A DNA stretch of 64,000 nt, taken from positions 1-64,000 of the forward strand of contig NZ_JAVDDV010000003.1 in the NCBI RefSeq assembly GCF_030848565.1, read 5' to 3'. The notes beneath the pieces were generated by a model. The model was not told where the DNA came from. It did no database searches and was given only the letters and a program-made list of their open reading frames with translations. Origin of the DNA: Natronolimnohabitans sp. A-GB9. Lineage in GTDB: Archaea > Halobacteriota > Halobacteria > Halobacteriales > Natrialbaceae. Positions 1-64,000 of the stretch are shown here, piece after piece. Position 1 is the first letter of the stretch, and each line of letters starts with the position of its first letter. Made by a program: the position numbers and the translations under genes.

Positions 1-785
1 TTCGTTATGTAAATTGTCCACAGCGAATAACCCATTGGAATTCCGAATACGACGAGAACTGCTGCCGAAATATGACCGAATAACACTGACCCGATTAGGA
101 AACCGAACGAACCAATCTCAAGCCCGTATAGTAACCATTTGGTTTTACTAACTCCAAGAACTATCGGAAGTGTTGTAACTCCAGTACGTTTATCGCCATC
201 GATATCGGGTATATTACAAATTTCAACAGTTATTGCGAACTTTACTATGAAATAAAAGAATATTATAAATAATTTGGTAGAATTAGATTCTCCGGTAAAA
301 GTAACTGGGATCACCGTCGCAATAACTGATAGCGTAACGGCAACAAGAACAGTATTTAAAAGCAGTATGTTCTTGATTCTGTACTTCTTTGCGCTATATA
401 GTATCCCAGATACGAGGCACAGTAGAACCACGAAAGGAGTATATATTCCTCCAAAGACTGAAAGACAGATAGCAACTACTGATGAGATAACCACAAGTGT
501 CGTTACTAATCTCCGATTCTGTAAAGCAAAGTCGGCATTATTCGGGTTGTTGATCTTATCTTCGTCTACATCGTATAGACTATTGATATTGTATATCGAA
601 AGAGTAGTGAAGAAAGCGATAAAGATGGTGATCGGTGAAAATACGTCGAGTAGTAATGAACCCGCAACAGTTACTGCTGCCGCATATATTGCTGGAAATA
701 CCCGCCAATAAGCGATCTGGTTGTACACTGTAGAAATATTGCTCCTGAGCATTCTCGAAGTCAGTCGTAATAATCCCGACATCAT
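1..785 (-). CDS. UbiA family prenyltransferase (3' end outside window)
   Basis: Reading the minus strand from an ATG at 785 (a second in-frame ATG follows at 782) gives an open frame of 261 codons that leaves the window without a stop. The product is a multi-pass membrane protein. It carries both UbiA aspartate motifs: an N-S-L-Y-D-x-D-E-D-x-x-N-x-P block around residue 70 and an I-P-D-I-D-G-D-K block followed by T-x-L-P-I around residue 200. UbiA enzymes transfer prenyl groups from polyprenyl diphosphates to aromatic or lipid acceptors in the membrane; the acceptor cannot be read here. The codons are AT-rich, unlike most of the window. A second UbiA gene lies just upstream on the same strand, so the two may act in one pathway. 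Confidence 0.8.
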   Translation of the reverse strand, partial: MMSGLLRLTSRMLRSNISTVYNQIAYWRVFPAIYAAAVTVAGSLLLDVFSPITIFIAFFTTLSIYNINSLYDVDEDKINNPNNADFALQNRRLVTTLVVISSVVAICLSVFGGIYTPFVVLLCLVSGILYSAKKYRIKNILLLNTVLVAVTLSVIATVIPVTFTGESNSTKLFIIFFYFIVKFAITVEICNIPDIDGDKRTGVTTLPIVLGVSKTKWLLYGLEIGSFGFLIGSVLFGHISAAVLVVFGIPMGYSLWTIYIT

Positions 786-878
786 GTAAAGTTGTAATAG
801 ACTTTGATTATATATTTATTGATTTAGAAGAATATTATATCTGCGTGAACGGACAAAGACAGTCGGTTACGCCACCGG

Positions 879-1775
879 TTAGCTAAGTAGTGGCCAAAGT
901 CCACCGACGAAAATTGGAATAGAGACAAGCAAGTTAATTATTGGAATGTAATACAACAGGTCTTGAACATCGATATCAGTAATAACTGCAATGGCAACAA
1001 GAGCAGGGTATACCGCAAAGAGAGCGCCAGCGTACACGTAAACTTCTGCTAAGGCCAGAGCGGCGATCAACCAGGTGAGTCCGCAATAGGTGAGCGACAA
1101 CCTCTTCCCGAGCACTGTTGCCAATGTTTGGATGTTTGCTTCCCTGTCTGGTTTTATGTCTGCTGTAGCAGCGAGTGTATGGTAGCCCATTGTCCAGATC
1201 CAAAACCCAACGATTGCGAGGATTGGTGGTATTGTCTCACTGACAGCGATGTAAGCAGCAATACCTGGAAGGATGTACACTCCATTAGAGATTGAGTCCA
1301 AAAGTGGAACCGACTTGAAACGGAACGGTGGCATATTATAGGTGATATTTATACCGATCCAGGCTGCAATTGTCAGAAGGACTGGAACTGAAGTAGTGAA
1401 GAATATGACTGTTGTTATCAACAATCCACTTCCAATAATCGCAATGACTGTCTCGAACCGTTGGTTGAATTTCCCCTCGATGCCGCCTTCACTTCGTTTC
1501 CGTGGATTGTGCTCATCTGTTTCCTCGTCATACATATCATTTATTCCATAAAGGAACAAATTCCCAGGCAGAAAAAAATACAAGACGAACCACAGCGAGA
1601 TTGGAGTCAACACTTGCTCGATCGAATTCGCGCCGTAGAGGATCGCAAACAATACTGGTGCAACGAGATGGAACCAGTAATGCGGTCTAGAGATCCGAAT
1701 CCATTCTTTAAACAGCGGCTGATATTGGTGTAGTACCGACAGATTTTGTCTTTCCTCGGATGTCATCCCACCCAT
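879..1775 (-). CDS. UbiA family prenyltransferase, lycopene-elongase-like
   Basis: A 298-residue integral membrane protein with about eight or nine hydrophobic segments. Motif 1 is G-I-N-D-M-Y-D-E-E-T-D-E-H-N-P near residue 80; motif 2 is A-T-A-D-I-K-P-D-R-E-A-N with T-x-A-T-x-L-G near residue 205. The DREAxI-T-AT-LG form resembles haloarchaeal UbiA proteins that add C5 units to lycopene in C50 carotenoid (bacterioruberin) synthesis, but no cruF or crtD neighbour is present, so this role is an inference. ATG codons at 1775 and 1766 are both possible starts. Base composition is lower in GC than the core genes. Upstream of 785 on the same strand lies another UbiA gene, separated by about 90 AT-rich bases. 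Confidence 0.75.
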   Translation of the reverse strand: MGGMTSEERQNLSVLHQYQPLFKEWIRISRPHYWFHLVAPVLFAILYGANSIEQVLTPISLWFVLYFFLPGNLFLYGINDMYDEETDEHNPRKRSEGGIEGKFNQRFETVIAIIGSGLLITTVIFFTTSVPVLLTIAAWIGINITYNMPPFRFKSVPLLDSISNGVYILPGIAAYIAVSETIPPILAIVGFWIWTMGYHTLAATADIKPDREANIQTLATVLGKRLSLTYCGLTWLIAALALAEVYVYAGALFAVYPALVAIAVITDIDVQDLLYYIPIINLLVSIPIFVGGLWPLLS

Positions 1776-1882
1776 AATCCCAATTATAACTATATATTTC
1801 TAACTATTTAATACATATGCTAAAAACTTATATTCTATTTACATTAGAAAAATACATATATGTCAATGCCTATCTGCCGTAC

Positions 1883-2218
1883 ATGAAAGAATACGTGTAT
1901 CTTGCGGGTGCGATTCTGACAGAAGTGATCGGAACGACGGCCCTCAAATCATCGAACGGGTTTGAGAACGTCTTTCTTGGTGTGCTAGCGATCGGATTGT
2001 ATATCGCCTCATTCTATTTCATTAGCCTCACATTGACGAGTTTGCCCGTCGGTCTCGTTTATGCTACTTGGTCGGCAGTAGGAATTGTCCTACTAGCGAC
2101 CATTGGAATTCTCTTCTTCGGTGAACGAGTCGATGCAGCGGGCATCGCTGGATTCGTATTCGTGATCATTGGAATTACACTTCTTAACGTGTACTCTGAG
2201 GCATACACTCCCGCATAA
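1883..2218 (+). CDS. Small multidrug resistance (SMR/EmrE-type) exporter
   Basis: The protein is 111 residues from the ATG at 1883, matching the usual 105-115 residues of the SMR family. It has four transmembrane helices. The essential membrane glutamate of EmrE (Glu14) is present in the first helix (A-I-L-T-E-V-I-G-T-T-A-L-K-S). The second helix region has S-L-x-x-L-P-V-G-L-V-Y-A-x-W-S-A-V-G, another family hallmark. SMR proteins act as dimers that exchange protons for cationic drugs or guanidinium-like compounds. An in-frame start at 1817 would add 22 residues that have no family counterpart, so I prefer 1883. It stands alone, between the low-GC UbiA pair and the icd end. Confidence 0.9.
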   Translation: MKEYVYLAGAILTEVIGTTALKSSNGFENVFLGVLAIGLYIASFYFISLTLTSLPVGLVYATWSAVGIVLLATIGILFFGERVDAAGIAGFVFVIIGITLLNVYSEAYTPA

Positions 2219-2449
2219 CGTATGAAAGCCGCGGGGATTCCGAATCGAACGAACCGAGGGGGTTCAAGGAAGGACGCCCTCTCGCTATGCCGAACGGCGT
2301 AAAGTACCGTTCGTCACGATCTCTGCCCCTCGTATATCGCTGTCGACGAACGCGCCTCGAGATCGGCAGCTTGCGGGACGGTCCGCGTGGTTGAAACGCT
2401 ATCTACGACAGCACCTCAAAAACGTCAGAACTGCGTTTCGACTGTCCGA
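2219..2449. other. Intergenic stretch without recognised gene
   Basis: Between the SMR gene and the hairpin array downstream of icd there is no convincing open reading frame and no recognisable RNA gene. The two genes converge here, so only 3' ends and terminators are expected. Confidence 0.5.
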
Positions 2450-2580
2450 GAAACTCGCTTCCGGCTACGCGAGTTTCGCGATGTCACCAGACACCAACGG
2501 TGTCTGATTGCTCGAAAACTGGCGTTATGCCAGTTTTTCGATGTTCTCACGGCAAGGCCGTGAGAGGACGAAAAGCTCGT

Positions 2581-2596
<16 letters not shown>
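2450..2596 (-). repeat. Array of five hairpins at the 3' end of icd
   Basis: Five successive hairpins are visible: 2450-2477 (GAAACTCGC stem), 2488-2506 (CAGACACC stem, 3-nt loop), 2513-2540 (AAAACTGGC stem, one bulged base), 2545-2565 (TCTCACGGC stem, 3-nt loop) and 2569-2596 (CGAAAAGCTCG stem). The last one holds the icd stop codon in its loop. Read in the icd direction, the three long hairpins each spell a version of the final icd codons, I-(E/A)-K-L-A-stop, and alternate with the two short hairpins. The stems differ in sequence but keep pairing, so the structure has been preserved through compensating changes. Most likely a serial transcription terminator made by duplication of the gene end. 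Confidence 0.8.
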
Positions 2597-3843
<1,247 letters not shown>

Positions 3844-4082
3844 CTCGTCTAGACGGTGCTGCAAGCGGGGGTAAAAGGTCTACCATTTCCGTCTACGGCC
3901 GGCAAACGTCGGTTCACTATCGATCGAAACGAGATCCCAATTCGACATAGAAGGGGGCATTACCCCGCCGAGACGTCAAAAATCCCTCTCCGATCTCGTA
4001 CGAAAGACCATTATATAATCGCCCTACTGTGTCAAAAAATTGATGGCTGTTGGTGAACGACCGCGGTCGCACGACCGAGTGA

Positions 4083-4340
4083 TCACTCCCAGTAATGGAC
4101 GACTACCGCCACGCCGGCGCCGCCGACTCCGAGTCCGACGGCTACAATCAGTACCTGACCCGACGACGAAAGCAGCGACGACTCCCGAATCGCCCACGAC
4201 GCACTCACTAGCGTGATCCCGATGACGGTAAGCGCCGAGCCGACGTCGACGGGGCTCGGCGTGTCGTCGGTCGCCAGTCGCCCGAGCGCTACGGCCGCCA
4301 TCGCCGCACAGAAGCCCACGAGAAAGGCAACTGGCGTCAT
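4083..4340 (-). CDS. Small membrane protein of unknown function
   Basis: An 85-residue frame with about three hydrophobic helices (residues 3-20, 33-48 and 60-80) and almost no charged residues, ending H-Y-W-E. It begins with ATG at 4340 and is divergent from the isoaspartyl peptidase gene at 4433, with a 92-base spacer for both promoters. No motif gives a function. The helix pattern and the clean start support it as a real gene rather than a shadow, with moderate certainty. Confidence 0.55.
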   Translation of the reverse strand: MTPVAFLVGFCAAMAAVALGRLATDDTPSPVDVGSALTVIGITLVSASWAIRESSLLSSSGQVLIVAVGLGVGGAGVAVVVHYWE

Positions 4341-4432
4341 CGTCGTCGTCGCTACACAGGCCGCTCTCGTAAGTGTGGGGGATTTCGTCGCGCCGCGAAA
4401 CGCCTTCCCCCGATCGGGTCGATAGCGGACGT

Positions 4433-5302
4433 ATGCAGGTACTCGTCCACGGCGGTGCCGGAAGCGAACCCGACGAGCCCGGGCCGCGACGGCGCGTCCT
4501 CGAGCGGGCAGCCGCCGTCGGCGCGGATCGATCGCGACCGGTCGACGCAGTGGAGACGGCAGTACGTGTCCTCGAGTCCGATCCCCGATTCAACGCCGGC
4601 GTCGGAAGCGCCGTCCAGAGCGACGGCGAGATCCGAACCGACGCGGGGATCATGACCTGTGACCGGTCGGTCGGCGCTGCCTGTTCGATGCCGGGGGTCG
4701 AACACGCCGTAAGCGTCGCTCGGCTCGTTATGGACGAGACGCCACATGGGTTCGTCGCGGGCCAACACGCCGTCTCGCTGGCCGACGCCTTCGGGATCGA
4801 GACCGACGTCGACTGCTGGTCGGATCGCAGCCGGGAGCGGTGGGCCGCCCTCGAGACCGCGGTGGCGACCGACGAGCCGAAGGCACAACTCGAGTGGCTC
4901 CGCGAGCGCTATGGACGGTCGGATCACGACACGGTCGGCGCCGTCGCCTTCGACGGCGAGGCGTTGGCCGCGGCGACCTCGACCGGCGGCCGCTGGCTCG
5001 CACTCGCCGGCCGCGTCGGCGACGTCCCGCAGGTCGGCGCCGGCTTCTACTGCTGTCCCGCCGCAGCGGTCAGCGCTACGGGTGCCGGCGAGGACATCGC
5101 CCGCGTCACGCTCTCGAGACGCGTCGCCCGCCACGTCGAGGAGGGCCGTGACGCCGAGGACGCAGCGACGCTCGCACTCGAGGAGTTCGCCGAACTCACC
5201 GGCTCGTCGGCCGGTGTGATCGTCGTCGACGCGCGTGGTACCCTCGGCTCGGCGTACAACAGCGCCGCGATGCAGACCGCGCGGGCGACGCGCGACGCGT
5301 GA
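4433..5302 (+). CDS. Isoaspartyl peptidase / type 2 L-asparaginase (Ntn hydrolase)
   Basis: 289 residues from the ATG at 4433, where the conserved N-terminal strand M-Q-V-L-V-H-G-G-A-G begins. The nucleophile expected after self-cleavage is Thr167, in the motif H-D-T-V-G-A-V-A. Downstream A-T-S-T-G-G and the G-A-G-E-D pocket match the family. These enzymes are made as an inactive chain that cleaves itself before the Thr, then hydrolyses isoaspartyl dipeptides and L-asparagine, removing damaged aspartate. It lies 78 bases before map and may share its transcript; both are peptide-processing enzymes. Confidence 0.92.
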   Translation: MQVLVHGGAGSEPDEPGPRRRVLERAAAVGADRSRPVDAVETAVRVLESDPRFNAGVGSAVQSDGEIRTDAGIMTCDRSVGAACSMPGVEHAVSVARLVMDETPHGFVAGQHAVSLADAFGIETDVDCWSDRSRERWAALETAVATDEPKAQLEWLRERYGRSDHDTVGAVAFDGEALAAATSTGGRWLALAGRVGDVPQVGAGFYCCPAAAVSATGAGEDIARVTLSRRVARHVEEGRDAEDAATLALEEFAELTGSSAGVIVVDARGTLGSAYNSAAMQTARATRDA

Positions 5303-5380
5303 GCGCCACCGCTCTCTTGCTGTGTTCGTGACTCGAGCGGAGACGGAACCTCTTTTTGTCGACCGGTACAAGCCGGTTGC

Positions 5381-6280
5381 ATGGCCGAATCCGAGGTGGA
5401 TCTCGAATCCGAGAAGTACGAAAAGCACCGCGAGGCCGGCGAGATCCTCGCACAGGTGCGCGAAGAGACAGCCGAACGCGTCGAGGTCGGCGCGAGCCAC
5501 CTCGAGGTCGCCGAGTACGCCGAGGAGCGCATTCGCGAACTCGGCGGCCAGCCCGCATTCCCAGTCAACATCTCCGTCGACGAGGAGGCGGCCCACGCGA
5601 CGCCGTCGATCGACGACGAGACGACCTTCGGCGAGGAGATGATCAACCTCGATATCGGTGTCCACGTCGACGGCTGGCTCGCCGACACCGCGATCACCGT
5701 CGACCTCTCGGGTACCCCCGAACTCGCCGAGGCCTCTGAACAGGCCCTCGAAGCCGCGATCGACGTCATCGAGCCCGGCGTCGACACCGGTGACATCGGC
5801 GCCGAGATCGAGGCCGTCATCGACGGCTACGGCTACAACCCCGTCGTCAACCTCACGGGCCACGGGCTGGGCCACTGGGAGCAACACACCAGTCCGAACA
5901 TCCCGAACCGCGCCGTCTCGCAGGGGACGACGCTCGAGGTCGGCGACGTCGTCGCGATCGAGCCCTTCGCGACCGACGGCGGCGGCAAGGTGACGGAAGG
6001 GGCAAGCGAGGAGATCTTCGCCCTCGAGCGGGAGGGGTCGGTGCGCAACCGACAGGCCCGCCAGGCGCTCGAACAGATCACCGAGGAGTTTCGGACGCTG
6101 CCCTTTGCGACGCGATGGCTCGAGACCGACCGCGCGGAGATGGCGCTGCGTCGGCTCAAGCGCAACGACATCGTCCACGGCTACCCCGTCCTCAAGGAAG
6201 ACGACGGTTTCCTCGTCAGCCAGAAGGAACACACGATCATCGTCACCGAGGACGGCTGTGAAGTGACGACCGCGAACTGA
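5381..6280 (+). CDS. map: Methionine aminopeptidase, type II
   Basis: 299 residues, the normal length for archaeal MetAP. It removes the initiator methionine from nascent proteins using two metal ions. The pita-bread fold residues are visible: H72 in the strand preceding A-T-P-S-I, the metal aspartates in D-I-G-V-H-V-D-G and the following D-T-A-I-T-V-D block (from residue 91), H161 in G-H-G-L-G-H, E in A-I-E-P-F-A and E in the C-terminal I-I-V-T-E-D-G. The type II insertion lies between the third and fourth metal ligands, around residues 190-250. A TTTTT-rich stretch about 30 bases before the ATG could be the promoter, or it may be read through from the peptidase gene upstream. Confidence 0.96.
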   Translation: MAESEVDLESEKYEKHREAGEILAQVREETAERVEVGASHLEVAEYAEERIRELGGQPAFPVNISVDEEAAHATPSIDDETTFGEEMINLDIGVHVDGWLADTAITVDLSGTPELAEASEQALEAAIDVIEPGVDTGDIGAEIEAVIDGYGYNPVVNLTGHGLGHWEQHTSPNIPNRAVSQGTTLEVGDVVAIEPFATDGGGKVTEGASEEIFALEREGSVRNRQARQALEQITEEFRTLPFATRWLETDRAEMALRRLKRNDIVHGYPVLKEDDGFLVSQKEHTIIVTEDGCEVTTAN

Positions 6281-6434
6281 CACTCGAGAACGTCAGTTTC
6301 CCGTCTCGACACGATCACGGGAGCCGCCGTGGTCGTGACGGCACCGACGGAGTGTCGTTCGAACGAGGAAGGCACGTTCTCGAAGACGGGAGACGAAAAG
6401 AGAAACGGGTGACCGAGCAACGAGGGCGAGCGCG

Positions 6435-6511
6435 TACGGTCTCCTGGAGTAGTCCCGCCGATCGCCGACCCCGCGTGGCGATCGGTGGGGCGGCGGTCCA
6501 GCAGTCCGTAT
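6435..6511. repeat. Family B palindromic element
   Basis: TACGGTCTCCTGGA on the left and CCAGCAGTCCGTAT on the right bracket a GC-rich inner stem with CCGATCGCC facing GGCGATCGG. The right end overlaps the stop codon (6511-6513) of the zinc-ribbon gene on the minus strand. It is one of seven or more related elements in the window. Confidence 0.75.
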
Positions 6512-6711
6512 CAGGCGTTGTTCATCCGCTGGCTCGTGCGATTCCCACACCGTTGACACTCCGCAACGCGATAGGGCTCGCGAGAGAACTGTGCGTTTTC
6601 CTCTTTCAGGCTCTCGGTCCGGAGTTGGACCGACACCTCGTGGAGGGTGTCCAGCCCACAGTCCTCACAGTGCTCGGTCATCCCGTTGACGGAGTCGTCT
6701 GTCGTTGCCAT
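6511..6711 (-). CDS. Small zinc-ribbon protein
   Basis: 66 residues from the ATG at 6711 (M-A-T-T-D-D-S-V-N). Two Cys pairs, H-C-E-D-C-G near residue 13 and E-C-Q-R-C-G-N near residue 53, can bind one zinc ion in a zinc-beta-ribbon. Small zinc-ribbon proteins of this layout are common in Halobacteria; their role is unknown, with nucleic-acid binding or protein contact likely. The longer frame extending upstream to 6915 has no domain content and is rejected. The stop codon is built into a family B palindromic element, which probably ends transcription. Confidence 0.8.
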   Translation of the reverse strand: MATTDDSVNGMTEHCEDCGLDTLHEVSVQLRTESLKEENAQFSREPYRVAECQRCGNRTSQRMNNA

Positions 6712-7020
6712 TACCGAACCACTTCGGGGGTGCTCGCTTAAATCCTGTTTCATTTCGAGTTTCGTGGTGAAAATCCCAAGGGCTACCCCTCGCTCACTAC
6801 CGAGGCAAAACGGAACATCGGCACCGCTCAGCCGCCTCTCCAACCGTCGCTTTCGAAACTCAATCGTATACGACAGGAACGAGAATTGTATTATATAAAA
6901 TTCGGGCCGAATCACCTGACTGATATCCGTGGCTCGGCCGTGGGCGTAGCTACCATATCCGGGAGCCCGGGACAGGGAACCGTATGAAACGCTTTAGTTT
7001 CGTCCCGAGTGGTCTCTGAC

Positions 7021-7560
7021 ATGGAGCAGGTATTCGCACCGTGGCGGATCGAGTGGATCAAACGCGACGACGGCAACCCCGAGGTCGACGACTGCGTGTT
7101 CTGTGAACTGCCCGAGTTGGGTGCAGACAGGGAACACCTCATCGCCGCCCGAAGCGAGCACGCGTTCGTCATGCTGAACAACTACCCGTACAATCCGGGC
7201 CACGCCATGGTGATCCCCCACGCCCACACCGGCGACTACACCGACCTCACCGACGAGCAACTGCTCGATCACGCTCGCCTGAAACAACGCACCTTCGACG
7301 CACTCGAGACTGCCCTCGAGCCCGACGGCTTCAACGCCGGGCTGAATCTGGGCGACGGTGCCGGCGGCTCGATCGACGACCACCTCCACACCCACGTCGT
7401 TCCTCGTTGGGAAGGCGACACCAACTTCATGCCAGTCCTGAGCGACACGTCGGTGATCGTCGAGGCCCTCGAGGACACCTACGAGCGCGTCCACGAGGCG
7501 TTTGCCTCCCAGGACGGAGCTACCGTTCCCGACGAGGAGAGCGCCGTCGTCTTCGAGTGA
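7021..7560 (+). CDS. HIT family nucleotide hydrolase/transferase
   Basis: 179 residues starting at M-E-Q-V-F-A-P-W-R-I. A zinc-type Cys pair C25-V-F-C28 is followed by the HIT core and the histidine triad H121-L-H123-T-H125-V-V-P-R-W. HIT proteins act on nucleoside phosphates such as dinucleoside polyphosphates or AMP-lysine; the N-terminal W-R-I plus Cys pair fits the Ap4A-phosphorylase-like branch. An ATG at 7009 would add four residues; the M-E-Q start fits better. The stop codon is followed at once by bases resembling half a family A element. Confidence 0.92.
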   Translation: MEQVFAPWRIEWIKRDDGNPEVDDCVFCELPELGADREHLIAARSEHAFVMLNNYPYNPGHAMVIPHAHTGDYTDLTDEQLLDHARLKQRTFDALETALEPDGFNAGLNLGDGAGGSIDDHLHTHVVPRWEGDTNFMPVLSDTSVIVEALEDTYERVHEAFASQDGATVPDEESAVVFE

Positions 7561-7592
7561 TACTGCCGGTCATACCGATCACGCGTACGTCG

Positions 7593-7670
7593 TCTCGAGA
7601 AACGTTCCTCGAGACGGTCGACGACGCGTTTACAGCACGGACAGCCCTCGAGCAGATACAGCGTGACCAT
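7593..7670 (-). pseudogene. Possible glutaredoxin N-terminal remnant
   Basis: On the minus strand, 24-26 codons read like the start of a glutaredoxin: a beta strand V-T-L-Y-L-L, then E-G-C-P-C-C-K-R-V-V-D-R-L-E-E. The Cys pair sits where the redox C-P-Y-C site lies in glutaredoxins. After this the similarity ends: the frame turns into arginine-rich sequence that overlaps the convergent HIT gene, and the +1 frame stops within ten codons. The rest of the thioredoxin fold is absent, so this looks like a truncated remnant. Chance similarity cannot be excluded for so short a stretch. Confidence 0.4.
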
Positions 7671-8021
7671 ACGTCGCCTTCGCGTCGCGACGCCAACACG
7701 GTCGTCTACGGTTTATACTGTCGAAGCCGCGGACACTCGAGTATGGATCGCTCGACGGAACCGATGCGATCGTTTGGCTCCCGAATCACGAGTCGTTCGC
7801 TCGTTGACGCCATGCCCAATATTGTCTGGTACGCACAACAGAAGTAATACTATCGAGCGATCTGTGTCGGTGCCTGGTGCTGATATTCACCGTTTAGGTC
7901 GACCGAGGGCGTGTTAGCAATCCATAGACGAGTATATGATCCCTGTTCTGTCAGCACTGGTTGTATAGAATTGGGGAATCACCGCAATACTTATGGCGAT
8001 GGTCTCCCAACCCAGTATTGC
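7671..8021. promoter_or_regulatory. Intergenic region with probable VKOR promoter
   Basis: No gene is recognisable here. A TATA-like ACTTATGG near 7991-7998, about 25-30 bases before the VKOR ATG at 8022, would place transcription start close to the start codon, as in leaderless haloarchaeal mRNAs. Confidence 0.4.
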
Positions 8022-8657
8022 ATGTCAACTGAAAACCCGAGATCGCTGGCGTTCGACTACGAGTGGGAGTACTCCCCACGCGTGTCGTTCCTGTTCGGCG
8101 TCTTCACCCTCGTCGCCGTGATGGGCTGGTTAGTGACCGTTGCCCTCACGGCGATCCACCTCTTCGCCATTCCGGCGATCCCCGCAGACGCACCGGTACA
8201 GGGTAGCATCGAAGTCATCACGAGCCAGTGGGCGTACGTCTTCGGCGTGCCACTCGCGACGTTGGGTGGGTTCTACTACCTGACGACGATCGGGCTCTCC
8301 CTCTGGTGGTTCGACACGCGCCACCCCCTGATCATCAAGATCCTGACGCCCATTACCGCAAGTGGCGTGGCGTTCTCGTCGTACTTCGTCTACCTCCAGT
8401 TGGGCGTGATCGGCGAGATCTGCCCGTTCTGTATGATGTCGGCGGCCGCGACGGTCATCCTGTTTGCCCTCGAGCTGGTGATCCTACAGAAGAGCGCAAC
8501 GCCGTCGCTTTCGAACATGGTTGGTGACCTCGGCGGCGTGGTCGGGAAGACGAACGTTCCGCTGATCGTCTTCCCGGTGCTCGTCGGTCTGGTCACGCTT
8601 GCCGGCATGTTCATGGTCCCGCTCCTGCCGCTTCCGGAGCCGGTCCCCTTCAGCTAA
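8022..8657 (+). CDS. Vitamin K epoxide reductase (VKOR) family membrane protein
   Basis: 211 residues from M-S-T-E-N-P-R-S with four or five transmembrane helices. The active-site pair is C134-P-F-C137 in E-I-C-P-F-C-M-M-S-A-A, as in VKOR proteins that reoxidise a DsbA-like partner using quinone during disulfide formation outside the membrane. The first outer loop, which in canonical VKOR carries a second cysteine pair, here reads S-I-E-V-I-T-S-Q-W-A-Y-V-F-G-V-P-L-A and has no cysteine. The later A-S-G and C-terminal helices fit the family. A longer upstream start (7911) is rejected because the added residues are not membrane- or family-like. Confidence 0.85.
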   Translation: MSTENPRSLAFDYEWEYSPRVSFLFGVFTLVAVMGWLVTVALTAIHLFAIPAIPADAPVQGSIEVITSQWAYVFGVPLATLGGFYYLTTIGLSLWWFDTRHPLIIKILTPITASGVAFSSYFVYLQLGVIGEICPFCMMSAAATVILFALELVILQKSATPSLSNMVGDLGGVVGKTNVPLIVFPVLVGLVTLAGMFMVPLLPLPEPVPFS

Positions 8658-8718
8658 ATCGGTTTAATTTCTGTTCGATGCCTCTAAGCTTGTTTGACGT
8701 CGTTCGACGCGACGCGTG

Positions 8719-8797
8719 ATACGGACTGCTGTCCCGCGGTCCCGCCGATCGCCACACGGGTCGGCGATCGACGATAACTGACGACAGGAGACCGTAT
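8719..8797. repeat. Family B palindromic element
   Basis: ATACGGACTGCTGTCCC on the left and GACAGGAGACCGTAT on the right, with CGCCGATCGCC facing GGCGATCG inside. It sits about 60 bases after the VKOR stop, between convergent genes. Confidence 0.75.
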
Positions 8798-8881
8798 GAG
8801 CGGTTCGAACTGGCCGCTGCTTTCGATATTTTCGAATTCAAAACACCGCTCGGTCGACGACAGTCCCGTCTTCGACCGTTG

Positions 8882-10135
8882 CTAGATCGGCTCGCCGAAG
8901 GCGTACATCGTCTCGTGGGCCGTCACCTCGAGGTCGACGAAGTCGCCGGGCTCGAGGCCGTAGTCGCTTGCGTTTTGGACGATGAGCTGTCGATACGCGG
9001 AGTCTCGGCACTTGACGGAGTCGGCGGTCCCTTCCTCGACGACGAGGGCGTCTTTGCGGGTCTCGCCGACCATCGATTCGTAGGCGTCGCCGACGATATC
9101 GCGCTTGAGGGCGCTCATCTCCTTCGAGCGCTCCTTCTTGACGGTGCCGCCAAGCCCCTTCATCTCGGCGGCGTCCGTTCCGGGTCGCTTCGAGAAGCGG
9201 GTGACGTTGATCTTCTCGGGGCGAGTCTCGCGCAACAGTGCCAGTGACTGCTCGTGGTCGTGGTCCGTTTCGGTCGGGAAGCCGACGATGAAGTCCGTCG
9301 ACAGGGTCCAGTAGTCGAGTCGGTCGTCGAACGTCTCGACGACCTCGAGATACTCCTCGACCTGATGTTGGCGGCGCATGTCGCCTAAGACGTCGTTCGA
9401 ACCCGACTGAACGGGCGCATGCAGGAAGTCGTAGAGTTCGTCGTACTCGGCGAAGACGTCGGCCAGCTGCTCGCGGATGCCGTGGACACCCTTCGGGTTG
9501 GCCATCCCCACACGGACGCGGAAGTCGCCGTCGATCTCACAGATGCGCTCGAGCAAGCGATGGAGCTTGCGCTCGCCTTCCTCCCAGCCGTAGACGCCGG
9601 TGTCCTGGCCCGTGATCCGGAGCTCCTTCGCACCGGCGTGGATCAGCGCACGAGCCTTCTCGACGTTTTCCTCGATCGGCGGCGAGTCGATCTTCCCCGT
9701 CGCGTGTTTGGTGATGCAGTACGAACAGTCGGACATACAGCCCCTGGCGATGGGGAGGATGCCGACGACACCGTCGAGGATCGGTTCGGCGTCTGGCGTC
9801 GTCGTCGGACACTCGCCGTTAGTGACGGCCTCGGGGACCTCGTCCCAGTGGAGCACCTGGCCGTCGATGTCGGCCTCGGCGAACTCCTCGCCCTGTGCGA
9901 GGGCCATACAGCCAGTAATGAACAGATCCGCCGTCTCCTCGGAGAGTTCCTCGGCACGGCGGAGCATGTTCCGCTCGGTCTTCTCGACGACGGTGCAGGT
10001 GTTGAGGATGGCGACGTCGGCCTCCTCGACCCCGTCGACCCGGTAGTGGCCCGCATCGCGGAGCCGGCGCTCGATCTCGCGGCTCTCTCCGCGATTCGAC
10101 GTACAGCCGTAGGTTTCGATGTGATACCGGGCCAT
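8882..10135 (-). CDS. tRNA (t6A37) methylthiotransferase, MtaB/CDKAL1 type
   Basis: 417 residues from M-A-R-Y-H-I-E-T-Y-G-C-T-S-N. Three parts are visible: an N-terminal methylthiotransferase domain whose cluster cysteines include Y-G-C, L-N-T-C and F-I-T-G-C-M-A; a radical SAM domain with C133-M-S-D-C-S-Y-C140; and a C-terminal TRAM domain ending in an acidic beta-rich segment. The enzyme adds a methylthio group to N6-threonylcarbamoyladenosine at position 37 of ANN-decoding tRNAs using two iron-sulfur clusters. Starts at 10147 (M-D-T-R-M) or 10267 are possible, but the family begins near M-A-R-Y. Confidence 0.93.
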   Translation of the reverse strand: MARYHIETYGCTSNRGESREIERRLRDAGHYRVDGVEEADVAILNTCTVVEKTERNMLRRAEELSEETADLFITGCMALAQGEEFAEADIDGQVLHWDEVPEAVTNGECPTTTPDAEPILDGVVGILPIARGCMSDCSYCITKHATGKIDSPPIEENVEKARALIHAGAKELRITGQDTGVYGWEEGERKLHRLLERICEIDGDFRVRVGMANPKGVHGIREQLADVFAEYDELYDFLHAPVQSGSNDVLGDMRRQHQVEEYLEVVETFDDRLDYWTLSTDFIVGFPTETDHDHEQSLALLRETRPEKINVTRFSKRPGTDAAEMKGLGGTVKKERSKEMSALKRDIVGDAYESMVGETRKDALVVEEGTADSVKCRDSAYRQLIVQNASDYGLEPGDFVDLEVTAHETMYAFGEPI

Positions 10136-10278
10136 TCGCGTATCCATTGCTCGGGGCTCGCGGGTCAAAAGCGCGACGGATCCCATCGCCTTCGGATTCG
10201 TGTGTCGCGCCGGTCGCACTCGAGTGTCGCTTCCGAGCCCGCGCCTGCGGGCGCCCGTATGCTTCACAGCGGACTACA

Positions 10279-10470
10279 TCAGTCGGTGGACTGCTCTCCG
10301 TTCGGCCACAGGGCCCACAGCAGGAGGAGTCCGATCGCGACGACGCCGATCACGATCGTCGCGCTAAAGGAGAGTTCGATCCCGACGAACGCAAACGCCG
10401 TCCGAAGCTCGACGAGGATCACGAGCACCAGCGCGAGTAAGATGAACAAGCGAGGGAGAGACGTCCGCAT
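10279..10470 (-). CDS. cbaC: Small membrane protein of ba3-type oxidase operon (CbaC-like)
   Basis: 63 residues with two hydrophobic helices (about 8-30 and 35-56). It is the last gene of the oxidase operon, seven bases after the subunit I stop. The operon order small protein, subunit II, subunit I, small protein matches the cbaDBAC layout described for the ba3-type oxidase of Natronomonas. The name rests on position and size, not on a sequence motif. Confidence 0.65.
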   Translation of the reverse strand: MRTSLPRLFILLALVLVILVELRTAFAFVGIELSFSATIVIGVVAIGLLLLWALWPNGEQSTD

Positions 10471-10477
10471 CCAGCGA

Positions 10478-12238
10478 TCACCGGCCGAGGTTAGCGAGCA
10501 GGGATTCGGCGACGGTGGTGATAAACTGGACGCTTACGATCGTCTCGAGGGAGACTGGGAAGGGGCTGACGTCCGGTCCGAACAGGCCGCCTCGACTCGC
10601 GATACTGGCCAGTGGAACCACGTACGCCAGCACCACCAGGACGGCCGCGATGGCGACCCACAGCTTCAGGTTGTCGAGGACGGCCGGCGAGTCTTCGGGA
10701 CCGGACAGCGGGGCCGGGATCGTCCGTTCGTCGATCGGCTCGCTGTCGTTGTTGAACAGCGTCAGGAGCATGAGCGAGAGAAACAGCAATGCCGAGACGA
10801 ACAGGAGCACGCCACCGAGGGCGAGCTGGACGTTGAGTTCGCCGACCGAGCCGGCCGCGATCTCGTACTCGAAGCCGTCGTACTCCGGCTCGGCCGTTCG
10901 ACGGGGCATGCCGATCAGCCCGCCGCGGTACATCGAGTTCGTCATGAACACGATTCCGACGAACCAGAGCAGGACCTGAAACAGTGCGACACCACGGCCG
11001 ACGAGACGGTTCCCGGTCAGTTGTGGGATCAGCCAGTAGGAGCCGGCCATAAACGTCAGTGCGACGGCGGTGCCGACCTGCGTGTGGATGTGACCGGGCA
11101 CCCACAGCGAGTTGTGGACGAGGTAGTTGATGTTCATCCCGGCGTTGACGATGCCGGTGAAGCCGCCGAACGCGAACACGAGTCCTGCCAGTGCCATCCC
11201 CGTAAACGCCGGCTCACGCCACGGGAGTGCCTTCAGCCAGCCGAGATAGCCCGTCCCGCCACGTTGGCGAGCGCCGTGTTCCATGCTGGCGACGACGGTA
11301 AACGCAGTCAACAGACTCGGCAATAGCAGGAACATCGTGTTCGTCATCGCAATGTATTTGAATCCCTCGGCGATGCCGGGGTCGAGATACTGGTGGTGGA
11401 TTCCCACCGGAGTCGACAGGAGAACGAACAGGATGAAGACGACGCGTGCGAGCGGATCGCTGAACAGCCGTCCGCCGGAGAGTTTCGGCAGCAGAATGTA
11501 CCACAGCAAGTACGCCGGCAGCAGCCAGAAGTAGACGACCGGGTGCCCGAAGTACCAGAACAGCGTCCGCGTCAGCGTTGGGTTGAGCGACTCGATGAGG
11601 CCGATCGACCACGGCAGGATAAAGAGGATGATCGATGCGGCGACACCGATCGACGAGATGTACCACATGATCATCGTCGTCAGTACCATAAACGTCGGCA
11701 ACGGGATTCGTTTGTCCGGATTGTCCTTCGTCCAGGCCCACCAGGTACGGAACCAGTCGGCACCGGCAAGCCAGGTCCCGACGACGAATATCACGAGCCC
11801 GATATAGAAGAGTGGGTGGCCCTGCAGTGGCGCATAGAACGTAAAGAGGACGTCCGCGCTGATGTCGATCGCGTCCGTAAAGCCAGCCAGAATGGCGATC
11901 GCCGCCAGCAGTGTCCCGAATACCATCGCTCCATACCAGAACCAGGTAAAGCGCATGTCGACGGGCTCGCGTTCCAAGCTCTCCGTCACCGCCCACTGAT
12001 AGACGCCGACGAGGAAGAAGATCGTAAACGAGACGACGAGGAAGACGCCGTGACCCGTCAACACGGTGTAGTATGTCGATGACTCGATCGGTCTCCAGAT
12101 GTCCGTTCGGTGTAGCGCCTGGAGAAGACCGAAGAACGCACCGACCCCGAGCGCGACGAACGACGTCAGAAACGCCTGCCGAATGAGACGGGACTGTCTC
12201 GGGTAGGCGTCGACGAACGTGTTACTCATCGCCGTCAC
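10478..12238 (-). CDS. cbaA: Cytochrome ba3-type terminal oxidase subunit I
   Basis: 586 residues with about 13 membrane helices. It reduces oxygen to water at a haem-copper centre and pumps protons. Ligand histidines are visible: T-G-H-G near residue 65 (low-spin haem), W-Y-F-G-H-P-V-V-Y-F-W near residue 240 (CuB His with the cross-linked Tyr), T-P-V-G-I-H-H-Q-Y (CuB pair) and V-P-G-H-I-H-T-Q-V-G near residue 385 (both haem ligands). The absence of the D-channel type N-terminal residues and the short loops fit B-family oxidases. It overlaps the end of subunit II by 17 bases, or 8 if the second ATG is used. Confidence 0.95.
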   Translation of the reverse strand: MTAMSNTFVDAYPRQSRLIRQAFLTSFVALGVGAFFGLLQALHRTDIWRPIESSTYYTVLTGHGVFLVVSFTIFFLVGVYQWAVTESLEREPVDMRFTWFWYGAMVFGTLLAAIAILAGFTDAIDISADVLFTFYAPLQGHPLFYIGLVIFVVGTWLAGADWFRTWWAWTKDNPDKRIPLPTFMVLTTMIMWYISSIGVAASIILFILPWSIGLIESLNPTLTRTLFWYFGHPVVYFWLLPAYLLWYILLPKLSGGRLFSDPLARVVFILFVLLSTPVGIHHQYLDPGIAEGFKYIAMTNTMFLLLPSLLTAFTVVASMEHGARQRGGTGYLGWLKALPWREPAFTGMALAGLVFAFGGFTGIVNAGMNINYLVHNSLWVPGHIHTQVGTAVALTFMAGSYWLIPQLTGNRLVGRGVALFQVLLWFVGIVFMTNSMYRGGLIGMPRRTAEPEYDGFEYEIAAGSVGELNVQLALGGVLLFVSALLFLSLMLLTLFNNDSEPIDERTIPAPLSGPEDSPAVLDNLKLWVAIAAVLVVLAYVVPLASIASRGGLFGPDVSPFPVSLETIVSVQFITTVAESLLANLGR

Positions 12239-13037
12239 CTCCGTCGTTCTCGTCGTCGCCGTCGTCCTCGAGTTCGTCGACGACGGTCACAGTGTCGCTG
12301 TCCTCGTAGTCGTCGACGGTGACAGACCAGTCGTGGTCGCCCTCGCCGAGGTCGGCGGCGTCGACGGTGATCGTCGTCTCGTAGGTACTGTCACCCTCGA
12401 CCGTGACGTCCTCTTCGAACGTCTCCTCGCCGATCTCGGCTTCGATCGTCGTCTCGAGGTCGTCGAGCATGCCGTTCTCGATGGAGACGTTGAGCGCCAC
12501 CTCGTCGCCTTCGGCCACCTCGTCGTCGGCTTCGACCTCGAGTTCGGTCATGTCGAACTCGTCTTCGGGGACGACGTGGAGCTCGCCCTCCATGTTGTGG
12601 TGGCCCGAGCCACAGTACTCGTTACAGATGACACCGTGTTCGCCGGGCTCGTCGAGTTCGACGGTCATCGTCGAGATTTCGCCGGGGATGACCATCGTGT
12701 TCGTGTTGGTTCCGACGACGCTGAAGCTGTGAATAACGTCAGTACTCGTCACGTAAAACGTCACTTCGCTGTTCGCCGGCACTTCGATCGGATCCGGCTG
12801 GAACAGGAACGTCCGGGCGACGACGTAGGCTTCGTACTCGTTTTCACCCACGTGTTCGACGCGCGGATCGGCGAACCGTTCGTCTTCGTCGAGCGCGTCG
12901 GGTTCGATCGCCGGCTCGTCGTCACCGATCATCGTGATCCCGAGCCCGACGGACCCGTAGGTGATCGTCGCGATGAACCCGACGATCAACACCATCGCCG
13001 CACCCAGCCACAGCTTCTCGTAGGTGTGGATCTTCAT
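12222..13037 (-). CDS. cbaB: Cytochrome ba3-type terminal oxidase subunit II with acidic C-terminal domain
   Basis: 271 residues. One N-terminal membrane helix (10-32) anchors a cupredoxin domain outside the cell. The CuA site is seen as H103 and C138-N-E-Y-C142-G-S-G-H146-H-N-M149. CuA takes electrons from the soluble donor and passes them to subunit I. After residue 157 follows a beta-rich acidic domain of about 95 residues resembling an Ig-like or CARDB fold, then a Glu/Asp/Gly tail. That extension is not part of standard ba3 subunit II, which ends soon after the CuA motif. It overlaps the small gene upstream by four bases (ATGA). Confidence 0.93.
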   Translation of the reverse strand: MKIHTYEKLWLGAAMVLIVGFIATITYGSVGLGITMIGDDEPAIEPDALDEDERFADPRVEHVGENEYEAYVVARTFLFQPDPIEVPANSEVTFYVTSTDVIHSFSVVGTNTNTMVIPGEISTMTVELDEPGEHGVICNEYCGSGHHNMEGELHVVPEDEFDMTELEVEADDEVAEGDEVALNVSIENGMLDDLETTIEAEIGEETFEEDVTVEGDSTYETTITVDAADLGEGDHDWSVTVDDYEDSDTVTVVDELEDDGDDENDGGDGDE

Positions 13038-13216
13038 ACGATCACCAGTGGCGTCGGATCGTTACCGAGAAACTCGATGAAGTACGTAAACAGCCACAAT
13101 AATACGAGAGAGAGAAAGTACAGCACGATCAGCGAGAGCGTGCCAAGTGGATCGAACTCGTCGTGTTCGACCGTTCGGTCCGGTGCCGACAGCTCGTGGG
13201 TGTTCGCGTCGGACAT
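13034..13216 (-). CDS. Small single-helix protein, first gene of oxidase operon
   Basis: 60 residues from the ATG at 13216. A polar N-terminus precedes one membrane helix (about 30-52), ending D-P-T-P-L-V-I-V. Its stop overlaps the start of subunit II, so the two are coupled. Small single-helix proteins head ba3 oxidase operons in other haloarchaea (CbaD or CbaE); I assign the role by position only. A longer frame from 13252 has no support. Confidence 0.65.
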   Translation of the reverse strand: MSDANTHELSAPDRTVEHDEFDPLGTLSLIVLYFLSLVLLWLFTYFIEFLGNDPTPLVIV

Positions 13217-13333
13217 ACTCGGTTCTCGACCACAGGGAGACAGATAAAACATTCATAAGAACGGTTGATTGTCGGTGTTTCGTTCATCTCTACCGCCGGT
13301 TTCTGTCGTCACGGAACCGTCGACGGAGCCGAA

Positions 13334-14395
13334 CTACGACCGGCGATCGTAGACCGTTTCGCGATCGCTATCGAGGACGAACGGCCCCTCCTCGGGGGTG
13401 CGTTTCGTCACGTTCGCGGCTCGCAAGACGTAGGCGGTGAGTACGGCGTACGGCGCGAGCGCGATAGTGTATGCGAAGCTGATGAAGACCGTCAACGGAG
13501 TGTAGCCGAAGACGGTGACGTCGGGGAAGAACCCCGAGTCGAGCGCGAGCAGGACGTAGGTGATGAAGACGATGATCGGCAGGGAGACGGTCAACAACGT
13601 CGTCGAGAGGTCCGAAAGCTCGAGTTTGTAGTACAGCGTCTTGAAGTACTCGCGACTCACCATCAGTTTTCTCAGCAGTTCCATGATGTCCTCGATGCGT
13701 TCGCGTTCGGTTGGCGTGAGCTCGTCGTCGTACTCTACGAGAATGCGCCGCGTCTGATGGAGTTGCCACGAGGAGTCGTAGTTCAGCCCCGTCAGCAGCT
13801 CGTCCGTCGAGCCGTCGGGAACACGTGAGAGCGTCGTCAGCACTTCCTCGGTGTTCGCGTGGATGTCCTCACGCAGCCGGTCGACTTCGTTGTGGTACTC
13901 CCGGTCGGCAGTCCCGTCGATCTCCTGGAGTTCGTCAGCCCGCTGTTTGACCGAGCGGAGAACGACTGCCGTGAACTGTCCCGGCCGTGCCGGACTGACG
14001 TCGACGATATCGTCCGCCTCGAGGGTCTCCTGGAAGTCGATGATCGTCTCGACGCGTTCCGACTGGTCGCCAAGCGAGGTCAGCTCCTGGGAGATGCCGA
14101 CGGCTGCGATCGAGACGACGATCGAGACCAGCAGGATCGTCCCCGAGAGCAACGTGTTGAACACCGTCTGCACCATCGTCGTCTCGGCCAGCAGCTCCTG
14201 ATACTCGACTGGCCAGAGCCCACCCAATACGAGCATGACGGCGAAGACGGTCGCGAGCAGCGCGGTAGCGACCCACTCGCGATTGCCGTCGAACAGGACC
14301 CACCGCTTGAGGCGGTTCTCGCTCGAGCGGTCGATCCGCCCCACAGTCCCACTGTGGCTCCGGGCGGCCCGACGTGCTGAATCACCGTCGTTCAT
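13334..14395 (-). CDS. Membrane protein of unknown function with cytoplasmic helical core
   Basis: 353 residues from M-N-D-G-D-S-A. Two membrane helices near residues 40-60 and 75-105 and two or three more near residues 265-330 flank a helical acidic region of about 140 residues. The layout resembles haloarchaeal proteins annotated only as hypothetical membrane proteins. Nothing shows a catalytic site. It is monocistronic, with the ba3 operon downstream and a family A palindrome upstream. A longer start at 14425 exists. Confidence 0.75.
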   Translation of the reverse strand: MNDGDSARRAARSHSGTVGRIDRSSENRLKRWVLFDGNREWVATALLATVFAVMLVLGGLWPVEYQELLAETTMVQTVFNTLLSGTILLVSIVVSIAAVGISQELTSLGDQSERVETIIDFQETLEADDIVDVSPARPGQFTAVVLRSVKQRADELQEIDGTADREYHNEVDRLREDIHANTEEVLTTLSRVPDGSTDELLTGLNYDSSWQLHQTRRILVEYDDELTPTERERIEDIMELLRKLMVSREYFKTLYYKLELSDLSTTLLTVSLPIIVFITYVLLALDSGFFPDVTVFGYTPLTVFISFAYTIALAPYAVLTAYVLRAANVTKRTPEEGPFVLDSDRETVYDRRS

Positions 14396-14473
14396 CGATC
14401 GATGACCGACAGCGTCGACGACCAAAGAAGATCCACCGGCGATCTCCGACGAACCACGGATCGGCCACAGCTC

Positions 14474-14581
14474 ATACTGTTGGACAGCACGAGTCGACGA
14501 TCGGTCGCGCGACTGCGGCCGTCCCGTAGGTGAGGTCGCGCGTTCGCGACCGACGGCGCACTGACTGCTGTCCGACAGTAT
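14474..14581. repeat. Family A palindromic element, long form
   Basis: ATACTGTTGGACAGCA at 14474-14489 faces TGCTGTCCGACAGTAT at 14566-14581. An inner hairpin, GGTCGCG facing CGCGACC, lies in the middle. The right end overlaps the stop codon (14581-14583) of the AI-2E-like gene. Its first 43 bases match the shorter copy at 18712 with one difference. Confidence 0.85.
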
Positions 14582-15606
14582 CAGGCGTCGGTCGTCCCGG
14601 GCTCGTCCTCGAGGTCCTCGTAGTACTCGTCGACGACGTTGACCGTCGCGAGCAGCGCTCCGAGGACGACGGGGCCGAAGAACAGGCCCATGATTCCGAA
14701 GGCGTAGATCCCGCCGAGGACGCCGAGGATGATGACGGCGGGGCTAATCTCGGCGAACTGATCGACGACGATCGGTCGCAGGTAGTCGTCGGCGACGCCG
14801 ACGACGATGGCGCTGTAGACGGCGAGTGCAAGCGCCATGAGCGGTTCGCCGGTCACGAGCAAGTAGATCGAGGCGGGGATCCACACCAGTGGCGCCCCGA
14901 TCAGCGGAATCAGCGAGAGGATCACCATGATGAACGTCCAAAATGCTGCGTTGGGTATCCCGGTCGCGAACAGGCCAAGACCGGCGATGACGCCTTCGAT
15001 GATCGCGATCAGGACGTGGCCGGCCAGGACCGCCCACATGACCTCGTTTAGCTCGTTGTAGAGGTCGTCCTGGACGCCCTCGGGTAGCGGTGTCACTCCA
15101 CGGAGCCATCCCATGAGGTTGTCGCCGTCTTTGAGCAGGTAGTAGAGCAAGAAGAGCATGAGCCCGAGCCCGATCAGCGCGTGGGTGAACGCGCCGAACC
15201 ACGCCGTCATCTGCTCGAGCAACAGCGTCCCGATCTCTTCGGCCGATTCCATCAACTCCTCCGTGATGTCGATCTCGATTCCCGTCTCCTCCTCGATCCG
15301 ATCCTCGATCTCTGCCAGCTGTAGTGTCTCAGGGTCGATGTCTTGGAGGAGGTCGGCGACGTCGCTTGCGATCACCAGGCTGACGACGGCGAACGGAACG
15401 ATGACGCCGATCACCGCGAGGAACACGAGCAGAAAGGCGGCAACCGTTGCCGGCACGTAGCGCTCGAGTCGCGCCTGGAGCGGAAAGAGAACGAACGCGA
15501 TGAGGATCCCACCGAGAACGTACTGAGCGAACGGGAGCACGAGCAACAGCGAGAGGTAGGCGAAGACGGCGACGAGCGCCAGCAGATACCCTTTGCTGAG
15601 GTTCAC
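14581..15606 (-). CDS. AI-2E family transporter (PerM/TerC-like permease)
   Basis: 341 residues with about eight membrane helices and the family's central acidic loop (residues about 85-135, rich in E and D). Family landmarks include the N-terminal F-V-L-F-P-L-Q-x-R-L, the L-P-x-G-V-Q-D-D-L-Y stretch near residue 180, and the region P-N-A-A-F-W-T-x-x-M-V-I-L-S-L-I-P-L-I-G-A-P-L-V-W-x-P near residue 225, typical of this family. Members export autoinducer-2 or ions; the substrate here is unknown. The TGA stop forms the edge of a family A palindrome. Confidence 0.92.
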   Translation of the reverse strand: MNLSKGYLLALVAVFAYLSLLLVLPFAQYVLGGILIAFVLFPLQARLERYVPATVAAFLLVFLAVIGVIVPFAVVSLVIASDVADLLQDIDPETLQLAEIEDRIEEETGIEIDITEELMESAEEIGTLLLEQMTAWFGAFTHALIGLGLMLFLLYYLLKDGDNLMGWLRGVTPLPEGVQDDLYNELNEVMWAVLAGHVLIAIIEGVIAGLGLFATGIPNAAFWTFIMVILSLIPLIGAPLVWIPASIYLLVTGEPLMALALAVYSAIVVGVADDYLRPIVVDQFAEISPAVIILGVLGGIYAFGIMGLFFGPVVLGALLATVNVVDEYYEDLEDEPGTTDA

Positions 15607-15722
15607 GGGAATTTCTATCCACTCCGTGGCGCATAAAACTGCAACCGGATTTATCCGGCGGTAAGACTGTCGCTCTCACTCCCACATGGCTTCAAGGCAC
15701 TGGTTGGAGAATGTGTGAACGA

Positions 15723-16457
15723 ATGTCTACCCAGCTCGATCCCCTCTCCCTCTCGGCTGATCTGCTGTACGCAGTCAAGACCGAGGGTGATACCGACCGG
15801 TTGCGAGACCATCTCGCGACCGTCGAGCGGTCGCGGCTCGAGCGGACACTCGAGGAGCGGACGGACAAACTTGCCTTCTGGCTCAACTGCTACAACGCTT
15901 ACGCGCAGTTGCTTCTCGAGGAAGAACAGCCCAGCTTCGACGGCAGCCGTCTCGAGCGCTGGAAGTTCGTCTCACGGGATCGAATTCCGATCAGCGGCGC
16001 CTGGATCAGTCTCAACGACATCGCACACGGCATGCTCCGCCGGTCGAAACACCCCTGGGGGTTTGGCTACGTGCCGCGGCTGTTTCCCTCGTCGTTCGAG
16101 CGGCAGTTTCGGCTTCCGGAGTGTGACCCGCGGATCCACTTCGCGATCAGCGACGACACCGACCACTGTCCGCCGGTGACGGTCTACTCCCGGCCCGACG
16201 TCGACGCAGTCCTCGATATCGCCGTCGAGTGGTATCTCGAGGAGACCGTCACCTACGACGCGGACGCAGACGTCGCCACGGTACCGCGACTCTTCCATCG
16301 CTACCGCGGCGATTTCGGCGGCAAACCCGGCGTCATTTCGTTTCTCCGGAAGTACAACGCCATCCCGCCGGACCGACGGCCGACCCTCGAGTACGAGTCG
16401 GGGAGACGAGCGCCCGACGTCGATTTCGACGCCGGTGGAGACGAGTACCGGCTGTGA
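15723..16457 (+). CDS. DUF547 domain protein
   Basis: 244 residues from the ATG at 15723 (an earlier one at 15711 adds four residues). It carries the DUF547 core: K-L-A-F-W-L-N-C-Y-N-A-Y near residue 52, I-S-L-N-D-I-A-H-G-M-L-R near 97, and D-P-R-I-H-F-A-I-S near 138, with the C-terminal F-G-G-K-P-G-V-I-S-F-L-R segment. DUF547 proteins have a thiol-protease-like pattern (Cys-His) but no proven function. No signal peptide is seen, so it is probably cytoplasmic. The stop TGA runs straight into a solo family A arm. Confidence 0.88.
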   Translation: MSTQLDPLSLSADLLYAVKTEGDTDRLRDHLATVERSRLERTLEERTDKLAFWLNCYNAYAQLLLEEEQPSFDGSRLERWKFVSRDRIPISGAWISLNDIAHGMLRRSKHPWGFGYVPRLFPSSFERQFRLPECDPRIHFAISDDTDHCPPVTVYSRPDVDAVLDIAVEWYLEETVTYDADADVATVPRLFHRYRGDFGGKPGVISFLRKYNAIPPDRRPTLEYESGRRAPDVDFDAGGDEYRL

Positions 16458-16479
16458 TACTGTCGGACAGCAGTCAGTG
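16457..16479. repeat. Solo family A arm after DUF547 gene
   Basis: ATACTGTCGGACAGCAGTCA begins on the last base of the stop codon. No matching right arm is seen in the next 200 bases. The arm itself can pair (CTGTC/GACAG). Confidence 0.6.
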
Positions 16480-16669
16480 ATCCGATAAGAGAGACGGACG
16501 AGGGTCCAACGCTGCTGCGGACCGAGTTTTTTCGGCCGCTCGACCACGAGAACCCTCTACGACGGGTCGACGGCGAGTACGACACCGAACAGTCACACGG
16601 ACTGATGTCGGTCGGCCGACACAGCTGTGATCCGGCTGGTCCGGGCCGGGAATCAGGACACGGATCGTA

Positions 16670-17347
16670 TCAGACGACCGTAAGGACTCCCATCGCCAGA
16701 AAGACCAGACCAAAGCCGGCCAGGACGACCCCGCTCAGTGCGGCGATAGCCGGTGCGAAGGCGTCGACACGGCGACCGGCCGCGACCAGTGCCGCAGGGT
16801 AGGCGACGATCCAGATCGCGATCCCGGCGAAGAAACCAGCCAGCAGCGTTGGAGACCCGGTTTGAACGACGAGTGCGTTCTCGAGTGCAGCGCCGATAGC
16901 GGGGACGTGAGCGAAGACGTCGAGTGTTCCCGGCTGGAGTAGGCCAACCCCGACGGTGAGCCAGAAACCGATCTGATACGGGTTGGTCAGCGAGAGCACG
17001 AACGTCTTGCGAAAGCCCGTCGCGGCGCTTTGGCCGGCGTCGGTAAACGACGCGGTCGCCCGGAGGTCCCGAACGGCACCCACGGCGAAGTACAGCATGA
17101 GCAGCCCACCGGCGAGATAGAGCGCCGGCCGCACGGCCGGATACCGATCGAGTACGGCAACGGCACCGGCTACTGTGAGCACGAAAAAGAGCACGTCAGC
17201 GAGCATCGCGCCGAGGCCGGCCCAGAACCCCGACGACCAGCCGCGGGTGACGCTCTCCTCGGCGATGATGGCGTTCATCGGCCCCGGTGGCGCAGCGAGT
17301 GCGAGCCCGAAGACGATCCCCGCGAGTGCTGTCGTGACGGCGGTCAC
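16670..17347 (-). CDS. LysE family exporter
   Basis: 225 residues if it starts with the GTG at 17347, just before the first helix T-T-A-L-A-G-I-V-F-G-L-A-L-A-A-P-P-G-P-M-N-A. That A-P-P-G-P-M-N-A motif is the LysE/RhtB hallmark. Six membrane helices follow, with T-N-P-Y-Q-I-G-F-W near residue 128, equivalent to the family N-P-x-x-x-x-F-W. Members export amino acids or similar solutes. The frame extends upstream to 17548 in arginine-rich sequence lacking any helix, which I reject. It is divergent from the methyltransferase gene. Confidence 0.85.
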   Translation of the reverse strand: MTAVTTALAGIVFGLALAAPPGPMNAIIAEESVTRGWSSGFWAGLGAMLADVLFFVLTVAGAVAVLDRYPAVRPALYLAGGLLMLYFAVGAVRDLRATASFTDAGQSAATGFRKTFVLSLTNPYQIGFWLTVGVGLLQPGTLDVFAHVPAIGAALENALVVQTGSPTLLAGFFAGIAIWIVAYPAALVAAGRRVDAFAPAIAALSGVVLAGFGLVFLAMGVLTVV

Positions 17348-17504
17348 TGATTCTCTCCCGAAAATCGGCGCCGAGCCGTGAAAAACTCGCTGACTTCGGC
17401 GTCCATCACCGTCGGCTACGGACGTACCAGAGACAGGGCGGACATGCGGACTCAGGTGGACTCGAGACGATGGCTTTGACGTATGGGCCGCCGTACCCGA
17501 CAGT

Positions 17505-18173
17505 ATGGTCGACGTTCTCACGGATGACATCGCCCGCTTCGTTCGCACGGTCGGACCGGATCCAGACGAGACGCTGCGTGAAATGGACGACTACGCCGAC
17601 CGCGAAGGGTTCCCCCACGTCGGGCCCGAAGTCGGTGCGTTCCTCCGGTTTCTCGCCCGCGTCACGGACGCCGAGCGGATCTTCGAGTTCGGCTCCGGGT
17701 ACGGCTACTCGGCCTACTGGATGGCCGAGGCGCTCCCCGAAGACGGCGAGATCGTCCTCACCGAGGTCGACGCGGACGAACTCGAGTTAGCCCGCGAGTA
17801 CATGGCCAACGGTGGGTACGACGACCGCGCTCGGTACGAGCGCGGGGACGCACTCGAGACGATCGAGGCGTACGAAGGCCCCTTCGACGTCGTCTTGATC
17901 GACCACCAGAAACACCGCTACCTCGAGGCGTTCGAGGCGGTTCGGTCGAAACTGCCGGTCGGTAGCGTCGTCGTCGCGGATAACGCGATCACTGCCGGCC
18001 CGATCCAGTTCGAGAAGCTGAGCGAACTCGTCGCGGGCGGCGATCCCGGCGGCGTCAACGACGACACGCAGGGGATCGCTGCCTACCTCGAGTGTGTCGG
18101 CGACGACCCCGACTTCGAGACGATCGTCCTGCCGCTGGGGGAAGGGATCGCGGTGAGCTACCGAGTTTCGTAA
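17505..18173 (+). CDS. SAM-dependent O-methyltransferase (class I, COMT-like)
   Basis: 222 residues. The SAM-binding loop is F-E-F-G-S-G-Y-G-Y-S near residue 63, preceded by V-G-P-E-V-G-A-F-L-R; motif II acid is in V-L-T-E-V-D; the metal-binding D-V-V-L-I-D-H-Q-K-H-R-Y and V-V-A-D-N-A segments match class I divalent-metal O-methyltransferases that act on catechols, caffeoyl-CoA or unknown small molecules. The substrate is unknown. It begins about 85 bases upstream of any alternative start and ends near a convergent membrane protein gene. Confidence 0.9.
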   Translation: MVDVLTDDIARFVRTVGPDPDETLREMDDYADREGFPHVGPEVGAFLRFLARVTDAERIFEFGSGYGYSAYWMAEALPEDGEIVLTEVDADELELAREYMANGGYDDRARYERGDALETIEAYEGPFDVVLIDHQKHRYLEAFEAVRSKLPVGSVVVADNAITAGPIQFEKLSELVAGGDPGGVNDDTQGIAAYLECVGDDPDFETIVLPLGEGIAVSYRVS

Positions 18174-18189
18174 CTGTCGACAGAAATCG

Positions 18190-18645
18190 TCACCGCGTCG
18201 AGTAGTCGGAGTCGCCCTCGAGAACCTGTTCTTCGGGCGCGTCGGTGCCGGTAGTCGCGCCGTACTCACGGAAGCCGAGGAACACCGTCGTCGCGCAGGC
18301 GGTCAACAGCGTCGCCCACGTCAGTGCCGTCAGCGAGCCGACGATCGCGGCGGTGTTGCCGGGAACGGCGGCGCCGACGGTCTCGAGACCGACGACGTGG
18401 AGACTGGTGATCGCAAGGAAGCCGACCCAGAAAGCAAACGCAAGGGCGGCGAGACGCCGCCGAGTGACACGCGTCGCGTACTGGGCGACACAGTAGACCC
18501 CCGCGATGGCAAGCGCCGTCGCCACGACCGTGGGGGCGAGCGCGTCGACGGCGCCAGTCGCGACGCCGGCGACGGCAAAACAGGCGAACGAAACGACCAG
18601 CAGCAGCCGATCGGAGCGGATGGTAGTCCGGATCACGTCGTGCAC
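18190..18645 (-). CDS. Four-helix membrane protein of unknown function
   Basis: 151 residues with four hydrophobic helices (about 14-34, 37-57, 65-88 and 100-122) and an acidic tail ending D-S-D-Y-S-T-R. No motif was recognised. It is convergent with the methyltransferase gene, 17 bases apart, and a family A element lies upstream. Confidence 0.7.
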   Translation of the reverse strand: MHDVIRTTIRSDRLLLVVSFACFAVAGVATGAVDALAPTVVATALAIAGVYCVAQYATRVTRRRLAALAFAFWVGFLAITSLHVVGLETVGAAVPGNTAAIVGSLTALTWATLLTACATTVFLGFREYGATTGTDAPEEQVLEGDSDYSTR

Positions 18646-18711
18646 CGCTTTGCTGGGACGAATAGGCGATCAGATATATAGTTGTTGGCTCAGTGTCCCG
18701 GCAGAGAGCTC

Positions 18712-18767
18712 ATACTGTTGGACAGCACGATTCGACGATCGGTCGCGCGACTGCTGTCCGACAGTAT
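18712..18767. repeat. Family A palindromic element, short form
   Basis: ATACTGTTGGACAGCA faces TGCTGTCCGACAGTAT in a 56-base element with a perfect or near-perfect outer stem. It looks like the long copy at 14474 with about 50 internal bases missing. A right-half family B arm (ACAGGAGACCGTAT, 18816-18829) lies just beyond it, touching the stop codon of the HD gene. Confidence 0.85.
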
Positions 18768-18828
18768 CAGTACCGGCGAACGGACGATTCGACCGTGATT
18801 CGCCGATAAACCGTTACAGGAGACCGTA

Positions 18829-19503
18829 TCAGTTACCGAGCGCAGCGATCTCGTCCTCGAGCCACTCCTGAAACCATTTCACCCGCTTGAGGCGCTGGTG
18901 GGCGATTCCCTCGGCGGTCTCACTCTGGACGCGCGAGGCCGCGTCGTACCCTCGTTCCAAGACGCGGTCGACCATCTCGTCGGCGTCCATGTGCGTGCGG
19001 GCCTCGTAACCCATCCGTAACAGCATCAGTGCCGTGCCGTTCGCGCCGACCTTGTCGAGCAGATCGGCCTCGATGAGACACTGCGTCTCGAGGGTGAGAT
19101 CGGTCACGTCGCCCTGGTAGGAGTGGTTCTCGACGGCCCGACACACCTGATCGATAAAGGAGTCGGGGTAGTCGGCGCGTGACTCCAGATACTCACGGGC
19201 GACGCGAGCGCCGGCCTCGGCGTGGAGTTCCTGGTCGGTCTCGAGTTTTGCGACGTCGTGAAAGAGGGCGGCGACACGGGTGACGTCGACGTCTGCGCCC
19301 TCTTCTCGGGCGATCTCCTCGGCGAGGTCGACCACGTTGAGGATATGATTGTGCCGATACTCCGCGGAGTGCCAGGGATACCACCGCATTCGGCCCCCTT
19401 CCTCTTCTTTTTCGACGCTGGCCGCGAGATACTCGTAAACGAATCCTTTCATCTCCTCGAACTCGGCGTCGGTGACCCTGGTCTCCTTTATTTCGACGCC
19501 CAC
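18829..19503 (-). CDS. HD domain phosphohydrolase
   Basis: 224 residues. The HD metal site is visible as H-N-H-I-L-N-V near residue 52, A-A-L-F-H-D-V-A-K-L near residue 82 and E-A-D-L-L-D-K near residue 147. This set fits HD proteins that hydrolyse nucleotides or other phosphates. The H-x-x-H-x-x-N-V start and the R-M-G-Y-E-A-R region are common in haloarchaeal HD proteins with unknown substrate. The TGA stop is embedded in a family B half element. Confidence 0.88.
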   Translation of the reverse strand: MGVEIKETRVTDAEFEEMKGFVYEYLAASVEKEEEGGRMRWYPWHSAEYRHNHILNVVDLAEEIAREEGADVDVTRVAALFHDVAKLETDQELHAEAGARVAREYLESRADYPDSFIDQVCRAVENHSYQGDVTDLTLETQCLIEADLLDKVGANGTALMLLRMGYEARTHMDADEMVDRVLERGYDAASRVQSETAEGIAHQRLKRVKWFQEWLEDEIAALGN

Positions 19504-19745
19504 GAGAGATCCCTCCGCAGTAAACGAATGATAGTCATTAACGGAATGTTAGGCCGTTTCGCTCTTTAGCCTTTGGTTCAGTATCGTTTTGTCACCGCTA
19601 GACATATACATGCAGCCGATTGTCACCGGCTGAAAACCGTCTTCGAGCGCGAATCGAAAATGGGGGTCGCTCGTCGCGGCGTCACTCCACAGATCCCTCC
19701 GGAATTTCCGTTAAAGTCAAACAGGCGGCGAAGGAAACGGATGGT

Positions 19746-20162
19746 ATGAGCAGCGAACAGGAGCAGGAGTCGATTCGATGTCTCGTCGCGAAAGTAGGTC
19801 TCGACGGCCACGACCGAGGGGCACACGTTATCGCGCGGGCATTCCGTGACGCCGGGTTCGAAGTCATCTACTCTGGACTGCACAAGGCACCGGAAGAGGT
19901 CGTCCAGGCGGCCGTCCAGGAGGACGTCGACGTCCTCGGAATCTCCATTCTGTCGGGCGCCCACGATACGCTGATCCCGAAGATCATGGACGGACTCGAG
20001 GAGTACGGCGCCAAAGAAGACACGCTCGTCCTGGCCGGCGGCGTCATCCCCGACGAAGACCGTGAGGAACTCAAAGCGGAAGGCGTCTCGGCCGTCTTCG
20101 GTCCCGGCACGTCCGTCGAGGAGACCATCGAGTTCGTCCGCGAGAACGCCCCCGAGCGATGA
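19746..20162 (+). CDS. Methylmalonyl-CoA mutase, B12-binding (C-terminal) subunit
   Basis: 138 residues from the ATG at 19746. The cobalamin-binding signature D20-G-H22-D-R-G is present; His22 replaces the lower axial base of adenosylcobalamin. The later S-I-L-S-G-A-H and V-L-A-G-G-V-I-P segments complete the Rossmann-like B12 fold. The mutase interconverts methylmalonyl-CoA and succinyl-CoA in propionate and odd-chain breakdown; the large catalytic subunit is encoded elsewhere, as usual in haloarchaea. It overlaps meaB by four bases (ATGA), which ties the subunit to its chaperone. Confidence 0.95.
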
Positions 20163-21265
20163 GCACTGACGAGGAACTACTCGAGGACCTGCTCGCAGGG
20201 GAATACCGCGCGCTGGCTCGAGTCATCTCGAAGATCGAGGACCGTGCGCCCGGCTATCGGGAGCTGGTCTCGGAGCTGTATGCCCACACCGGCAACGCGG
20301 ACGTGATCGGCATCACGGGCTCGCCGGGTGCGGGCAAGTCGACGCTGGTCGACAAGCTCGCCGAGACCTACCGCGACCGAGGAGAGACGGTCGGCATCAT
20401 CGCGATCGACCCCTCCTCGCCGTTTACGGGCGGAGCCGTGCTTGGCGATCGCATCCGGATGGCCTCGACGGTAGGCGATATGGACGTCTTCGTCCGCTCG
20501 ATGAGTGCCCGCGGCACCCTCGGTGGGCTGTCGACGGCCACGGCCGACGCCGTCAAAGCGATGGACGCCTTCGGCAAGGACAAGATCATCATCGAGACCG
20601 TCGGTGCCGGCCAAAACGAGATCGACATCGTCCGTACTGCCGACACCGTCGCCGTCCTCGTCCCGCCCGGCTCGGGCGACGAGATCCAGACGCTCAAGGC
20701 CGGCATCCTCGAGATCGCCGACGTCTTCGTCGTCAACAAGGCCGACCGCGACGGCGCCGATCGAACCGTCCAGGAGCTACAGGACATGATCCAACTCGAG
20801 GGCGGTGGTGGCGGACTCGGCGGTGGCGGTAGCAGCGATGGCCACCACAGCCAGGAGGTCATCGACGCCCACGACGACTGGGACCCCGAAACCGACGAGA
20901 CCGACGAGCCCGAGGGCTGGACGACGCCCATCGTCGAAACCGTCGCGATCCGAGGCGTCGGCGTCGAGGATCTCATCGACGAGTTTGGGGCCCACCGCGA
21001 GTATCTCGTCGACTCCGGCGAACACGCCGAGCAGGTCCGCGGACGCTATGCCGAGGAGATCCGCACGCTGCTTCGCGAGGACGTCCACGCCATGCTCGAG
21101 GACGAACTCGAAGCTGCCGGCGGGGTCGACGACCTCGCCGAGGCAGTCCGGCAGGGTGAGACAGATCCCTACTCGATCGCCGACGACGTCCTCGACCCCG
21201 TCGAGACCTGTCTCGAAGGCCTCGAGACCGACGATCGCTCTAGTGGCGGTTCAAGCCTGAACTGA
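20159..21265 (+). CDS. meaB: Methylmalonyl-CoA mutase-associated GTPase MeaB
   Basis: 368 residues. The P-loop is G-S-P-G-A-G-K-S-T at 54-62, followed by [11 protein letters not shown] and D-R-I-R-M, then the switch region [11 protein letters not shown] and the N-K-A-D guanine motif. MeaB guards the mutase against inactivation and helps load cobalamin. A glycine-rich, histidine-containing insert of about 25 residues lies after the N-K-A-D region (around 215-240). The last codons and stop are repeated 84 bases downstream, across a strong hairpin. Confidence 0.94.
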
Positions 21266-21349
21266 TGGGTCGAATCCTGCGGTGTCGTCCGATTCGACCC
21301 ATTAGTCGACGGTTGGAACGGTACTAGTGGCGGTCCAAGCCTGAACTGA
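21240..21349 (+). repeat. Duplicated meaB gene end flanking a terminator hairpin
   Basis: The final 26 bases of meaB (21240-21265, ending in the stop codon) recur at 21324-21349 with one mismatch. Between the copies, TGGGTCGAATC at 21266-21276 pairs perfectly with GATTCGACCCA at 21291-21301, a likely transcription terminator. Confidence 0.85.
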
Positions 21350-21350
21350 G

Positions 21351-21384
21351 ACGGATTGCTGTACCGATGTACCGGCGCAACCGC
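21351..21384. repeat. Left half of a family B palindromic element
   Basis: These 34 bases, beginning ACGGATTGCTGTACC, are identical to the left part of the element at 33102. The right half is missing; the sequence runs into the upstream region of the hydrolase gene. Confidence 0.7.
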
Positions 21385-21498
21385 CGCCGGATCGGCTGGA
21401 CCGGGTTCGGCCGATCGGCCGTGCTAGCTCCGCTGACTCTCGTCCGCCAGTCGTGTTCCGACCGGAACTCTAAACCGATCGCCATTGTACGGCCGCAC

Positions 21499-22437
21499 AT
21501 GAAAGCCCGAACCGTCCTCGGTGCAGCGGTTGGAACCGTCGGCACAGCCGTACTCGGGAACCGCCTCCTGCGAACGCGGGCGGACGACCTCGAGAACCCG
21601 CTCCCGGGAGTCGAGCGGACCATCCGCTGGCGAGGCATCGAGACGACCTACACGGTCGCCGGCGATCCGAACGATCCGGAGATGCTTCTCGTACACGGGA
21701 TCTACCCGGGTGCGAGCAGCCACGAGTTCGCGCCGATCGTCGAGCGACTCGCCGAGGACTATCGCGTGATCGCGGTCGACCTCCCCGGATTCGGTCGCTC
21801 TGAGCGGCCGCCGCTGGTCTACTCCGCGCCGCTGTATGCCGAGTTCGTCCGTGACTTCGCAGCTGACGTGGCCGACGAACCGATCGTCGTCGCCTCCTCG
21901 CTGACCGGGTCGTTCGTCGCCGAGGCGGCGACGGAAACGGCGTTCGAACGGCTCGTCTTGATCTGTCCGACCGACGAAACCGTCGACGAACGGCCGTGGC
22001 TCCGAACGCTGCTCCGGACCCCCGTCGTCGGGACGACGCTGTGTAACCTGCTCTCGAGCAAGCCTGCGATCCGCTATTTCTACACTCGTGACGGCTACTA
22101 CGACGCCGACCGCATCGATGCAGCAGCAGTCGACTACGCCTGGCAAAGCGCCCACCAGCCCGGCGCCCGGTACGCTCTCGCCTCCGCTCGCTCCGGGACG
22201 CTCGACCCCAACTCCGAGTTCGACCTCGCGACGGAACTGGCCGCCGTCGAGACGCCGACGACGCTCGTCTGGGGTCGTGACGCCGAACACGTCTCGCTGC
22301 GTGAGGGGCGTGACCTTGCCGAGGCTGCGGATCTCGATCTCGTCGTCATCGACTACGCGACACAGCTCCCACACGCCGAACATCCCGACGAGTTCGTCGA
22401 ATATCTGGCTGCAGAGTTGTTACACGTCGGCGAGTAA
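21499..22437 (+). CDS. Alpha/beta hydrolase
   Basis: 312 residues from the ATG at 21499. The fold signature L-L-V-H-G-I-Y-P-G near residue 60 forms the oxyanion loop; D-L-P-G-F-G-R-S-E-R follows; the nucleophile elbow is V-A-S-S-L-T-G-S, with Ser in place of the usual Gly before the nucleophile; acid and base are likely the Asp in V-W-G-R-D-A-E and the His in Q-L-P-H-A-E-H-P. The N-terminal hydrophobic stretch (V-L-G-A-A-V-G-T-V-G) may be a membrane contact. The substrate is unknown. A longer frame upstream is repeat-derived and rejected. Confidence 0.87.
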   Translation: MKARTVLGAAVGTVGTAVLGNRLLRTRADDLENPLPGVERTIRWRGIETTYTVAGDPNDPEMLLVHGIYPGASSHEFAPIVERLAEDYRVIAVDLPGFGRSERPPLVYSAPLYAEFVRDFAADVADEPIVVASSLTGSFVAEAATETAFERLVLICPTDETVDERPWLRTLLRTPVVGTTLCNLLSSKPAIRYFYTRDGYYDADRIDAAAVDYAWQSAHQPGARYALASARSGTLDPNSEFDLATELAAVETPTTLVWGRDAEHVSLREGRDLAEAADLDLVVIDYATQLPHAEHPDEFVEYLAAELLHVGE

Positions 22438-22610
22438 TTATAACGCCACGACGCCCCGTAACTCGATTCGTTCGAACGTCTTCTACCACACACACATCCG
22501 ATGACATTTATTCGGCTGAACTCCGATAGCTAGACGGATGTTCGTTTCCGAGCGCGAAAGAAACGAAATGGCAAATATTTAGTCCCGATACTAGGAATAT
22601 AGATCGTTAA

Positions 22611-23357
22611 ATGAAGACGCTCAAACTCGATATGGTGCAGTACGACTGTCCATACATCCGGACGACGCGCCAACACGACGTCGCGTTCCATACCCAACAC
22701 TGGGAGTTCGACCAGGCCGATCGGACCCTCGAGACGCGACTGCTGGCGATCGGCTCGAGTCGATCCGAACTCAGCGACGCCCTCGAGACGTTCAGCACGT
22801 TCCAGATGTCGAATGGAATCGAACTGCTCTCGCGAAAAGCAAATACGGCGATGTTGCGCTCCCAGATCGACGAGACCAACGCCATGCGGACGGTACTCGA
22901 CAACGACGGCTACGTGACCGGTCCGTTCGTCATCCGCGACGGCAGCGAGATCTGGAACGTCGGGTTCGACACCCGGGAAAGCGCCGATCGGACCCTCGCC
23001 GAACTCGAGCGCGAAAACGAGTACGACGTCGCGAGTGAGGGGTCACTGGAGGTCGACGACTTCTTTACCATCCTGCAGAACCTCGACTCGCTCGGACCGT
23101 TGCTCTCGGCCCTCCAGCAACTCACCGATACCGAACTCGAGACACTCGAGACAGCCGTCGAGAACGGTTACTTCTCGACACCGCGGGGGATGAACCTGGA
23201 GGAACTGTCGAACGAGTTCGACGTCTCGAAGATGGGTGCTTCGAAGAACCTGCGACGGAGCCAGCGCAAGGTCCTCCGGGAAGTCGTCCGCGTCGCCAAC
23301 GACCTCGACGCCCAGGCGGATCTACAGGACGATTCGTCGTTCCGACTCGAGAACTGA
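22611..23357 (+). CDS. Bacterioopsin-activator-type HTH-10 regulator
   Basis: 248 residues. A C-terminal helix-turn-helix, beginning L-T-D-T-E-L-E-T-L-E-T-A-V-E-N-G-Y-F near residue 170 and ending at S-Q-R-K-V-L-R-E-V, matches the HTH-10 domain found in haloarchaeal Bat-like regulators. The N-terminal 160 residues form an alpha/beta sensing region without a known ligand. An AT-rich element, CAAATATTTAG (22571-22581), lies about 30 bases before the ATG and probably acts as the TATA box. Convergent with the CoA-transferase operon; whether it controls that operon cannot be told from sequence. Confidence 0.87.
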   Translation: MKTLKLDMVQYDCPYIRTTRQHDVAFHTQHWEFDQADRTLETRLLAIGSSRSELSDALETFSTFQMSNGIELLSRKANTAMLRSQIDETNAMRTVLDNDGYVTGPFVIRDGSEIWNVGFDTRESADRTLAELERENEYDVASEGSLEVDDFFTILQNLDSLGPLLSALQQLTDTELETLETAVENGYFSTPRGMNLEELSNEFDVSKMGASKNLRRSQRKVLREVVRVANDLDAQADLQDDSSFRLEN

Positions 23358-23457
23358 CCCGCAACGAGCGTCTTCTCTTCGCCCGCGTCCCCCGGCCGTC
23401 AACGGCTACAGGGATCGATCGCGAGAATCTGGGCCGGGACCGGATGACTTTCGAGCG

Positions 23458-24219
23458 TCAGCGAATGATACCGCGGGGATCGATCTCCTCTCGCAGGAGC
23501 CGGAGCTGTTCGTCCGTCGGCTCCGGACTCCGTTCGTACTCTCCGACGTCGATCTCGAACGAGCTGTGCTCGTTGACAGTGTCTTCCTCGATTCCAGGGT
23601 GGAGGAACTCGAGTTTCATCTCCCGGCTCTCCTCGTCGAAGCCGTAGACGCCGTACTGGGTGATGACGTAGCTGGGGCCGGTCTCCCGCGGGAGCCCCGC
23701 GTCGGCTCGCGAGCCGGGGCCCTCTAAGTAGCCAGGCGTCGTCCGGAAGTCGAGTTCTTCGACGAAGCTACTCTCGTCCTGGCGCATCGCGACGATCGTC
23801 TCGTGGGCAAGCGAGCCGATGTCGTTTGCGCCGCCGCTTCCCGGGAACCGGACCGTCGGCTGCTCCCAGTCGCCGATAACAGTCGAGTTGAGGTTGCCGT
23901 ACTGGTCGATCTGTGCGGCGCCGAGGAAGCCGTAGTCGACGAACCCCGCCTGCATGTGTGACATCACGTCGTGCATCCCCGCCGCCTGGATGCCGTGGTG
24001 GAACGTCCGTTCGTCGCCGACCGAGATCGGGAGTTCGGGGGCGTCCGGCCCGATCCCGCCGGCTTCGTAGATCATCGTCGCGTCGGGCGCGTGGGTCTTC
24101 TGGGCCAACATCGCGGCGAGCATCGGCATCCCGGTGCCGACGATGACGGTGCTCTCGTCCTCGATGAGGCTCGCGGCGACGGTCGTCAGCAGTTCAGTCG
24201 GCGTGTAGTCGTCGCTCAT
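23458..24219 (-). CDS. CoA-transferase subunit B (GctB-like)
   Basis: 253 residues. The catalytic glutamate of this family is expected at E52 in M-I-Y-E-A-G-G-I-G; it forms the CoA thioester intermediate. G-S-G-G-A-N-D-I-G near residue 135 is the oxyanion/CoA loop. The protein fits subunit B of glutaconate-type (family I) CoA-transferases; the related IpdB hydrolases of steroid-ring breakdown look similar, so the exact reaction is open. It overlaps subunit A by four bases (ATGA) and is last in the operon. Confidence 0.88.
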   Translation of the reverse strand: MSDDYTPTELLTTVAASLIEDESTVIVGTGMPMLAAMLAQKTHAPDATMIYEAGGIGPDAPELPISVGDERTFHHGIQAAGMHDVMSHMQAGFVDYGFLGAAQIDQYGNLNSTVIGDWEQPTVRFPGSGGANDIGSLAHETIVAMRQDESSFVEELDFRTTPGYLEGPGSRADAGLPRETGPSYVITQYGVYGFDEESREMKLEFLHPGIEEDTVNEHSSFEIDVGEYERSPEPTDEQLRLLREEIDPRGIIR

Positions 24220-25238
24220 ACCCGATCACCTCCGTTCGGACCGCCTTCGTCCGGGCGATCGTAGTTCTCGATCGCCTCGAGTTCGGCGAGTCGATCCGGC
24301 CCGCCGACGGCCTCGAGGTACTCCTCGAAGTCCTCGGTGCCCGTGACGTAGCGCTCGAGGTACTCCTCGACGCCCTCCTCGGTCTCGGTGAGCTCCATCC
24401 ACTCCTCGAGGTGGGCCTCGTCGAAGTAGTACTGGTAGGGCATCTCGCCGGGATGGCTGCCGTAAGGCGCCTCGACGACGGCGTCGACGAGGAAATAAGG
24501 AATCTCGATCTCCTTCGGTCGGGCGCGCAGTTCGTCGCTGTCGACGATCTCCTCGGCGGTGAGGATCACCCGTTTCGCCGCGCCGGCGAGTTCGGGGTCC
24601 TCGACGCTGATGCCGTCGATGACCGCATTGCCGTACTTGTCGGCTTTCGTGGCGTGGATAACGGCGACGTCGGGGTGACAGGCCGGGACGAGCGCGATCG
24701 GGTCGCCGCTCCAGGGATCCTCGACGACCTTCGCGGAACTCTTCTCGAAGGTGTCCGTCCCCGAGAGGATGCGGGCCGGAACGAATGGAACACCCATCTT
24801 CCCCGCGAGGAACCGCCACTGGAGCATCGCGTTGCTCGCTTCCGCGACGACTTCGACCTCGCCGTTTTCGACCTTGCGGCGGCCGGCGGGGGCCAGTCCG
24901 CGGGTCTCGTGGGCGAAACAGTATGCGGCTTCGACCCGGGAGACGGCGCCGGCGGCGATCAACAGGTCGGCGTCGAAGACGGTCGTCTTCCCCGAGAGCG
25001 TCAGATCGCTGATCCCCTGTCTGACGATCTCGTGGAGGATCGGCGTCGAGATACGGACGTGGCCGAAGCCGCCGCTTGCGATCAGGTCGCCGTCGTCGAC
25101 GTAGCGCTCGACGGCCTCGGTCGCGCTGACGCGTTTGTCGTCGAACGCGCGCGAACGTTCCTCGCGGTTCCACCGACGGATCTCGTCGGGGTGTTCCCAG
25201 CCGACGAGTTCGCCGTCGCCCTCCTCGAGGACGTTCAT
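24216..25238 (-). CDS. CoA-transferase subunit A (GctA-like)
   Basis: 340 residues from M-N-V-L-E-E-G-D, whose ATG overlaps the stop of the OB-fold gene. An N-terminal helix region (1-40) leads into the CoA-transferase alpha fold: D-G-D-L-I-A-S-G-G-F-G near residue 50, L-S-G-K-T-T near 80, H-P-D-V-A-V-I-H-A-T-K-A-D-K-Y-G-N near 190. With subunit B it should move CoA between acyl groups, for instance from succinyl-CoA or acetyl-CoA to a keto or hydroxy acid. The gene order thiolase, OB-fold, A, B suggests a short-chain acyl pathway. Confidence 0.88.
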   Translation of the reverse strand: MNVLEEGDGELVGWEHPDEIRRWNREERSRAFDDKRVSATEAVERYVDDGDLIASGGFGHVRISTPILHEIVRQGISDLTLSGKTTVFDADLLIAAGAVSRVEAAYCFAHETRGLAPAGRRKVENGEVEVVAEASNAMLQWRFLAGKMGVPFVPARILSGTDTFEKSSAKVVEDPWSGDPIALVPACHPDVAVIHATKADKYGNAVIDGISVEDPELAGAAKRVILTAEEIVDSDELRARPKEIEIPYFLVDAVVEAPYGSHPGEMPYQYYFDEAHLEEWMELTETEEGVEEYLERYVTGTEDFEEYLEAVGGPDRLAELEAIENYDRPDEGGPNGGDRV

Positions 25239-25642
25239 CGGTCGCTCACCTCCTCGGCTGCGGGGACGAATCCGACGAGTCGCTCGTCGTCCGTTGCCGA
25301 GCGACGCACCGTCGGTTCGACCTCGAGGCCTCGTTCGACTGCCTCGGGATCGACGCCGGTGACCTGTCCCGTCAGGGTGACCGGTCCGAAGTCGACGAGC
25401 GCGACCGCGTAGGGCGCGTCGTCCGCGAAGTCGGGATGGGGGACGTGGATCGTCGTCGTCGCCGTCACCGTGCCGGTCTCCGGCAGTGGTTCGCGCTCGA
25501 GTGTCGACGACGGCCCGACGGCGGCCGGCGGCACGGTCGGTTCCCCGTCGGCAAGCAGGTAAAAGCCGTCGTCGGCCTCGAGGGCGTCGAGCCAGTCTCC
25601 GTGGCCGACGTCTCGGAGCTCGGTCGTCGCTTCGACGCTCAT
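25235..25642 (-). CDS. OB-fold thiolase partner lacking zinc ribbon
   Basis: 135 residues. The C-terminal half (about 60-125) is the OB-fold of the DUF35 family, with P-Y-A-V-A-L-V-D-F-G-P-V-T-L-T-G-Q-V. The N-terminal half keeps the length of a rubredoxin-like zinc ribbon but contains no cysteine at all, in contrast to the paralogue at 33183. Such proteins sit between thiolase and downstream enzymes in archaea and pass CoA esters; haloarchaeal BktB beta-ketothiolase uses a comparable second subunit. It overlaps both neighbours by four bases. Confidence 0.85.
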   Translation of the reverse strand: MSVEATTELRDVGHGDWLDALEADDGFYLLADGEPTVPPAAVGPSSTLEREPLPETGTVTATTTIHVPHPDFADDAPYAVALVDFGPVTLTGQVTGVDPEAVERGLEVEPTVRRSATDDERLVGFVPAAEEVSDR

Positions 25643-26811
25643 GCTCCCACCTCCTCGAGGACGTGTACCGAAGCAGTCGCGACCGTTCCACCCGCGTTGT
25701 GTGCGACGCCGGTCGTCGCCGCAGGCACGGCGTCGGCGTTGGGGTGGCTTCCGTCGAGCAGCTTCGTCAGTTCGACGAGCTGGCTGACGCCGGTCGCGCC
25801 GACCGGGTGACCCTTGGCCTTGAGCCCGCCCGAGAGGTTGACCGGCAGATCGCCGTCGGCAGTCGTCTCGCCGTTTCGGGCGGCGCTGGCCGCCTCGCCG
25901 GGCTCGTACAGACCCAGGGCTTCCAGCGCGAGGAGTTCGGCGATCGTAAAGCAGTCGTGGACCTCCGCGAGGTCGACGTCTGCCGGTTCGATGTCCGCCT
26001 GCTCGTAGGCGTCGTCGGCCGCCGCTTCTGCGGCTTTCGTTCGCGTGAGATCGTCCCGATCCTGCAAAGCGAGTGCGTCGGTTCCCCGACCGGAGCCGGT
26101 GATCGCGGCCGCGGGCTCGAGGTCCTGAGCCGCGGCGTACTCCGGCGAGACGAGCACCGCCGCGGCCGCCCCGTCCGTGATCGGACAGGCGTCGTACAGG
26201 CCAAGTGGGTCGGCGACCGTCGGCGCCTCGAGGACGTCCGCGACGTCGATCTCCTCGCGGTACTGGGCCTTCGGGTTGGTCGCCGCGTTCGCGTGGTTTT
26301 TCACCGCGACGTGGGCCAGGTCCTCGTGGCTCGCGTCGTGGCGCTCGAGGTAGGCGTCGGCGAGCAGCCCGTAGGCGCCCGGGAACGTTACGCCGGCGCC
26401 GACCTCGTGGACGGCGTCGGCAGCGTGGGCGAGCGTCGCCGTCGTCGCTGCCGTCCCGAGGTTGGTCATCCGCTCCATCCCACCGACGAGGACGACGTCG
26501 ACGTCGCCGCTGCGGATCGCCCTGACGGCGTCGGCGACCGCGTAGCCACCGGACGCACAGGCGTTTTCGACCCGCGTGGCCTCGAGATCCGGACCGGCGA
26601 GTCCGGCGGCCATCAGCGGCGCCTGGTGGTTCTGTTCTTCTGCGGTCGCACCCAGGAAGTTCCCGTAGTAGAGAGCGTCGAGGTCGGTATCCGAGACGGT
26701 GCTTCGCTCAAGCGCCAGCGACCGTGCCTCGGCGAACAGCTCCCGACCGGTCCGGTCGGGGTGTTCACCGAAGTCGGTCGCGCCGACACCAGCGACGAGT
26801 ACCTCTGTCAT
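25639..26811 (-). CDS. Thiolase (acetyl-CoA acyltransferase, SCP-x/archaeal type)
   Basis: 390 residues from M-T-E-V-L-V-A-G-V-G-A-T. The active-site cysteine is in E-N-A-C-A-S-G-G near residue 86; the other catalytic positions are in E-V-H-D-C-F-T-I-A-E near 283 and G-L-K-A-K-G-H-P-V-G-A-T-G near 335. It should cleave 3-oxoacyl-CoA with CoA, or condense acetyl-CoA. It is the first gene of an operon with an OB-fold partner and both CoA-transferase subunits. A second thiolase at 33572 is about half identical by eye. Confidence 0.93.
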   Translation of the reverse strand: MTEVLVAGVGATDFGEHPDRTGRELFAEARSLALERSTVSDTDLDALYYGNFLGATAEEQNHQAPLMAAGLAGPDLEATRVENACASGGYAVADAVRAIRSGDVDVVLVGGMERMTNLGTAATTATLAHAADAVHEVGAGVTFPGAYGLLADAYLERHDASHEDLAHVAVKNHANAATNPKAQYREEIDVADVLEAPTVADPLGLYDACPITDGAAAAVLVSPEYAAAQDLEPAAAITGSGRGTDALALQDRDDLTRTKAAEAAADDAYEQADIEPADVDLAEVHDCFTIAELLALEALGLYEPGEAASAARNGETTADGDLPVNLSGGLKAKGHPVGATGVSQLVELTKLLDGSHPNADAVPAATTGVAHNAGGTVATASVHVLEEVGA

Positions 26812-26955
26812 ACCTAACACATGGGACGCTACCGATGAGAAACGGCTGGTTGATATATATACGCTCGAGGACTGTGGGCGGCGACGGTGTCGAAATCGAC
26901 TGTGGCCGCTGGAATAGTAGTTTCGGTGAGTCGGAAAACGTCCGTATCGAACTGC

Positions 26956-26976
26956 GGCCGCGGAACCGCCGCGGCC
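26956..26976 (-). terminator. GC hairpin terminator of symporter operon
   Basis: GGCCGCGG and CCGCGGCC pair perfectly over eight bases with a five-base loop. The hairpin touches the stop codon of the microprotein gene, as expected for the end of that transcript. Confidence 0.65.
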
Positions 26977-27047
26977 TAGATTTTCAGGAAGAGGACGACC
27001 AGGTTGATCAACAGCATCGCGACGAAGCCGACGAGCCAGAGTGCCAC
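26976..27047 (-). CDS. 23-residue membrane microprotein, symporter accessory candidate
   Basis: A GTG at 27047 opens a 23-codon frame that encodes one membrane helix, M-A-L-W-L-V-G-F-V-A-M-L-L-I-N-L-V-V, then L-F-L-K-I. A perfect Shine-Dalgarno GGAGGTGA (27062-27055) lies seven bases before the GTG, which is rare in haloarchaea. The frame begins 16 bases after the symporter stop and ends at a hairpin terminator. Very small single-helix accessory proteins are known beside sodium:solute symporters, so a role as a third symporter subunit is plausible but inferred. It is too short for routine gene finders. Confidence 0.7.
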   Translation of the reverse strand: MALWLVGFVAMLLINLVVLFLKI

Positions 27048-27063
27048 GTTCTCATCACCTCCG

Positions 27064-28578
27064 TTAGAGCTTGAAGATCGGTTTGACGTGTTCGGGCACG
27101 TTCTCGCCGCTCGCGCCGTTGGTGAGATAGGAGACGAACACCGTCACGACGATTGCGACCGAGATCGCGATGAAGTAGAAGTCCATCCCGATCGGGAACG
27201 CGAAGCCGAGTTGGGTCGCGACGAGGAGTGCGACGTTGAGCACCAGCGCCGACACGAGGCCGGCCGCGACGCCTTCTCGACTCGCACCTTGCCAGAGCAG
27301 GCCGATGACGACGGCCGGCACCGTCCCGCTGACGAACGTTCCCCAGCCGAAGGTGCCGAGGATCGCGACGAGGTGGCCGCCGTAGAGCCCGAAGAGGACC
27401 GAGCCGACGCCGATCACGAGCACGGCCACGCGACCGAGCCACGTCTCGCGTCGCTCGTTTGGCTCCAATCCTGCGGCACGCACGAGGTCTCGAGCGATCG
27501 CTCCGGACGCGACCGAGAGGAAGAACGCGGCCGTCGACATGATCGCCGCGACAAGCCCCGCGTAGATGATCATCTGGAGGACGATGTGGAGCCGTTCGAC
27601 GAACTCGAAGGCGGCGAAGTCGGGGTCGGCGAACGGCTCGATCGTCCCCGAGGCGACGAGATAGAGCGCGACGAAGCCGATGAGCATCCACAGCAGGCTA
27701 CCGACGGCGTAGGTGACGCCGCTGATGAGCCCGACCGTTCGGAGCCCTTTGGGGTCGTCGATCGAGAACATCCGCTGGAGGACCTGTGGCTGGCCCATGA
27801 CGCCGATGGCGAACACGATGGGCCAGATCAACAGCAGTCCAGGAGCCTCGCTTTCGGCGAGACCCCAGCCGTCGAGCATCTCGGGGGTAAACGCCTTCGT
27901 GACGTCCTCACCCGAGAGTTGGTCTGCCGTCGCGACGGTCATCGTCGTGTTCTCCATGCCGCCGGCGATCTGGAAGAAGCCGACGACGACGCCGACGACG
28001 CCGACGAGCATCACGGCACCGGTGTAGGCGCCCGCGAGCTGTGCGGAGGCCATCCCGCCGACCGCGACGTAGACGATGATCAGTCCGAAGACGAGCCAGA
28101 CGGCCGCCTCGACGGAGATTCCGAGGATCACCGAGAGCACGTAGCCGCCGCCGGCGACCTGTGAGGCGAGATACGACCAGCAGGCGATAAACAGGATCAA
28201 CGCGAGCAACCCACGGATCAGCCCGCTATCGAACCGTTCGTCGGCGATATCGCCGAGTGTCCCGATGTCGGCGACGTCGGCCATCCCGCGGACGCGCTTG
28301 CCGATGATCCAGTAGGCCATCGCGAAGCCGATCCCGCTGGCGAAGGTCATCCACAGCGACGAAACGCCCATCTCGTAGACCAGTCCGGGGCCGCCGATGA
28401 ACCCGAAGGCGCTCATGATCCCGGACATACTCGCGAGAGTGATCACTGCCGCACCGAACATCTTGGTCGCGCCGTAGAAGTCGTCCGAGTCCTCGACCAG
28501 CCGCTTACTGTAGAGGCCGACGCCGAACACCGAGAGGATAAACAGCGCGACGAAGCCGGGCACGATGAGGTCCATCAT
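27064..28578 (-). CDS. Sodium:solute symporter (SSS family), large subunit
   Basis: 504 residues with about 13 membrane helices of the LeuT-like fold. Family signs include D-D-F-Y-G-A-T-K-M-F-G near residue 32, the A-S-M-S-G-I-M-S-A-F-G-F-I-G-G-P-G segment near 50, and the sodium-site A-A-F-F-L-S-V-A-S-G-A-I-A-R-D near 350. Two ATG codons in a row overlap the stop of the small subunit gene. SSS proteins of the two-subunit type carry organic acids such as acetate or similar. The neighbouring 3-hydroxybutyrate-dehydrogenase-like gene suggests a hydroxy acid as cargo; this is inference. Confidence 0.92.
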   Translation of the reverse strand: MMDLIVPGFVALFILSVFGVGLYSKRLVEDSDDFYGATKMFGAAVITLASMSGIMSAFGFIGGPGLVYEMGVSSLWMTFASGIGFAMAYWIIGKRVRGMADVADIGTLGDIADERFDSGLIRGLLALILFIACWSYLASQVAGGGYVLSVILGISVEAAVWLVFGLIIVYVAVGGMASAQLAGAYTGAVMLVGVVGVVVGFFQIAGGMENTTMTVATADQLSGEDVTKAFTPEMLDGWGLAESEAPGLLLIWPIVFAIGVMGQPQVLQRMFSIDDPKGLRTVGLISGVTYAVGSLLWMLIGFVALYLVASGTIEPFADPDFAAFEFVERLHIVLQMIIYAGLVAAIMSTAAFFLSVASGAIARDLVRAAGLEPNERRETWLGRVAVLVIGVGSVLFGLYGGHLVAILGTFGWGTFVSGTVPAVVIGLLWQGASREGVAAGLVSALVLNVALLVATQLGFAFPIGMDFYFIAISVAIVVTVFVSYLTNGASGENVPEHVKPIFKL

Positions 28579-29090
28579 CGGTTACGCACCTCCGTGGGCT
28601 CCGAACTCGACGTCTGGGCGCCGTCTGTGGCCTGCTCGGCTTTGATCTCTTCGACCTCCTCGAGGAACCGGTTCCACTCCGACTCGGGCAGAAACTCCGA
28701 GCGGAAGTAGAGGCCGTAGGCAAGCGTCACCGTCATGAAGCCGCCGATCCAGTAGAGCCAGTAGGCGGCGGCGAAGGAGGGATGCATCCCGGTGATCAGG
28801 AACTCGGGGGGCTGGCCGGCGAACGCCCGGGAGTAGTACTCGATCAGCCCGAAGGCCGCGAGCTGAAGGACGGTCCAGGCGCCGAGAGGATACACGAGCA
28901 GCTTCGTCGAGATCGTCCCGTTCGAACTCGCCCCGATGATGAACCACGGATGAAACAGGAACACGCCAACGAGGAGGCCGACGAACCAGTAGCCGGCCAG
29001 CCCGAGGACGAGCACGGCCAGCCACAGGACGCCGCTTGCAAGCATCAACGGCGTCGTCAACCCGTCGACGTCGATTTCTCCGTCTAGCAT
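28575..29090 (-). CDS. Symporter small membrane subunit
   Basis: 171 residues with five membrane helices in the first 135 residues and a charged C-terminal tail (E-S-E-W-N-R-F-L-E-E-V-E-E-I-K). It begins with ATG at 29090 behind a Shine-Dalgarno-like GGAGGT. The stop overlaps the symporter start (ATGA), so the two proteins are made together. Small partner subunits of SSS carriers have this position; the sequence itself does not match a family I know by name. Confidence 0.75.
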   Translation of the reverse strand: MLDGEIDVDGLTTPLMLASGVLWLAVLVLGLAGYWFVGLLVGVFLFHPWFIIGASSNGTISTKLLVYPLGAWTVLQLAAFGLIEYYSRAFAGQPPEFLITGMHPSFAAAYWLYWIGGFMTVTLAYGLYFRSEFLPESEWNRFLEEVEEIKAEQATDGAQTSSSEPTEVRNR

Positions 29091-29150
29091 GTGTCGGTAC
29101 CTCCACCGTGTCTCGTTTCGTTCGCTCCGTTTGCAGTGCCCATCGATCCA

Positions 29151-30020
29151 TCACTCGTAGGTGTTGACGTAGCCGCCGTCCCATAGCAGATCGCCGCCGT
29201 TGAGGTGTTTGCCGTGTTGGGAGAGGCCGAACGCGAACAGGTTCCCGACGTCGACCGGCTCCATCATCTCCGAGGTCCGGGCCTGGCCGAGCATCACGTT
29301 CTCGACGACCTCCCGTTCGGTGATGCCCCGTTCCTGTGCGGTATCCTCGATCTGGTTCAACACCAGCGGCGTCTTCACGTAGCCCGAACTGACGGAGAAC
29401 GCGCGAACGTCGCCATCACCTTCCGCGGCGATCGATTGGGTGAGCCCGCGAAGCCCGAACTTCATCGTGTTGTAGGCAGCCTTGTCGCGGGTGACGTAGT
29501 GGCCGTGGACCGACGCCATGTTGGCGATGGCGCCGACGCCGTCCTCGGCGTTCCGGATGTGTGGCAGTGCGAGCTTCGAGAGGTACATCGGCGCCCGCAG
29601 CATGACCTGATAGATCAGGTCGAACCGTTCCATCGGGAACTCCTCGATCGGGGAGATGTACTGCATGCCGGCGACGTTGACGACGTACCGAAGCTGGCCG
29701 ATCGCGGCCGCCTCCTCGACGAGGGCTTCGATCTCCGCGTCGTCGGTCAGATCACACCGGATCGTCTCGAGGCGATCCTCGACGCCCAGCTCGGCCGCCT
29801 TCGTCGTGGTTTCCTCGAGACCGTCCTCGTCGACGTCCGTCGCGACCGTCGTCAGGCCGTTCGCCGCGAGGACGAGGGCGGTCGCACGTCCGATCCCGGA
29901 CGCGGCACCGGTCACGATCGCGACGTTCTCCGGCGCGAACCGCGGGTCGTCGAGCGTCATGATCGCGTCGGTGGTTATCTCCGGCGGGTCGATACGTTCG
30001 TCAGTACCGTCTGCTACCAT
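29151..30020 (-). CDS. Short-chain dehydrogenase, 3-hydroxybutyrate dehydrogenase-like
   Basis: 289 residues. The NAD-binding T-G-A-A-S-G-I-G-R is near residue 37; the catalytic set is N (V-N-V-A-G), S (N-M-A-S-V-H-G-H-Y) and Y-N-T-M-K. The C-terminal part, G-Y-V-K-T-P-L-V-L-N-Q-I, then E-x-V-V-E-N-V-M-L, and the closing W-D-G-G-Y, closely follows D-3-hydroxybutyrate dehydrogenases. It would oxidise 3-hydroxybutyrate to acetoacetate. A TATA-like CATATAAA (about 30059-30066) supports the start at 30020; a second ATG at 29960 is possible. It precedes the symporter genes on the same strand and is likely in their operon. Confidence 0.88.
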   Translation of the reverse strand: MVADGTDERIDPPEITTDAIMTLDDPRFAPENVAIVTGAASGIGRATALVLAANGLTTVATDVDEDGLEETTTKAAELGVEDRLETIRCDLTDDAEIEALVEEAAAIGQLRYVVNVAGMQYISPIEEFPMERFDLIYQVMLRAPMYLSKLALPHIRNAEDGVGAIANMASVHGHYVTRDKAAYNTMKFGLRGLTQSIAAEGDGDVRAFSVSSGYVKTPLVLNQIEDTAQERGITEREVVENVMLGQARTSEMMEPVDVGNLFAFGLSQHGKHLNGGDLLWDGGYVNTYE

Positions 30021-30200
30021 ACTACCGAATATTCGACGCGAGCCCCGAAGTTACGCAGGTTTATATGTAATCACGAGTCCGATAGTGGCGTCGATCGCGT
30101 CGGTACAGATGTCCGACGCCGAAGTGACTCGAATCGGTAGAAACACTATTCACGCCCGATCGTACGCAATCGATCGGACGGTCATTGTCGTCCGGGGTTC

Positions 30201-31823
30201 CTAATCGTCGGCGACGGACTCGTCGAAGGTGGACTTCGATCCGGGAACGGTGACGTCGTCCTCCTCGCGGAGGAAGATCGAGTTCCGGTTGCCGAAGGCC
30301 AACACCATCGAGACGACGGCCAGCAGCGTGATGATGGCAAAGGGGCCGCCGGTGATGATCGCGGCCGCCTGCAGCGCGTCGACGCCGCCGGTGACCATCA
30401 GCAGCGACGCGAGCGCGCCGATGAGAAAGCCCCAGACGACCCGGTTGATCGTCGAAGGTTCGCGTTTCCCGCCGGTCGTCAGCAGTCCGAGCGCGAGCGT
30501 CGAGGAGTCGGCCGACGTGACGAAAAACGTCGTCACCAACACGAGGAACATTGCGGTCAGGAGTCCGCCAAGCGGCATCGACTCGAACAGCGGATAGCCG
30601 GATCCGGCTTCACCGAGGTTCGAGACGACGCTTAGGATGTCCGCCTGGCCGGTCTGCTGGAAGAAGATCGCCGAGCCGCCCATCGTGGCGAACCACGGGA
30701 TCGTGACGCCGGTCGAGGCGACGACGCCGGTGACCGCGACCTGGCGTACGGTACGGCCTCGGGAGATGCGGGCGATGAACAGCCCGACGAACGGCGCCCA
30801 CGAGAACCACCAGGCCCAGTAGAAGACGGTCCATTCGCCGACCCACGCCGAGACGCTGGCGCCGGTGCCCGCGTCGGCACCGGTGTAGAAGCTCATCGTG
30901 ATGAACTGGTTGATGTAGCCGCCAAGCGCCTCGGTGCCGACGGCCATGATGTACCGCGTCGGGCCGAGCACGAACGTGGCGCCGAGCAACAGGAGAAACA
31001 GCGCGAGGTTGAAATACGAGAGCCGCCGGATCCCCTTCTTGACGCCGAGCGCGACCGAGATCGTGAACGCGACCGTCAGCCCCGTGATGATGAGGATCGT
31101 TCCGAGGTCGCCGACCGTAGTCCCGGTCGTCCACTCGAGGCCGACGAGGAACTGGTCGCCGACGAACCCGAGTGTTGCGGCGACGCCACCGATCGTCGCG
31201 AACACCGCGAGCACGTCGACGACTTTCGCGAGCGGCCGATCGAGGTCGTCGATCCCGAGCCAGGGCGCGAGGATCGTCGAGACGCGCAGGGGTGCCCCGT
31301 ACCGGTGACCGTAGTACGCGATCGGGATCCCGAGGACGACGTAGGCCGTCCACGCGGAGATCCCCCAGTGGAAGAACGTGTACTGAATCGCTCCCACCGC
31401 GGCCTCGGGTGTTCCCGACTCGGCGCCGATAAACGGTGAGACCGAGTCGAAGTGGAAGATCGCCTCCGCGGGACCCCAGAAGACGATCCCGGCGGCGATC
31501 CCCGCCGAATACAACATCGCGAAGTAGGCGGGGAAGCTAAACGCCGGCTCTTCCCCATCTTCGCCGAGCGTGATGTTTCCCCACGGCCCGAAGACGAGAA
31601 AGCCAACGAAGAGGACGAGGACGAACATCACGAGCAGGTACGCCCAGCCGAGGTTCACCCAGAGGGCGTCGTTGATACCATGCATCAGGTCGGCCGCGGC
31701 CTCGTCTCTGAACGCGAAAGCGAGCACGGCAAGCGCCGTGACGAGGAAGCCGGCGCCGAAGACTGCGTAGTCAAGTTCGGCCGTGAATCCGCGCCAGAGT
31801 TCTTTGATGTCTGTACTGCTCAT
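30201..31823 (-). CDS. BCCT family (betaine/carnitine/choline) transporter
   Basis: 540 residues from M-S-S-T-D-I-K-E-L-W with 12 membrane helices. The family signature W-T-V-F-Y-W-A-W-W-F-S-W-A-P-F-V-G and the following F-I-A-R-I-S-R-G-R-T near residue 330 are clear; the Trp residues form the substrate box. The sodium-linked motif G-M-G-like in helix 3 reads S-A-G-I-A-A-G-I-V-F-W-G. BCCT carriers bring in glycine betaine or similar compatible solutes against salt stress. An ATG eight codons upstream (31847) is less likely. Confidence 0.94.
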   Translation of the reverse strand: MSSTDIKELWRGFTAELDYAVFGAGFLVTALAVLAFAFRDEAAADLMHGINDALWVNLGWAYLLVMFVLVLFVGFLVFGPWGNITLGEDGEEPAFSFPAYFAMLYSAGIAAGIVFWGPAEAIFHFDSVSPFIGAESGTPEAAVGAIQYTFFHWGISAWTAYVVLGIPIAYYGHRYGAPLRVSTILAPWLGIDDLDRPLAKVVDVLAVFATIGGVAATLGFVGDQFLVGLEWTTGTTVGDLGTILIITGLTVAFTISVALGVKKGIRRLSYFNLALFLLLLGATFVLGPTRYIMAVGTEALGGYINQFITMSFYTGADAGTGASVSAWVGEWTVFYWAWWFSWAPFVGLFIARISRGRTVRQVAVTGVVASTGVTIPWFATMGGSAIFFQQTGQADILSVVSNLGEAGSGYPLFESMPLGGLLTAMFLVLVTTFFVTSADSSTLALGLLTTGGKREPSTINRVVWGFLIGALASLLMVTGGVDALQAAAIITGGPFAIITLLAVVSMVLAFGNRNSIFLREEDDVTVPGSKSTFDESVADD

Positions 31824-32040
31824 ACGATACTCACTGCCATACGACACGTAGTACTGCGCATTCTCGTGGAACGCTGTGGATTTTCCGACGGTCGCTCGCT
31901 GCCGATACGTCGACGATCGGTCATCGAAACGTGAGCGTTGCTCTCACTCGAGTAGAATCAATTCGTGTTCGTTACCGTTCGCTGTCGGTATGATCGACGG
32001 TCAGCAACGGTCGTCGGTCGGTGAGGGACATCCGTCTCGA

Positions 32041-32895
32041 TCAGAACAGTGGCTCCGGCGCGGCCGGTGGCGTTCGCTTGTGTTCGCTCTCCTCGTGGAG
32101 CGATTCGACGTGTTCGACCTTCTCGACGGTGGTGTCGGCGAGTCGTGCGGCGACCGACGCCGGGAGATTGCCGTCGATATAAAAGGCGAGGACGGCGTCG
32201 AGCGTATCGTAGTCGAGTCCGAGTTCCTCCTCGTCGGTCCCGTAGTCGACCATGTCGCCGGTCGGTGTCTTCTGGACCAGCGATTCTGCCACGCCGAGGT
32301 GGGCCGCGACCTGGCGGACCTGCTGTTTGTACAGGTTTCCGAGAGGGTTGCAGTCGACGCCCCCGTCGCCGTATTTCGTCACGTAGCCGGTCGCCAGTTC
32401 CGCGCGGTTACCGGTTCCGAGGACGATCCGGTTCTCGCGGTTGGCGACGAGGTAGGTCATCGTCATCCGGACGCGGGCGCTCGTGTTCCCCACGTACCGA
32501 CCTTCCCACTGGTCTTCGGAGGCGTTGTCGTTCTCGGCGTCGGCTCGCTCGAGGGTCTCCTCGACGATCGGATCGATGCCGATCACGTCGTAGTCGATCC
32601 CCAGGTTCTCAGCGACCTGTTCGGCGTCGCTCATGTTTTCGTCTTCGTTTACCGCTTTGGGGAGGATGATGCCGTGGACGGCGTCGGCCCCGAGGGCCTC
32701 GACGGCGAGGTGGGCAGTCGCCGTGCTGTCGATGCCGCCGGAGAGTGCGATCTCGGCACCGTCGGCGTCTGCCGCCTCGACTCGGTTGCGGATGAAGGCA
32801 GTGAGATGATCGACCTGTGTCTCGAGTTCCGATTCCGAAAGTCGGAGATCGACAGGTTCGATCGCGTTCTGCGTCTGCTCGTAGAGACTCGCCAT
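32041..32895 (-). CDS. nadE: NAD synthetase (ammonia-dependent)
   Basis: 284 residues from M-A-S-L-Y-E-Q-T-Q. The ATP-pyrophosphatase P-loop L-S-G-G-I-D-S-T-A is at 51-59. G-T-G-N-R-A-E-L-A-T-G-Y and K-Y-G-D-G-G-V-D near residue 150 are NadE signatures, and K-T-P-T-G-D-M-V-D-Y-G-T-D-E-E follows. No glutaminase domain is present, so ammonia is the nitrogen donor. It makes NAD from deamido-NAD. nadM, another NAD gene, is at the window's right end. Confidence 0.95.
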   Translation of the reverse strand: MASLYEQTQNAIEPVDLRLSESELETQVDHLTAFIRNRVEAADADGAEIALSGGIDSTATAHLAVEALGADAVHGIILPKAVNEDENMSDAEQVAENLGIDYDVIGIDPIVEETLERADAENDNASEDQWEGRYVGNTSARVRMTMTYLVANRENRIVLGTGNRAELATGYVTKYGDGGVDCNPLGNLYKQQVRQVAAHLGVAESLVQKTPTGDMVDYGTDEEELGLDYDTLDAVLAFYIDGNLPASVAARLADTTVEKVEHVESLHEESEHKRTPPAAPEPLF

Positions 32896-33029
32896 GTGGA
32901 CCCGCAAGTAACCGGAAGCTCACATAAAAGCCGTGTGTTTTCGAAATCAGCCGGTACAGTATAGTGTGTGGGTCGTTTTCAAGGCTCGTGCCTGTCGATC
33001 GTGGGGTCGGTCGAGCGGTCGGTGGCGGT

Positions 33030-33100
33030 AGACGGACTGCTGTGCCGAGTTACTGCCGATCTCCAGAACGGGGGCGGTCAGTGACGACAGGAGACCGTAT
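33030..33100. repeat. Family B palindromic element, left of a tandem pair
   Basis: AGACGGACTGCTGTGCC on the left and GACAGGAGACCGTAT on the right. One base separates it from a second family B element. Confidence 0.7.
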
Positions 33101-33101
33101 C

Positions 33102-33183
33102 ATACGGATTGCTGTACCGATGTACCGGCGCAACCGCAGCCCGGGTCGCGGTTGCGACGGTACCGACTTACAGTAGTCCGTAT
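33102..33183. repeat. Family B palindromic element, right of a tandem pair
   Basis: ATACGGATTGCTGTACC faces TTACAGTAGTCCGTAT. Inside, GCGCAACCGC faces GCGGTTGCG across a short loop, so nearly the whole 82-base element can fold into one long hairpin. The right end overlaps the stop codon of the OB-fold gene at 33183. Its first 34 bases recur at 21351. Confidence 0.85.
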
Positions 33184-33572
33184 CAGACCGGGGTCAGCGC
33201 CAGTACTCGCTCGCCGGTCGTCTCCGAGACCGTCACCTCGATCTCGACCTCGAGGCCTGTCTCGACGTCGCCGAGATCGATCCCGGCGATCTGCCCGGTG
33301 AGCCGAACGGGACCGAAGCTGGCGACGGCCGTCGCGTAGGGTGCGTCCTCCTCGAACGCCGGCGTCGGGACGTGCGTGACGGTGAACGTCCGAACCTCGC
33401 CCGTCCCGGGGAGGGGGACCTCCTCGAGGTCGGTCGCGCCGCAGTCGGGACAGACCTGTCGGGGCGGCAGGGAGCCGTGTCCGTTCGGACACTCGAGGTA
33501 GTACGCCTCGTCCTCTTCGGCGGCGTCGAGCCACTCGTCGAAGCCGGCGTCTCGGGTTTCGTTCTCGGACAT
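33183..33572 (-). CDS. Zinc-ribbon/OB-fold (DUF35) thiolase partner
   Basis: 129 residues. The zinc ribbon is Y-L-E-C-P-N-G-H near residue 26 and V-C-P-D-C-G near residue 40; the OB-fold follows with A-T-A-V-A-S-F-G-P-V-R-L-T-G-Q-I near residue 85. In archaeal thiolase complexes this protein bridges active sites and holds the CoA ester. Its start ATG shares a base with the thiolase stop (TAATG), so the pair is translationally coupled. This is the standard form; compare the cysteine-free paralogue at 25235. Confidence 0.9.
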   Translation of the reverse strand: MSENETRDAGFDEWLDAAEEDEAYYLECPNGHGSLPPRQVCPDCGATDLEEVPLPGTGEVRTFTVTHVPTPAFEEDAPYATAVASFGPVRLTGQIAGIDLGDVETGLEVEIEVTVSETTGERVLALTPV

Positions 33573-34741
33573 TACTCGCTCACCTCCTCGAGGACGTGGA
33601 CTGTCGCACTCGCGACCGTCCCACCCGCGTTGTGGGCGAGGCCGGTCGTCGCATCCGCGACGAACTCGCTGTTGGGGTGGTCGCCCGACAGGAGTTTTGC
33701 GACCTCGGCGATCTGGGAGGCGCCGGTCGCGCCGACGGGATGGCCCTTAGCCTTGAGCCCGCCCGAGAGGTTGACCGGCAGGTCGCCGTCGGCGGTCGTC
33801 CGGCCATCGCGGGCCGCCGAGATCCCCTCGCCGATCGGGAATAAGTCGAGTGCCTCGAGTGCGAGGACTTCGGCGATGGTAAAGCAGTCGTGGACCTCCG
33901 CGAGGTCGACGTCAGCGGCGTCGATCCCGGCGTCGGTGTAGGCTTCCGTACCGGCCTCACGGGCCGCAGGCGAGCGTGCGAGGTATTCGCGGTCGTGCAG
34001 CGCCATCCGGTCGCCGCCCTGTCCGGTACCGGTGATCGCGACCGGTGCTTCGAGGTCGTGTTCCTCGGCGTACTCCTCGCTCGTCAGCACGACGGCGGCG
34101 GCACCGTCCGAGATCGGACAGGCGTCGTAGAGACCGAGCGGCTCCGAGACCGGCGGGGCCTCGAGGACGTCGTCGACGTCGATCGCGCTCTGGTATTGGG
34201 CCTTGTCGTTGTTCAGCGCGTTCTCGTGGTTCTTGACCGCGATGTGGGCCAGATCCTCACGTTCGCCATCGAACTCGTCGAAGTACGCCTGAGCCATCAG
34301 CGCGTACGCGCCGGGGAAGGTCATCCCTGCACGGACCTCCCAGAGGTCGTCTGCGGCGATGGCGAGTGCATCCGTCGCACCGGCAGTGCCGAGGTTGGTC
34401 ATCCGTTCGGCGCCGCCGACGAGGACGACGTCGTCCTCGCCGTTGCGGATCCGCATGACCGCATCTCGGACGGCCGTTCCGCTCGAGGCACAGGCCGACT
34501 CGTAGCGAGTCGCGGGGGCCTGGATCCCTGCGGCTTCGGCCATCAGGGGGCCGTGGTGGCCCTGGTGTTCGGCCAACTCCCCCATAAAGTTGCCATAAAG
34601 GAGGGCGTCGACGTCGTCGCGTGAAACGCCGCTGTCGTCGAACGCCGTGATGCTCGCTTCCGCGAAGAGGTCCCGGCTCGTCCGCTCGGGCGTGTTTCCG
34701 AACGGCGTCAGACCGACACCTGCGACACGTACGTCACTCAT
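33572..34741 (-). CDS. Thiolase, second copy
   Basis: 389 residues from the ATG at 34741 (M-S-D-V-R-V-A-G-V-G-L). The active-site cysteine is in Y-E-S-A-C-A-S-S-G-T near residue 86; E-V-H-D-C-F-T-I-A-E and G-L-K-A-K-G-H-P-V-G-A-T-G complete the site. Same family as the thiolase at 25639, with closely matching segments such as N-L-S-G-G-L-K and D-G-D-L-P-V. Paired only with its OB-fold partner, without CoA-transferase genes. Upstream frame extension to 34825 contains no family sequence. Confidence 0.93.
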   Translation of the reverse strand: MSDVRVAGVGLTPFGNTPERTSRDLFAEASITAFDDSGVSRDDVDALLYGNFMGELAEHQGHHGPLMAEAAGIQAPATRYESACASSGTAVRDAVMRIRNGEDDVVLVGGAERMTNLGTAGATDALAIAADDLWEVRAGMTFPGAYALMAQAYFDEFDGEREDLAHIAVKNHENALNNDKAQYQSAIDVDDVLEAPPVSEPLGLYDACPISDGAAAVVLTSEEYAEEHDLEAPVAITGTGQGGDRMALHDREYLARSPAAREAGTEAYTDAGIDAADVDLAEVHDCFTIAEVLALEALDLFPIGEGISAARDGRTTADGDLPVNLSGGLKAKGHPVGATGASQIAEVAKLLSGDHPNSEFVADATTGLAHNAGGTVASATVHVLEEVSE

Positions 34742-34842
34742 ATACACACTCTTAACAGGTCCGTCCGTTAATACTCCGCGGTTAACATCGCAACCGTCCC
34801 GGCAGTTGGTGCAGCAAGCGATCAACCACTGTCACCCGCGGG

Positions 34843-34849
34843 TTTATAA
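34843..34849 (+). promoter_or_regulatory. TATA box of M42 peptidase gene
   Basis: TTTATAA lies 24-30 bases before the ATG at 34873. This spacing predicts a leaderless or nearly leaderless transcript. Confidence 0.55.
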
Positions 34850-34872
34850 CCGAACCGCTCACAAAAGCGAGT

Positions 34873-35940
34873 ATGGAATCCGCTCCGTTCGATTTCGAAT
34901 TTCTCGCGGAACTGACCGAGACGAGCGGCGTCCCCGGCTACGAGGACCGGGTTCGAGAACGGGTCAAAGACGTGTTCGAAGCAAACGTCGACCGCGTTCG
35001 AACCGACGCGATGGGCAACGTCGTCGGGACCCTCGAAGGCGACGCCGACTTCTCGGTCGCTGTCGCCGCTCACATGGACGAGATCGGCTTCATGGTCCGG
35101 AACGTAGCCGGCGACGACGACGGCGACGGGTTCGTCGAACTCGACGCCCTCGGCGGCTGGGACGCCCGGATCCTCAAAGCTCAGCGTGTGACGATCCACA
35201 CCGACGACGGCGACCTCCCGGGCGTGATCGGCTCGCCGCCACCACACACCCTAGACGAGGCGGACCGCGAGTCGACACCCGACGTCGAGGACGTCGTCGT
35301 CGACCTTGGCCGCCCCTACGAGGAGGTCGACGAGCGAGTCTCGCCTGGCGATCTCGTGACGATGGACCAATCGACCGAACGCGTCGGCGAGACGGTCACC
35401 GGCAAGGCGCTCGACGATCGGGTCTGTCTGTTCGCGATGCTCGAGGCCGCTCGCCGGCTCGAGGACCCCGACGTAACGATCCACTTCTGTGCGACGGTCC
35501 AGGAAGAAGTCGGCTTGCGTGGCGCCAGGGCGCTTGGCGTCGACGTCGATCCCGACTTGGCGATCGCCCTCGACGTCACCGTCGCCAACGATATCCCCGG
35601 TTTCGATGCCGGCGAGCACGTCACCGAACTCGGCGACGGCGCAGCGATCAAACTCAAAGACGGGAGCGCGATCACGAACCCGAAGGTACACAAACGACTG
35701 CAGTCGGTCGCCGAAGAGCGGGCGATCGACTATCAACACGAGATCCTCCCCTCGGGGGGCACCGACACGGCCGGCTTCCAGCTCGCCGGCGGCGCGACGC
35801 CGGTCGGCGCGATCTCGGTTCCGACGCGATACCTCCACACGCCGACCGAGACAGCCCACGTCGACGACGTCGCGGCGACGATCGAGCTGCTCGAGGCGTT
35901 TCTCGAGAGCGAGGACGGCGAGTACGACTACACGCTCTAA
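34873..35940 (+). CDS. M42 family aminopeptidase (tetrahedral, metal-dependent)
   Basis: 355 residues. Metal ligands are visible as A-A-H-M-D-E-I-G-F near residue 58, A-L-D-D-R near 178, Q-E-E-V-G-L-R-G-A near 212 and A-L-D-V-T near 235, with the C-terminal P-T-R-Y-L-H-T-P-T-E near 318. Members form 12-subunit tetrahedral shells that trim short peptides made by the proteasome. Divergent from the thiolase pair. The convergent SRPBCC gene ends directly at its stop codon. Confidence 0.94.
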   Translation: MESAPFDFEFLAELTETSGVPGYEDRVRERVKDVFEANVDRVRTDAMGNVVGTLEGDADFSVAVAAHMDEIGFMVRNVAGDDDGDGFVELDALGGWDARILKAQRVTIHTDDGDLPGVIGSPPPHTLDEADRESTPDVEDVVVDLGRPYEEVDERVSPGDLVTMDQSTERVGETVTGKALDDRVCLFAMLEAARRLEDPDVTIHFCATVQEEVGLRGARALGVDVDPDLAIALDVTVANDIPGFDAGEHVTELGDGAAIKLKDGSAITNPKVHKRLQSVAEERAIDYQHEILPSGGTDTAGFQLAGGATPVGAISVPTRYLHTPTETAHVDDVAATIELLEAFLESEDGEYDYTL

Positions 35941-36462
35941 TTAGGGCATCTGGTGTACGCGTAACTCGACGTCCCGTCGCTGGCCTTCGATATCGGTGAC
36001 GAGCCGCTGGACGACTTCCTCGGCCTCGTCTAAGATCTTGGGTTCGACCTTCGAGACGACCCAGTCGAGCGAGACGAACCGCGGCAGCGAGAGTGCGTCC
36101 TCGTCGGCCGAGTGTGGATCGTAGGCCGCCTCGAAGAAGATCCGACTCGCCGTCTCCGCGCCGGCCGGCGCCGAGTCGGGCTCGGGTTCGACGCGCCACT
36201 CGCCGCGGGCATCGATCTCGTTGCGGAGTCGCCACTGGATCGACGTCGGCGGCGTGATCTCCGTCACCTCCGATCGAGCAGTGTAGCCGAGTTTCCACCA
36301 CTGGAGTCGGAGGTCGTAGACGGAGCCGACGGTGCCGTTACCGTTTGCTCGGACCTCCTCGAGGTGTTCCGTATACCGCGGGTAGTCGGTAAACGACCGC
36401 ACGTACGGGAAGACCTCCTCGGGCGGGCGGTACGCGAGCGTGCTGAGGAGAATTCTGTCCAC
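35941..36462 (-). CDS. SRPBCC (START-like) family protein
   Basis: 173 residues if it starts with the GTG at 36462 (V-D-R-I-L-L-S-T-L-A-Y-R-P-P-E-E-V-F). That is where the fold begins: strand, then helix P-P-E-E-V-F-P-Y-V-R-S-F-T-D-Y-P-R-Y, then a curved sheet. Such proteins bind lipids, polyketides or other greasy ligands. An ATG at 36546 would add 28 residues, but part of that extra sequence (V-G-K-Q-S-V-S) is translated from a family A palindromic element, so I regard it as non-native or a recent addition. Ligand unknown. Confidence 0.78.
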   Translation of the reverse strand: MDRILLSTLAYRPPEEVFPYVRSFTDYPRYTEHLEEVRANGNGTVGSVYDLRLQWWKLGYTARSEVTEITPPTSIQWRLRNEIDARGEWRVEPEPDSAPAGAETASRIFFEAAYDPHSADEDALSLPRFVSLDWVVSKVEPKILDEAEEVVQRLVTDIEGQRRDVELRVHQMP

Positions 36463-36511
36463 GGATCCGTTACGAGCGATTCGAACGTAAGGATTGCTAT
36501 CGAACCGGTCG

Positions 36512-36539
36512 GAAACTGACTGTTTCCCGACAGTAGTAT
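36512..36539. repeat. Solo family A arm
   Basis: GACTGTTTCCCGACAGTAGTAT, in reverse the typical ATACTACTGTCGGG arm. It lies at the 5' side of the SRPBCC gene and could be read as coding there. Confidence 0.55.
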
Positions 36540-36620
36540 CGGTCAATCGATCCCGCTCCCGAGCCAGAGCGGTTGGCCGGAGTCGCCACCTTCTATACCG
36601 ACGGTGCGGTACGTCGAGGC

Positions 36621-37361
36621 ATGCGAGACGTCTGTATCGTCGGCGGCGGTGTCTCCGGTCTCGCCGCCTCGATTTTCACCGCACGCGCGGGACTCGACAC
36701 TCTCGTCATCGACGGCGGGGAGTCGATCCTCGCGCGCAACGCCAGCCTCGAGAACTACCCTGGCTTTCCCGATGGGGTCGACGCCCGCCAACTCTTGGAA
36801 CTGATCCGCAAGCAGGCCCACAACGCGGGTGCGACGTTCGAACTGGGGCACGTGACACACGTCGAACCGGTCGACGAGACGGACCTCGAGCAGGGGTTCG
36901 TTCTCGAGACCGACGGCGGGGAGCCCCTCGAGGCCCGGCGCGTGATTGCAGCCTCCTGGAAGGACAGTGAGTATCTGGTCCCGCTGGACGTCGGTCGCAC
37001 CCAACGCGGGACCAAGTACTTCGTCAGCACCGACGACGCCGGACGGACCGCCGTCGACGGCGTCTACGCGGCGGGACGGATCGCCGACGAGCCCCACCAG
37101 GCGATCGTCGCGGCCGGCCACGGGTCGAAAGTCGGGCTCGCAGTCATCCACGACTCCGAGGTGAACTTCTACCACGACTGGGTCGTCCCCGAGGGCTATT
37201 TCACCGAACGCGACATCGAGGTGCCGCCGGGCTGTGAGGAGATCGACGACGAGGAGCGACGTCAGCGCGACCAGCAAGCCCGGGAGACGATCCTCGAGGC
37301 CTTTTCCGAACCGCTGGACGAGCGGCCGACGATGCACCCAAGCGTCGTCGACGACGAGTAA
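36621..37361 (+). CDS. FAD-dependent oxidoreductase, thioredoxin-reductase-like without redox Cys pair
   Basis: 246 residues from M-R-D-V-C-I-V-G-G-G-V-S-G-L-A-A. The dinucleotide-binding G-G-G-V-S-G is at the start and the second FAD motif, G-V-Y-A-A-G-R-I-A-D-E-P-H-Q-A, near residue 150. The N-terminal half looks like the FAD part of thioredoxin reductase (N-A-S-L-E-N-Y-P-G-F near 38), but the NADPH domain and the C-x-x-C pair are absent, and a helical tail of about 60 residues follows. Electron donor and acceptor are unknown. The TAA stop overlaps a family A palindrome. Confidence 0.85.
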   Translation: MRDVCIVGGGVSGLAASIFTARAGLDTLVIDGGESILARNASLENYPGFPDGVDARQLLELIRKQAHNAGATFELGHVTHVEPVDETDLEQGFVLETDGGEPLEARRVIAASWKDSEYLVPLDVGRTQRGTKYFVSTDDAGRTAVDGVYAAGRIADEPHQAIVAAGHGSKVGLAVIHDSEVNFYHDWVVPEGYFTERDIEVPPGCEEIDDEERRQRDQQARETILEAFSEPLDERPTMHPSVVDDE

Positions 37362-37469
37362 TACTGCCGGACAGCAGTCAGTGAACCGTCGATCGCGGAT
37401 TCGCGGCCATCACCGCCGGCAACGGCCGCAGTAGTGTGACCGACGGTGAATAGTTCTGTCCGGCAGTAT
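37361..37469. repeat. Family A palindromic element, long form
   Basis: ATACTGCCGGACAG at the left faces CTGTCCGGCAGTAT at the right, a perfect 14-base stem, with CCGTCG facing CGACGG further in and GCGGCC facing GGCCGC at the centre. The first base is the last base of the FAD gene's TAA. Confidence 0.88.
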
Positions 37470-37581
37470 ACCCGTCCGCGGACGGGAGACACACCGTCGC
37501 AGTGTGTTTCCAGCCAGTGTATCGCCACCCGATGAATTATCCTGGTTCACGACGAATCGACCGGGAGACGGCGTCGTACGT

Positions 37582-39732
37582 ATGACCGGAACGAACCAGG
37601 GGCCTCGAACTCGAGGGCGATGTTCGCTTCGAACGGCAGCCGAGCGTGACGCGTTCGGCGTCGCAACGCAATATACGCGGGCACACGACCTCGCGGTGCC
37701 GGCCGAATCGGCCTATCTCGAGGCCCTGCCGGCCGCTCGCCGCGAGATCAGCCACCGGTTTGCTCGCGGGCTGTTACGCGGGAAGCCACGTGGTCTCTCG
37801 GCCCCGCGGTTCGTGAGTCGTGAGTCCCTCGAGTCGGAGTCGGCGTCGGTCCCCGACGGCTCCGCGCCGCTGTCGGCACTCGAGGCAGACCGGCTCGCGT
37901 CGATCGCTGCCGACTGCCCCGAGTCGTGTCGTCGGCTGGGGCTGGTGGCGCTACCCGGCGCTGAGTGTGTCTTGTTCGTGCCGATCGCGACGCGTCACGG
38001 CTACGACCGGTTTCGGCTGGTCGGCACGATCCGTTCCTGGACGCCAAACACCGACGCGGTGACCGAACTCGATCATCCGGTTGATCTCGTTTCGCTGGTT
38101 GCGCGTGAGGGTGCGTTCAGCGACGACGAGCAGGCCGACCGCATCAGAACGGAGATCGCCGAGAGCGTCGCCAACCTCGCGCTGGCACGACTCGCCAGCG
38201 CCGTACACGGCACGCGAGTCGACGGCGTCGGAGACGACCCGCCTCTCGAGGCCGTCGCGAGTGGCGTCCCGGCTGCCGACGCCAGTGCCGCTTTCGAACG
38301 GATCGTCACCGACGGCCATCCGTTCCACCCCAGCGGCAAGATCCGACGCGGAATGTCACCGGGCGAGGGGCTCGCGTACGCTCCCGAGTTCACCGACCGG
38401 ATCGACGTTCGGTTCGTCGCCGTCGACCGGGCGTTCGCCCTCGAGACGCGGGCGGCGACGGCCGGTGGCGAGCGGTTGACCGATCGGTTGTACGCCGCCT
38501 TCGAGGGCCTCGAGGGCGCACTCGAGCGGGCGTTGCCCGCCGGCTGCGAGCCTGACGAGTACGCCGTCGTGCCGATCCATCCGCTGCAGTATCACCGGAC
38601 GATTCCGGACCGGTACGGCGATCGGATCGCCGACGGTCGCGTCGTACCGATCCCCGACTACAGCCGGCCGGCGACGCCCCAACTCAACCTCCGGACGGTC
38701 GTTCCCGACGGCGATGGGACTCACTCGCCCGACGACGTGCCGTTCCACCTCAAACTCGCGATTCCCGTCCAGACGACCAACGTCGTGCGGACGCTCTCGC
38801 CACACGCCGTCTCGAACGGCCCGCAGGTAACCGACGTCGTGCGCTCGATCGTCGATCGCGACGGGTTCGAGACGCTGGGGCTGCTGGCCGAGCCGGCCGC
38901 GACGTGTTACTACCCGCCCGGCGGCCCCCACCCGAGCGGCGATGGGTTCGACGACGCGCGACACCTGTCGGGCCTGGTGCGGACGAATCCGCTGTTACAC
39001 CCACACGTCGCGGAGCGGACGGCCGAGACGTATCCGGTGGTCGCCTCGAGTCTCGTCGCCGACACGCCGACGACGGGACGACCGCTCGTTGCCGAACTGA
39101 TCGCACAGTACGGCGACGCGATCGGGTGTCCCAGTACTGAACGCGCCGCACTCGAGTTCGTGACACGGTACGCCGCGGTCGTCGTCCCCGACCAACTGCG
39201 GCTGTTGTGTACCTACGGTATCGCCCTCGAGAGCCATCTCCAGAACAGTCTGGTCGTCTTCGACGCCGAGAGCGCGCGACCGCTGTCGACGCTCGTCCGG
39301 GACCTCGGCGGGATTCGCGTGTACGGTGGCCGACTCGAGAACCACGGACTCTCGATCGATCCGTATCCCGACTCGGATCTGGACGCCGACGACGAGTCGG
39401 CGCTCTACCGGAAGCTGTACTACGCGCTCTTTCAGAACCACCTCGCGGAACTCGTTGCGACGATCGCTTACGAACTAGACGTCGACGAACGGGCGTGTTG
39501 GGCGCGGATCCGCGAGCAATGCGAGCAGGCGTTCGAGGCGATTCGAGCCGACGGAGACGCCCCAGCGGACCGAGTCCGACGCGACCGACGGACCCTGTTT
39601 GACGAGCCGACAGTCCACAAGGCCCTGACCGCGATGCGACTGCAGGGCAACCGCCACGAGTACGTGACCAGCGACGTCTCGAACCCGCTTTCGACTGCGG
39701 GCCGCGAGCGGATCGACCGTCCTTCGAAGTAA
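37582..39732 (+). CDS. IucA/IucC family siderophore synthetase
   Basis: 716 residues from the ATG at 37582. The family core is clear: H-P-F-H-P-S-G-K-I-R-R-G-M-S near residue 237, I-H-P-L-Q-Y-H near 332, the L-K-L-A-I-P-V-Q-T-T-N-V-V-R-T-L block near 390, and H-L-Q-N-S-L-V-V near 552 followed by R-D-L-G-G-I. These enzymes join carboxylates such as citrate to amines or alcohols with ATP in hydroxamate- and carboxylate-siderophore assembly. No decarboxylase, oxygenase, exporter or second synthetase is nearby, unlike most iuc clusters. An N-terminal part of about 100 residues precedes the core. Confidence 0.88.
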   Translation: MTGTNQGPRTRGRCSLRTAAERDAFGVATQYTRAHDLAVPAESAYLEALPAARREISHRFARGLLRGKPRGLSAPRFVSRESLESESASVPDGSAPLSALEADRLASIAADCPESCRRLGLVALPGAECVLFVPIATRHGYDRFRLVGTIRSWTPNTDAVTELDHPVDLVSLVAREGAFSDDEQADRIRTEIAESVANLALARLASAVHGTRVDGVGDDPPLEAVASGVPAADASAAFERIVTDGHPFHPSGKIRRGMSPGEGLAYAPEFTDRIDVRFVAVDRAFALETRAATAGGERLTDRLYAAFEGLEGALERALPAGCEPDEYAVVPIHPLQYHRTIPDRYGDRIADGRVVPIPDYSRPATPQLNLRTVVPDGDGTHSPDDVPFHLKLAIPVQTTNVVRTLSPHAVSNGPQVTDVVRSIVDRDGFETLGLLAEPAATCYYPPGGPHPSGDGFDDARHLSGLVRTNPLLHPHVAERTAETYPVVASSLVADTPTTGRPLVAELIAQYGDAIGCPSTERAALEFVTRYAAVVVPDQLRLLCTYGIALESHLQNSLVVFDAESARPLSTLVRDLGGIRVYGGRLENHGLSIDPYPDSDLDADDESALYRKLYYALFQNHLAELVATIAYELDVDERACWARIREQCEQAFEAIRADGDAPADRVRRDRRTLFDEPTVHKALTAMRLQGNRHEYVTSDVSNPLSTAGRERIDRPSK

Positions 39733-39885
39733 CGAATTGCTCGACGGGCTCGAGATCGGTTGGAGAGACGTCTCTGGCAGCAGTTACCGACCCCGTGTCG
39801 ATCGGTCGGCACGGCGGACCGTCTCGACACTCGAGCGGCGATACCTCGCTATACTTAACATAGTGGGTGCGTGAAGAGGAAACGA

Positions 39886-41091
39886 ATGCTCGAGGGAGTC
39901 AACGTCGCGCTCGGGGTGACGGGATCGATCGCGGCCGTCAAGACGGTCGAACTGGCCCACGAGTTGCGACGCCAGGGCGCCGAGGTACAGGGCGTGATGA
40001 CCGAAAGCGCCCAGGGAATCGTCCATCCGTGGGCCGTCGAGTTCGCCACGGACAACGACGTCGTCACGGAGATTACGGGGAGCGTCGAACACGTCGAACT
40101 CTGTGGGTACGACGGCTGGGCCGACGTCTTCCTGATCGCGCCGGCGACAGCGAACACGGTCGGGAAGATCGCCGGTGCGGTCGACGATACGCCCGTGACG
40201 ACGTGTGCGACGACCGCGCTCGGGGCCGACACGCCGGTCGTGATCGCGCCGGCGATGCACGAGCCGATGTACGACCATCCCGGCGTCCTCGAGGCGATCG
40301 AGACGGTCGAGGAGTGGGGCGTCGAGTTCGTCGATCCACGCATCGAGGAGGGGAAAGCCAAGATCGCCACCGAAGAGGCGATCGTCACAGACGTCGCACG
40401 CGCGGCCGGCGACCGACCGCTCGGGGGAACCCACGTCGTTCTTACCAGCGGCGCGACCGCCGAATCGATCGATCCAATTCGCGTGTTGACGAACCGCTCG
40501 TCGGGGCAGATGGGCCGGGCGGTCGCGAAGGCCTGCTACGTCCGTGGTGCCGACGTGACGCTCGTTCACGGCGTCGTCGGTCCCCGGGCGGTCACGAGTG
40601 ACGCGGCCGCGTTCGAATCGATCCCGTACGCGACCGTCCAGAACGTCGAGAGCACCGCCGAGATGCTCGCGGCGACTCGTGAGGCCTGTACGGACGCGGA
40701 CACACTGGTCTCGGCGGCCGCGATCGGTGACTACACTGTCGAGGAGAGTACAGAGAAGATCCGATCGGGCCAGCAGCTTACGCTTGAACTCGAGCCGACG
40801 CCGAAACTCATCGACGAGATCCGAGCCGAGCGACCGGAGCTGCCGATCGTCGGCTTCAAGGCCGAGACGTCGGGTGACGAGACGGCAATGGTCGAACAGG
40901 CACGGGAGACACTCGAGCGCGCCGGTCTGGCCTTCGTCGTTGCCAACGACGCGAGCGTCATGGGCGCCGAGGGAACGAAGGCGCTGCTGGTCCACGCGGA
41001 AGACGTTGCCCGCTACGAGGGGACGAAGGCGGGACTTGGCGGCGAGATCGCCGATTCGATCGCCGCGATCGTCGGTGACTCACAGCCGTAG
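39886..41091 (+). CDS. coaBC: Bifunctional phosphopantothenoylcysteine decarboxylase/synthase
   Basis: 401 residues from M-L-E-G-V-N-V-A-L-G-V-T-G-S-I-A. The N-terminal flavoprotein domain (CoaC, 1-180) has G-S-I-A-A, P-A-T-A-N-T-x-G-K-I and P-A-M-H-x-P-M near residue 125. The C-terminal CoaB domain begins near 185 with V-V-L-T-S-G-A-T-A-E-S-I-D-P-I-R and N-R-S-S-G-Q-M-G, then A-A-I-G-D-Y and G-F-K-A-E-T. It carries out two steps of coenzyme A synthesis from 4'-phosphopantothenate. A GTG five codons upstream is possible. Confidence 0.95.
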   Translation: MLEGVNVALGVTGSIAAVKTVELAHELRRQGAEVQGVMTESAQGIVHPWAVEFATDNDVVTEITGSVEHVELCGYDGWADVFLIAPATANTVGKIAGAVDDTPVTTCATTALGADTPVVIAPAMHEPMYDHPGVLEAIETVEEWGVEFVDPRIEEGKAKIATEEAIVTDVARAAGDRPLGGTHVVLTSGATAESIDPIRVLTNRSSGQMGRAVAKACYVRGADVTLVHGVVGPRAVTSDAAAFESIPYATVQNVESTAEMLAATREACTDADTLVSAAAIGDYTVEESTEKIRSGQQLTLELEPTPKLIDEIRAERPELPIVGFKAETSGDETAMVEQARETLERAGLAFVVANDASVMGAEGTKALLVHAEDVARYEGTKAGLGGEIADSIAAIVGDSQP

Positions 41092-41147
41092 TCGACGACC
41101 CGTCACGAGAGTTATATAGGTGGCGTTCGTGCCACGAATTAATACGT

Positions 41148-41240
41148 ATGCGATCGGTTTCAGCTATCGTCTCGACTGCAATGCCGGGAATCTCATCCAC
41201 CACAGATCGACCGCTCGTCTCGAGTCACGCAACGAGGTGA
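41148..41240 (+). CDS. Possible 30-residue leader ORF before HTH gene
   Basis: A TATA-like GTTATATAG (41111-41119) lies about 30 bases before an ATG at 41148 that opens a 30-codon frame ending at TGA 41238-41240. The end of this frame, GAGGTGA, doubles as a Shine-Dalgarno site seven bases before the GTG of the regulator gene. Translation of the two could thus be coupled. The peptide has no known motif; coding is suggested only by layout. Confidence 0.35.
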   Translation: MRSVSAIVSTAMPGISSTTDRPLVSSHATR

Positions 41241-41247
41241 GCCAGCC

Positions 41248-41829
41248 GTGGCCCAGCAACAGGTCGGCGAATCGGACGACGACCGCCTCCCGAAAGGCGA
41301 GATCTTCGAGGTACTTCGCAATCAGCGGCGCCGCTACGTCCTCCAGTATCTGAAACAGGACGGCCGGCCCGTCGAACTCGGCGACCTCGCACAGCAGATC
41401 GCCGCCTGGGAGTACGACACGACGCCCGCGGAGGTTACGTCCGCACAGCGAAAGCGCGTCTACACGACGCTCCAGCAGACGCATCTCCCGAAGATGGATT
41501 CGGCCGGAATCCTCGAGTTCGACGCCGACGACAGAGTTATTCGGCCGACCGATCGCACCCGTGATATCAGCGTCTACCTCGAGATCGTCCCTGGCCACGA
41601 GTTCGCCTGGCGGGAGCTGTATCTCTCCCTCGGGGCAGTCAGTTCCGCGCTGGTCGCCGCACTGTGGCTCGACATCTACCCGTTGACGCTGCTTTCGGAT
41701 CTCACCTGGGCCGCGATCATCGCCGTGACGGTGACAGTGACGGCCGCCGTCCACGTCTACTACGAACGCAACATGCGTCTGGGACACGGCCAACAGCCGC
41801 CGGAGCTCAGCTACACCGGCGACGAGTGA
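41248..41829 (+). CDS. Membrane-bound winged-helix regulator
   Basis: 193 residues with GTG start behind GAGGTGA. Residues 15-100 form a winged helix-turn-helix (L-P-K-G-E-I-F-E-V-L-R-N-Q-R-R-R-Y-V-L, then Q-R-K-R-V-Y-T-T-L-Q-Q-T-H-L-P-K-M), like the haloarchaeal DUF7344-type regulators. Two membrane helices (about 128-146 and 149-168) follow. The protein would bind DNA while tethered to the membrane. Targets are unknown. The TGA stop runs into a family B palindrome. Confidence 0.82.
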   Translation: MAQQQVGESDDDRLPKGEIFEVLRNQRRRYVLQYLKQDGRPVELGDLAQQIAAWEYDTTPAEVTSAQRKRVYTTLQQTHLPKMDSAGILEFDADDRVIRPTDRTRDISVYLEIVPGHEFAWRELYLSLGAVSSALVAALWLDIYPLTLLSDLTWAAIIAVTVTVTAAVHVYYERNMRLGHGQQPPELSYTGDE

Positions 41830-41909
41830 TACGGACTGCTGGACCGATCTCCCGCCGACTGTCGGTACGGGGTCGGCGATCGGCGGGACGTGACGACAGG
41901 TGGCCGTAC
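41829..41909. repeat. Family B palindromic element
   Basis: ATACGGACTGCTGGACC on the left and GACAGGTGGCCGTAC on the right, with CCCGCCGA facing TCGGCGGG inside. It starts on the last base of the HTH gene stop codon. Confidence 0.8.
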
Positions 41910-42015
41910 GACGGAGTGGTCATTCATTACGCCGAGGAGCGCCTGCCGTGACATCCGTTCACGTCCTGTACGGCTCGATCGTCAACTTTTACTCCGCTAC
42001 CGCCCGACCGACGAC

Positions 42016-42585
42016 ATGGATCAGTTGAAGCGGTCACTTCTCGAGGCGCCGATTATCGAGAAAAACGGTTATCACTACTTCGTCCATCCGATCAGCGACG
42101 GTGTTCCGAAGCTCGATCCCGGCTTGCTCCGCGAGATCGTCATCCGAATTATCCGGAAAGCGAAACTCGAGGAAGTCGACCGGATCGTCACGCCGGCCGC
42201 GATGGGGATTCACATCTCCACCGCCGTCTCGCTGATGACCGACATTCCGCTGACCGTCATTCGGAAACGGCAGTACGGGCTCGAAGACGAAGTCGCAATC
42301 TCTCAGCAGACCGGTTACTCGGAGAACGAGATGTACATCAACGACGTCCGTGAGGGCGAGCGCGTGCTCGTCCTCGACGACGTCCTCTCGACGGGCGGCA
42401 CGCTTGCCGCGGTCCTCGAAGCGCTCGACCAGATCGGCGCCGAGGTCGTCGATACGGTCGCCGTCATCAAGAAGGTCGGTGGCGAGAACAAGGCCGCCGA
42501 CGCCGGCTACGACGTCAAGACGCTGATCAACGTCGACGTCGTCGACGGCGAGGTCGTCATCGTCGACGAAGACGGCGACTCCTGA
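42016..42585 (+). CDS. hpt: Hypoxanthine/guanine phosphoribosyltransferase (archaeal type)
   Basis: 189 residues from M-D-Q-L-K-R-S-L. The PRPP-binding motif is [13 protein letters not shown] near residue 120. The protein salvages purine bases by adding ribose-5-phosphate from PRPP. Length and the segments H-P-I-S-D-G-V-P and R-K-R-Q-Y-G-L fit the archaeal Hpt/APRT-like family; adenine as substrate cannot be excluded. A longer frame to 41890 overlaps the repeat element and is rejected. Confidence 0.93.
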
Positions 42586-42661
42586 TACCGTCCGACGAAA
42601 TCACGCTGTCCGTCAGGTCGCGATCGGATCGGTAATACTGCCGGACAACACGATGCACACT

Positions 42662-42716
42662 CCGATCGCACTCGAGACGCTGTCGCGTTCCGCGACAGGC
42701 GTCGAGGCGCGATCGG
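42662..42716. terminator. Long imperfect hairpin between hpt and ABC operon
   Basis: CCGATCGC (42662-42669) faces GCGATCGG (42709-42716), and inside CTGTCGCG faces CGCGACAG across a three-base loop. Likely a terminator for hpt. A solo family A arm (ATACTGCCGGACAAC) begins at 42635. The rest of 42586-42903 shows no gene. Confidence 0.55.
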
Positions 42717-42903
42717 GTGTTTAGTGATTAGTCACAGCAGTCCACGTGAGACGTACTCGAGTGCTTTTGACCGTCGTCCGACAGGATGGTCCATCGACTC
42801 GGTTCGCGGCATCGACTGGCTCGTATGGCGACTGGTAATTCGTATCTGCTGTTAGGTATCTCGGTAACAAGGAATATAGTAGCCGACTGGCAATCGAGAC
42901 GTA

Positions 42904-44544
42904 ATGGCAGAACGCGGTGACAGGGACACCGGGGGCCTTCCACGTCGGTCGGTGCTCGCGGGACTCGGTGTGGCCGGGATCACCGGCACGGCCGGCTGTA
43001 TCAGCGCCGACGATGTCGCCGTCGATGGCGACGCCGAGGAACTCATCGCGGACGGGTTCCGGGAGGAAGGTGTCGAGCCGCCTGTCGAGGCCACGATCTA
43101 CGCGAACTCGGAGTCGGACGAACGCGTCGAGTGGGCACAGCTGGTCGCACACGAACTGAACGCGACGGGCCTGTTCGACGTCGGTTTCGAGTCTCTCGAG
43201 CTCCGCTCGTACATCGATCTGGTCGACAACATGGCCGAAAACGAGGCGAACGCGCTGATCTGTTTCGGCTTTATCGGCGGCTGGGATCCACACGCGTACG
43301 TCTACTCGGCCTTTCACTCCGATAGCGCCACTCCGAACGGACACAATATCACCCACTACGAGAACGAGACGGTCGATCGGCTCATCGACGAGGGCGTCGA
43401 GACAGTCGACAGCCACGAACGCGTCGAGATCTACGAGAAACTGCAGGAACGGCTCGTCGAGGACGCGCCGCTGTCGTTCGTTCGCGCCCACGAGGAGAAC
43501 GTCGTCTACCGGGCCGACGTCGTCGACGGCTTTCGTGCCTATCCCGTCTCGGGCGGCGAGTACACGTCACTTTATGCCCCGACGCTCGGGGTCTATACGG
43601 AGCTGCGAACCGACGCGGACGAACTCGTCGGCGACGTCGGGGCGGGAATCAGCAGCTACGACCCGACCGCGATCGACGACGACGTCTCGCGGATTGTCAC
43701 CGGACCGATCTACGAAGGGCTCCTCGAGGTCGACTTCGACGGGCGAATCCGCCCACTGCTCGCGACCGACTGGGAGCAACTCGACGAGACGACGTGGCGA
43801 TTCGAGCTCCGCGAGGACGTCCGGTTCCACACCGGCGAGCCGTTTACCGCTGCCGATGTGCAGGCTACCCTCGAGCGATACGAGGACACGCCTCGCGAGC
43901 GAGCCGTCTTCGAGTGGTACGACGACGTCGAGATCCGCGACGGTCACGAACTCGACCTCCACCTCCGGCGACCGTACGGGCCACTCGAGACGACGCTCGG
44001 ACAGCTCCCGATCGTTCCGGAGAGCGTCGCTGACGGCGAGTACGACCTCTCGAACAGGCCGATCGGAACCGGTCCGTACGTCTTCGACGAACACGACGAG
44101 GACCAGTACTGGCGGATGAAAGCCAACCCGGACCACTGGCACGACGGCAGCGGCGGCGTCCCCGAGACACCGCCGATCGAGACGGTCACGTTCCGAATCG
44201 TCACCGAGCCGTCGGCCCGACACGGGGCCATAGCGCGTGGCGACGTTCACCTGTCAACGGCGCTGTCGGGCGAGAGCGTCGCGGCGTTTGCCTCCGACGA
44301 CGAGTACGTCGTCGACCGGACGACCGGTGCGGCCGTCGACTTCCTGGGGTATCCGATCTACCGCGAGCCGTTTACTAATCCGAAGGTTCGGCGCGGAATC
44401 AGTCGCCTCATCCCGCGTGAGCGGATCGTCGAGGATGTCTTTCACGGCGCCGGTCGCGTCGCGTACACCCCGATTTCCCCGCTTCACGACGAGTTCGTTT
44501 CGCCGGCGTTCGAGTCCGAACTCGTCGACGAATACTTCAGCTAG
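42904..44544 (+). CDS. Peptide-type ABC transporter binding lipoprotein, circularly permuted
   Basis: 546 residues. A Tat signal (R14-R15-S-V-L-A-G-L) ends in a lipobox T-A-G-C32, so the protein is probably anchored outside the membrane by a lipid. It belongs to the SBP_bac_5 (DppA/OppA) family, but the order of parts is reversed. Residues about 43-235 match the usual C-terminal part (I-Y-A-N-S-E-S-D-E-R near 65, W-D-P-H-A-Y near 128, Y-E-K-L-Q-E-R-L-V-E-D-A-P near 178). Residues 240-546 match the usual N-terminal part (I-Y-E-G-L-L-E-V-D at 269, T-T-W-R-F-E-L-R-E-D-V near 297), ending with V-R-R-G-I-S-R-L-I-P-R-E-R-I at 495. It heads an operon with two permeases and two ATPases. Confidence 0.9.
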   Translation: MAERGDRDTGGLPRRSVLAGLGVAGITGTAGCISADDVAVDGDAEELIADGFREEGVEPPVEATIYANSESDERVEWAQLVAHELNATGLFDVGFESLELRSYIDLVDNMAENEANALICFGFIGGWDPHAYVYSAFHSDSATPNGHNITHYENETVDRLIDEGVETVDSHERVEIYEKLQERLVEDAPLSFVRAHEENVVYRADVVDGFRAYPVSGGEYTSLYAPTLGVYTELRTDADELVGDVGAGISSYDPTAIDDDVSRIVTGPIYEGLLEVDFDGRIRPLLATDWEQLDETTWRFELREDVRFHTGEPFTAADVQATLERYEDTPRERAVFEWYDDVEIRDGHELDLHLRRPYGPLETTLGQLPIVPESVADGEYDLSNRPIGTGPYVFDEHDEDQYWRMKANPDHWHDGSGGVPETPPIETVTFRIVTEPSARHGAIARGDVHLSTALSGESVAAFASDDEYVVDRTTGAAVDFLGYPIYREPFTNPKVRRGISRLIPRERIVEDVFHGAGRVAYTPISPLHDEFVSPAFESELVDEYFS

Positions 44545-44564
44545 ACGGTACGGAAAGCCGAATC

Positions 44565-45518
44565 ATGTCACTCGCGAACTACGTTCTCAGACGGGTGGTG
44601 GTGACGATCCCGGTACTGCTCGGTGTGACGGCGATCACGTTCTCGCTGCTTCACGTAGCACCGGGTGATCCGATCGACGTCGTGACCGGCTTTCAGAACG
44701 TCGACGACGACGTCGAGGCGTCGCTACGCGCCGAGTACGGCCTCGATCGGCCCGTCTGGGAGCAGTATCTCGTGTGGGTGGCCGACGTACTCACCCTCGA
44801 GTTCGGCGAGTCGCCGGTTACGGGTCGTGACGTCGGGGCGACGATCGCCGAGCGACTCCCGTACACGCTCTTGCTCGGCGGTTCCGCCTGGCTGCTCTCG
44901 CTTCTGATCGGAATCCCGGCGGGCGTCGTTGCGGCCGTCAAACGGGGCGAGCCGGCCGACGAGGTCAGTCGCATCGCGGCGCTTGCCGGCATCGCCACCC
45001 CGAACTTCTGGCTTGGGCTGGTCCTCCTGCTCGTCTTCGGTGTCCACCTGGGCTGGTTCCGGGTGATCCCGCCGGACGCGCCGCTTTTGAGCCTCGAAAT
45101 GCTGTGGTTTATGCTCCTCCCGACGATCACGCTCGGGACGGCCTCTGCCGCACTCGTCATGCGACTGTTGCGGTCGTCGATGCTCCGGGAGTTGAACGAG
45201 GGGTACGTCCGTACCGCCCGTGCGAAGGGGTTGCGCGAGCGGACGGTGATCTGGAAACACGTACTGCGAAACTCCTTGATCGCCGTCGTCACCGTCGCCG
45301 GTCTCCAGATAACGCTTCTCGTCGACGGCGCGGTCGTCGTCGAGCAGGTGTTCTCCTGGCCCGGTATGGGCCGGCTGCTGGTCGACGCGATCGGTCGGCG
45401 CGATTTCCCGGTCGTACAGGCGAGCGTGCTGTTGATCGGCGTCACCGTCGTCGTCGCGAACCTGCTCGTCGATATCACCTACTCCTATCTCGATCCACGA
45501 ATCAGATACGACCGATGA
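44565..45518 (+). CDS. dppB: Peptide-type ABC transporter permease, DppB-like
   Basis: 317 residues with six membrane helices. Hallmarks: N-terminal Y-V-L-R-R-V-V-V-T-I-P-V-L-L-G-V, the L-H-V-A-P-G-D-P segment near residue 28, A-x-L-P-Y-T-L-L-L-G near 102, and the ATPase-docking EAA loop R-T-A-R-A-K-G-L near 218. With the DppC-like partner it forms the membrane channel. It begins 20 bases after the binding protein gene and overlaps dppC by four bases. Confidence 0.95.
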   Translation: MSLANYVLRRVVVTIPVLLGVTAITFSLLHVAPGDPIDVVTGFQNVDDDVEASLRAEYGLDRPVWEQYLVWVADVLTLEFGESPVTGRDVGATIAERLPYTLLLGGSAWLLSLLIGIPAGVVAAVKRGEPADEVSRIAALAGIATPNFWLGLVLLLVFGVHLGWFRVIPPDAPLLSLEMLWFMLLPTITLGTASAALVMRLLRSSMLRELNEGYVRTARAKGLRERTVIWKHVLRNSLIAVVTVAGLQITLLVDGAVVVEQVFSWPGMGRLLVDAIGRRDFPVVQASVLLIGVTVVVANLLVDITYSYLDPRIRYDR

Positions 45519-46546
45519 CCGAGCATCAACCGACCACCGAACGCGGCCGGATTCGAATCGAGGGCTTCGAGGAGGCCGTCGACGAGACGGACCGCGACGG
45601 CGTCGACGTCTGGGACGACGACCGACGGTCCGAGCGTCGAGGTCGTCTCGAGGACGTCTGGCGTCGGTTTCGGTCGAACCGATCGGCGATGGTCGGACTC
45701 GGAGTCGTCGCCGGGCTCGTCTTTCTCACGGTCTTTGCACGGCCGCTCGAGTTCTCGACGATGGGGTATACGATCACGGTCCAGCCGTTCTCGCTTGCAC
45801 CCCACGATCCAAGCGAGATGTACGTCGGACCCGCAAACGCCGGTCCGTCGCTTGCCCATCCGTTCGGGACCGACTGGGCGGGTCGCGATCAGTTCTCCCG
45901 GGTCCTCGCTGGCGGTCGGTTCAGCCTGAGCATCGGTGCGATCGCCGTCGCGCTTGCGCTCCTCGTCGGGATCCCGCTGGGTGCGATCGCCGGCTACGCC
46001 GGCGGCTGGGTCGACGAACTCGTCATGCGGCTGGTCGATACGCTCTATGCGTTCCCGTTTCTGGTCCTCGCGATCGCGATCGTCGCCGTCCTCGGCCAGG
46101 GCTACTGGAATCTCGTCGCCGCGCTTGCGCTTACCGGCTGGATCGGTTACGCGCGCCTGCTTCGGGGCGAAGTCCTCGCCGTGAAAGAACGCGAGTACGT
46201 CACCGCAGCGACGGCACTTGGCGTCCCAGATCGGACCGTCGTCTTCCGCCACGTCGTCCCGAACGCGATCGCCCCCGTAATCGTCCAGGCGACGTTAAAC
46301 GTCGGCACAGTCGTGCTTTCGGCCGCGGCGCTTGGCTTTCTGGGGCTGGGTCTCGATCCGAGCACCGCCGAGTGGGGCGCGATGCTCTCGCGAGGTCGTG
46401 ACTCGCTCGTCCACGGCCACTGGCACGTCACCGTCTTCCCCGGGTTGGCGATCTTTCTGTTCGTGATGGCGATCAACCTCGTCGGGGATGGCCTCAACGA
46501 CGCGCTCGATCCACAGGGCGAAACGGTCGAACGGAGGCGACGATAG
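45515..46546 (+). CDS. dppC: Peptide-type ABC transporter permease, DppC-like
   Basis: 343 residues from M-T-E-H-Q-P-T-T-E. An acidic N-terminus of about 60 residues precedes F-R-S-N-R-S-A-M-V-G-L and six helices. Family signs are H-P-F-G-T-D-W-A-G-R-D near residue 112, the EAA loop K-E-R-E-Y-V-T-A-A-T-A-L-G-V near 225, and A-L-G-F-L-G-L-G-L near 270. A periplasmic loop of about 45 residues after the first helix is normal for DppC. ATGA overlap with dppB; the stop touches dppD. Confidence 0.95.
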   Translation: MTEHQPTTERGRIRIEGFEEAVDETDRDGVDVWDDDRRSERRGRLEDVWRRFRSNRSAMVGLGVVAGLVFLTVFARPLEFSTMGYTITVQPFSLAPHDPSEMYVGPANAGPSLAHPFGTDWAGRDQFSRVLAGGRFSLSIGAIAVALALLVGIPLGAIAGYAGGWVDELVMRLVDTLYAFPFLVLAIAIVAVLGQGYWNLVAALALTGWIGYARLLRGEVLAVKEREYVTAATALGVPDRTVVFRHVVPNAIAPVIVQATLNVGTVVLSAAALGFLGLGLDPSTAEWGAMLSRGRDSLVHGHWHVTVFPGLAIFLFVMAINLVGDGLNDALDPQGETVERRRR

Positions 46547-47596
46547 ATGGCGCTGCTAGAAGTCGAGGACCTCGTCGTTCAGTTCTACACCGAAGATGGC
46601 ACTGTCCGTGCCGTCGACGGGATCAGCTACGAGATCGACCGCGGCGAGACGGTCGCCCTCGTCGGCGAGAGCGGTGCCGGCAAGAGCGTCACCTGTCTCT
46701 CATTGCTTCGACTGCTCGAGCGTCCCGGCGAGATCGTAAGCGGCGAGATCCGATTCGACGGCCGAGACGTCCTCGGACTCTCGGACGAGGAGCTCCGGGA
46801 CCTCCGTGGCAACGAGATCGCGATGGTGTTTCAGGACCCGTCGGCGGCGCTCAACCCCGTCTACACCGTCGGCGAACAGATCGCCGAAGCGATCCGGGCC
46901 CACGAGGACGTCACCGACGAGACGGCCCGTCGCCGGGCGATCGACCTTCTCGAGCGCGTCGAGATCCCCGACGCCGCGAGCCGCTACTCGGAGTACCCAC
47001 ACGAGTTCTCCGGCGGCATGCAACAGCGGGTCGTCATCGCGATGGCGCTGTCCTGTGAGCCCGACCTCCTCGTCTGTGACGAGCCCACGACTGCACTGGA
47101 CGTCACGATCGAGGCCGGAATCCTCGAGTTACTCGAGGACCTCGCCGCGGAGTTCGATACGGCGATCCAGCTCGTCTCTCACGATCTGGGCGTCGTCGCC
47201 GGACTCTGTGATCGTGTCCAGGTCATGTACGCCGGCGAGATCGTCGAGCGTGCGCCCACCGAGGAGCTCTACTACGACCCGAAACATCCCTACACGGTTG
47301 GACTGATGGCGTCGATCCCACGGATCGGTGACGACCGCGACGAACTTCCGACGATTCCGGGATCGATGCCGGATCTCGTCGACGTGCCGACGGGCTGTCG
47401 GTTCCATCCGCGCTGTCCGTACGCCGAGGAGGCCTGCAGACTCCGTGCCCCGTCGCTCGTCGACGTCGAGACGGGCGTCCCCGCCGACGAGCCGGCGCCG
47501 AACGACCATCTCGCGGCCTGTCACGAGTACACCGACGACCTCGTGGACGGGCTCGACTACGAGGTCGTCGTCGAGGACGGGGGTGGGCTCGAGTGA
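46547..47596 (+). CDS. dppD: Peptide-type ABC transporter ATPase, DppD-like
   Basis: 349 residues. Walker A G-E-S-G-A-G-K-S (40-47), Q-loop V-F-Q-D-P, signature F-S-G-G-M-Q-Q-R near residue 158, Walker B L-L-V-C-D-E-P-T near 178, and H-loop L-V-S-H-D-L. The C-terminal Cys-rich C-R-F-H-P-R-C-P-Y motif near 285 is the oligopeptide-transporter C-terminal domain, which in related proteins binds an iron-sulfur cluster. Immediately follows dppC. Confidence 0.96.
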   Translation: MALLEVEDLVVQFYTEDGTVRAVDGISYEIDRGETVALVGESGAGKSVTCLSLLRLLERPGEIVSGEIRFDGRDVLGLSDEELRDLRGNEIAMVFQDPSAALNPVYTVGEQIAEAIRAHEDVTDETARRRAIDLLERVEIPDAASRYSEYPHEFSGGMQQRVVIAMALSCEPDLLVCDEPTTALDVTIEAGILELLEDLAAEFDTAIQLVSHDLGVVAGLCDRVQVMYAGEIVERAPTEELYYDPKHPYTVGLMASIPRIGDDRDELPTIPGSMPDLVDVPTGCRFHPRCPYAEEACRLRAPSLVDVETGVPADEPAPNDHLAACHEYTDDLVDGLDYEVVVEDGGGLE

Positions 47597-48927
47597 GCGA
47601 CGACGAACTCCTGTTGCGCGTCGAGGGGCTCGAGAAGGAGTACACGACGACCGAGGGCGTTCTCGATCGACTGCTCGGCAACGGAACGCGAGTGACGGCC
47701 GTCGACGGTGTCGACCTCGAGATCTACGAGGGCGAGACGCTCGGTCTGGTCGGCGAGAGCGGCTGTGGGAAGACCTCGCTCGCTCGCTCGATCCTGCGGC
47801 TCACCGAGCCGACCGCCGGCTCGGCCGTCTACCGCGACACCGATCTGACGACCCTCGAGGGGTCGGCGCTGCGTGAGCTTCGAGCGGACGTCCAGTACGT
47901 CTTCCAGAACCCCTTCGAAAGCCTGAACCCGCGACTGACCGTCGGCGACATCGTCGGTGAGGCGCTTTCGGTTCACGACGTCGTCCCGCCCGACGAGCGA
48001 GACCGGCGAGTCGGAGAACTGCTCGAGACCGTCGGCCTGCGGGCCAGCCACGCCACCCGCTATCCACACGAGTTCTCCGGCGGTCAGCGCCAGCGGATCG
48101 GCATCGCCCGGGCGCTGGCGGTCGAACCCGAGTTCGTCGTCCTCGACGAGCCCGTCTCCGCACTCGACGTCTCCGTCCAGGCGGGGATCCTGAACTTGCT
48201 CGAGGAGCTTCAGACCGAGTTTGGCCTCTCGTATCTCTTCATCGGCCACGACCTCTCGGTCGTCGAACACGTCGCCGACCGGATCGCCGTGATGTACCTC
48301 GGCGAAATCGTCGACCGCGGCCCGACCGAGGAGCTCTTCGACGGCGACGCCCACCCGTACACGGAGGCGTTGCTCTCGGCGATCCCCGAACCCGACCCGC
48401 TCTGGGAGGGCGATCGGATCGTTCTCGAGGGATCGGTGCCGTCACCAGCCGACCCGCCCTCGGGCTGTCGATTCCACACTCGCTGTCCGAAACTGCTCTC
48501 GCCGGCCGAGTACGACCTCGAGCCCACGACGGTCCGGGCGCTTCTGGAGCTTCGAACGGGACTCGCCGAGGCCGACGGTCTCGAGTCACTGCCAGTCGAT
48601 CCCGATCCCGACCCCGAGGCCGACGATGTTCAGGCCGCGCTTCGTGACGCGTTCGACGTCCCGGCTGACCTCGGTGACGACGCGGCCGAGGCCGTCCTCG
48701 AGACCGCACTCGAGACAGCGGCCGCCGGCGACGTCGAAACCGCCAGGGCACGACTCGAGTCGGCGTTCACCACACCCTGTGAAACCGACCGACCGCGACT
48801 CGAGCCCGTCGATAGCGGTGCCGGCGGTCCCGATACTCACGCGGTTGCCTGTCATCGGTTCGACGACGCAGGTACGGAGACGGACGAACGACCGGACCGA
48901 GCCGAAACGACACCCACACAGCAATGA
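47593..48927 (+). CDS. dppF: Peptide-type ABC transporter ATPase, DppF-like, long C-terminus
   Basis: 444 residues with GTG start overlapping the dppD stop. Walker A G-E-S-G-C-G-K-T-S near residue 56, signature F-S-G-G-Q-R-Q-R near 161, Walker B F-V-V-L-D-E-P-V near 182, H-loop F-I-G-H-D-L. The oligopeptide domain C-R-F-H-T-R-C-P-K is near 294. A further 120 residues, rich in Asp, Glu and Ala and mostly helical, follow; a Cys near the end (V-A-C-H-R) matches the usual last Cys of this domain, so the acidic part looks like an insertion inside it. Confidence 0.95.
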   Translation: MSDDELLLRVEGLEKEYTTTEGVLDRLLGNGTRVTAVDGVDLEIYEGETLGLVGESGCGKTSLARSILRLTEPTAGSAVYRDTDLTTLEGSALRELRADVQYVFQNPFESLNPRLTVGDIVGEALSVHDVVPPDERDRRVGELLETVGLRASHATRYPHEFSGGQRQRIGIARALAVEPEFVVLDEPVSALDVSVQAGILNLLEELQTEFGLSYLFIGHDLSVVEHVADRIAVMYLGEIVDRGPTEELFDGDAHPYTEALLSAIPEPDPLWEGDRIVLEGSVPSPADPPSGCRFHTRCPKLLSPAEYDLEPTTVRALLELRTGLAEADGLESLPVDPDPDPEADDVQAALRDAFDVPADLGDDAAEAVLETALETAAAGDVETARARLESAFTTPCETDRPRLEPVDSGAGGPDTHAVACHRFDDAGTETDERPDRAETTPTQQ

Positions 48928-49448
48928 GACGGGCCGACGACTCCCGCGCCGTAGAGCGCGACACGGACGATCCGTTTACGCCTGCAGCGACCGACGAAGG
49001 CAGTCGCCACACGATCGATTGGGAAGCACTGAGCCACGCTTTCCTGCCCGTCGCGGTTCGCCACCGGGCGATCGACGTCTCGATCACGACCGACCGCGAC
49101 GTCTACGCTCCCGGCGACCCCGTCTCGATCGGGATCGAGTTTCGCAACCGGCTGCCGTTTCCGGTCCGGCTGCGGACCGACTCACCCGAGCCGTGGACCT
49201 GGGCCGTCGACGGCGCGACGGCCGCCTCTCGACTCGAGCGGCCGATCCCCGACCGGCCCGACACGTTCTCTTTCGCCCGGAGCGAACGCAAGCGGTTTCG
49301 CCGCGAGTGGCCCCAGCGCATCCGTATCGCCGACGACGAGTGGACGCCCGTCGATTCCGGGCAGTATACGCTCGAGGCATGGATCAACCGCGAAGATGCC
49401 GCCGACTGTGGGCTCGTCGCGACGACCGAGATCGAGATCCGAGAGTGA
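48924..49448 (+). CDS. Beta-sandwich protein of unknown function, last gene of ABC operon
   Basis: 174 residues; the start overlaps the dppF stop (ATGA). Residues 48-174 look like a beta sandwich similar in outline to the BsuPI/intracellular-inhibitor fold (V-Y-A-P-G-D-P-V-S-I-G-I-E-F-R-N near 62, then S-G-Q-Y-T-L-E-A-W near 150). No signal peptide or membrane helix is seen. The tight coupling suggests a job with the transporter or its cargo, but this is inference. Its stop codon runs into a degenerate family A arm. Confidence 0.75.
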   Translation: MRRADDSRAVERDTDDPFTPAATDEGSRHTIDWEALSHAFLPVAVRHRAIDVSITTDRDVYAPGDPVSIGIEFRNRLPFPVRLRTDSPEPWTWAVDGATAASRLERPIPDRPDTFSFARSERKRFRREWPQRIRIADDEWTPVDSGQYTLEAWINREDAADCGLVATTEIEIRE

Positions 49449-49555
49449 TACTTCCGGACAAAATCACTCGTACTGATATCGGAGAATGGACGGGAGCCCC
49501 TCGAGGAAACGAATCGACACGTGGTCCTCGAGAGGTGAGTTCCGTAAAACGGGAG

Positions 49556-49630
49556 TAGCGGGAAGTGGATTTGAACCACTGGTCTGCGGGTTATGAGCCC
49601 GCCGGAATCTCCTGGCTATCCCATCCCGCT
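49556..49630 (-). tRNA. Initiator tRNA-Met (CAT)
   Basis: On the minus strand the sequence folds as a tRNA: acceptor AGCGGGA with TCCCGCT, anticodon stem-loop GCGGG-CTCATAA-CCCGC with anticodon CAT, and T loop GTTCAAATC. Three G:C pairs next to the anticodon loop and the A1:U72 pair mark it as the initiator. The discriminator base is A; CCA is not encoded. No intron is seen. It follows the ABC operon in opposite orientation. Confidence 0.95.
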
Positions 49631-49696
49631 ACTTCTTCGTAACGCCGTGGTCTAGTTAAGGGTTGTGATTCGGTCGCCGTATGGGGATTCCTCCCG

Positions 49697-50143
49697 CTAT
49701 TCTGTGTGTACTTTCCACGTATAGAGGCTCTCACAGGTGTAGTTGACGAAGAACCCGACCCCGATGCCGATCGCGTTTGCGACCACGTACCAGATGCCGA
49801 ACCAGTCGACCAGTATCGCCAGTACTGCAAGTGTCACCAGAAAGCCACCGAACCGGACCGCGTTCGAACGGACGAACCGCCGCCCGAGCGCTCGAGGCGT
49901 CATCGTGCCGTAGTCGGCGAACGTCCACCGTTCGTTGATCACGAAGATCACGATGATCGAGAGTTCCCAGGAGATCACTTTTCCCGAAATCGGGCCGAGC
50001 GGAGTGAGTTCGACCAACAGTGCGAGTGCGACGATGTCGACTGCGGCGCCGACGAACCCGACGCCGGCGAACTGGCTGAATCGCGTCGTCGAGAGCAACG
50101 CACGAAACCGCGTTCGAACGGCTTCGAGAAACGACTCACTCAT
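49697..50143 (-). CDS. GtrA family membrane protein
   Basis: 148 residues with four membrane helices. GtrA signs: F-S-Q-F-A-G-V-G-F-V-G-A-A-V-D near residue 22 and F-V-I-N-E-R-W-T-F near 67, with a final N-Y-T-C-E-S-L-Y-T-W-K. Family members are thought to help move polyprenyl-linked sugars across the membrane for surface glycans. No glycosyltransferase lies nearby. The 300 bases upstream (50144-50442) show no gene. Confidence 0.92.
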   Translation of the reverse strand: MSESFLEAVRTRFRALLSTTRFSQFAGVGFVGAAVDIVALALLVELTPLGPISGKVISWELSIIVIFVINERWTFADYGTMTPRALGRRFVRSNAVRFGGFLVTLAVLAILVDWFGIWYVVANAIGIGVGFFVNYTCESLYTWKVHTE

Positions 50144-50442
50144 CGCCGCCTCCGTCGCGTGACCGACCGCTGCGTTCGTCTGTGAGACACACGAGCGTAT
50201 CGACCACTGTCTGAGGCTCCAGTATCGGTTTTGCGGTCTAGACCGATCGTCGTGACCGACGGACGGTCGGAACGACTCGAGCCGGCGACTCGAGCGGTAT
50301 CACAATCGAGGTTTGGCGAGCGACGGGAGCGACGGAATCCCCATTCGCGGGCGTACGCGCGAAGGAAACGACCGGTTCGAAGCGCAGGGCGGCCCGATGA
50401 ATTCGAGGGACGCAAACGGCTTCGAGACGCAGTTGGTGCCGT

Positions 50443-50709
50443 TCAGATCGCGAGGTCGGCTTTCGGACGAACGACGTCGACGTCCTCGGCGTCGACGCGA
50501 TCGACGTCGAGGAAATGCGGCATATAGTTTCGCTTCTCGTAGTCCTCGTACTCGTCTTCGGTGCCGACAGTACACCACAGCTGGACCTCCTCGGGGCCGT
50601 GCCACTCGCCGTTGCGGTTGATCCCGAAGCAGACCAGTTCCTCCCCGTCGTAGTCGACGATGGCCCCCTTCCGGATCCCGGGATCGCCGTGGATGATGAG
50701 CCGCTTCAT
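50443..50709 (-). CDS. HAH_0734 family small acidic protein
   Basis: 88 residues, M-K-R-L-I-I-H-G-D-P-G-I-R-K-G-A-I, with W-H-G-P-E-E-V-Q-L-W-C near residue 36 and Y-M-P-H-F-L-D-V-D near 62. This matches a haloarchaea-wide family of unknown function, named after a Haloarcula gene. No signal or membrane segment. Divergent from the L44e operon with a solo family A arm (50747-50775) in between. Confidence 0.85.
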   Translation of the reverse strand: MKRLIIHGDPGIRKGAIVDYDGEELVCFGINRNGEWHGPEEVQLWCTVGTEDEYEDYEKRNYMPHFLDVDRVDAEDVDVVRPKADLAI

Positions 50710-50746
50710 GCCGCCGACTTCTCTCGAGAGCGGATTAAGCTTTCTG

Positions 50747-50775
50747 ATACTACCGGACAGAAGTCAGTACCGTCG
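50747..50775. repeat. Solo family A arm
   Basis: ATACTACCGGACAGAAGTCA then GTACCGTCG. It lies between divergent genes instead of after a stop codon, the exception among the copies here. Confidence 0.6.
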
Positions 50776-50892
50776 CTCGAGCGAGCGCATCGGAGGGCGC
50801 TTGCGAACCGTACTCCGCTGGTGGGCACGGGCGGCGACGAACCAAACGGGTTTTAAACAGCGCTGCCTTAGCCCACGTCAAGTGAGATAACC

Positions 50893-51174
50893 ATGCAGAT
50901 GCCACGCCGATTCAATACGTATTGTCCGCACTGCAAAGAACACCACGAACACGAAGTCGAGAAGACCCGTACCGGCCGTTCCAGCGGCATGAAGTGGGAC
51001 GCTCGCCGAACTCGACGCAACACCGCGAGCATCGGTAACTCCGGTCGCTTCTCGAAGGTTCCGGGTGGCGAAAAGCCCACCAAGAAGACCGACCTCAAGT
51101 ACCGTTGCAGCGAGTGTGGCAAGGCCCACCTCCGTGAAGGATGGCGTGCCGGCCGACTCGAGTTCCAGGAGTGA
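50893..51174 (+). CDS. rpl44e: Ribosomal protein L44e
   Basis: 93 residues, beginning [14 protein letters not shown]. The zinc site is C11-x2-C14 with C-S-E-C-G near residue 72. Basic overall, as expected for a large-subunit protein near the E site. First gene of the L44e, S27e, aIF2-alpha, Nop10, PAC2 operon conserved in archaea. A TTTTAAA stretch near 50850 probably is the promoter. Confidence 0.98.
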
Positions 51175-51179
51175 TTACG

Positions 51180-51353
51180 ATGACAGGAAACTTCTATTCC
51201 GTTCGCTGTGGTGACTGCGAGAACGAACAGACCGTCTTCGGCAAGGCCTCCACGGAGGTTGCCTGTGCCGTCTGTGGAACGACGCTCGCGCGACCGACCG
51301 GAGGGAAAGCCGAGATCGAACACGAGATCCTCGAGACAGTCGAGTCACGATGA
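51180..51353 (+). CDS. rps27e: Ribosomal protein S27e
   Basis: 57 residues from the ATG at 51180, six bases after the L44e stop. The C4 zinc finger is C-G-D-C near residue 10 and C-A-V-C-G near residue 28. Usual archaeal length. It overlaps the aIF2-alpha start by four bases (ATGA). Confidence 0.96.
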
Positions 51354-52150
51354 AATACAGCGGCTGGCCCGACCCCGGCGAGCTCGTCGTCGGTAAGATC
51401 GACGAGATCGAGGACTTCGGTGTCTTCGTCGATCTCGAGGAGTACGAGGACAAACGCGGCCTGATCCACATCTCGGAAGTCGCGAGTGGCTGGATCAAAA
51501 ACGTCCGCGATCACGTCCGAGAGGGCCAGATCGTCGTCTGTAAGGTCCTCGACATCGACGAGGAGTCCCAGCAGATCGACCTCTCGTTGAAAGACGTCAA
51601 CGACCACCAGCGCTCCGAGAAGATCCAGGAGTGGAAAAACGAACAGAAAGCCGACAACTGGATGGATCTGGCGCTTGGTGAGGAGATCGACGACGAGTCC
51701 TACACCGCGATCGCAAACGAACTGATCGGGGCTCACGGCAGCCTCTACAACGGCTTCAAACAGGCCGCGATCCACGGCGACGAGGCCCTCGAGGACACCG
51801 ATCTCGACGACGACGAGATCGATGCGATCGTCGGGACGGCTCGCGAGAACGTCTCGGTGCCCTACGTCAACGTCACGGGCTACGTCGACCTCGAGAACGC
51901 CTCGCCGAGCGGCGTCGACGGCATCCGCGAGGCACTTCAGGCCGCAGAAGGGAACGGCGAAGTTCCCGAGGAAGTCGACCTCGAGGTCAGCTACGTCGGC
52001 GCACCCGAGTACCGCATCGAGGTACAGGCGCCCAACTACAAGACCGCCGAGGCCCAGCTCGAAGCGAGTGCCGAACGCGCCATCGCTGCCATCGAAGACG
52101 AAGGCGGCGAGGGCGAGTACCACCGCGAGCGACGGACTGACGACGAGTAA
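51350..52150 (+). CDS. Translation initiation factor aIF2 subunit alpha
   Basis: 266 residues. The N-terminal S1 domain starts [17 protein letters not shown] and includes G-L-I-H-I-S-E-V near residue 40; a helical domain and a C-terminal alpha/beta domain follow. With beta and gamma subunits it brings initiator tRNA to the small ribosomal subunit; the initiator tRNA gene is 1.7 kb away. TAATG overlap with nop10. Confidence 0.97.
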
Positions 52151-52329
52151 TGAAGTCCGATATCCGGGTGTGTTCGGCATGGCGCGAGGCACACGACCGC
52201 CCGGTGTATACCCTCTCTTCGACGTGTCCCGACTGTGGCGCTCCGGCCGAAAACAGTGCCCCGGCGCCGTTCGACCCGAACGATCCACACGGCGAGTACC
52301 GACGCGCTCTTAAACGTCGCCATCGCTGA
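52150..52329 (+). CDS. nop10: Nop10, H/ACA ribonucleoprotein component
   Basis: 59 residues, ATG overlapping the aIF2-alpha stop. Two Cys positions (V-C-S-A-W and C-P-D-C-G near 26-29), H-D-R-P-V-Y-T-L near residue 15, then P-A-P-F-D-P-N-D-P-H-G-E-Y-R-R near 38, all match Nop10. It supports Cbf5 in RNA-guided pseudouridylation and lies in the usual gene order. Too short for many gene finders. Confidence 0.97.
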   Translation: MKSDIRVCSAWREAHDRPVYTLSSTCPDCGAPAENSAPAPFDPNDPHGEYRRALKRRHR

Positions 52330-52335
52330 TACGGT

Positions 52336-53112
52336 ATGGACGAACTCGAGATCGACGCAGTCGCCGAGGTCGAACTGGACGACCCCGTTCTCGTCGAGGG
52401 GCTACCGGGTGTCGGCCACGTCGGTAGCCTCGCCGTCGAACACATACTCGAGGAACTCGAGGGCGAGAGCACGCTCGTCCGGCGGGTCTACTCCCGAGAG
52501 TTCCCACCGAAGGTGAGCGTCGAGGACGGTGTCGCGGACCTGACCTGTGCCGAACTGCACGCCGTCTCTCTCGCGGACGGGCGCGATCTGTTAGTGTTGA
52601 CCGGTGACCACCAGGCACAGACCAACGACGGCCACTACACGCTGACCGGCGCTTTCCTCGACATCGCCGAGGAGTTCGGCGCGAGCGAGGTGTACGCGCT
52701 CGGCGGCGTGCCGACTGGCGAACTCATCGAGGAGTACGCCGTCGTCGGCGCCGTCAGCGACGAGTCACTGCTCGAGCCCCTCGAGGACGCCGGCGTCGAG
52801 TTCCGCGAGGACGAACCGGCCGGCGGCATCGTCGGTGTCTCCGGACTCCTGCTCGGGCTCGGCGAACGTCGTGGCTTCGAGGCCGCCTGTCTAATGGGCG
52901 AGACCAGCGGCTATCTGGTCGATCCGAAAAGCGCCCGGGCAGTACTCGAAGTGCTCGAGGCAGTCCTCGAGTTCGAACTCGACTACGAGTCCTTAGACGA
53001 GCGGGCCGACGAGATGGAAGACGTCATCGGCAAGATCCAGGAGATGGAACAGCAACAACAGCAACAGCAGATGGACGTCCCGACCGACGACGACCTGCGG
53101 TACATCGGCTAA
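52336..53112 (+). CDS. PAC2 family proteasome assembly chaperone-like protein
   Basis: 258 residues. The PAC2 fold is seen in L-V-E-G-L-P-G-V-G-H-V-G near residue 16, L-L-V-L-T-G-D-H-Q near 88, and the G-I-V-G-V-S-G-L-L-L-G-L-G near 157. The C-terminus has a glutamine-rich run (about 235-248) and an acidic tail. Related proteins help assemble 20S proteasomes. Last gene of the translation operon, six bases after nop10. Confidence 0.93.
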   Translation: MDELEIDAVAEVELDDPVLVEGLPGVGHVGSLAVEHILEELEGESTLVRRVYSREFPPKVSVEDGVADLTCAELHAVSLADGRDLLVLTGDHQAQTNDGHYTLTGAFLDIAEEFGASEVYALGGVPTGELIEEYAVVGAVSDESLLEPLEDAGVEFREDEPAGGIVGVSGLLLGLGERRGFEAACLMGETSGYLVDPKSARAVLEVLEAVLEFELDYESLDERADEMEDVIGKIQEMEQQQQQQQMDVPTDDDLRYIG

Positions 53113-53237
53113 GCGTTCGGCGGGCGCTCGATTTCGACTCGACCGACTTCACTCGGTAGCGACCGCTCGAGCCACCACGCCGCAGTTCGTGTCGGCCCGT
53201 CTCGAAGGTACTGCCACTGATACGGTTCCCTGTTGTA

Positions 53238-53357
53238 TCATGCGTTCGTCAGTTCGGGCCGAAACAACGCACAGTTGGGACACCAGGCGGAGCCGTCGGT
53301 GCGCGCGATCTTCTTTCCGTTACAGTCGGGACAGCGCTGGTCGAGATAGCGAGCCAT
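53238..53357 (-). CDS. 39-residue CPxCG zinc microprotein
   Basis: An ATG at 53357 opens M-A-R-Y-L-D-Q-R-C-P-D-C-N-G-K-K, followed by W-C-P-N-C-A-L-F-R-P-E. The two C-P-x-C knuckles 15 residues apart form a zinc ribbon typical of the very small zinc proteins common in haloarchaea. Its TGA stop begins a short palindrome (53220-53238). Below usual gene-finder length, but motif and codon use support it. Confidence 0.8.
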   Translation of the reverse strand: MARYLDQRCPDCNGKKIARTDGSAWCPNCALFRPELTNA

Positions 53358-53437
53358 TCGATATCAGGTGCTGGGACGCCAGGTGTTACTATGGGCCTTT
53401 CGGGTATCCGACTCGAAAAACCGGCCGTGAAACGGCG

Positions 53438-54253
53438 CTAGAGATCGGCTCCTGACGATCCCCGGCGATCCGAACGAACCAGCGTCGCCAACGTATCGAC
53501 GACGGAGACGGTGACGTGTGACCCGATACTGACCGTCTCGACGGGTGTCTCGTCGGCAACGACGGTCACGTCACACTCGTTTCGCTCGACCGTAAGCGTG
53601 AGCGTGTCGTCTGGAAGCACCCACCGACGCGTATCGGTGACGAAGGGTGCGATCGGGGCGACGGCGACGGCGTCGACGGCCGGAGAGAGCTGTGGCGCGT
53701 CGAGCGCGCTGGCGTAACCGTGGCTGCCCGCGGGCGTCGCGGCCACGACGCCGTCGGCGCGAAACGTCGCGACCGACTCGCCGCGGCTCGCGACACTGTA
53801 TTCGGAGATCCGCGCCGGTTCGTCGGCGACGAGCGTCACGTCGAACAGAGCGCGTTCGCACGTTCCGTCGGCGTCGGCACGGTCGGCATCGATCTCGAGA
53901 CCGAGAATCGGGTAGTTGCGGATGTCGGCGTCCCGCTCGAGAATCGTCTCGAGGGCCGTCGGGACGCGATCACGATCGACGGTGTCGATCCCGGGTACGT
54001 CGCCGACCGCCAGTACGGGGACGCCGGTCCCGACGCGAGCGATCGCCGAGAGATCGGTCTCACCGGCCGCGATCAGCAACGACGGGTCGGCTGCGAGGAC
54101 GGTCTCGAGATCGCCACGGACCGCCGTCGCGTCGTAGGCGTCGAGGATCGACTCGAGAGTGCCATCGCTCGGTTCCGCGATCGGGTTCGCCGCCGTCTCC
54201 CGGTCGACGATACCGACGACCGGTCGCTCGTCACCAGGCCACACGCCATCCAT
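53438..54253 (-). CDS. NAD kinase-like protein with degenerate nucleotide motif
   Basis: 271 residues. The second half resembles the NAD kinase fold: P-A-G-S-H-G-Y-A near residue 175 stands for the T-G-S-T-A-Y motif and V-A-P-I-A-P-F near 198 for the T-P-I-A-P. The first half should hold G-G-D-G-T; instead it reads A-A-G-E-T-D-L near residue 62. ATP binding may be lost or changed, so kinase activity is doubtful. No partner genes nearby. Confidence 0.72.
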   Translation of the reverse strand: MDGVWPGDERPVVGIVDRETAANPIAEPSDGTLESILDAYDATAVRGDLETVLAADPSLLIAAGETDLSAIARVGTGVPVLAVGDVPGIDTVDRDRVPTALETILERDADIRNYPILGLEIDADRADADGTCERALFDVTLVADEPARISEYSVASRGESVATFRADGVVAATPAGSHGYASALDAPQLSPAVDAVAVAPIAPFVTDTRRWVLPDDTLTLTVERNECDVTVVADETPVETVSIGSHVTVSVVDTLATLVRSDRRGSSGADL

Positions 54254-54296
54254 GTCGCTCCGTTGGCACGGGCTGGAAAAAAGGGTGGGGATGTCG

Positions 54297-54383
54297 TACG
54301 GTCTCCTGTCGTCACGTCCCGCCGACCGCCGACCGCCGACCCCGCCCTGGCGATCGGCGGGAGATCGGGACAGCAGTCCGTAT
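54297..54383. repeat. Family B palindromic element
   Basis: TACGGTCTCCTGTCGTCACG on the left and GGGACAGCAGTCCGTAT on the right, with CCCGCCGACCGCC facing GGCGATCGGCGGG inside. The right end overlaps the stop codon of the M28 peptidase gene. Confidence 0.8.
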
Positions 54384-55693
54384 CAGTCGTCGTAGGGCCA
54401 GTCGCCCGTTCGTCGGAGTCCCGCCGCCACTCCCTGTTCCTCGAGGTCGGCGGCGATCCCGTCGGGGTCGCGATGTTCGACGGTCACGTCCTCGCGAGCG
54501 AGATAGACGACCAGGTCGGTCAGAAGGATCGCCTGTTCCCGGAGGGTGCGTTTTTCGAGTTTCTCGATGGTGTCGGCGGCGGTGTGTGCCCAGCCGCGCC
54601 CGACCTCGTCGGACGTCGATTTGACGTGATAGCCGGGGACGCCCCACTGGACGAACGGCCAGTGGTCGCTGTGGGGCCCGAGTTTCGGCACCGTCTCGAT
54701 CGGGTGATCGTAGCGGTCGGCGATCTCGTCGACAGCCCTCTCGAGGCCGTCGAAGTCGTGGGTCGTCAGCGACAGCGTTCGCTCGCGGACGACGCCGTCG
54801 TTGTTGACGATCGCTTTGATCGAATCGCGGTCGGTCCGTTCGGCGTACTGTGTCGAGCCGGCCAGGCCGACCTCTTCGGCGCCGTAGACGACGAACTCGA
54901 CGCGAGTCTCGAGGTCGTCTGCACGCATTGTGAGTGCGTTTGCGATCTCGACGACCATCGCGGTACCGGCCCCGTTGTCGAGGGCACCCTCCGCGATATC
55001 GTGGGCGTCGACGTGACTCGTCACGAGCACGCGCTCGTCGGTGTCGGGACCGAGTTCGGCGTGGACGTTCTGGCTCTCGGCTTCGCCGATCTCGGCCTCG
55101 ACGGTCAGTTCGATCTCCGACCCGTCGAACCGCCGGGCCAGGCGCGCGCCGACTTCACTCGAGACGCCGACGGCCGGAATCTCGCCGATCGGCGCCTCGT
55201 CAGTGCCGACGCTGCCGGTCGGCGGCAGCTGTCCGTCGACGTGGTTTCGGTAGACGAACCCGGCGGCGCCGTTCTCGACGGCGTGGTAATACTTCTCTCG
55301 GCGGTGGAGATAGCGGTCGTAATGGTCGGGGACGTCGCTGCGGACCATGACGATCGCACCCTCGAGGTCTGCGGTCTCGAAGTCCGCTGGGAGGCCGTAG
55401 CCGAGGTCGACCAGTTGTCCGGTAACACGCTCGGCGGGACTTCGCGGGAGCGCGATGCAGTCCTGTGTCGTCCCGTCGGCGACGATCGAACTCGTCTCGC
55501 GCGTCCAGCCCTGTATGTCGAAAGAGTCGACGCGGGCGTTTCGCGCACCGACGTCCGAGAGGACCTCTCGGGTTCGTTCGGCGGCCTCGCGCTCGCCGTC
55601 GCTGCCCGCCATTCGATCGCCGATATCGACCAGCGTCTCGAGGTGGGTCCAGCCAACGTCGCTCGTGAAGAGATGACCGATCCAGTTCGACAT
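54383..55693 (-). CDS. M28 family peptidase with PA domain
   Basis: 436 residues from M-S-N-W-I-G-H-L. Metal ligands: V-T-S-H-V-D-A-H near residue 228, G-A-L-D-N-G-A-G near 240, Y-G-A-E-E-V-G-L near 275 (catalytic Glu and ligand Glu), N-N-D-G near 300, and H-T-A-A-D-T near 385. A protease-associated domain is inserted around 105-190. No signal peptide is visible, so it may work inside the cell or use another export route. Aminopeptidase activity is likely. Confidence 0.9.
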   Translation of the reverse strand: MSNWIGHLFTSDVGWTHLETLVDIGDRMAGSDGEREAAERTREVLSDVGARNARVDSFDIQGWTRETSSIVADGTTQDCIALPRSPAERVTGQLVDLGYGLPADFETADLEGAIVMVRSDVPDHYDRYLHRREKYYHAVENGAAGFVYRNHVDGQLPPTGSVGTDEAPIGEIPAVGVSSEVGARLARRFDGSEIELTVEAEIGEAESQNVHAELGPDTDERVLVTSHVDAHDIAEGALDNGAGTAMVVEIANALTMRADDLETRVEFVVYGAEEVGLAGSTQYAERTDRDSIKAIVNNDGVVRERTLSLTTHDFDGLERAVDEIADRYDHPIETVPKLGPHSDHWPFVQWGVPGYHVKSTSDEVGRGWAHTAADTIEKLEKRTLREQAILLTDLVVYLAREDVTVEHRDPDGIAADLEEQGVAAGLRRTGDWPYDD

Positions 55694-55838
55694 ATCGAAG
55701 CCGAGAACCCATGTCTTGGTAACTGTACCGTTCATCTGTCGAACGAATCACACTGAATCGATATCCGAACGGACACACTTTCGAGACTGATAGGTGAAAC
55801 TGGCAATCTTTTTTACGTCGCTCCCTCTCGGAACGTGT

Positions 55839-56903
55839 ATGCGGGAGACGCTTGCCGAGTGGCGGCCGGCTATCGACGAGGCGATCGCCGATCTGGTCCC
55901 TCGTGAAATCGAGACCGAATATCTGGAGTCGTTTTTCGGTGCTCCGACCTACGAGTACGACCCACACGGCATCCAGCAATCACTGTCGACCCCGCTGTGG
56001 GATCTGCTCGATCGGGGTGGAAAACGGTGGCGTGCGGTGCTCTTTCTCGTCTTCATCGAAGGGTTCGGCGAGGACCCGGCCGAGTACGTTCATTACGCCT
56101 GTATTCCGGAGATTCTCCACAACGGAACGATCATCGTCGACGATATCGAGGACGAGGCGTCGATCCGTCGGGGCGAGCGCGCGTTACACCATACGTACGG
56201 CGAGGACATCGCGCTCAACGCCGGCAACGCGATGTACTTCCTGCCGCTGAAGATACTGACCGAGGATCCCGCAGATCTCCCCGCGGATCGGCGACTGGCT
56301 GCCTACGAGATGTTGATGTACGAACTCAACCGAACGCATCTCGGCCAGGGGATGGACATCTGCTGGCACAACGAACGCGAGGTTCGAGTCACGCCCGAAC
56401 AGTATCTCGAGATGTGTGCCTGCAAGACGGGCTGTCTCGCCCGAATCGTCGCGCGCCTGGCCGCGATCATCACCGACCAGCCCGACGAGGTCGAGGAAGC
56501 CGTCGCCACCTACGCGGAACTGACCGCCATCGCCTTCCAGATCGGCGATGACATCCTGGACGTCGAACACTCGCTGGGACGGGCCGGCGACTTCGGCAAA
56601 GAGTTCGGCAACGACATCCGTGAGGGGAAGAAGACGCTGCTTGTCATCCACGCGATCCAGGAGAGCGACCCCGAACAGGCCGAGCGTCTTCAGGAGATCC
56701 TCGGTGCCGAAACGAACACCGACGCGGAGATCGTCGAGGCTCTCGAGATCATCGAAGACGCGGGCAGTCTCGAGTACGCCCGCGACCATGCCCTCGAACT
56801 GGCCGCCCAGGCCCGCGAGGAGATCGACGAACTCGACTTCGACCCGGAGACGACCCGGAAGCTCCACGAGTTCACCGAGTTCGTTATCGAGCGCGAGGAG
56901 TGA
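55839..56903 (+). CDS. Isoprenyl diphosphate synthase (geranylgeranyl diphosphate type)
   Basis: 354 residues from the ATG at 55839. First aspartate motif D101-D-I-E-D105 in I-I-V-D-D-I-E-D, second D237-D-I-L-D241 in Q-I-G-D-D-I-L-D. R-G-G-K-R-W-R near 59 binds the allylic diphosphate. The enzyme makes C20 or longer prenyl diphosphates for archaeal lipids, carotenoids and quinones, feeding UbiA-type transferases like those at the left edge. The TGA stop starts a solo family A arm. Confidence 0.93.
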   Translation: MRETLAEWRPAIDEAIADLVPREIETEYLESFFGAPTYEYDPHGIQQSLSTPLWDLLDRGGKRWRAVLFLVFIEGFGEDPAEYVHYACIPEILHNGTIIVDDIEDEASIRRGERALHHTYGEDIALNAGNAMYFLPLKILTEDPADLPADRRLAAYEMLMYELNRTHLGQGMDICWHNEREVRVTPEQYLEMCACKTGCLARIVARLAAIITDQPDEVEEAVATYAELTAIAFQIGDDILDVEHSLGRAGDFGKEFGNDIREGKKTLLVIHAIQESDPEQAERLQEILGAETNTDAEIVEALEIIEDAGSLEYARDHALELAAQAREEIDELDFDPETTRKLHEFTEFVIEREE

Positions 56904-56928
56904 TACTGCCGGACAGAACTATTCGCCG
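56903..56928. repeat. Solo family A arm after prenyl synthase gene
   Basis: ATACTGCCGGACAGAACTAT then TCGCCG. It equals the reversed right arm of the element at 37361 at all but one position across 24 bases. Confidence 0.65.
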
Positions 56929-57058
56929 CTTCCGTCCGGTGAATTCGCTTCACTGAAACGATTTACACACCGATCGCAACGCCGTCCGCCGCTCGGGTGT
57001 GCAGTGACGTTCAGTAGCGACGATAGCTACTACTAACCCGACGTGGAACCGTCCCGTA

Positions 57059-57433
57059 ATGGCCGACCACTCGAGTGCGAACGACCGCGAACGACCGACC
57101 GCGAGCCCGTGGCCCGTCCTGATCGCGCTCGGACTCGCGGGATCGGAGATCGGTATCATCCTCGATCTGTTTCCGGTCGCGGTCGGTGGACTCGTGTTGT
57201 TCGCCGGCAGCGTCGGCGGGATCCTCGCCGAGTCCGACCACGCCTCGAGTCCGTTGCCCGTCGCGGCGGGGTTTGGCGTCCTCTTCGTCCTCGTGGGCGG
57301 AGTGCTCTACGCGCTCGCTACGGGGGCGTTTTCGACCGACGGATTCGCCGGGCTTGCGACCCGCGGGCTCGTGCTCGTCGTCGCCGGCGTTATCACGCTC
57401 GTCGGGACGGCTCTCGTCCGGTATCGTCGATAA
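57059..57433 (+). CDS. Membrane protein of unknown function
   Basis: 124 residues with four hydrophobic helices (about 18-36, 40-56, 66-86 and 96-118) and a short polar N-terminus. The layout fits small haloarchaeal membrane protein families without known role. Start at the ATG 57059. No partner gene is obvious. Confidence 0.75.
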   Translation: MADHSSANDRERPTASPWPVLIALGLAGSEIGIILDLFPVAVGGLVLFAGSVGGILAESDHASSPLPVAAGFGVLFVLVGGVLYALATGAFSTDGFAGLATRGLVLVVAGVITLVGTALVRYRR

Positions 57434-57568
57434 TCGGGACTCTCGAGGCTGGAAGCGATTCACGTTCGTCGAAAGGGGGGAGGATGCGGTGAGTGGCAGC
57501 GACGGTGGCAGGGGTGCCTGCCGTGGGTTGTCGTGGGAGCCACGACGAGTGTGGAGCGATCGAACGGT

Positions 57569-57602
57569 GGGTTGGAGTGGGGTGGGTGGGTGGGTGGGTG
57601 GG
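57569..57602 (+). repeat. G-quadruplex-forming GGGT repeat
   Basis: Seven runs of three or four guanines occur in 34 bases; five consecutive runs are separated by a single T. This is an ideal parallel quadruplex motif on the plus strand. It lies in the 388-base gap (57434-57821) between two small membrane protein genes; no gene is seen in the gap. Confidence 0.8.
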
Positions 57603-57821
57603 ATGCGACGGCAGGGCGCCGGAAGCGGTCCAGTGCCGACGATCCTGCCGTATCTGCATAGAGGGGATACTCGTCAATACATGTACTTCCAAACTGCTTT
57701 GGGACCGGATTCGGGACCGTCGATTCGACGACGAAACGGACGGTTCGTGTCCGCGACGGCCCGCTCCGGTTCGTGGGGCGAAAACGTAACAGCCTCGTTC
57801 ACGCGGTCTGAACCGTCACCC

Positions 57822-58085
57822 ATGAGTGTCGATCACGAACGGGACGGCCGGAACGTCGTCGGTCTCGTCCTCGCATCGGTCGCCGTCGCCGCTGCCGTCG
57901 GTGCTGCCATCGGCTACGTCCTGCCGACCTGGGCCGGCCTCGAGGGAATTACCGTCCTCGAGTTGGTGATCCCGATCTCGCCGACCGCAGTCGCTCTCTA
58001 TGCCGGTGTGACGGTCGGCGTCTTCCTGGGCACGCTCGTCCTCGTCGTCGCGGTCATCTCGCAATTCGAGGAGTTCGAAGACTGA
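57822..58085 (+). CDS. Small two-helix membrane protein
   Basis: 87 residues from the ATG at 57822. Two helices (about 13-31 and 52-78) and an acidic end, F-E-E-F-E-D. The frame continues upstream, but that part has no hydrophobic content and contains the G-rich repeat. Function unknown. Confidence 0.7.
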   Translation: MSVDHERDGRNVVGLVLASVAVAAAVGAAIGYVLPTWAGLEGITVLELVIPISPTAVALYAGVTVGVFLGTLVLVVAVISQFEEFED

Positions 58086-58144
58086 TCGAAGACGTTCGAA
58101 CGCCTGTCGCGGGAGTTATCCATCCGCGCTCGTAACCCAATGGT

Positions 58145-58945
58145 ATGCCGACGGAATCGATCGCGATGAGTGGACTGTTGATGTTCGGTCTCGCGATCCT
58201 CGGTGCCGGCGTCTTCGTCGCGACGACCGGTCTCGATCGGATCCGAACCGCCCGAACGCTCCGTGAGACGGGCGCGGTCCCGCTTGCCGACCTCTCCGCT
58301 GCCGACGACCTCGTCGAGTTTACGGGAACCGCCCGGGAGGCGACCGAATCGCTCGAGGCGCCGCTCTCGGGAACGCCCTGTCTGGCCTACACTGTCCACT
58401 CCCGCGTCCGCGATGACCCGGACGCCGACGACTGGCAGTCCGATGGCCGGACGTCGGCGGGGGTCCCGTTTGCGGTCACGGACGGGACCGACCGCGTTAC
58501 CGTCGACCCGACGAACGCCGTGTTCTCGCTCGAGGAGTGGACGGCCGACGAATCGGCGTGGACCGACTGGGACGACCTCTCGGCGGCCGTTCGGAAGCAA
58601 CTGGCGACGGAGGGGCTTCCGGGTACCGACGACGGAAACGAGGGGACGGCGACGGTCGAGCGCCAGTACCGCGAACGGCGCATCGAGCCCGGGACCGAGG
58701 TCCGCGTCTTCGGCGGCTCGGTCGTCGACTCCAGCGGAACCGACCGAGCGGATGGCGAGGGCACGGGCCTTACGGTCGGTGGGGGAGACTGGTTCGAAAT
58801 CTCCAGCGGCGAGAACTCGGCGGTCCGTTCTGACCACCGGCGGTCCGGCTCGCTGTATGTGATCTTCGGTGCCCTGGTGTCGATTCCGGGAATCGGCTTT
58901 ACGCTCGCGGGGATCGCCGGCCTAGCGTCGCTGCTGGTTCTGTAG
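58145..58945 (+). CDS. GIDE domain membrane protein
   Basis: 266 residues with one N-terminal helix (about 10-27) and one or two C-terminal helices (about 236-264). Between them L-V-E-F-T-G-T-A-R near residue 57, then P-L-S-G-T-P-C-L-A-Y-T-V near 76, resembles the GIDE/MULAN-type domain found in many archaeal and bacterial membrane proteins. No RING domain is present. Role unknown. A second ATG at codon 8 is also possible. Confidence 0.75.
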   Translation: MPTESIAMSGLLMFGLAILGAGVFVATTGLDRIRTARTLRETGAVPLADLSAADDLVEFTGTAREATESLEAPLSGTPCLAYTVHSRVRDDPDADDWQSDGRTSAGVPFAVTDGTDRVTVDPTNAVFSLEEWTADESAWTDWDDLSAAVRKQLATEGLPGTDDGNEGTATVERQYRERRIEPGTEVRVFGGSVVDSSGTDRADGEGTGLTVGGGDWFEISSGENSAVRSDHRRSGSLYVIFGALVSIPGIGFTLAGIAGLASLLVL

Positions 58946-59022
58946 CCGGTCGCTGCGATCGGCCGACCGTTGCAAGCCAAACGTCTTTTCACGACTCGGC
59001 GGTAGCCGAAGACGGGATCACT

Positions 59023-59268
59023 ATGTCCGAAAACACTGACGAGACCGGCAAGGACGAGCACGGGCGGGACGTCGAACTGGCACACGAGGACACCGAAGCC
59101 GACGAAGAAGAGGAGGAACTCACCGAAGCGGAGAAGGAAGCACGCGAGCGCCAGGACGAGGAACAGCGCCGCCAGGACATCGAACACAAGTCCGACGACC
59201 GCGTCGACGACGCCATCGAACAGGAGAACCCGGACCACCACCGGGACGAAGAACCCTACAACAGCTGA
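59023..59268 (+). CDS. Small acidic protein of unknown function
   Basis: 81 residues, about 40 percent Asp and Glu, with a predicted helix or coiled coil at E-E-E-E-L-T-E-A-E-K-E-A-R-E-R-Q. No motif. The composition is what a soluble haloarchaeal protein would have, and the start is well placed, so I keep it as a real gene. Confidence 0.6.
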   Translation: MSENTDETGKDEHGRDVELAHEDTEADEEEEELTEAEKEARERQDEEQRRQDIEHKSDDRVDDAIEQENPDHHRDEEPYNS

Positions 59269-59456
59269 TCGCAGCCGGTCGCTCGAGTCGTCGACGCCCG
59301 CCTGCCGGCGTGTTCTGTTTTTCCCTGCGATCTGAGCAGTACCGACGATATGTCACTACTACACCACTACTGTAGGCATTTCGGTACCGTTATGATTTCG
59401 CACGTTGGACCTGACTCGGCATAATCGCCAGACGGAGGTTCGACGGGAGCAAAACG

Positions 59457-59486
59457 CTTATATAGAAGTGCTAACGACATAGTTAG
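59457..59486 (+). promoter_or_regulatory. Thermosome promoter with downstream palindrome
   Basis: TATA element CTTATATA at 59457-59464, 36 bases before the ATG. CTAAC (59471-59475) faces GTTAG (59482-59486) around the expected transcription start, a possible regulator site or mRNA hairpin. Heat induction is typical of such genes but is not shown by the sequence. Confidence 0.55.
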
Positions 59487-59499
59487 TGAGGATTCAACT

Positions 59500-61077
59500 A
59501 TGGCACAACAGCAACGCATGGGCGGACAGCCTATGTTCATTCTGAGCGAGGATAGCCAGCGAACGCAGGGCCGTGACGCCCAGTCGTCGAACATTATGGC
59601 CGGCAAGGCGGTCGCCGAGTCGGTACGAACGACACTGGGTCCCCGCGGGATGGACAAGATGCTCGTCGACTCCGGCGGCGAGGTCGTCATCACCAACGAC
59701 GGGGCGACCATCCTCAACGAGATGGACATCGAACACCCCGCAGCCCAGATGATCGTCGAAGTCGCCGACTCCCAGGAGGAGGAAGTCGGCGACGGCACGA
59801 CGACCGCGGCCGTGATCGCTGGCAACCTGCTCGGTGAGGCCGAGGACCTCATCGAACAGGACGTCCATGCGACGACGATCGTCGAGGGCTACCACGAGGC
59901 CGCCGAGATCGCCCTCGAGGCGATCGCCGAGCAGGTCAGCGAGGAGACCGTCGACGACGACGTACTCAAGCAGGTCGCCGAGTCGAGCATGACCGGCAAG
60001 GGCACTGGCGGTCTCACCGCCGAGTCGCTGGCCGAGACGGTCGTCGAGGCCATCCGCCACGTCGAACTCGAGGACGGCGTCGCTCGTGACAACGTCACCG
60101 TCCACACCCAGATCGGTGCCTCCTCGAACGCGACGGAACTCGTCCCGGGGATCGTCATCGACGAAGAGCCCGCCCACGACGGCATGCCCGATGCGGTCGA
60201 AGACGCCTCGATCGCCGTTCTCGACGTCGAACTCGGCGTCCGTACCGGCGAGATCGATGCCGAGTACGCCATCGACTCGATCGATCAGCTCAACACTGCC
60301 CTCGACGCCGAGGAGAGCGAGGTCCGTGGCTACGCCGAGCAAGTCGCCGAAAGCGGCGCCGACGTCGTCTTCACCACCGAAGACGTCGACGACCGCGTCT
60401 CGACCTATCTCGCCGGCGAGGGCGTCCTCGTCTTCGAGAGCATCGGCGACAGCGACGCCAAAGACATCGTCTCCGCGACCGGTGCCACCCGCGTCGGTGC
60501 CCTCGAAGACCTGGAGGAAGCCGACTTCGGTCAGGCTGACCGCATCAGCTCCGAGAACTTCGGCGACGACGACCTCGCGTTCATCGAGGGCGGCGCGGCT
60601 GCCGAGACCGTCACCGTCTTCGTCCGCGGCGGTACCGAACACGTCGTCGACGAACTCGAGCGCGCTATCGGCGATGCACTCGACGTCGTCGCGACCGCAC
60701 TCGAGTCCGGCGAAGTCGTCCCCGGTGCCGGTGCGACCGAGATCGCCATCGCGGACAAGATCCGCGAGGAGGCCGCAGGTATCGAGGGCCGCAAGCAGCT
60801 GGCCGTGACGGCCTTCGCCGACGCCTTAGACGTCGTTCCACGCACCCTCGCAGCGAACACCGGCCGCGACCCCATCGACGCACTTGTGGACCTTCGTGCC
60901 GCCCACGAGTCCGAGGGTCGAGCCGGGCTGATCACCAGTGGCGAGGACGTCACGATCGACGACCCCTTCGACTACGGCGTCATCGACCCGGCCGACGTCA
61001 AACGTGAGGCCATCGAGAGCGCCACCGAGGCCGCGACGATGATCGTCCGCATCGACGACGTCATCGCCGCCGAGTAA
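59500..61077 (+). CDS. Thermosome (group II chaperonin) subunit
   Basis: 525 residues. Signatures: [12 protein letters not shown] near residue 45, D-G-A-T-I-L near 67, E-V-G-D-G-T-T-T-A near 90 (ATP site), and G-G-G-like V-P-G-A-G-A-T-E near 410. It forms double-ring cages that fold proteins with ATP. The C-terminus ends at D-D-V-I-A-A-E and lacks the Gly-Met-rich tail seen in many haloarchaeal thermosome subunits. Confidence 0.97.
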
Positions 61078-61190
61078 CCGCGCTCGCCGAGTCCGAATCT
61101 CGCTCGTTTTTTCGCCGATCGCATCGCTTCCCGCGACTGTCCGTCGGCCATCATTGTTAAGTGTTGACACAAGGCAGTCAGAGCCGTATC

Positions 61191-61549
61191 ATGTCAGGGA
61201 CTACTCGAGATCGACTGACGGCGGTCGACGACGCCGGTCACCAGCCGCTCTACTACGACGACATCCGGGGACGTATCACATGTGGTGTGACGCCACCGAC
61301 TACGAACCGGTGACGGCGACACTCCCCGCAGCCGTCTCGTCGGTCCGCGGCGTCGCGTTCGAGGATCTCGAGTCGCTCTCCCGACGCGTCGATCCCGACG
61401 CGCTGAACGCGATCGTCGACCACTGGACCGAGCGAGACATTCGGGGACGACGGACGATGTCGTTCCCGTTCGGCGACAGTGCCGTAACGGTCCACACCGA
61501 CGGTGAGATCGTGATCGACCCGGAACAGCCCCTCGAGTGCGACGCCTAG
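61191..61549 (+). pseudogene. HalOD1-domain protein with frameshift
   Basis: The ATG at 61191 opens M-S-G-T-T-R-D-R-L and runs to about codon 27, where the frame goes out of phase. The next frame continues G-T-Y-H-M-W-C-D and then a HalOD1-like domain (A-V-S-S-V-R-G-V, then L-S-R-R-V-D-P-D-A-L-N-A-I-V and the final V-T-V-H-T-D-G-E-I-V-I). One missing base in the CCGGGGA run at 61265-61271 would join them. HalOD1 is a haloarchaeal output domain of two-component-type systems. Either a true frameshift or a sequencing error in a G run. Confidence 0.7.
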
Positions 61550-61667
61550 GTCGACTCTTGAACAATCAGGAAATGCCCTATTTTCAATTTTAAAGCTAGA
61601 GTAAATATCATCTATAGAGAAGAAGTCAACCAGTGAGATTTGATATTTCACTTTCTGATTGGTGCAG
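61550..61667. other. AT-rich junction before microsatellite
   Basis: GC content falls sharply right after the HalOD1 gene end. No gene, tRNA or clear attachment site is seen in this stretch. Confidence 0.5.
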
Positions 61668-61742
<75 letters not shown>

Positions 61743-61758
61743 AACTATTAATTCAACC

Positions 61759-62547
61759 ATGGATAGAAGATCTTTAATAAAGGGCGCCGGACTAACTGTT
61801 GCACTGGGAACTATTAGAACGGTAAGCGCTAGGGGTGAAAAAATTGCTTCCAGTGAGGTCGGAATTGATAGCGAAGTCGAAAAGTTACTCTCTGACGGTC
61901 AGATTGAAAAGGCAGAGACTATTCTTGACCAGCATGATGTTGAATATTACTCGAAGGAAGAACTGATATCAAACAACAGCGAGCAAGAGAACGATGGAAC
62001 AGTCTCTATAAATGGCCGATACTCTGAAAGTTACTCTCAACTACATATGAGTCTTGTAAACCGGGGGAATGATCAGTGGCTAGTAAGTGCTTATGGCACA
62101 TTGCAAGGGTATTTATCCAGAGTTCGAGATGCATCTGTAATCGAAGACGGTTGTGGAATAATATTCGATAGTTCTGAATGGTCTGCTCCTGAACCATCTT
62201 GAGAAGGTGTGAACCTTAGTGCAACTACAGATGCACCTCAGCCGACATCTATGAACTATGAAGAATATAACCCAAACTATGGTGTTGCTGCAAGTGTTAA
62301 TCTCCCATATGGTCTTCGCGCACCGACAGAGATTAGTATGCAAACCGATTTAACTCGTGCTGATACTGGCAATGATGATATTCCGGTACAGTTTATATAT
62401 GAACATACGAGAGCATATATTGATACACCAGGCAGCATTAGCGTTGGTGTTACTGCAGGTGCTCTTGATGTCGACCTTAGCCGAGCATCTACCGCTTGGA
62501 AAAAAGAGATGACGGTATCACCTACTGACGATAGAGACGAATCATAG
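61759..62547 (+). pseudogene. Tat-exported protein gene interrupted by in-frame TGA
   Basis: The frame from 61759 encodes M-D-R-R-S-L-I-K-G-A-G-L-T-V-A-L-G, a Tat signal without a lipobox cysteine, then about 125 residues, then TGA at 62200-62202. The same frame is open again for 114 codons to the stop at 62545-62547, with comparable composition (L-P-Y-G-L-R-A-P-T-E-I, then Y-I-D-T-P-G-S-I-S-V-G-V). The full product would be 262 residues, so one nonsense change has split it. Codon use is AT-rich, unlike the neighbours. Function unknown. A GTG at 62209 might restart translation. Confidence 0.65.
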
Positions 62548-62587
62548 TGATGTCCAACTGTACAGCAATATCTACAAATAGTACATC

Positions 62588-62740
62588 ATGAATAAACTTG
62601 AAGAGTCTATTGCTGGGATACAGATATCTCTAGTTGGAATAGTACTAACGATCCTATTGATGGATAGCGAACTTTTTTGGATTGGGCTGATACCAGTTAT
62701 AATTGGAACCTATATCGTATTTTCACGGCTGATTAGCTAA
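62588..62740 (+). CDS. 50-residue two-helix membrane protein
   Basis: ATG at 62588; residues 8-24 and 29-46 are hydrophobic helices separated by M-D-S-E-L-F. Low GC like the Tat-signal gene 40 bases upstream, so both belong to the same islet. No known family. Too short for many gene finders. Confidence 0.6.
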   Translation: MNKLEESIAGIQISLVGIVLTILLMDSELFWIGLIPVIIGTYIVFSRLIS

Positions 62741-62783
62741 TCTCCACATATTAATCAGCACCATTAGTATACTTTCCGGCTGT

Positions 62784-63641
62784 TTATGGGATAGATGCGA
62801 GACAAACATGATCACCCGCCTCGAGACCGAACGCTTCGTCGCCACGGCCCTGATTGACGTCGAGTTCGACGTAGCCGTGGCTCCCGACGGTCGCCAGACG
62901 GTCGCCGGTCGGGACGGCCGCGAAGGTCTCGCCGACGGGGACGGTCTCCTCGTTTGCGACGATCCGGTCGTGATCCGAGAGAAAGCCACCCGGAACGTTC
63001 GTGATAACGTTGCCAAAGTCGTCGACGACCAGTACCTCGCCCACTGCGCGTGTGCCATCGTCCCCGTCCTCGAGCGTCGCTGCGGGGAGCCGACAGTCGA
63101 CGGGGTCGTCCGCGAGCGGGTCGAGCCACTCGAGGTCGTCGAGGGCCTCGAGTCCTGCTTCGTGAACCGCAGCGGCAGCGGGAGCGAAGACATCCCGGCC
63201 GTGGAACGTGGCGCTTGCAGGTCCACTGCCGGGGGTGGCAGACTGCAACACCGCCGCACTCGAGGCGTCCGTTTCGGCTCCAGCGGGCTCGACCGGCTCG
63301 AGTCGGGTCTCGTCGACGACGTACGTCTCGGGGTCGGCGTCGCCGGCCAGCCGTCGTGCGGTCGGTAGCAGAACGCCGTTGTCGGGGCCGACGAGTGTGT
63401 GCTCGCCGGCACGAACGACCAGTGCGTTACGATCGGTGCCGACGCCGGGGTCGATCACGACGAGGTGAGTCGCCGGGGGAAAATACGGCAGGACTTCACG
63501 CAGCCAGAAGGCGGCCGCGCGAACGTCCTGGCGCGGGAAGTCGTGGGCGACGTCGACCAGTCTGGCATCCGTACGCTGACAGAGGACCCCTTTCATCGCT
63601 GCGGGGTACGGCGTCCCGAAGTCCGACGCGAGCGTGATCAT
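62784..63641 (-). CDS. SAM hydroxide adenosyltransferase (SAM hydrolase, formerly DUF62)
   Basis: 285 residues. M-I-T-L-A-S-D-F-G at the start holds the SAM-contacting Asp; H-G-R-D-V-F-A-P-A-A-A near residue 148 and V-D-D-F-G-N-V-I-T-N-V near 208 are the other family blocks; V-V-I-D-P-G-V-G near 62 also fits. The enzyme splits SAM into adenosine and methionine with hydroxide. The gene marks the return to normal high-GC sequence after the islet, with nadM directly upstream on the same strand. Confidence 0.92.
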   Translation of the reverse strand: MITLASDFGTPYPAAMKGVLCQRTDARLVDVAHDFPRQDVRAAAFWLREVLPYFPPATHLVVIDPGVGTDRNALVVRAGEHTLVGPDNGVLLPTARRLAGDADPETYVVDETRLEPVEPAGAETDASSAAVLQSATPGSGPASATFHGRDVFAPAAAAVHEAGLEALDDLEWLDPLADDPVDCRLPAATLEDGDDGTRAVGEVLVVDDFGNVITNVPGGFLSDHDRIVANEETVPVGETFAAVPTGDRLATVGSHGYVELDVNQGRGDEAFGLEAGDHVCLASIP

Positions 63642-63680
63642 AGCCGTCGATACGTGGGGCGCGGTGAAAATCGGTGCGTA

Positions 63681-64000
63681 TCAGCTCTCGTCCGAGTCCG
63701 TATCGCTGATCATCTGGATGCGCTCGATACCGCCGATCTCGTAGACGACTTCGACGACGGCCTCGGGAACCAACGACTCCCAGTCACCGTCGTTGATCAT
63801 CCGTTCGCGGACCTCGCTGCCCGACAGAACCTCCCGGTTGAACATCGGCGACTGGCGGACCTCGATATTGTCTTCACGAAAGAGCTGGATCACGAGCGGG
63901 TTGTTCGAGTAGGCGACGTCGAAATCGGGGCTCATACTCTGGACGTGGCTGACCCACACCGAGTTTCGCTCTAGGTCCTCGATCGGAACGGCGTAGGTCA
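63681..64000 (-). CDS. nadM: Nicotinamide-nucleotide adenylyltransferase (5' end outside window)
   Basis: The last 105 codons are present; the frame is open to the window edge. Y-A-V-P-I-E-D-L-E-R-N, then W-V-S-H-V-Q-S-M-S-P, N-N-P-L-V-I-Q-L-F near the middle, and the S-G-S-E-V-R-E-R-M ATP-binding motif match archaeal NadM. It makes NAD or deamido-NAD from the mononucleotide and ATP. The stop is 40 bases before the SAM hydrolase start, so the two may be co-transcribed. Confidence 0.93.
   Translation of the reverse strand, partial: TYAVPIEDLERNSVWVSHVQSMSPDFDVAYSNNPLVIQLFREDNIEVRQSPMFNREVLSGSEVRERMINDGDWESLVPEAVVEVVYEIGGIERIQMISDTDSDES

Follow-up and report, generated by a model that had tools for sequence, protein, structure and literature searches.

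A circularly permuted SBP_bac_5 lipoprotein heads a Dpp/Opp/Nik-type ABC transporter operon in haloarchaea

Among the genes in a 64,000-nucleotide stretch of the Natronolimnohabitans sp. A-GB9 genome (contig NZ_JAVDDV010000003.1, positions 1 to 64,000; hereafter the window), one appeared from the letters alone to encode a peptide-binding lipoprotein whose two halves stand in swapped order, within an otherwise standard ABC operon. Is the order indeed swapped, and if so, how did it arise and where does it leave the lipid anchor of a transport receptor? The evidence set out below indicates that the protein is very probably the substrate-binding protein (SBP) of a Dpp/Opp/Nik-type ABC importer (SBP_bac_5 family, Cluster C) whose chain is the ordinary fold in naturally permuted, circularly rotated order. 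On re-reading, we confirmed the open reading frame, its coordinates, the signal and the segment boundaries (Table 1). The original prediction was wrong in placing the protein's end just after the VRRGISRLIPRERI block, as the chain runs about 37 residues further.

Table 1. The permuted gene, its parts and the operon that it heads (window coordinates)
Feature	Position	Strand	Basis
Circularly permuted SBP_bac_5 lipoprotein gene, 546 aa	42904..44544	+	ORF; swapped Pfam/PDB matches; rotation; AlphaFold2
Tat-type signal peptide and lipobox, Cys32 predicted lipid-anchor residue (RRSVLAGLGVAGITGTAGC)	42904..42999	+	Read from sequence
Segment 1, residues 43-236, C-terminal part of ordinary SBP_bac_5	43030..43611	+	5u4o 362-492; f4 identity
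Joint of ancestral C- and N-termini, about residues 227-241, TLGVYTELRTDADEL	43582..43626	+	Comparison with linear termini
Segment 2, residues 237-546, N-terminal part of ordinary SBP_bac_5	43612..44541	+	5u4o 58-327; Pfam 2-254; break position
Permease B, DppB/OppB type	44565..45518	+	Pfam BPD_transp_1 and BPD_transp_1_N; kept beside permuted and linear SBP
Permease C, DppC/OppC type	45527..46546	+	Pfam BPD_transp_1 and OppC_N; conserved
ATPase D, DppD/OppD type	46547..47596	+	Pfam ABC_tran and oligo_HPY; conserved
ATPase F, DppF/OppF type	47593..48927	+	Pfam ABC_tran and oligo_HPY; conserved
174-aa protein, sixth conserved operon gene	48924..49448	+	Orthologue in nearly every locus examined

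As encoded, the protein matches the Pfam SBP_bac_5 profile (PF00496) at residues 282-531 with 191.3 bits against a gathering cut-off of 32.4, which places it in the family by sequence, yet this match covers only positions 2-254 of the 368 in the profile and not the full profile in normal order. Two swapped Pfam matches had been proposed as a check; only the one match was found, and the swapped order appeared instead in alignments to known structures. The best match of a phmmer search against all PDB chains was 5u4o, in two swapped stretches (query 253-522 aligned with 58-327 of the chain, query 60-196 with 362-492), and Bacillus subtilis AppA (1xoc) and Agrobacterium AgaA (6hlx) aligned in swapped stretches in the same way. 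When the chain was rotated in silico, such that residues 237-546 were followed by 43-236, a single Pfam match extended over positions 2-365 with 198.7 bits (191.3 unrotated), 5u4o aligned in one piece over 58-492 with 151.7 bits (144.2 unrotated), and AppA and AgaA each gave a single alignment (23-506 and 23-466, respectively). The claim of swapped halves is thus borne out by the profile and PDB alignments together with the rotation, and since the encoded protein covers the normal-order profile only in part and the rotated one covers it almost to its ends, we file it as a permuted variant of SBP_bac_5.

The N-terminal 193 residues alone had no match in Pfam, as the family model spans only the middle of the protein, and this segment was identified through matches to the PDB and to orthologues. 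With the C-terminal part of the closest orthologues of normal order (family f4) it shares 42-46% identity, in keeping with the earlier assignment of the first 190 or so residues to the family and contrary to an unrelated domain there, and the larger segment is 47-51% identical to its counterpart in the same proteins. Hardly anything has been lost from the mature chain in the circular permutation. A chimaera, in which segments of two different SBP genes were fused, would also show swapped order if neighbouring paralogues had joined, and tandem SBP pairs are present in this genome; however, both segments find their nearest normal-order relatives in one set of f4 orthologues, at comparable identity, and between them span the whole profile a single time, with no part doubled or lost, making such a fusion very improbable next to a permutation of one gene.

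The point at which the chain is opened is well defined. In linear relatives, where the region reads ...EFNQRMGDEYLGYDPEKAATLLEEGFNEAG..., a loop just a few residues long separates a helix that ends in ...DEY from one that begins with DPE.A..LL, and the break falls in this loop, in agreement with its predicted position before the D-x-x-x-A-x-x-L-L segment. Permuted proteins finish with ...GESFQESIADEYVRPN or ...EEFNQRMGDEYSRYYGAE (the new C-terminus of segment 2 reads ...ELVDEYFS) and start, past the lipobox and a short spacer, with ...GPAEELIEEGF..., the break being common to all permuted members to within a few residues. Comparison of the joint with linear C-termini (YAPWADAYTTVGGG) and linear N-termini (ELVATLGADV..DPT) shows a linear C-terminus, ...IYAPWADAYTTVGGG, running into the ancestral N-terminus, ELVATLGADVKNYDP, as YAPTLGVYTELRTDADELVGDVGAGISSYDP, without a large insertion, and this joint is near-seamless across the permuted members. 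A Tat lipobox motif is common to all permuted and linear orthologues examined, and in the permuted ones it precedes the new N-terminus.

In ordinary SBP_bac_5 proteins the termini sit in lobe I. Domain III of OppA reportedly comprises residues 271-486 or thereabouts, and going by the OppA domain boundaries, the break in the window protein presumably falls in lobe II. Both chain ends would therefore have moved to a new surface, and the lipid anchor would have shifted from lobe I to lobe II, a move that, as suggested from the letters, may alter how the protein docks on the permeases.

We modelled the mature protein with AlphaFold2 from an alignment of permuted homologues only and without templates, and obtained a mean pLDDT of 93 and a pTM of 0.89. 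When a linear homologue was modelled likewise (pLDDT 79), its helices and strands proved to follow one another in an order rotated against that of the permuted model: helix 11-23, strand 29-36 and helix 40-55 of the permuted model correspond to linear helix 321-335, strand 341-348 and helix 351-365, and at the permuted C-terminus helix 502-513 matches linear helix 306-317. Foldseek requires that both chains run in the same order; its alignments of the permuted model to binding proteins in the PDB mostly spanned about 250 columns at a TMq of about 0.4, with some longer, poorer alignments and a best TMq of 0.51, whereas the linear control, though a less confident model, aligned along all of its chain, over about 500 columns, at a TMq mostly of 0.70-0.80. 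The order of secondary structures, the confidence of the model and the partial Foldseek matches to Cluster C structures together suggest that the permuted protein shares the SBP_bac_5 fold, and it is predicted to form the two-lobed flytrap of ordinary members.

The genes downstream are those of an otherwise standard ABC operon, as had been proposed: Pfam calls and the comparison of loci agree on this, and two BPD_transp_1 permeases with two oligo_HPY ATPases mark the operon as Dpp/Opp/Nik-type (PepT family). The same arrangement, SBP-PermB-PermC-ATPase D-ATPase F-174-aa protein, is headed by permuted and linear genes alike, except that at one or two linear loci the last gene lies elsewhere or was not found; searches of the 174-aa protein against Pfam and NCBIfam gave no match. 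A phosphoribosyltransferase gene (Hpt) precedes the operon in the loci examined from the window's own family (f1), mostly with DUF7344 and CoaBC ahead of it. The best NCBIfam match of the SBP is NikA-like Opp5A, at 133 bits against a cut-off of 600, and we rejected a substrate assignment from NCBIfam, all SBP scores being far below the equivalog cut-offs. An IucA/IucC-type siderophore synthetase with an FhuF-like C-terminal domain is encoded a few genes upstream (window 37504-39732), and a synthetase of this type is also found near the operon at two further loci (L065 and L066). A link to the Haloferax siderophore transporter was checked in the published paper and discarded as unrelated.

Could the permuted lipoprotein have left transport, and act as a sensor or scavenger uncoupled from the permeases? 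The same genome carries a second permuted family (L172, L173 and L174, described below) away from Dpp-type permeases, which would suit such a role, but in every permuted locus of the window gene's kind whose surroundings we examined, the permuted SBP is the first gene of an otherwise unchanged SBP-BCDF operon. Uncoupling is therefore improbable, and the operon context argues for an ordinary ABC importer receptor. As such, the flytrap would capture from the cell's surroundings a small ligand, peptide-like or related, and pass it to PermB and PermC, with ATPases D and F powering import.

The suggestion that other haloarchaea share the layout proved correct. The permuted form was found in 48 genomes in two families with the same break: 44 of 125 genomes in f1 and 4 of 146 in f3 carry a relative whose segments are colinear with those of the permuted query, one of the f1 relatives being interrupted by a frameshift. 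Examples include Haloterrigena salina, Natrarchaeobius chitinivorans, Natrialba swarupiae, Salinadaptatus halalkaliphilus and many Natrinema species. The layout is identical in 36 intact homologous ORFs from separate genomes, some of them single-contig, and is therefore neither chance nor an assembly error. The one relative that would speak for a sequencing or assembly artefact, or for a decaying pseudogene, is that of Natrinema versiforme JCM 10478 (G164; L064/L159), in which the permuted gene lies in two frames, split near the segment joint; this may reflect a pseudogene, an error in sequencing or a protein truly made as two chains. For the window gene, an artefact or pseudogene is refuted by the conservation of the ORF across many independent assemblies and has a negligible probability, third codon positions also being those that change most in the permuted gene.

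Close relatives in normal order (f4) were found in 15 genomes, one of them split between two frames. A Salinarchaeum metagenome-assembled genome (MAG; L160) carries a linear form, as do more distant family members with the same operon. Two bacterial candidates that seemed permuted from their match ranges, in Inquilinus (L161) and Rhodospirillales (L162), prove linear.

The linear order is ancestral, being that of the outgroup and of most of the rest of the family. On the number of changes since then, the trees differ. A single change of order suffices in the larger SBP tree, whereas trees of concatenated transporter genes and of all genes group the f3 permuted operons with the f4 linear operons (support 80-82), a grouping that requires either two permutations at the same loop or one permutation followed by reversion to linear order in f4. 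A single permuted clade was not rejected by the AU test (p-AU 0.17 for transporter genes, 0.27 for all genes and 0.51 for the SBP), and the break is common to within a few residues; we consider two origins or a reversion unlikely, though less so than the alternatives above, and favour one origin because of the shared break point.

The simplest route would be tandem duplication of a linear gene, in-frame fusion of the copies and trimming of both outer parts, with the remaining operon unchanged. The ancestral C- and N-termini would thereby be joined through a linker of a few residues, the chain opened in the lobe II loop between two helices, just ahead of the DPE.A..LL helix, and a Tat lipobox signal placed before the new N-terminus, putting the lipid anchor on lobe II rather than on lobe I.

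The window gene is not the only permuted member of its family. A Pfam census of the window's genome returned seven SBP_bac_5 genes, three matching to the profile end and four stopping at about position 254-288 of 368. Besides the window gene, the four comprise three genes for Tat lipoproteins, a tandem pair (L172 and L174, contig C29 of this genome, G000) and L173 (contig C13), which form the second permuted family: hhalign pairs the start of these proteins with the C-terminal part of linear ones (E 2e-5) and their end with the N-terminal part (E 7e-30), and in no case the other way round. This family has relatives in 191 of the 292 haloarchaeal genomes sampled and forms a clade separate from the window family; no Dpp-type permeases lie near its genes at the loci examined. 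In the two genomes that we read in detail, membrane proteins stand beside these SBPs: those of this genome (L175:3375-4241 and 6092-7012, minus strand) match Pfam PAP2_3, a membrane protein beside another second-family SBP (L178:8529-9428) resembles them, and SBP and PAP2-type neighbour possibly constitute a distinct two-gene system.

In another archaeal family (f15), L184, L185 and L186 are permuted and L205 is linear, and L183 may represent a further permutation. Over its two segments L185 shares 79% and 77% identity with L205, indicating that the f15 permutation is recent. The permuted gene of L185 points away from the adjacent permease gene and both point the same way in linear L209, which hints at an inversion or a circular intermediate. 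An SBP_bac_5 protein of a Synergistales MAG (L165:2341-4080) is permuted too and has Pfam positions 146-360 first and the earlier part of the profile after them, and here the break lies elsewhere, before the strand that follows a conserved YW motif. Counting the window family, the second haloarchaeal family, one or two cases in f15 and the Synergistales MAG, circular permutation has probably recurred in SBP_bac_5, particularly in archaea, in at least four separate events, with breaks mostly in lobe II near the A..LL helix and the anchored end repeatedly transferred from lobe I to lobe II. Profile searches truncate such proteins, and permuted SBPs are consequently annotated as partial or ordinary.

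The window protein shares its family and operon type with the Cluster C binding proteins AppA (1xoc), DppA (1dpp), NikA (1zlq) and 5u4o, and differs from them in its swapped segments, its termini in lobe II and its apparently displaced anchor. The linear f4 orthologues (L038 and L042 among them) have the six-gene operon, at the loci examined, and the Tat lipobox in common with it and keep the normal segment order. The second haloarchaeal family resembles it as SBP_bac_5 Tat lipoproteins with the same general rotation; however, it is only about 27% identical, its break comes some 25 residues later in the chain and follows the A..LL..AG helix, and at the loci examined it adjoins PAP2-type membrane proteins where the window SBP adjoins permeases. 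In the open-access literature that we searched, we found no report of a natural permutation in Cluster C or in haloarchaea. The one naturally permuted ABC binding protein that this search yielded belongs to another cluster: MglB-2 of Treponema pallidum (Tp0684) is a circularly permuted Cluster B sugar-binding lipoprotein, which its authors proposed to label 'Type Ic / Cluster Bc' and whose permutation they tentatively connected with membrane tethering (PMC4990184). Both are membrane-tethered permuted ABC binding proteins, yet TpMglB-2 has a Cluster B (Type I) fold, another break and another transporter class (PMC4990184), and the window protein, which matches SBP_bac_5 and Cluster C structures, is not a member of Cluster Bc. 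Why anchored binding proteins become permuted was raised without an answer for TpMglB-2 (PMC4990184). Permuted and linear orthologues that head operons with the same permeases and ATPases constitute a natural permutation experiment, in which the effect of the moved anchor and chain ends, and with it the reason for such permutations, becomes testable in natural pairs.
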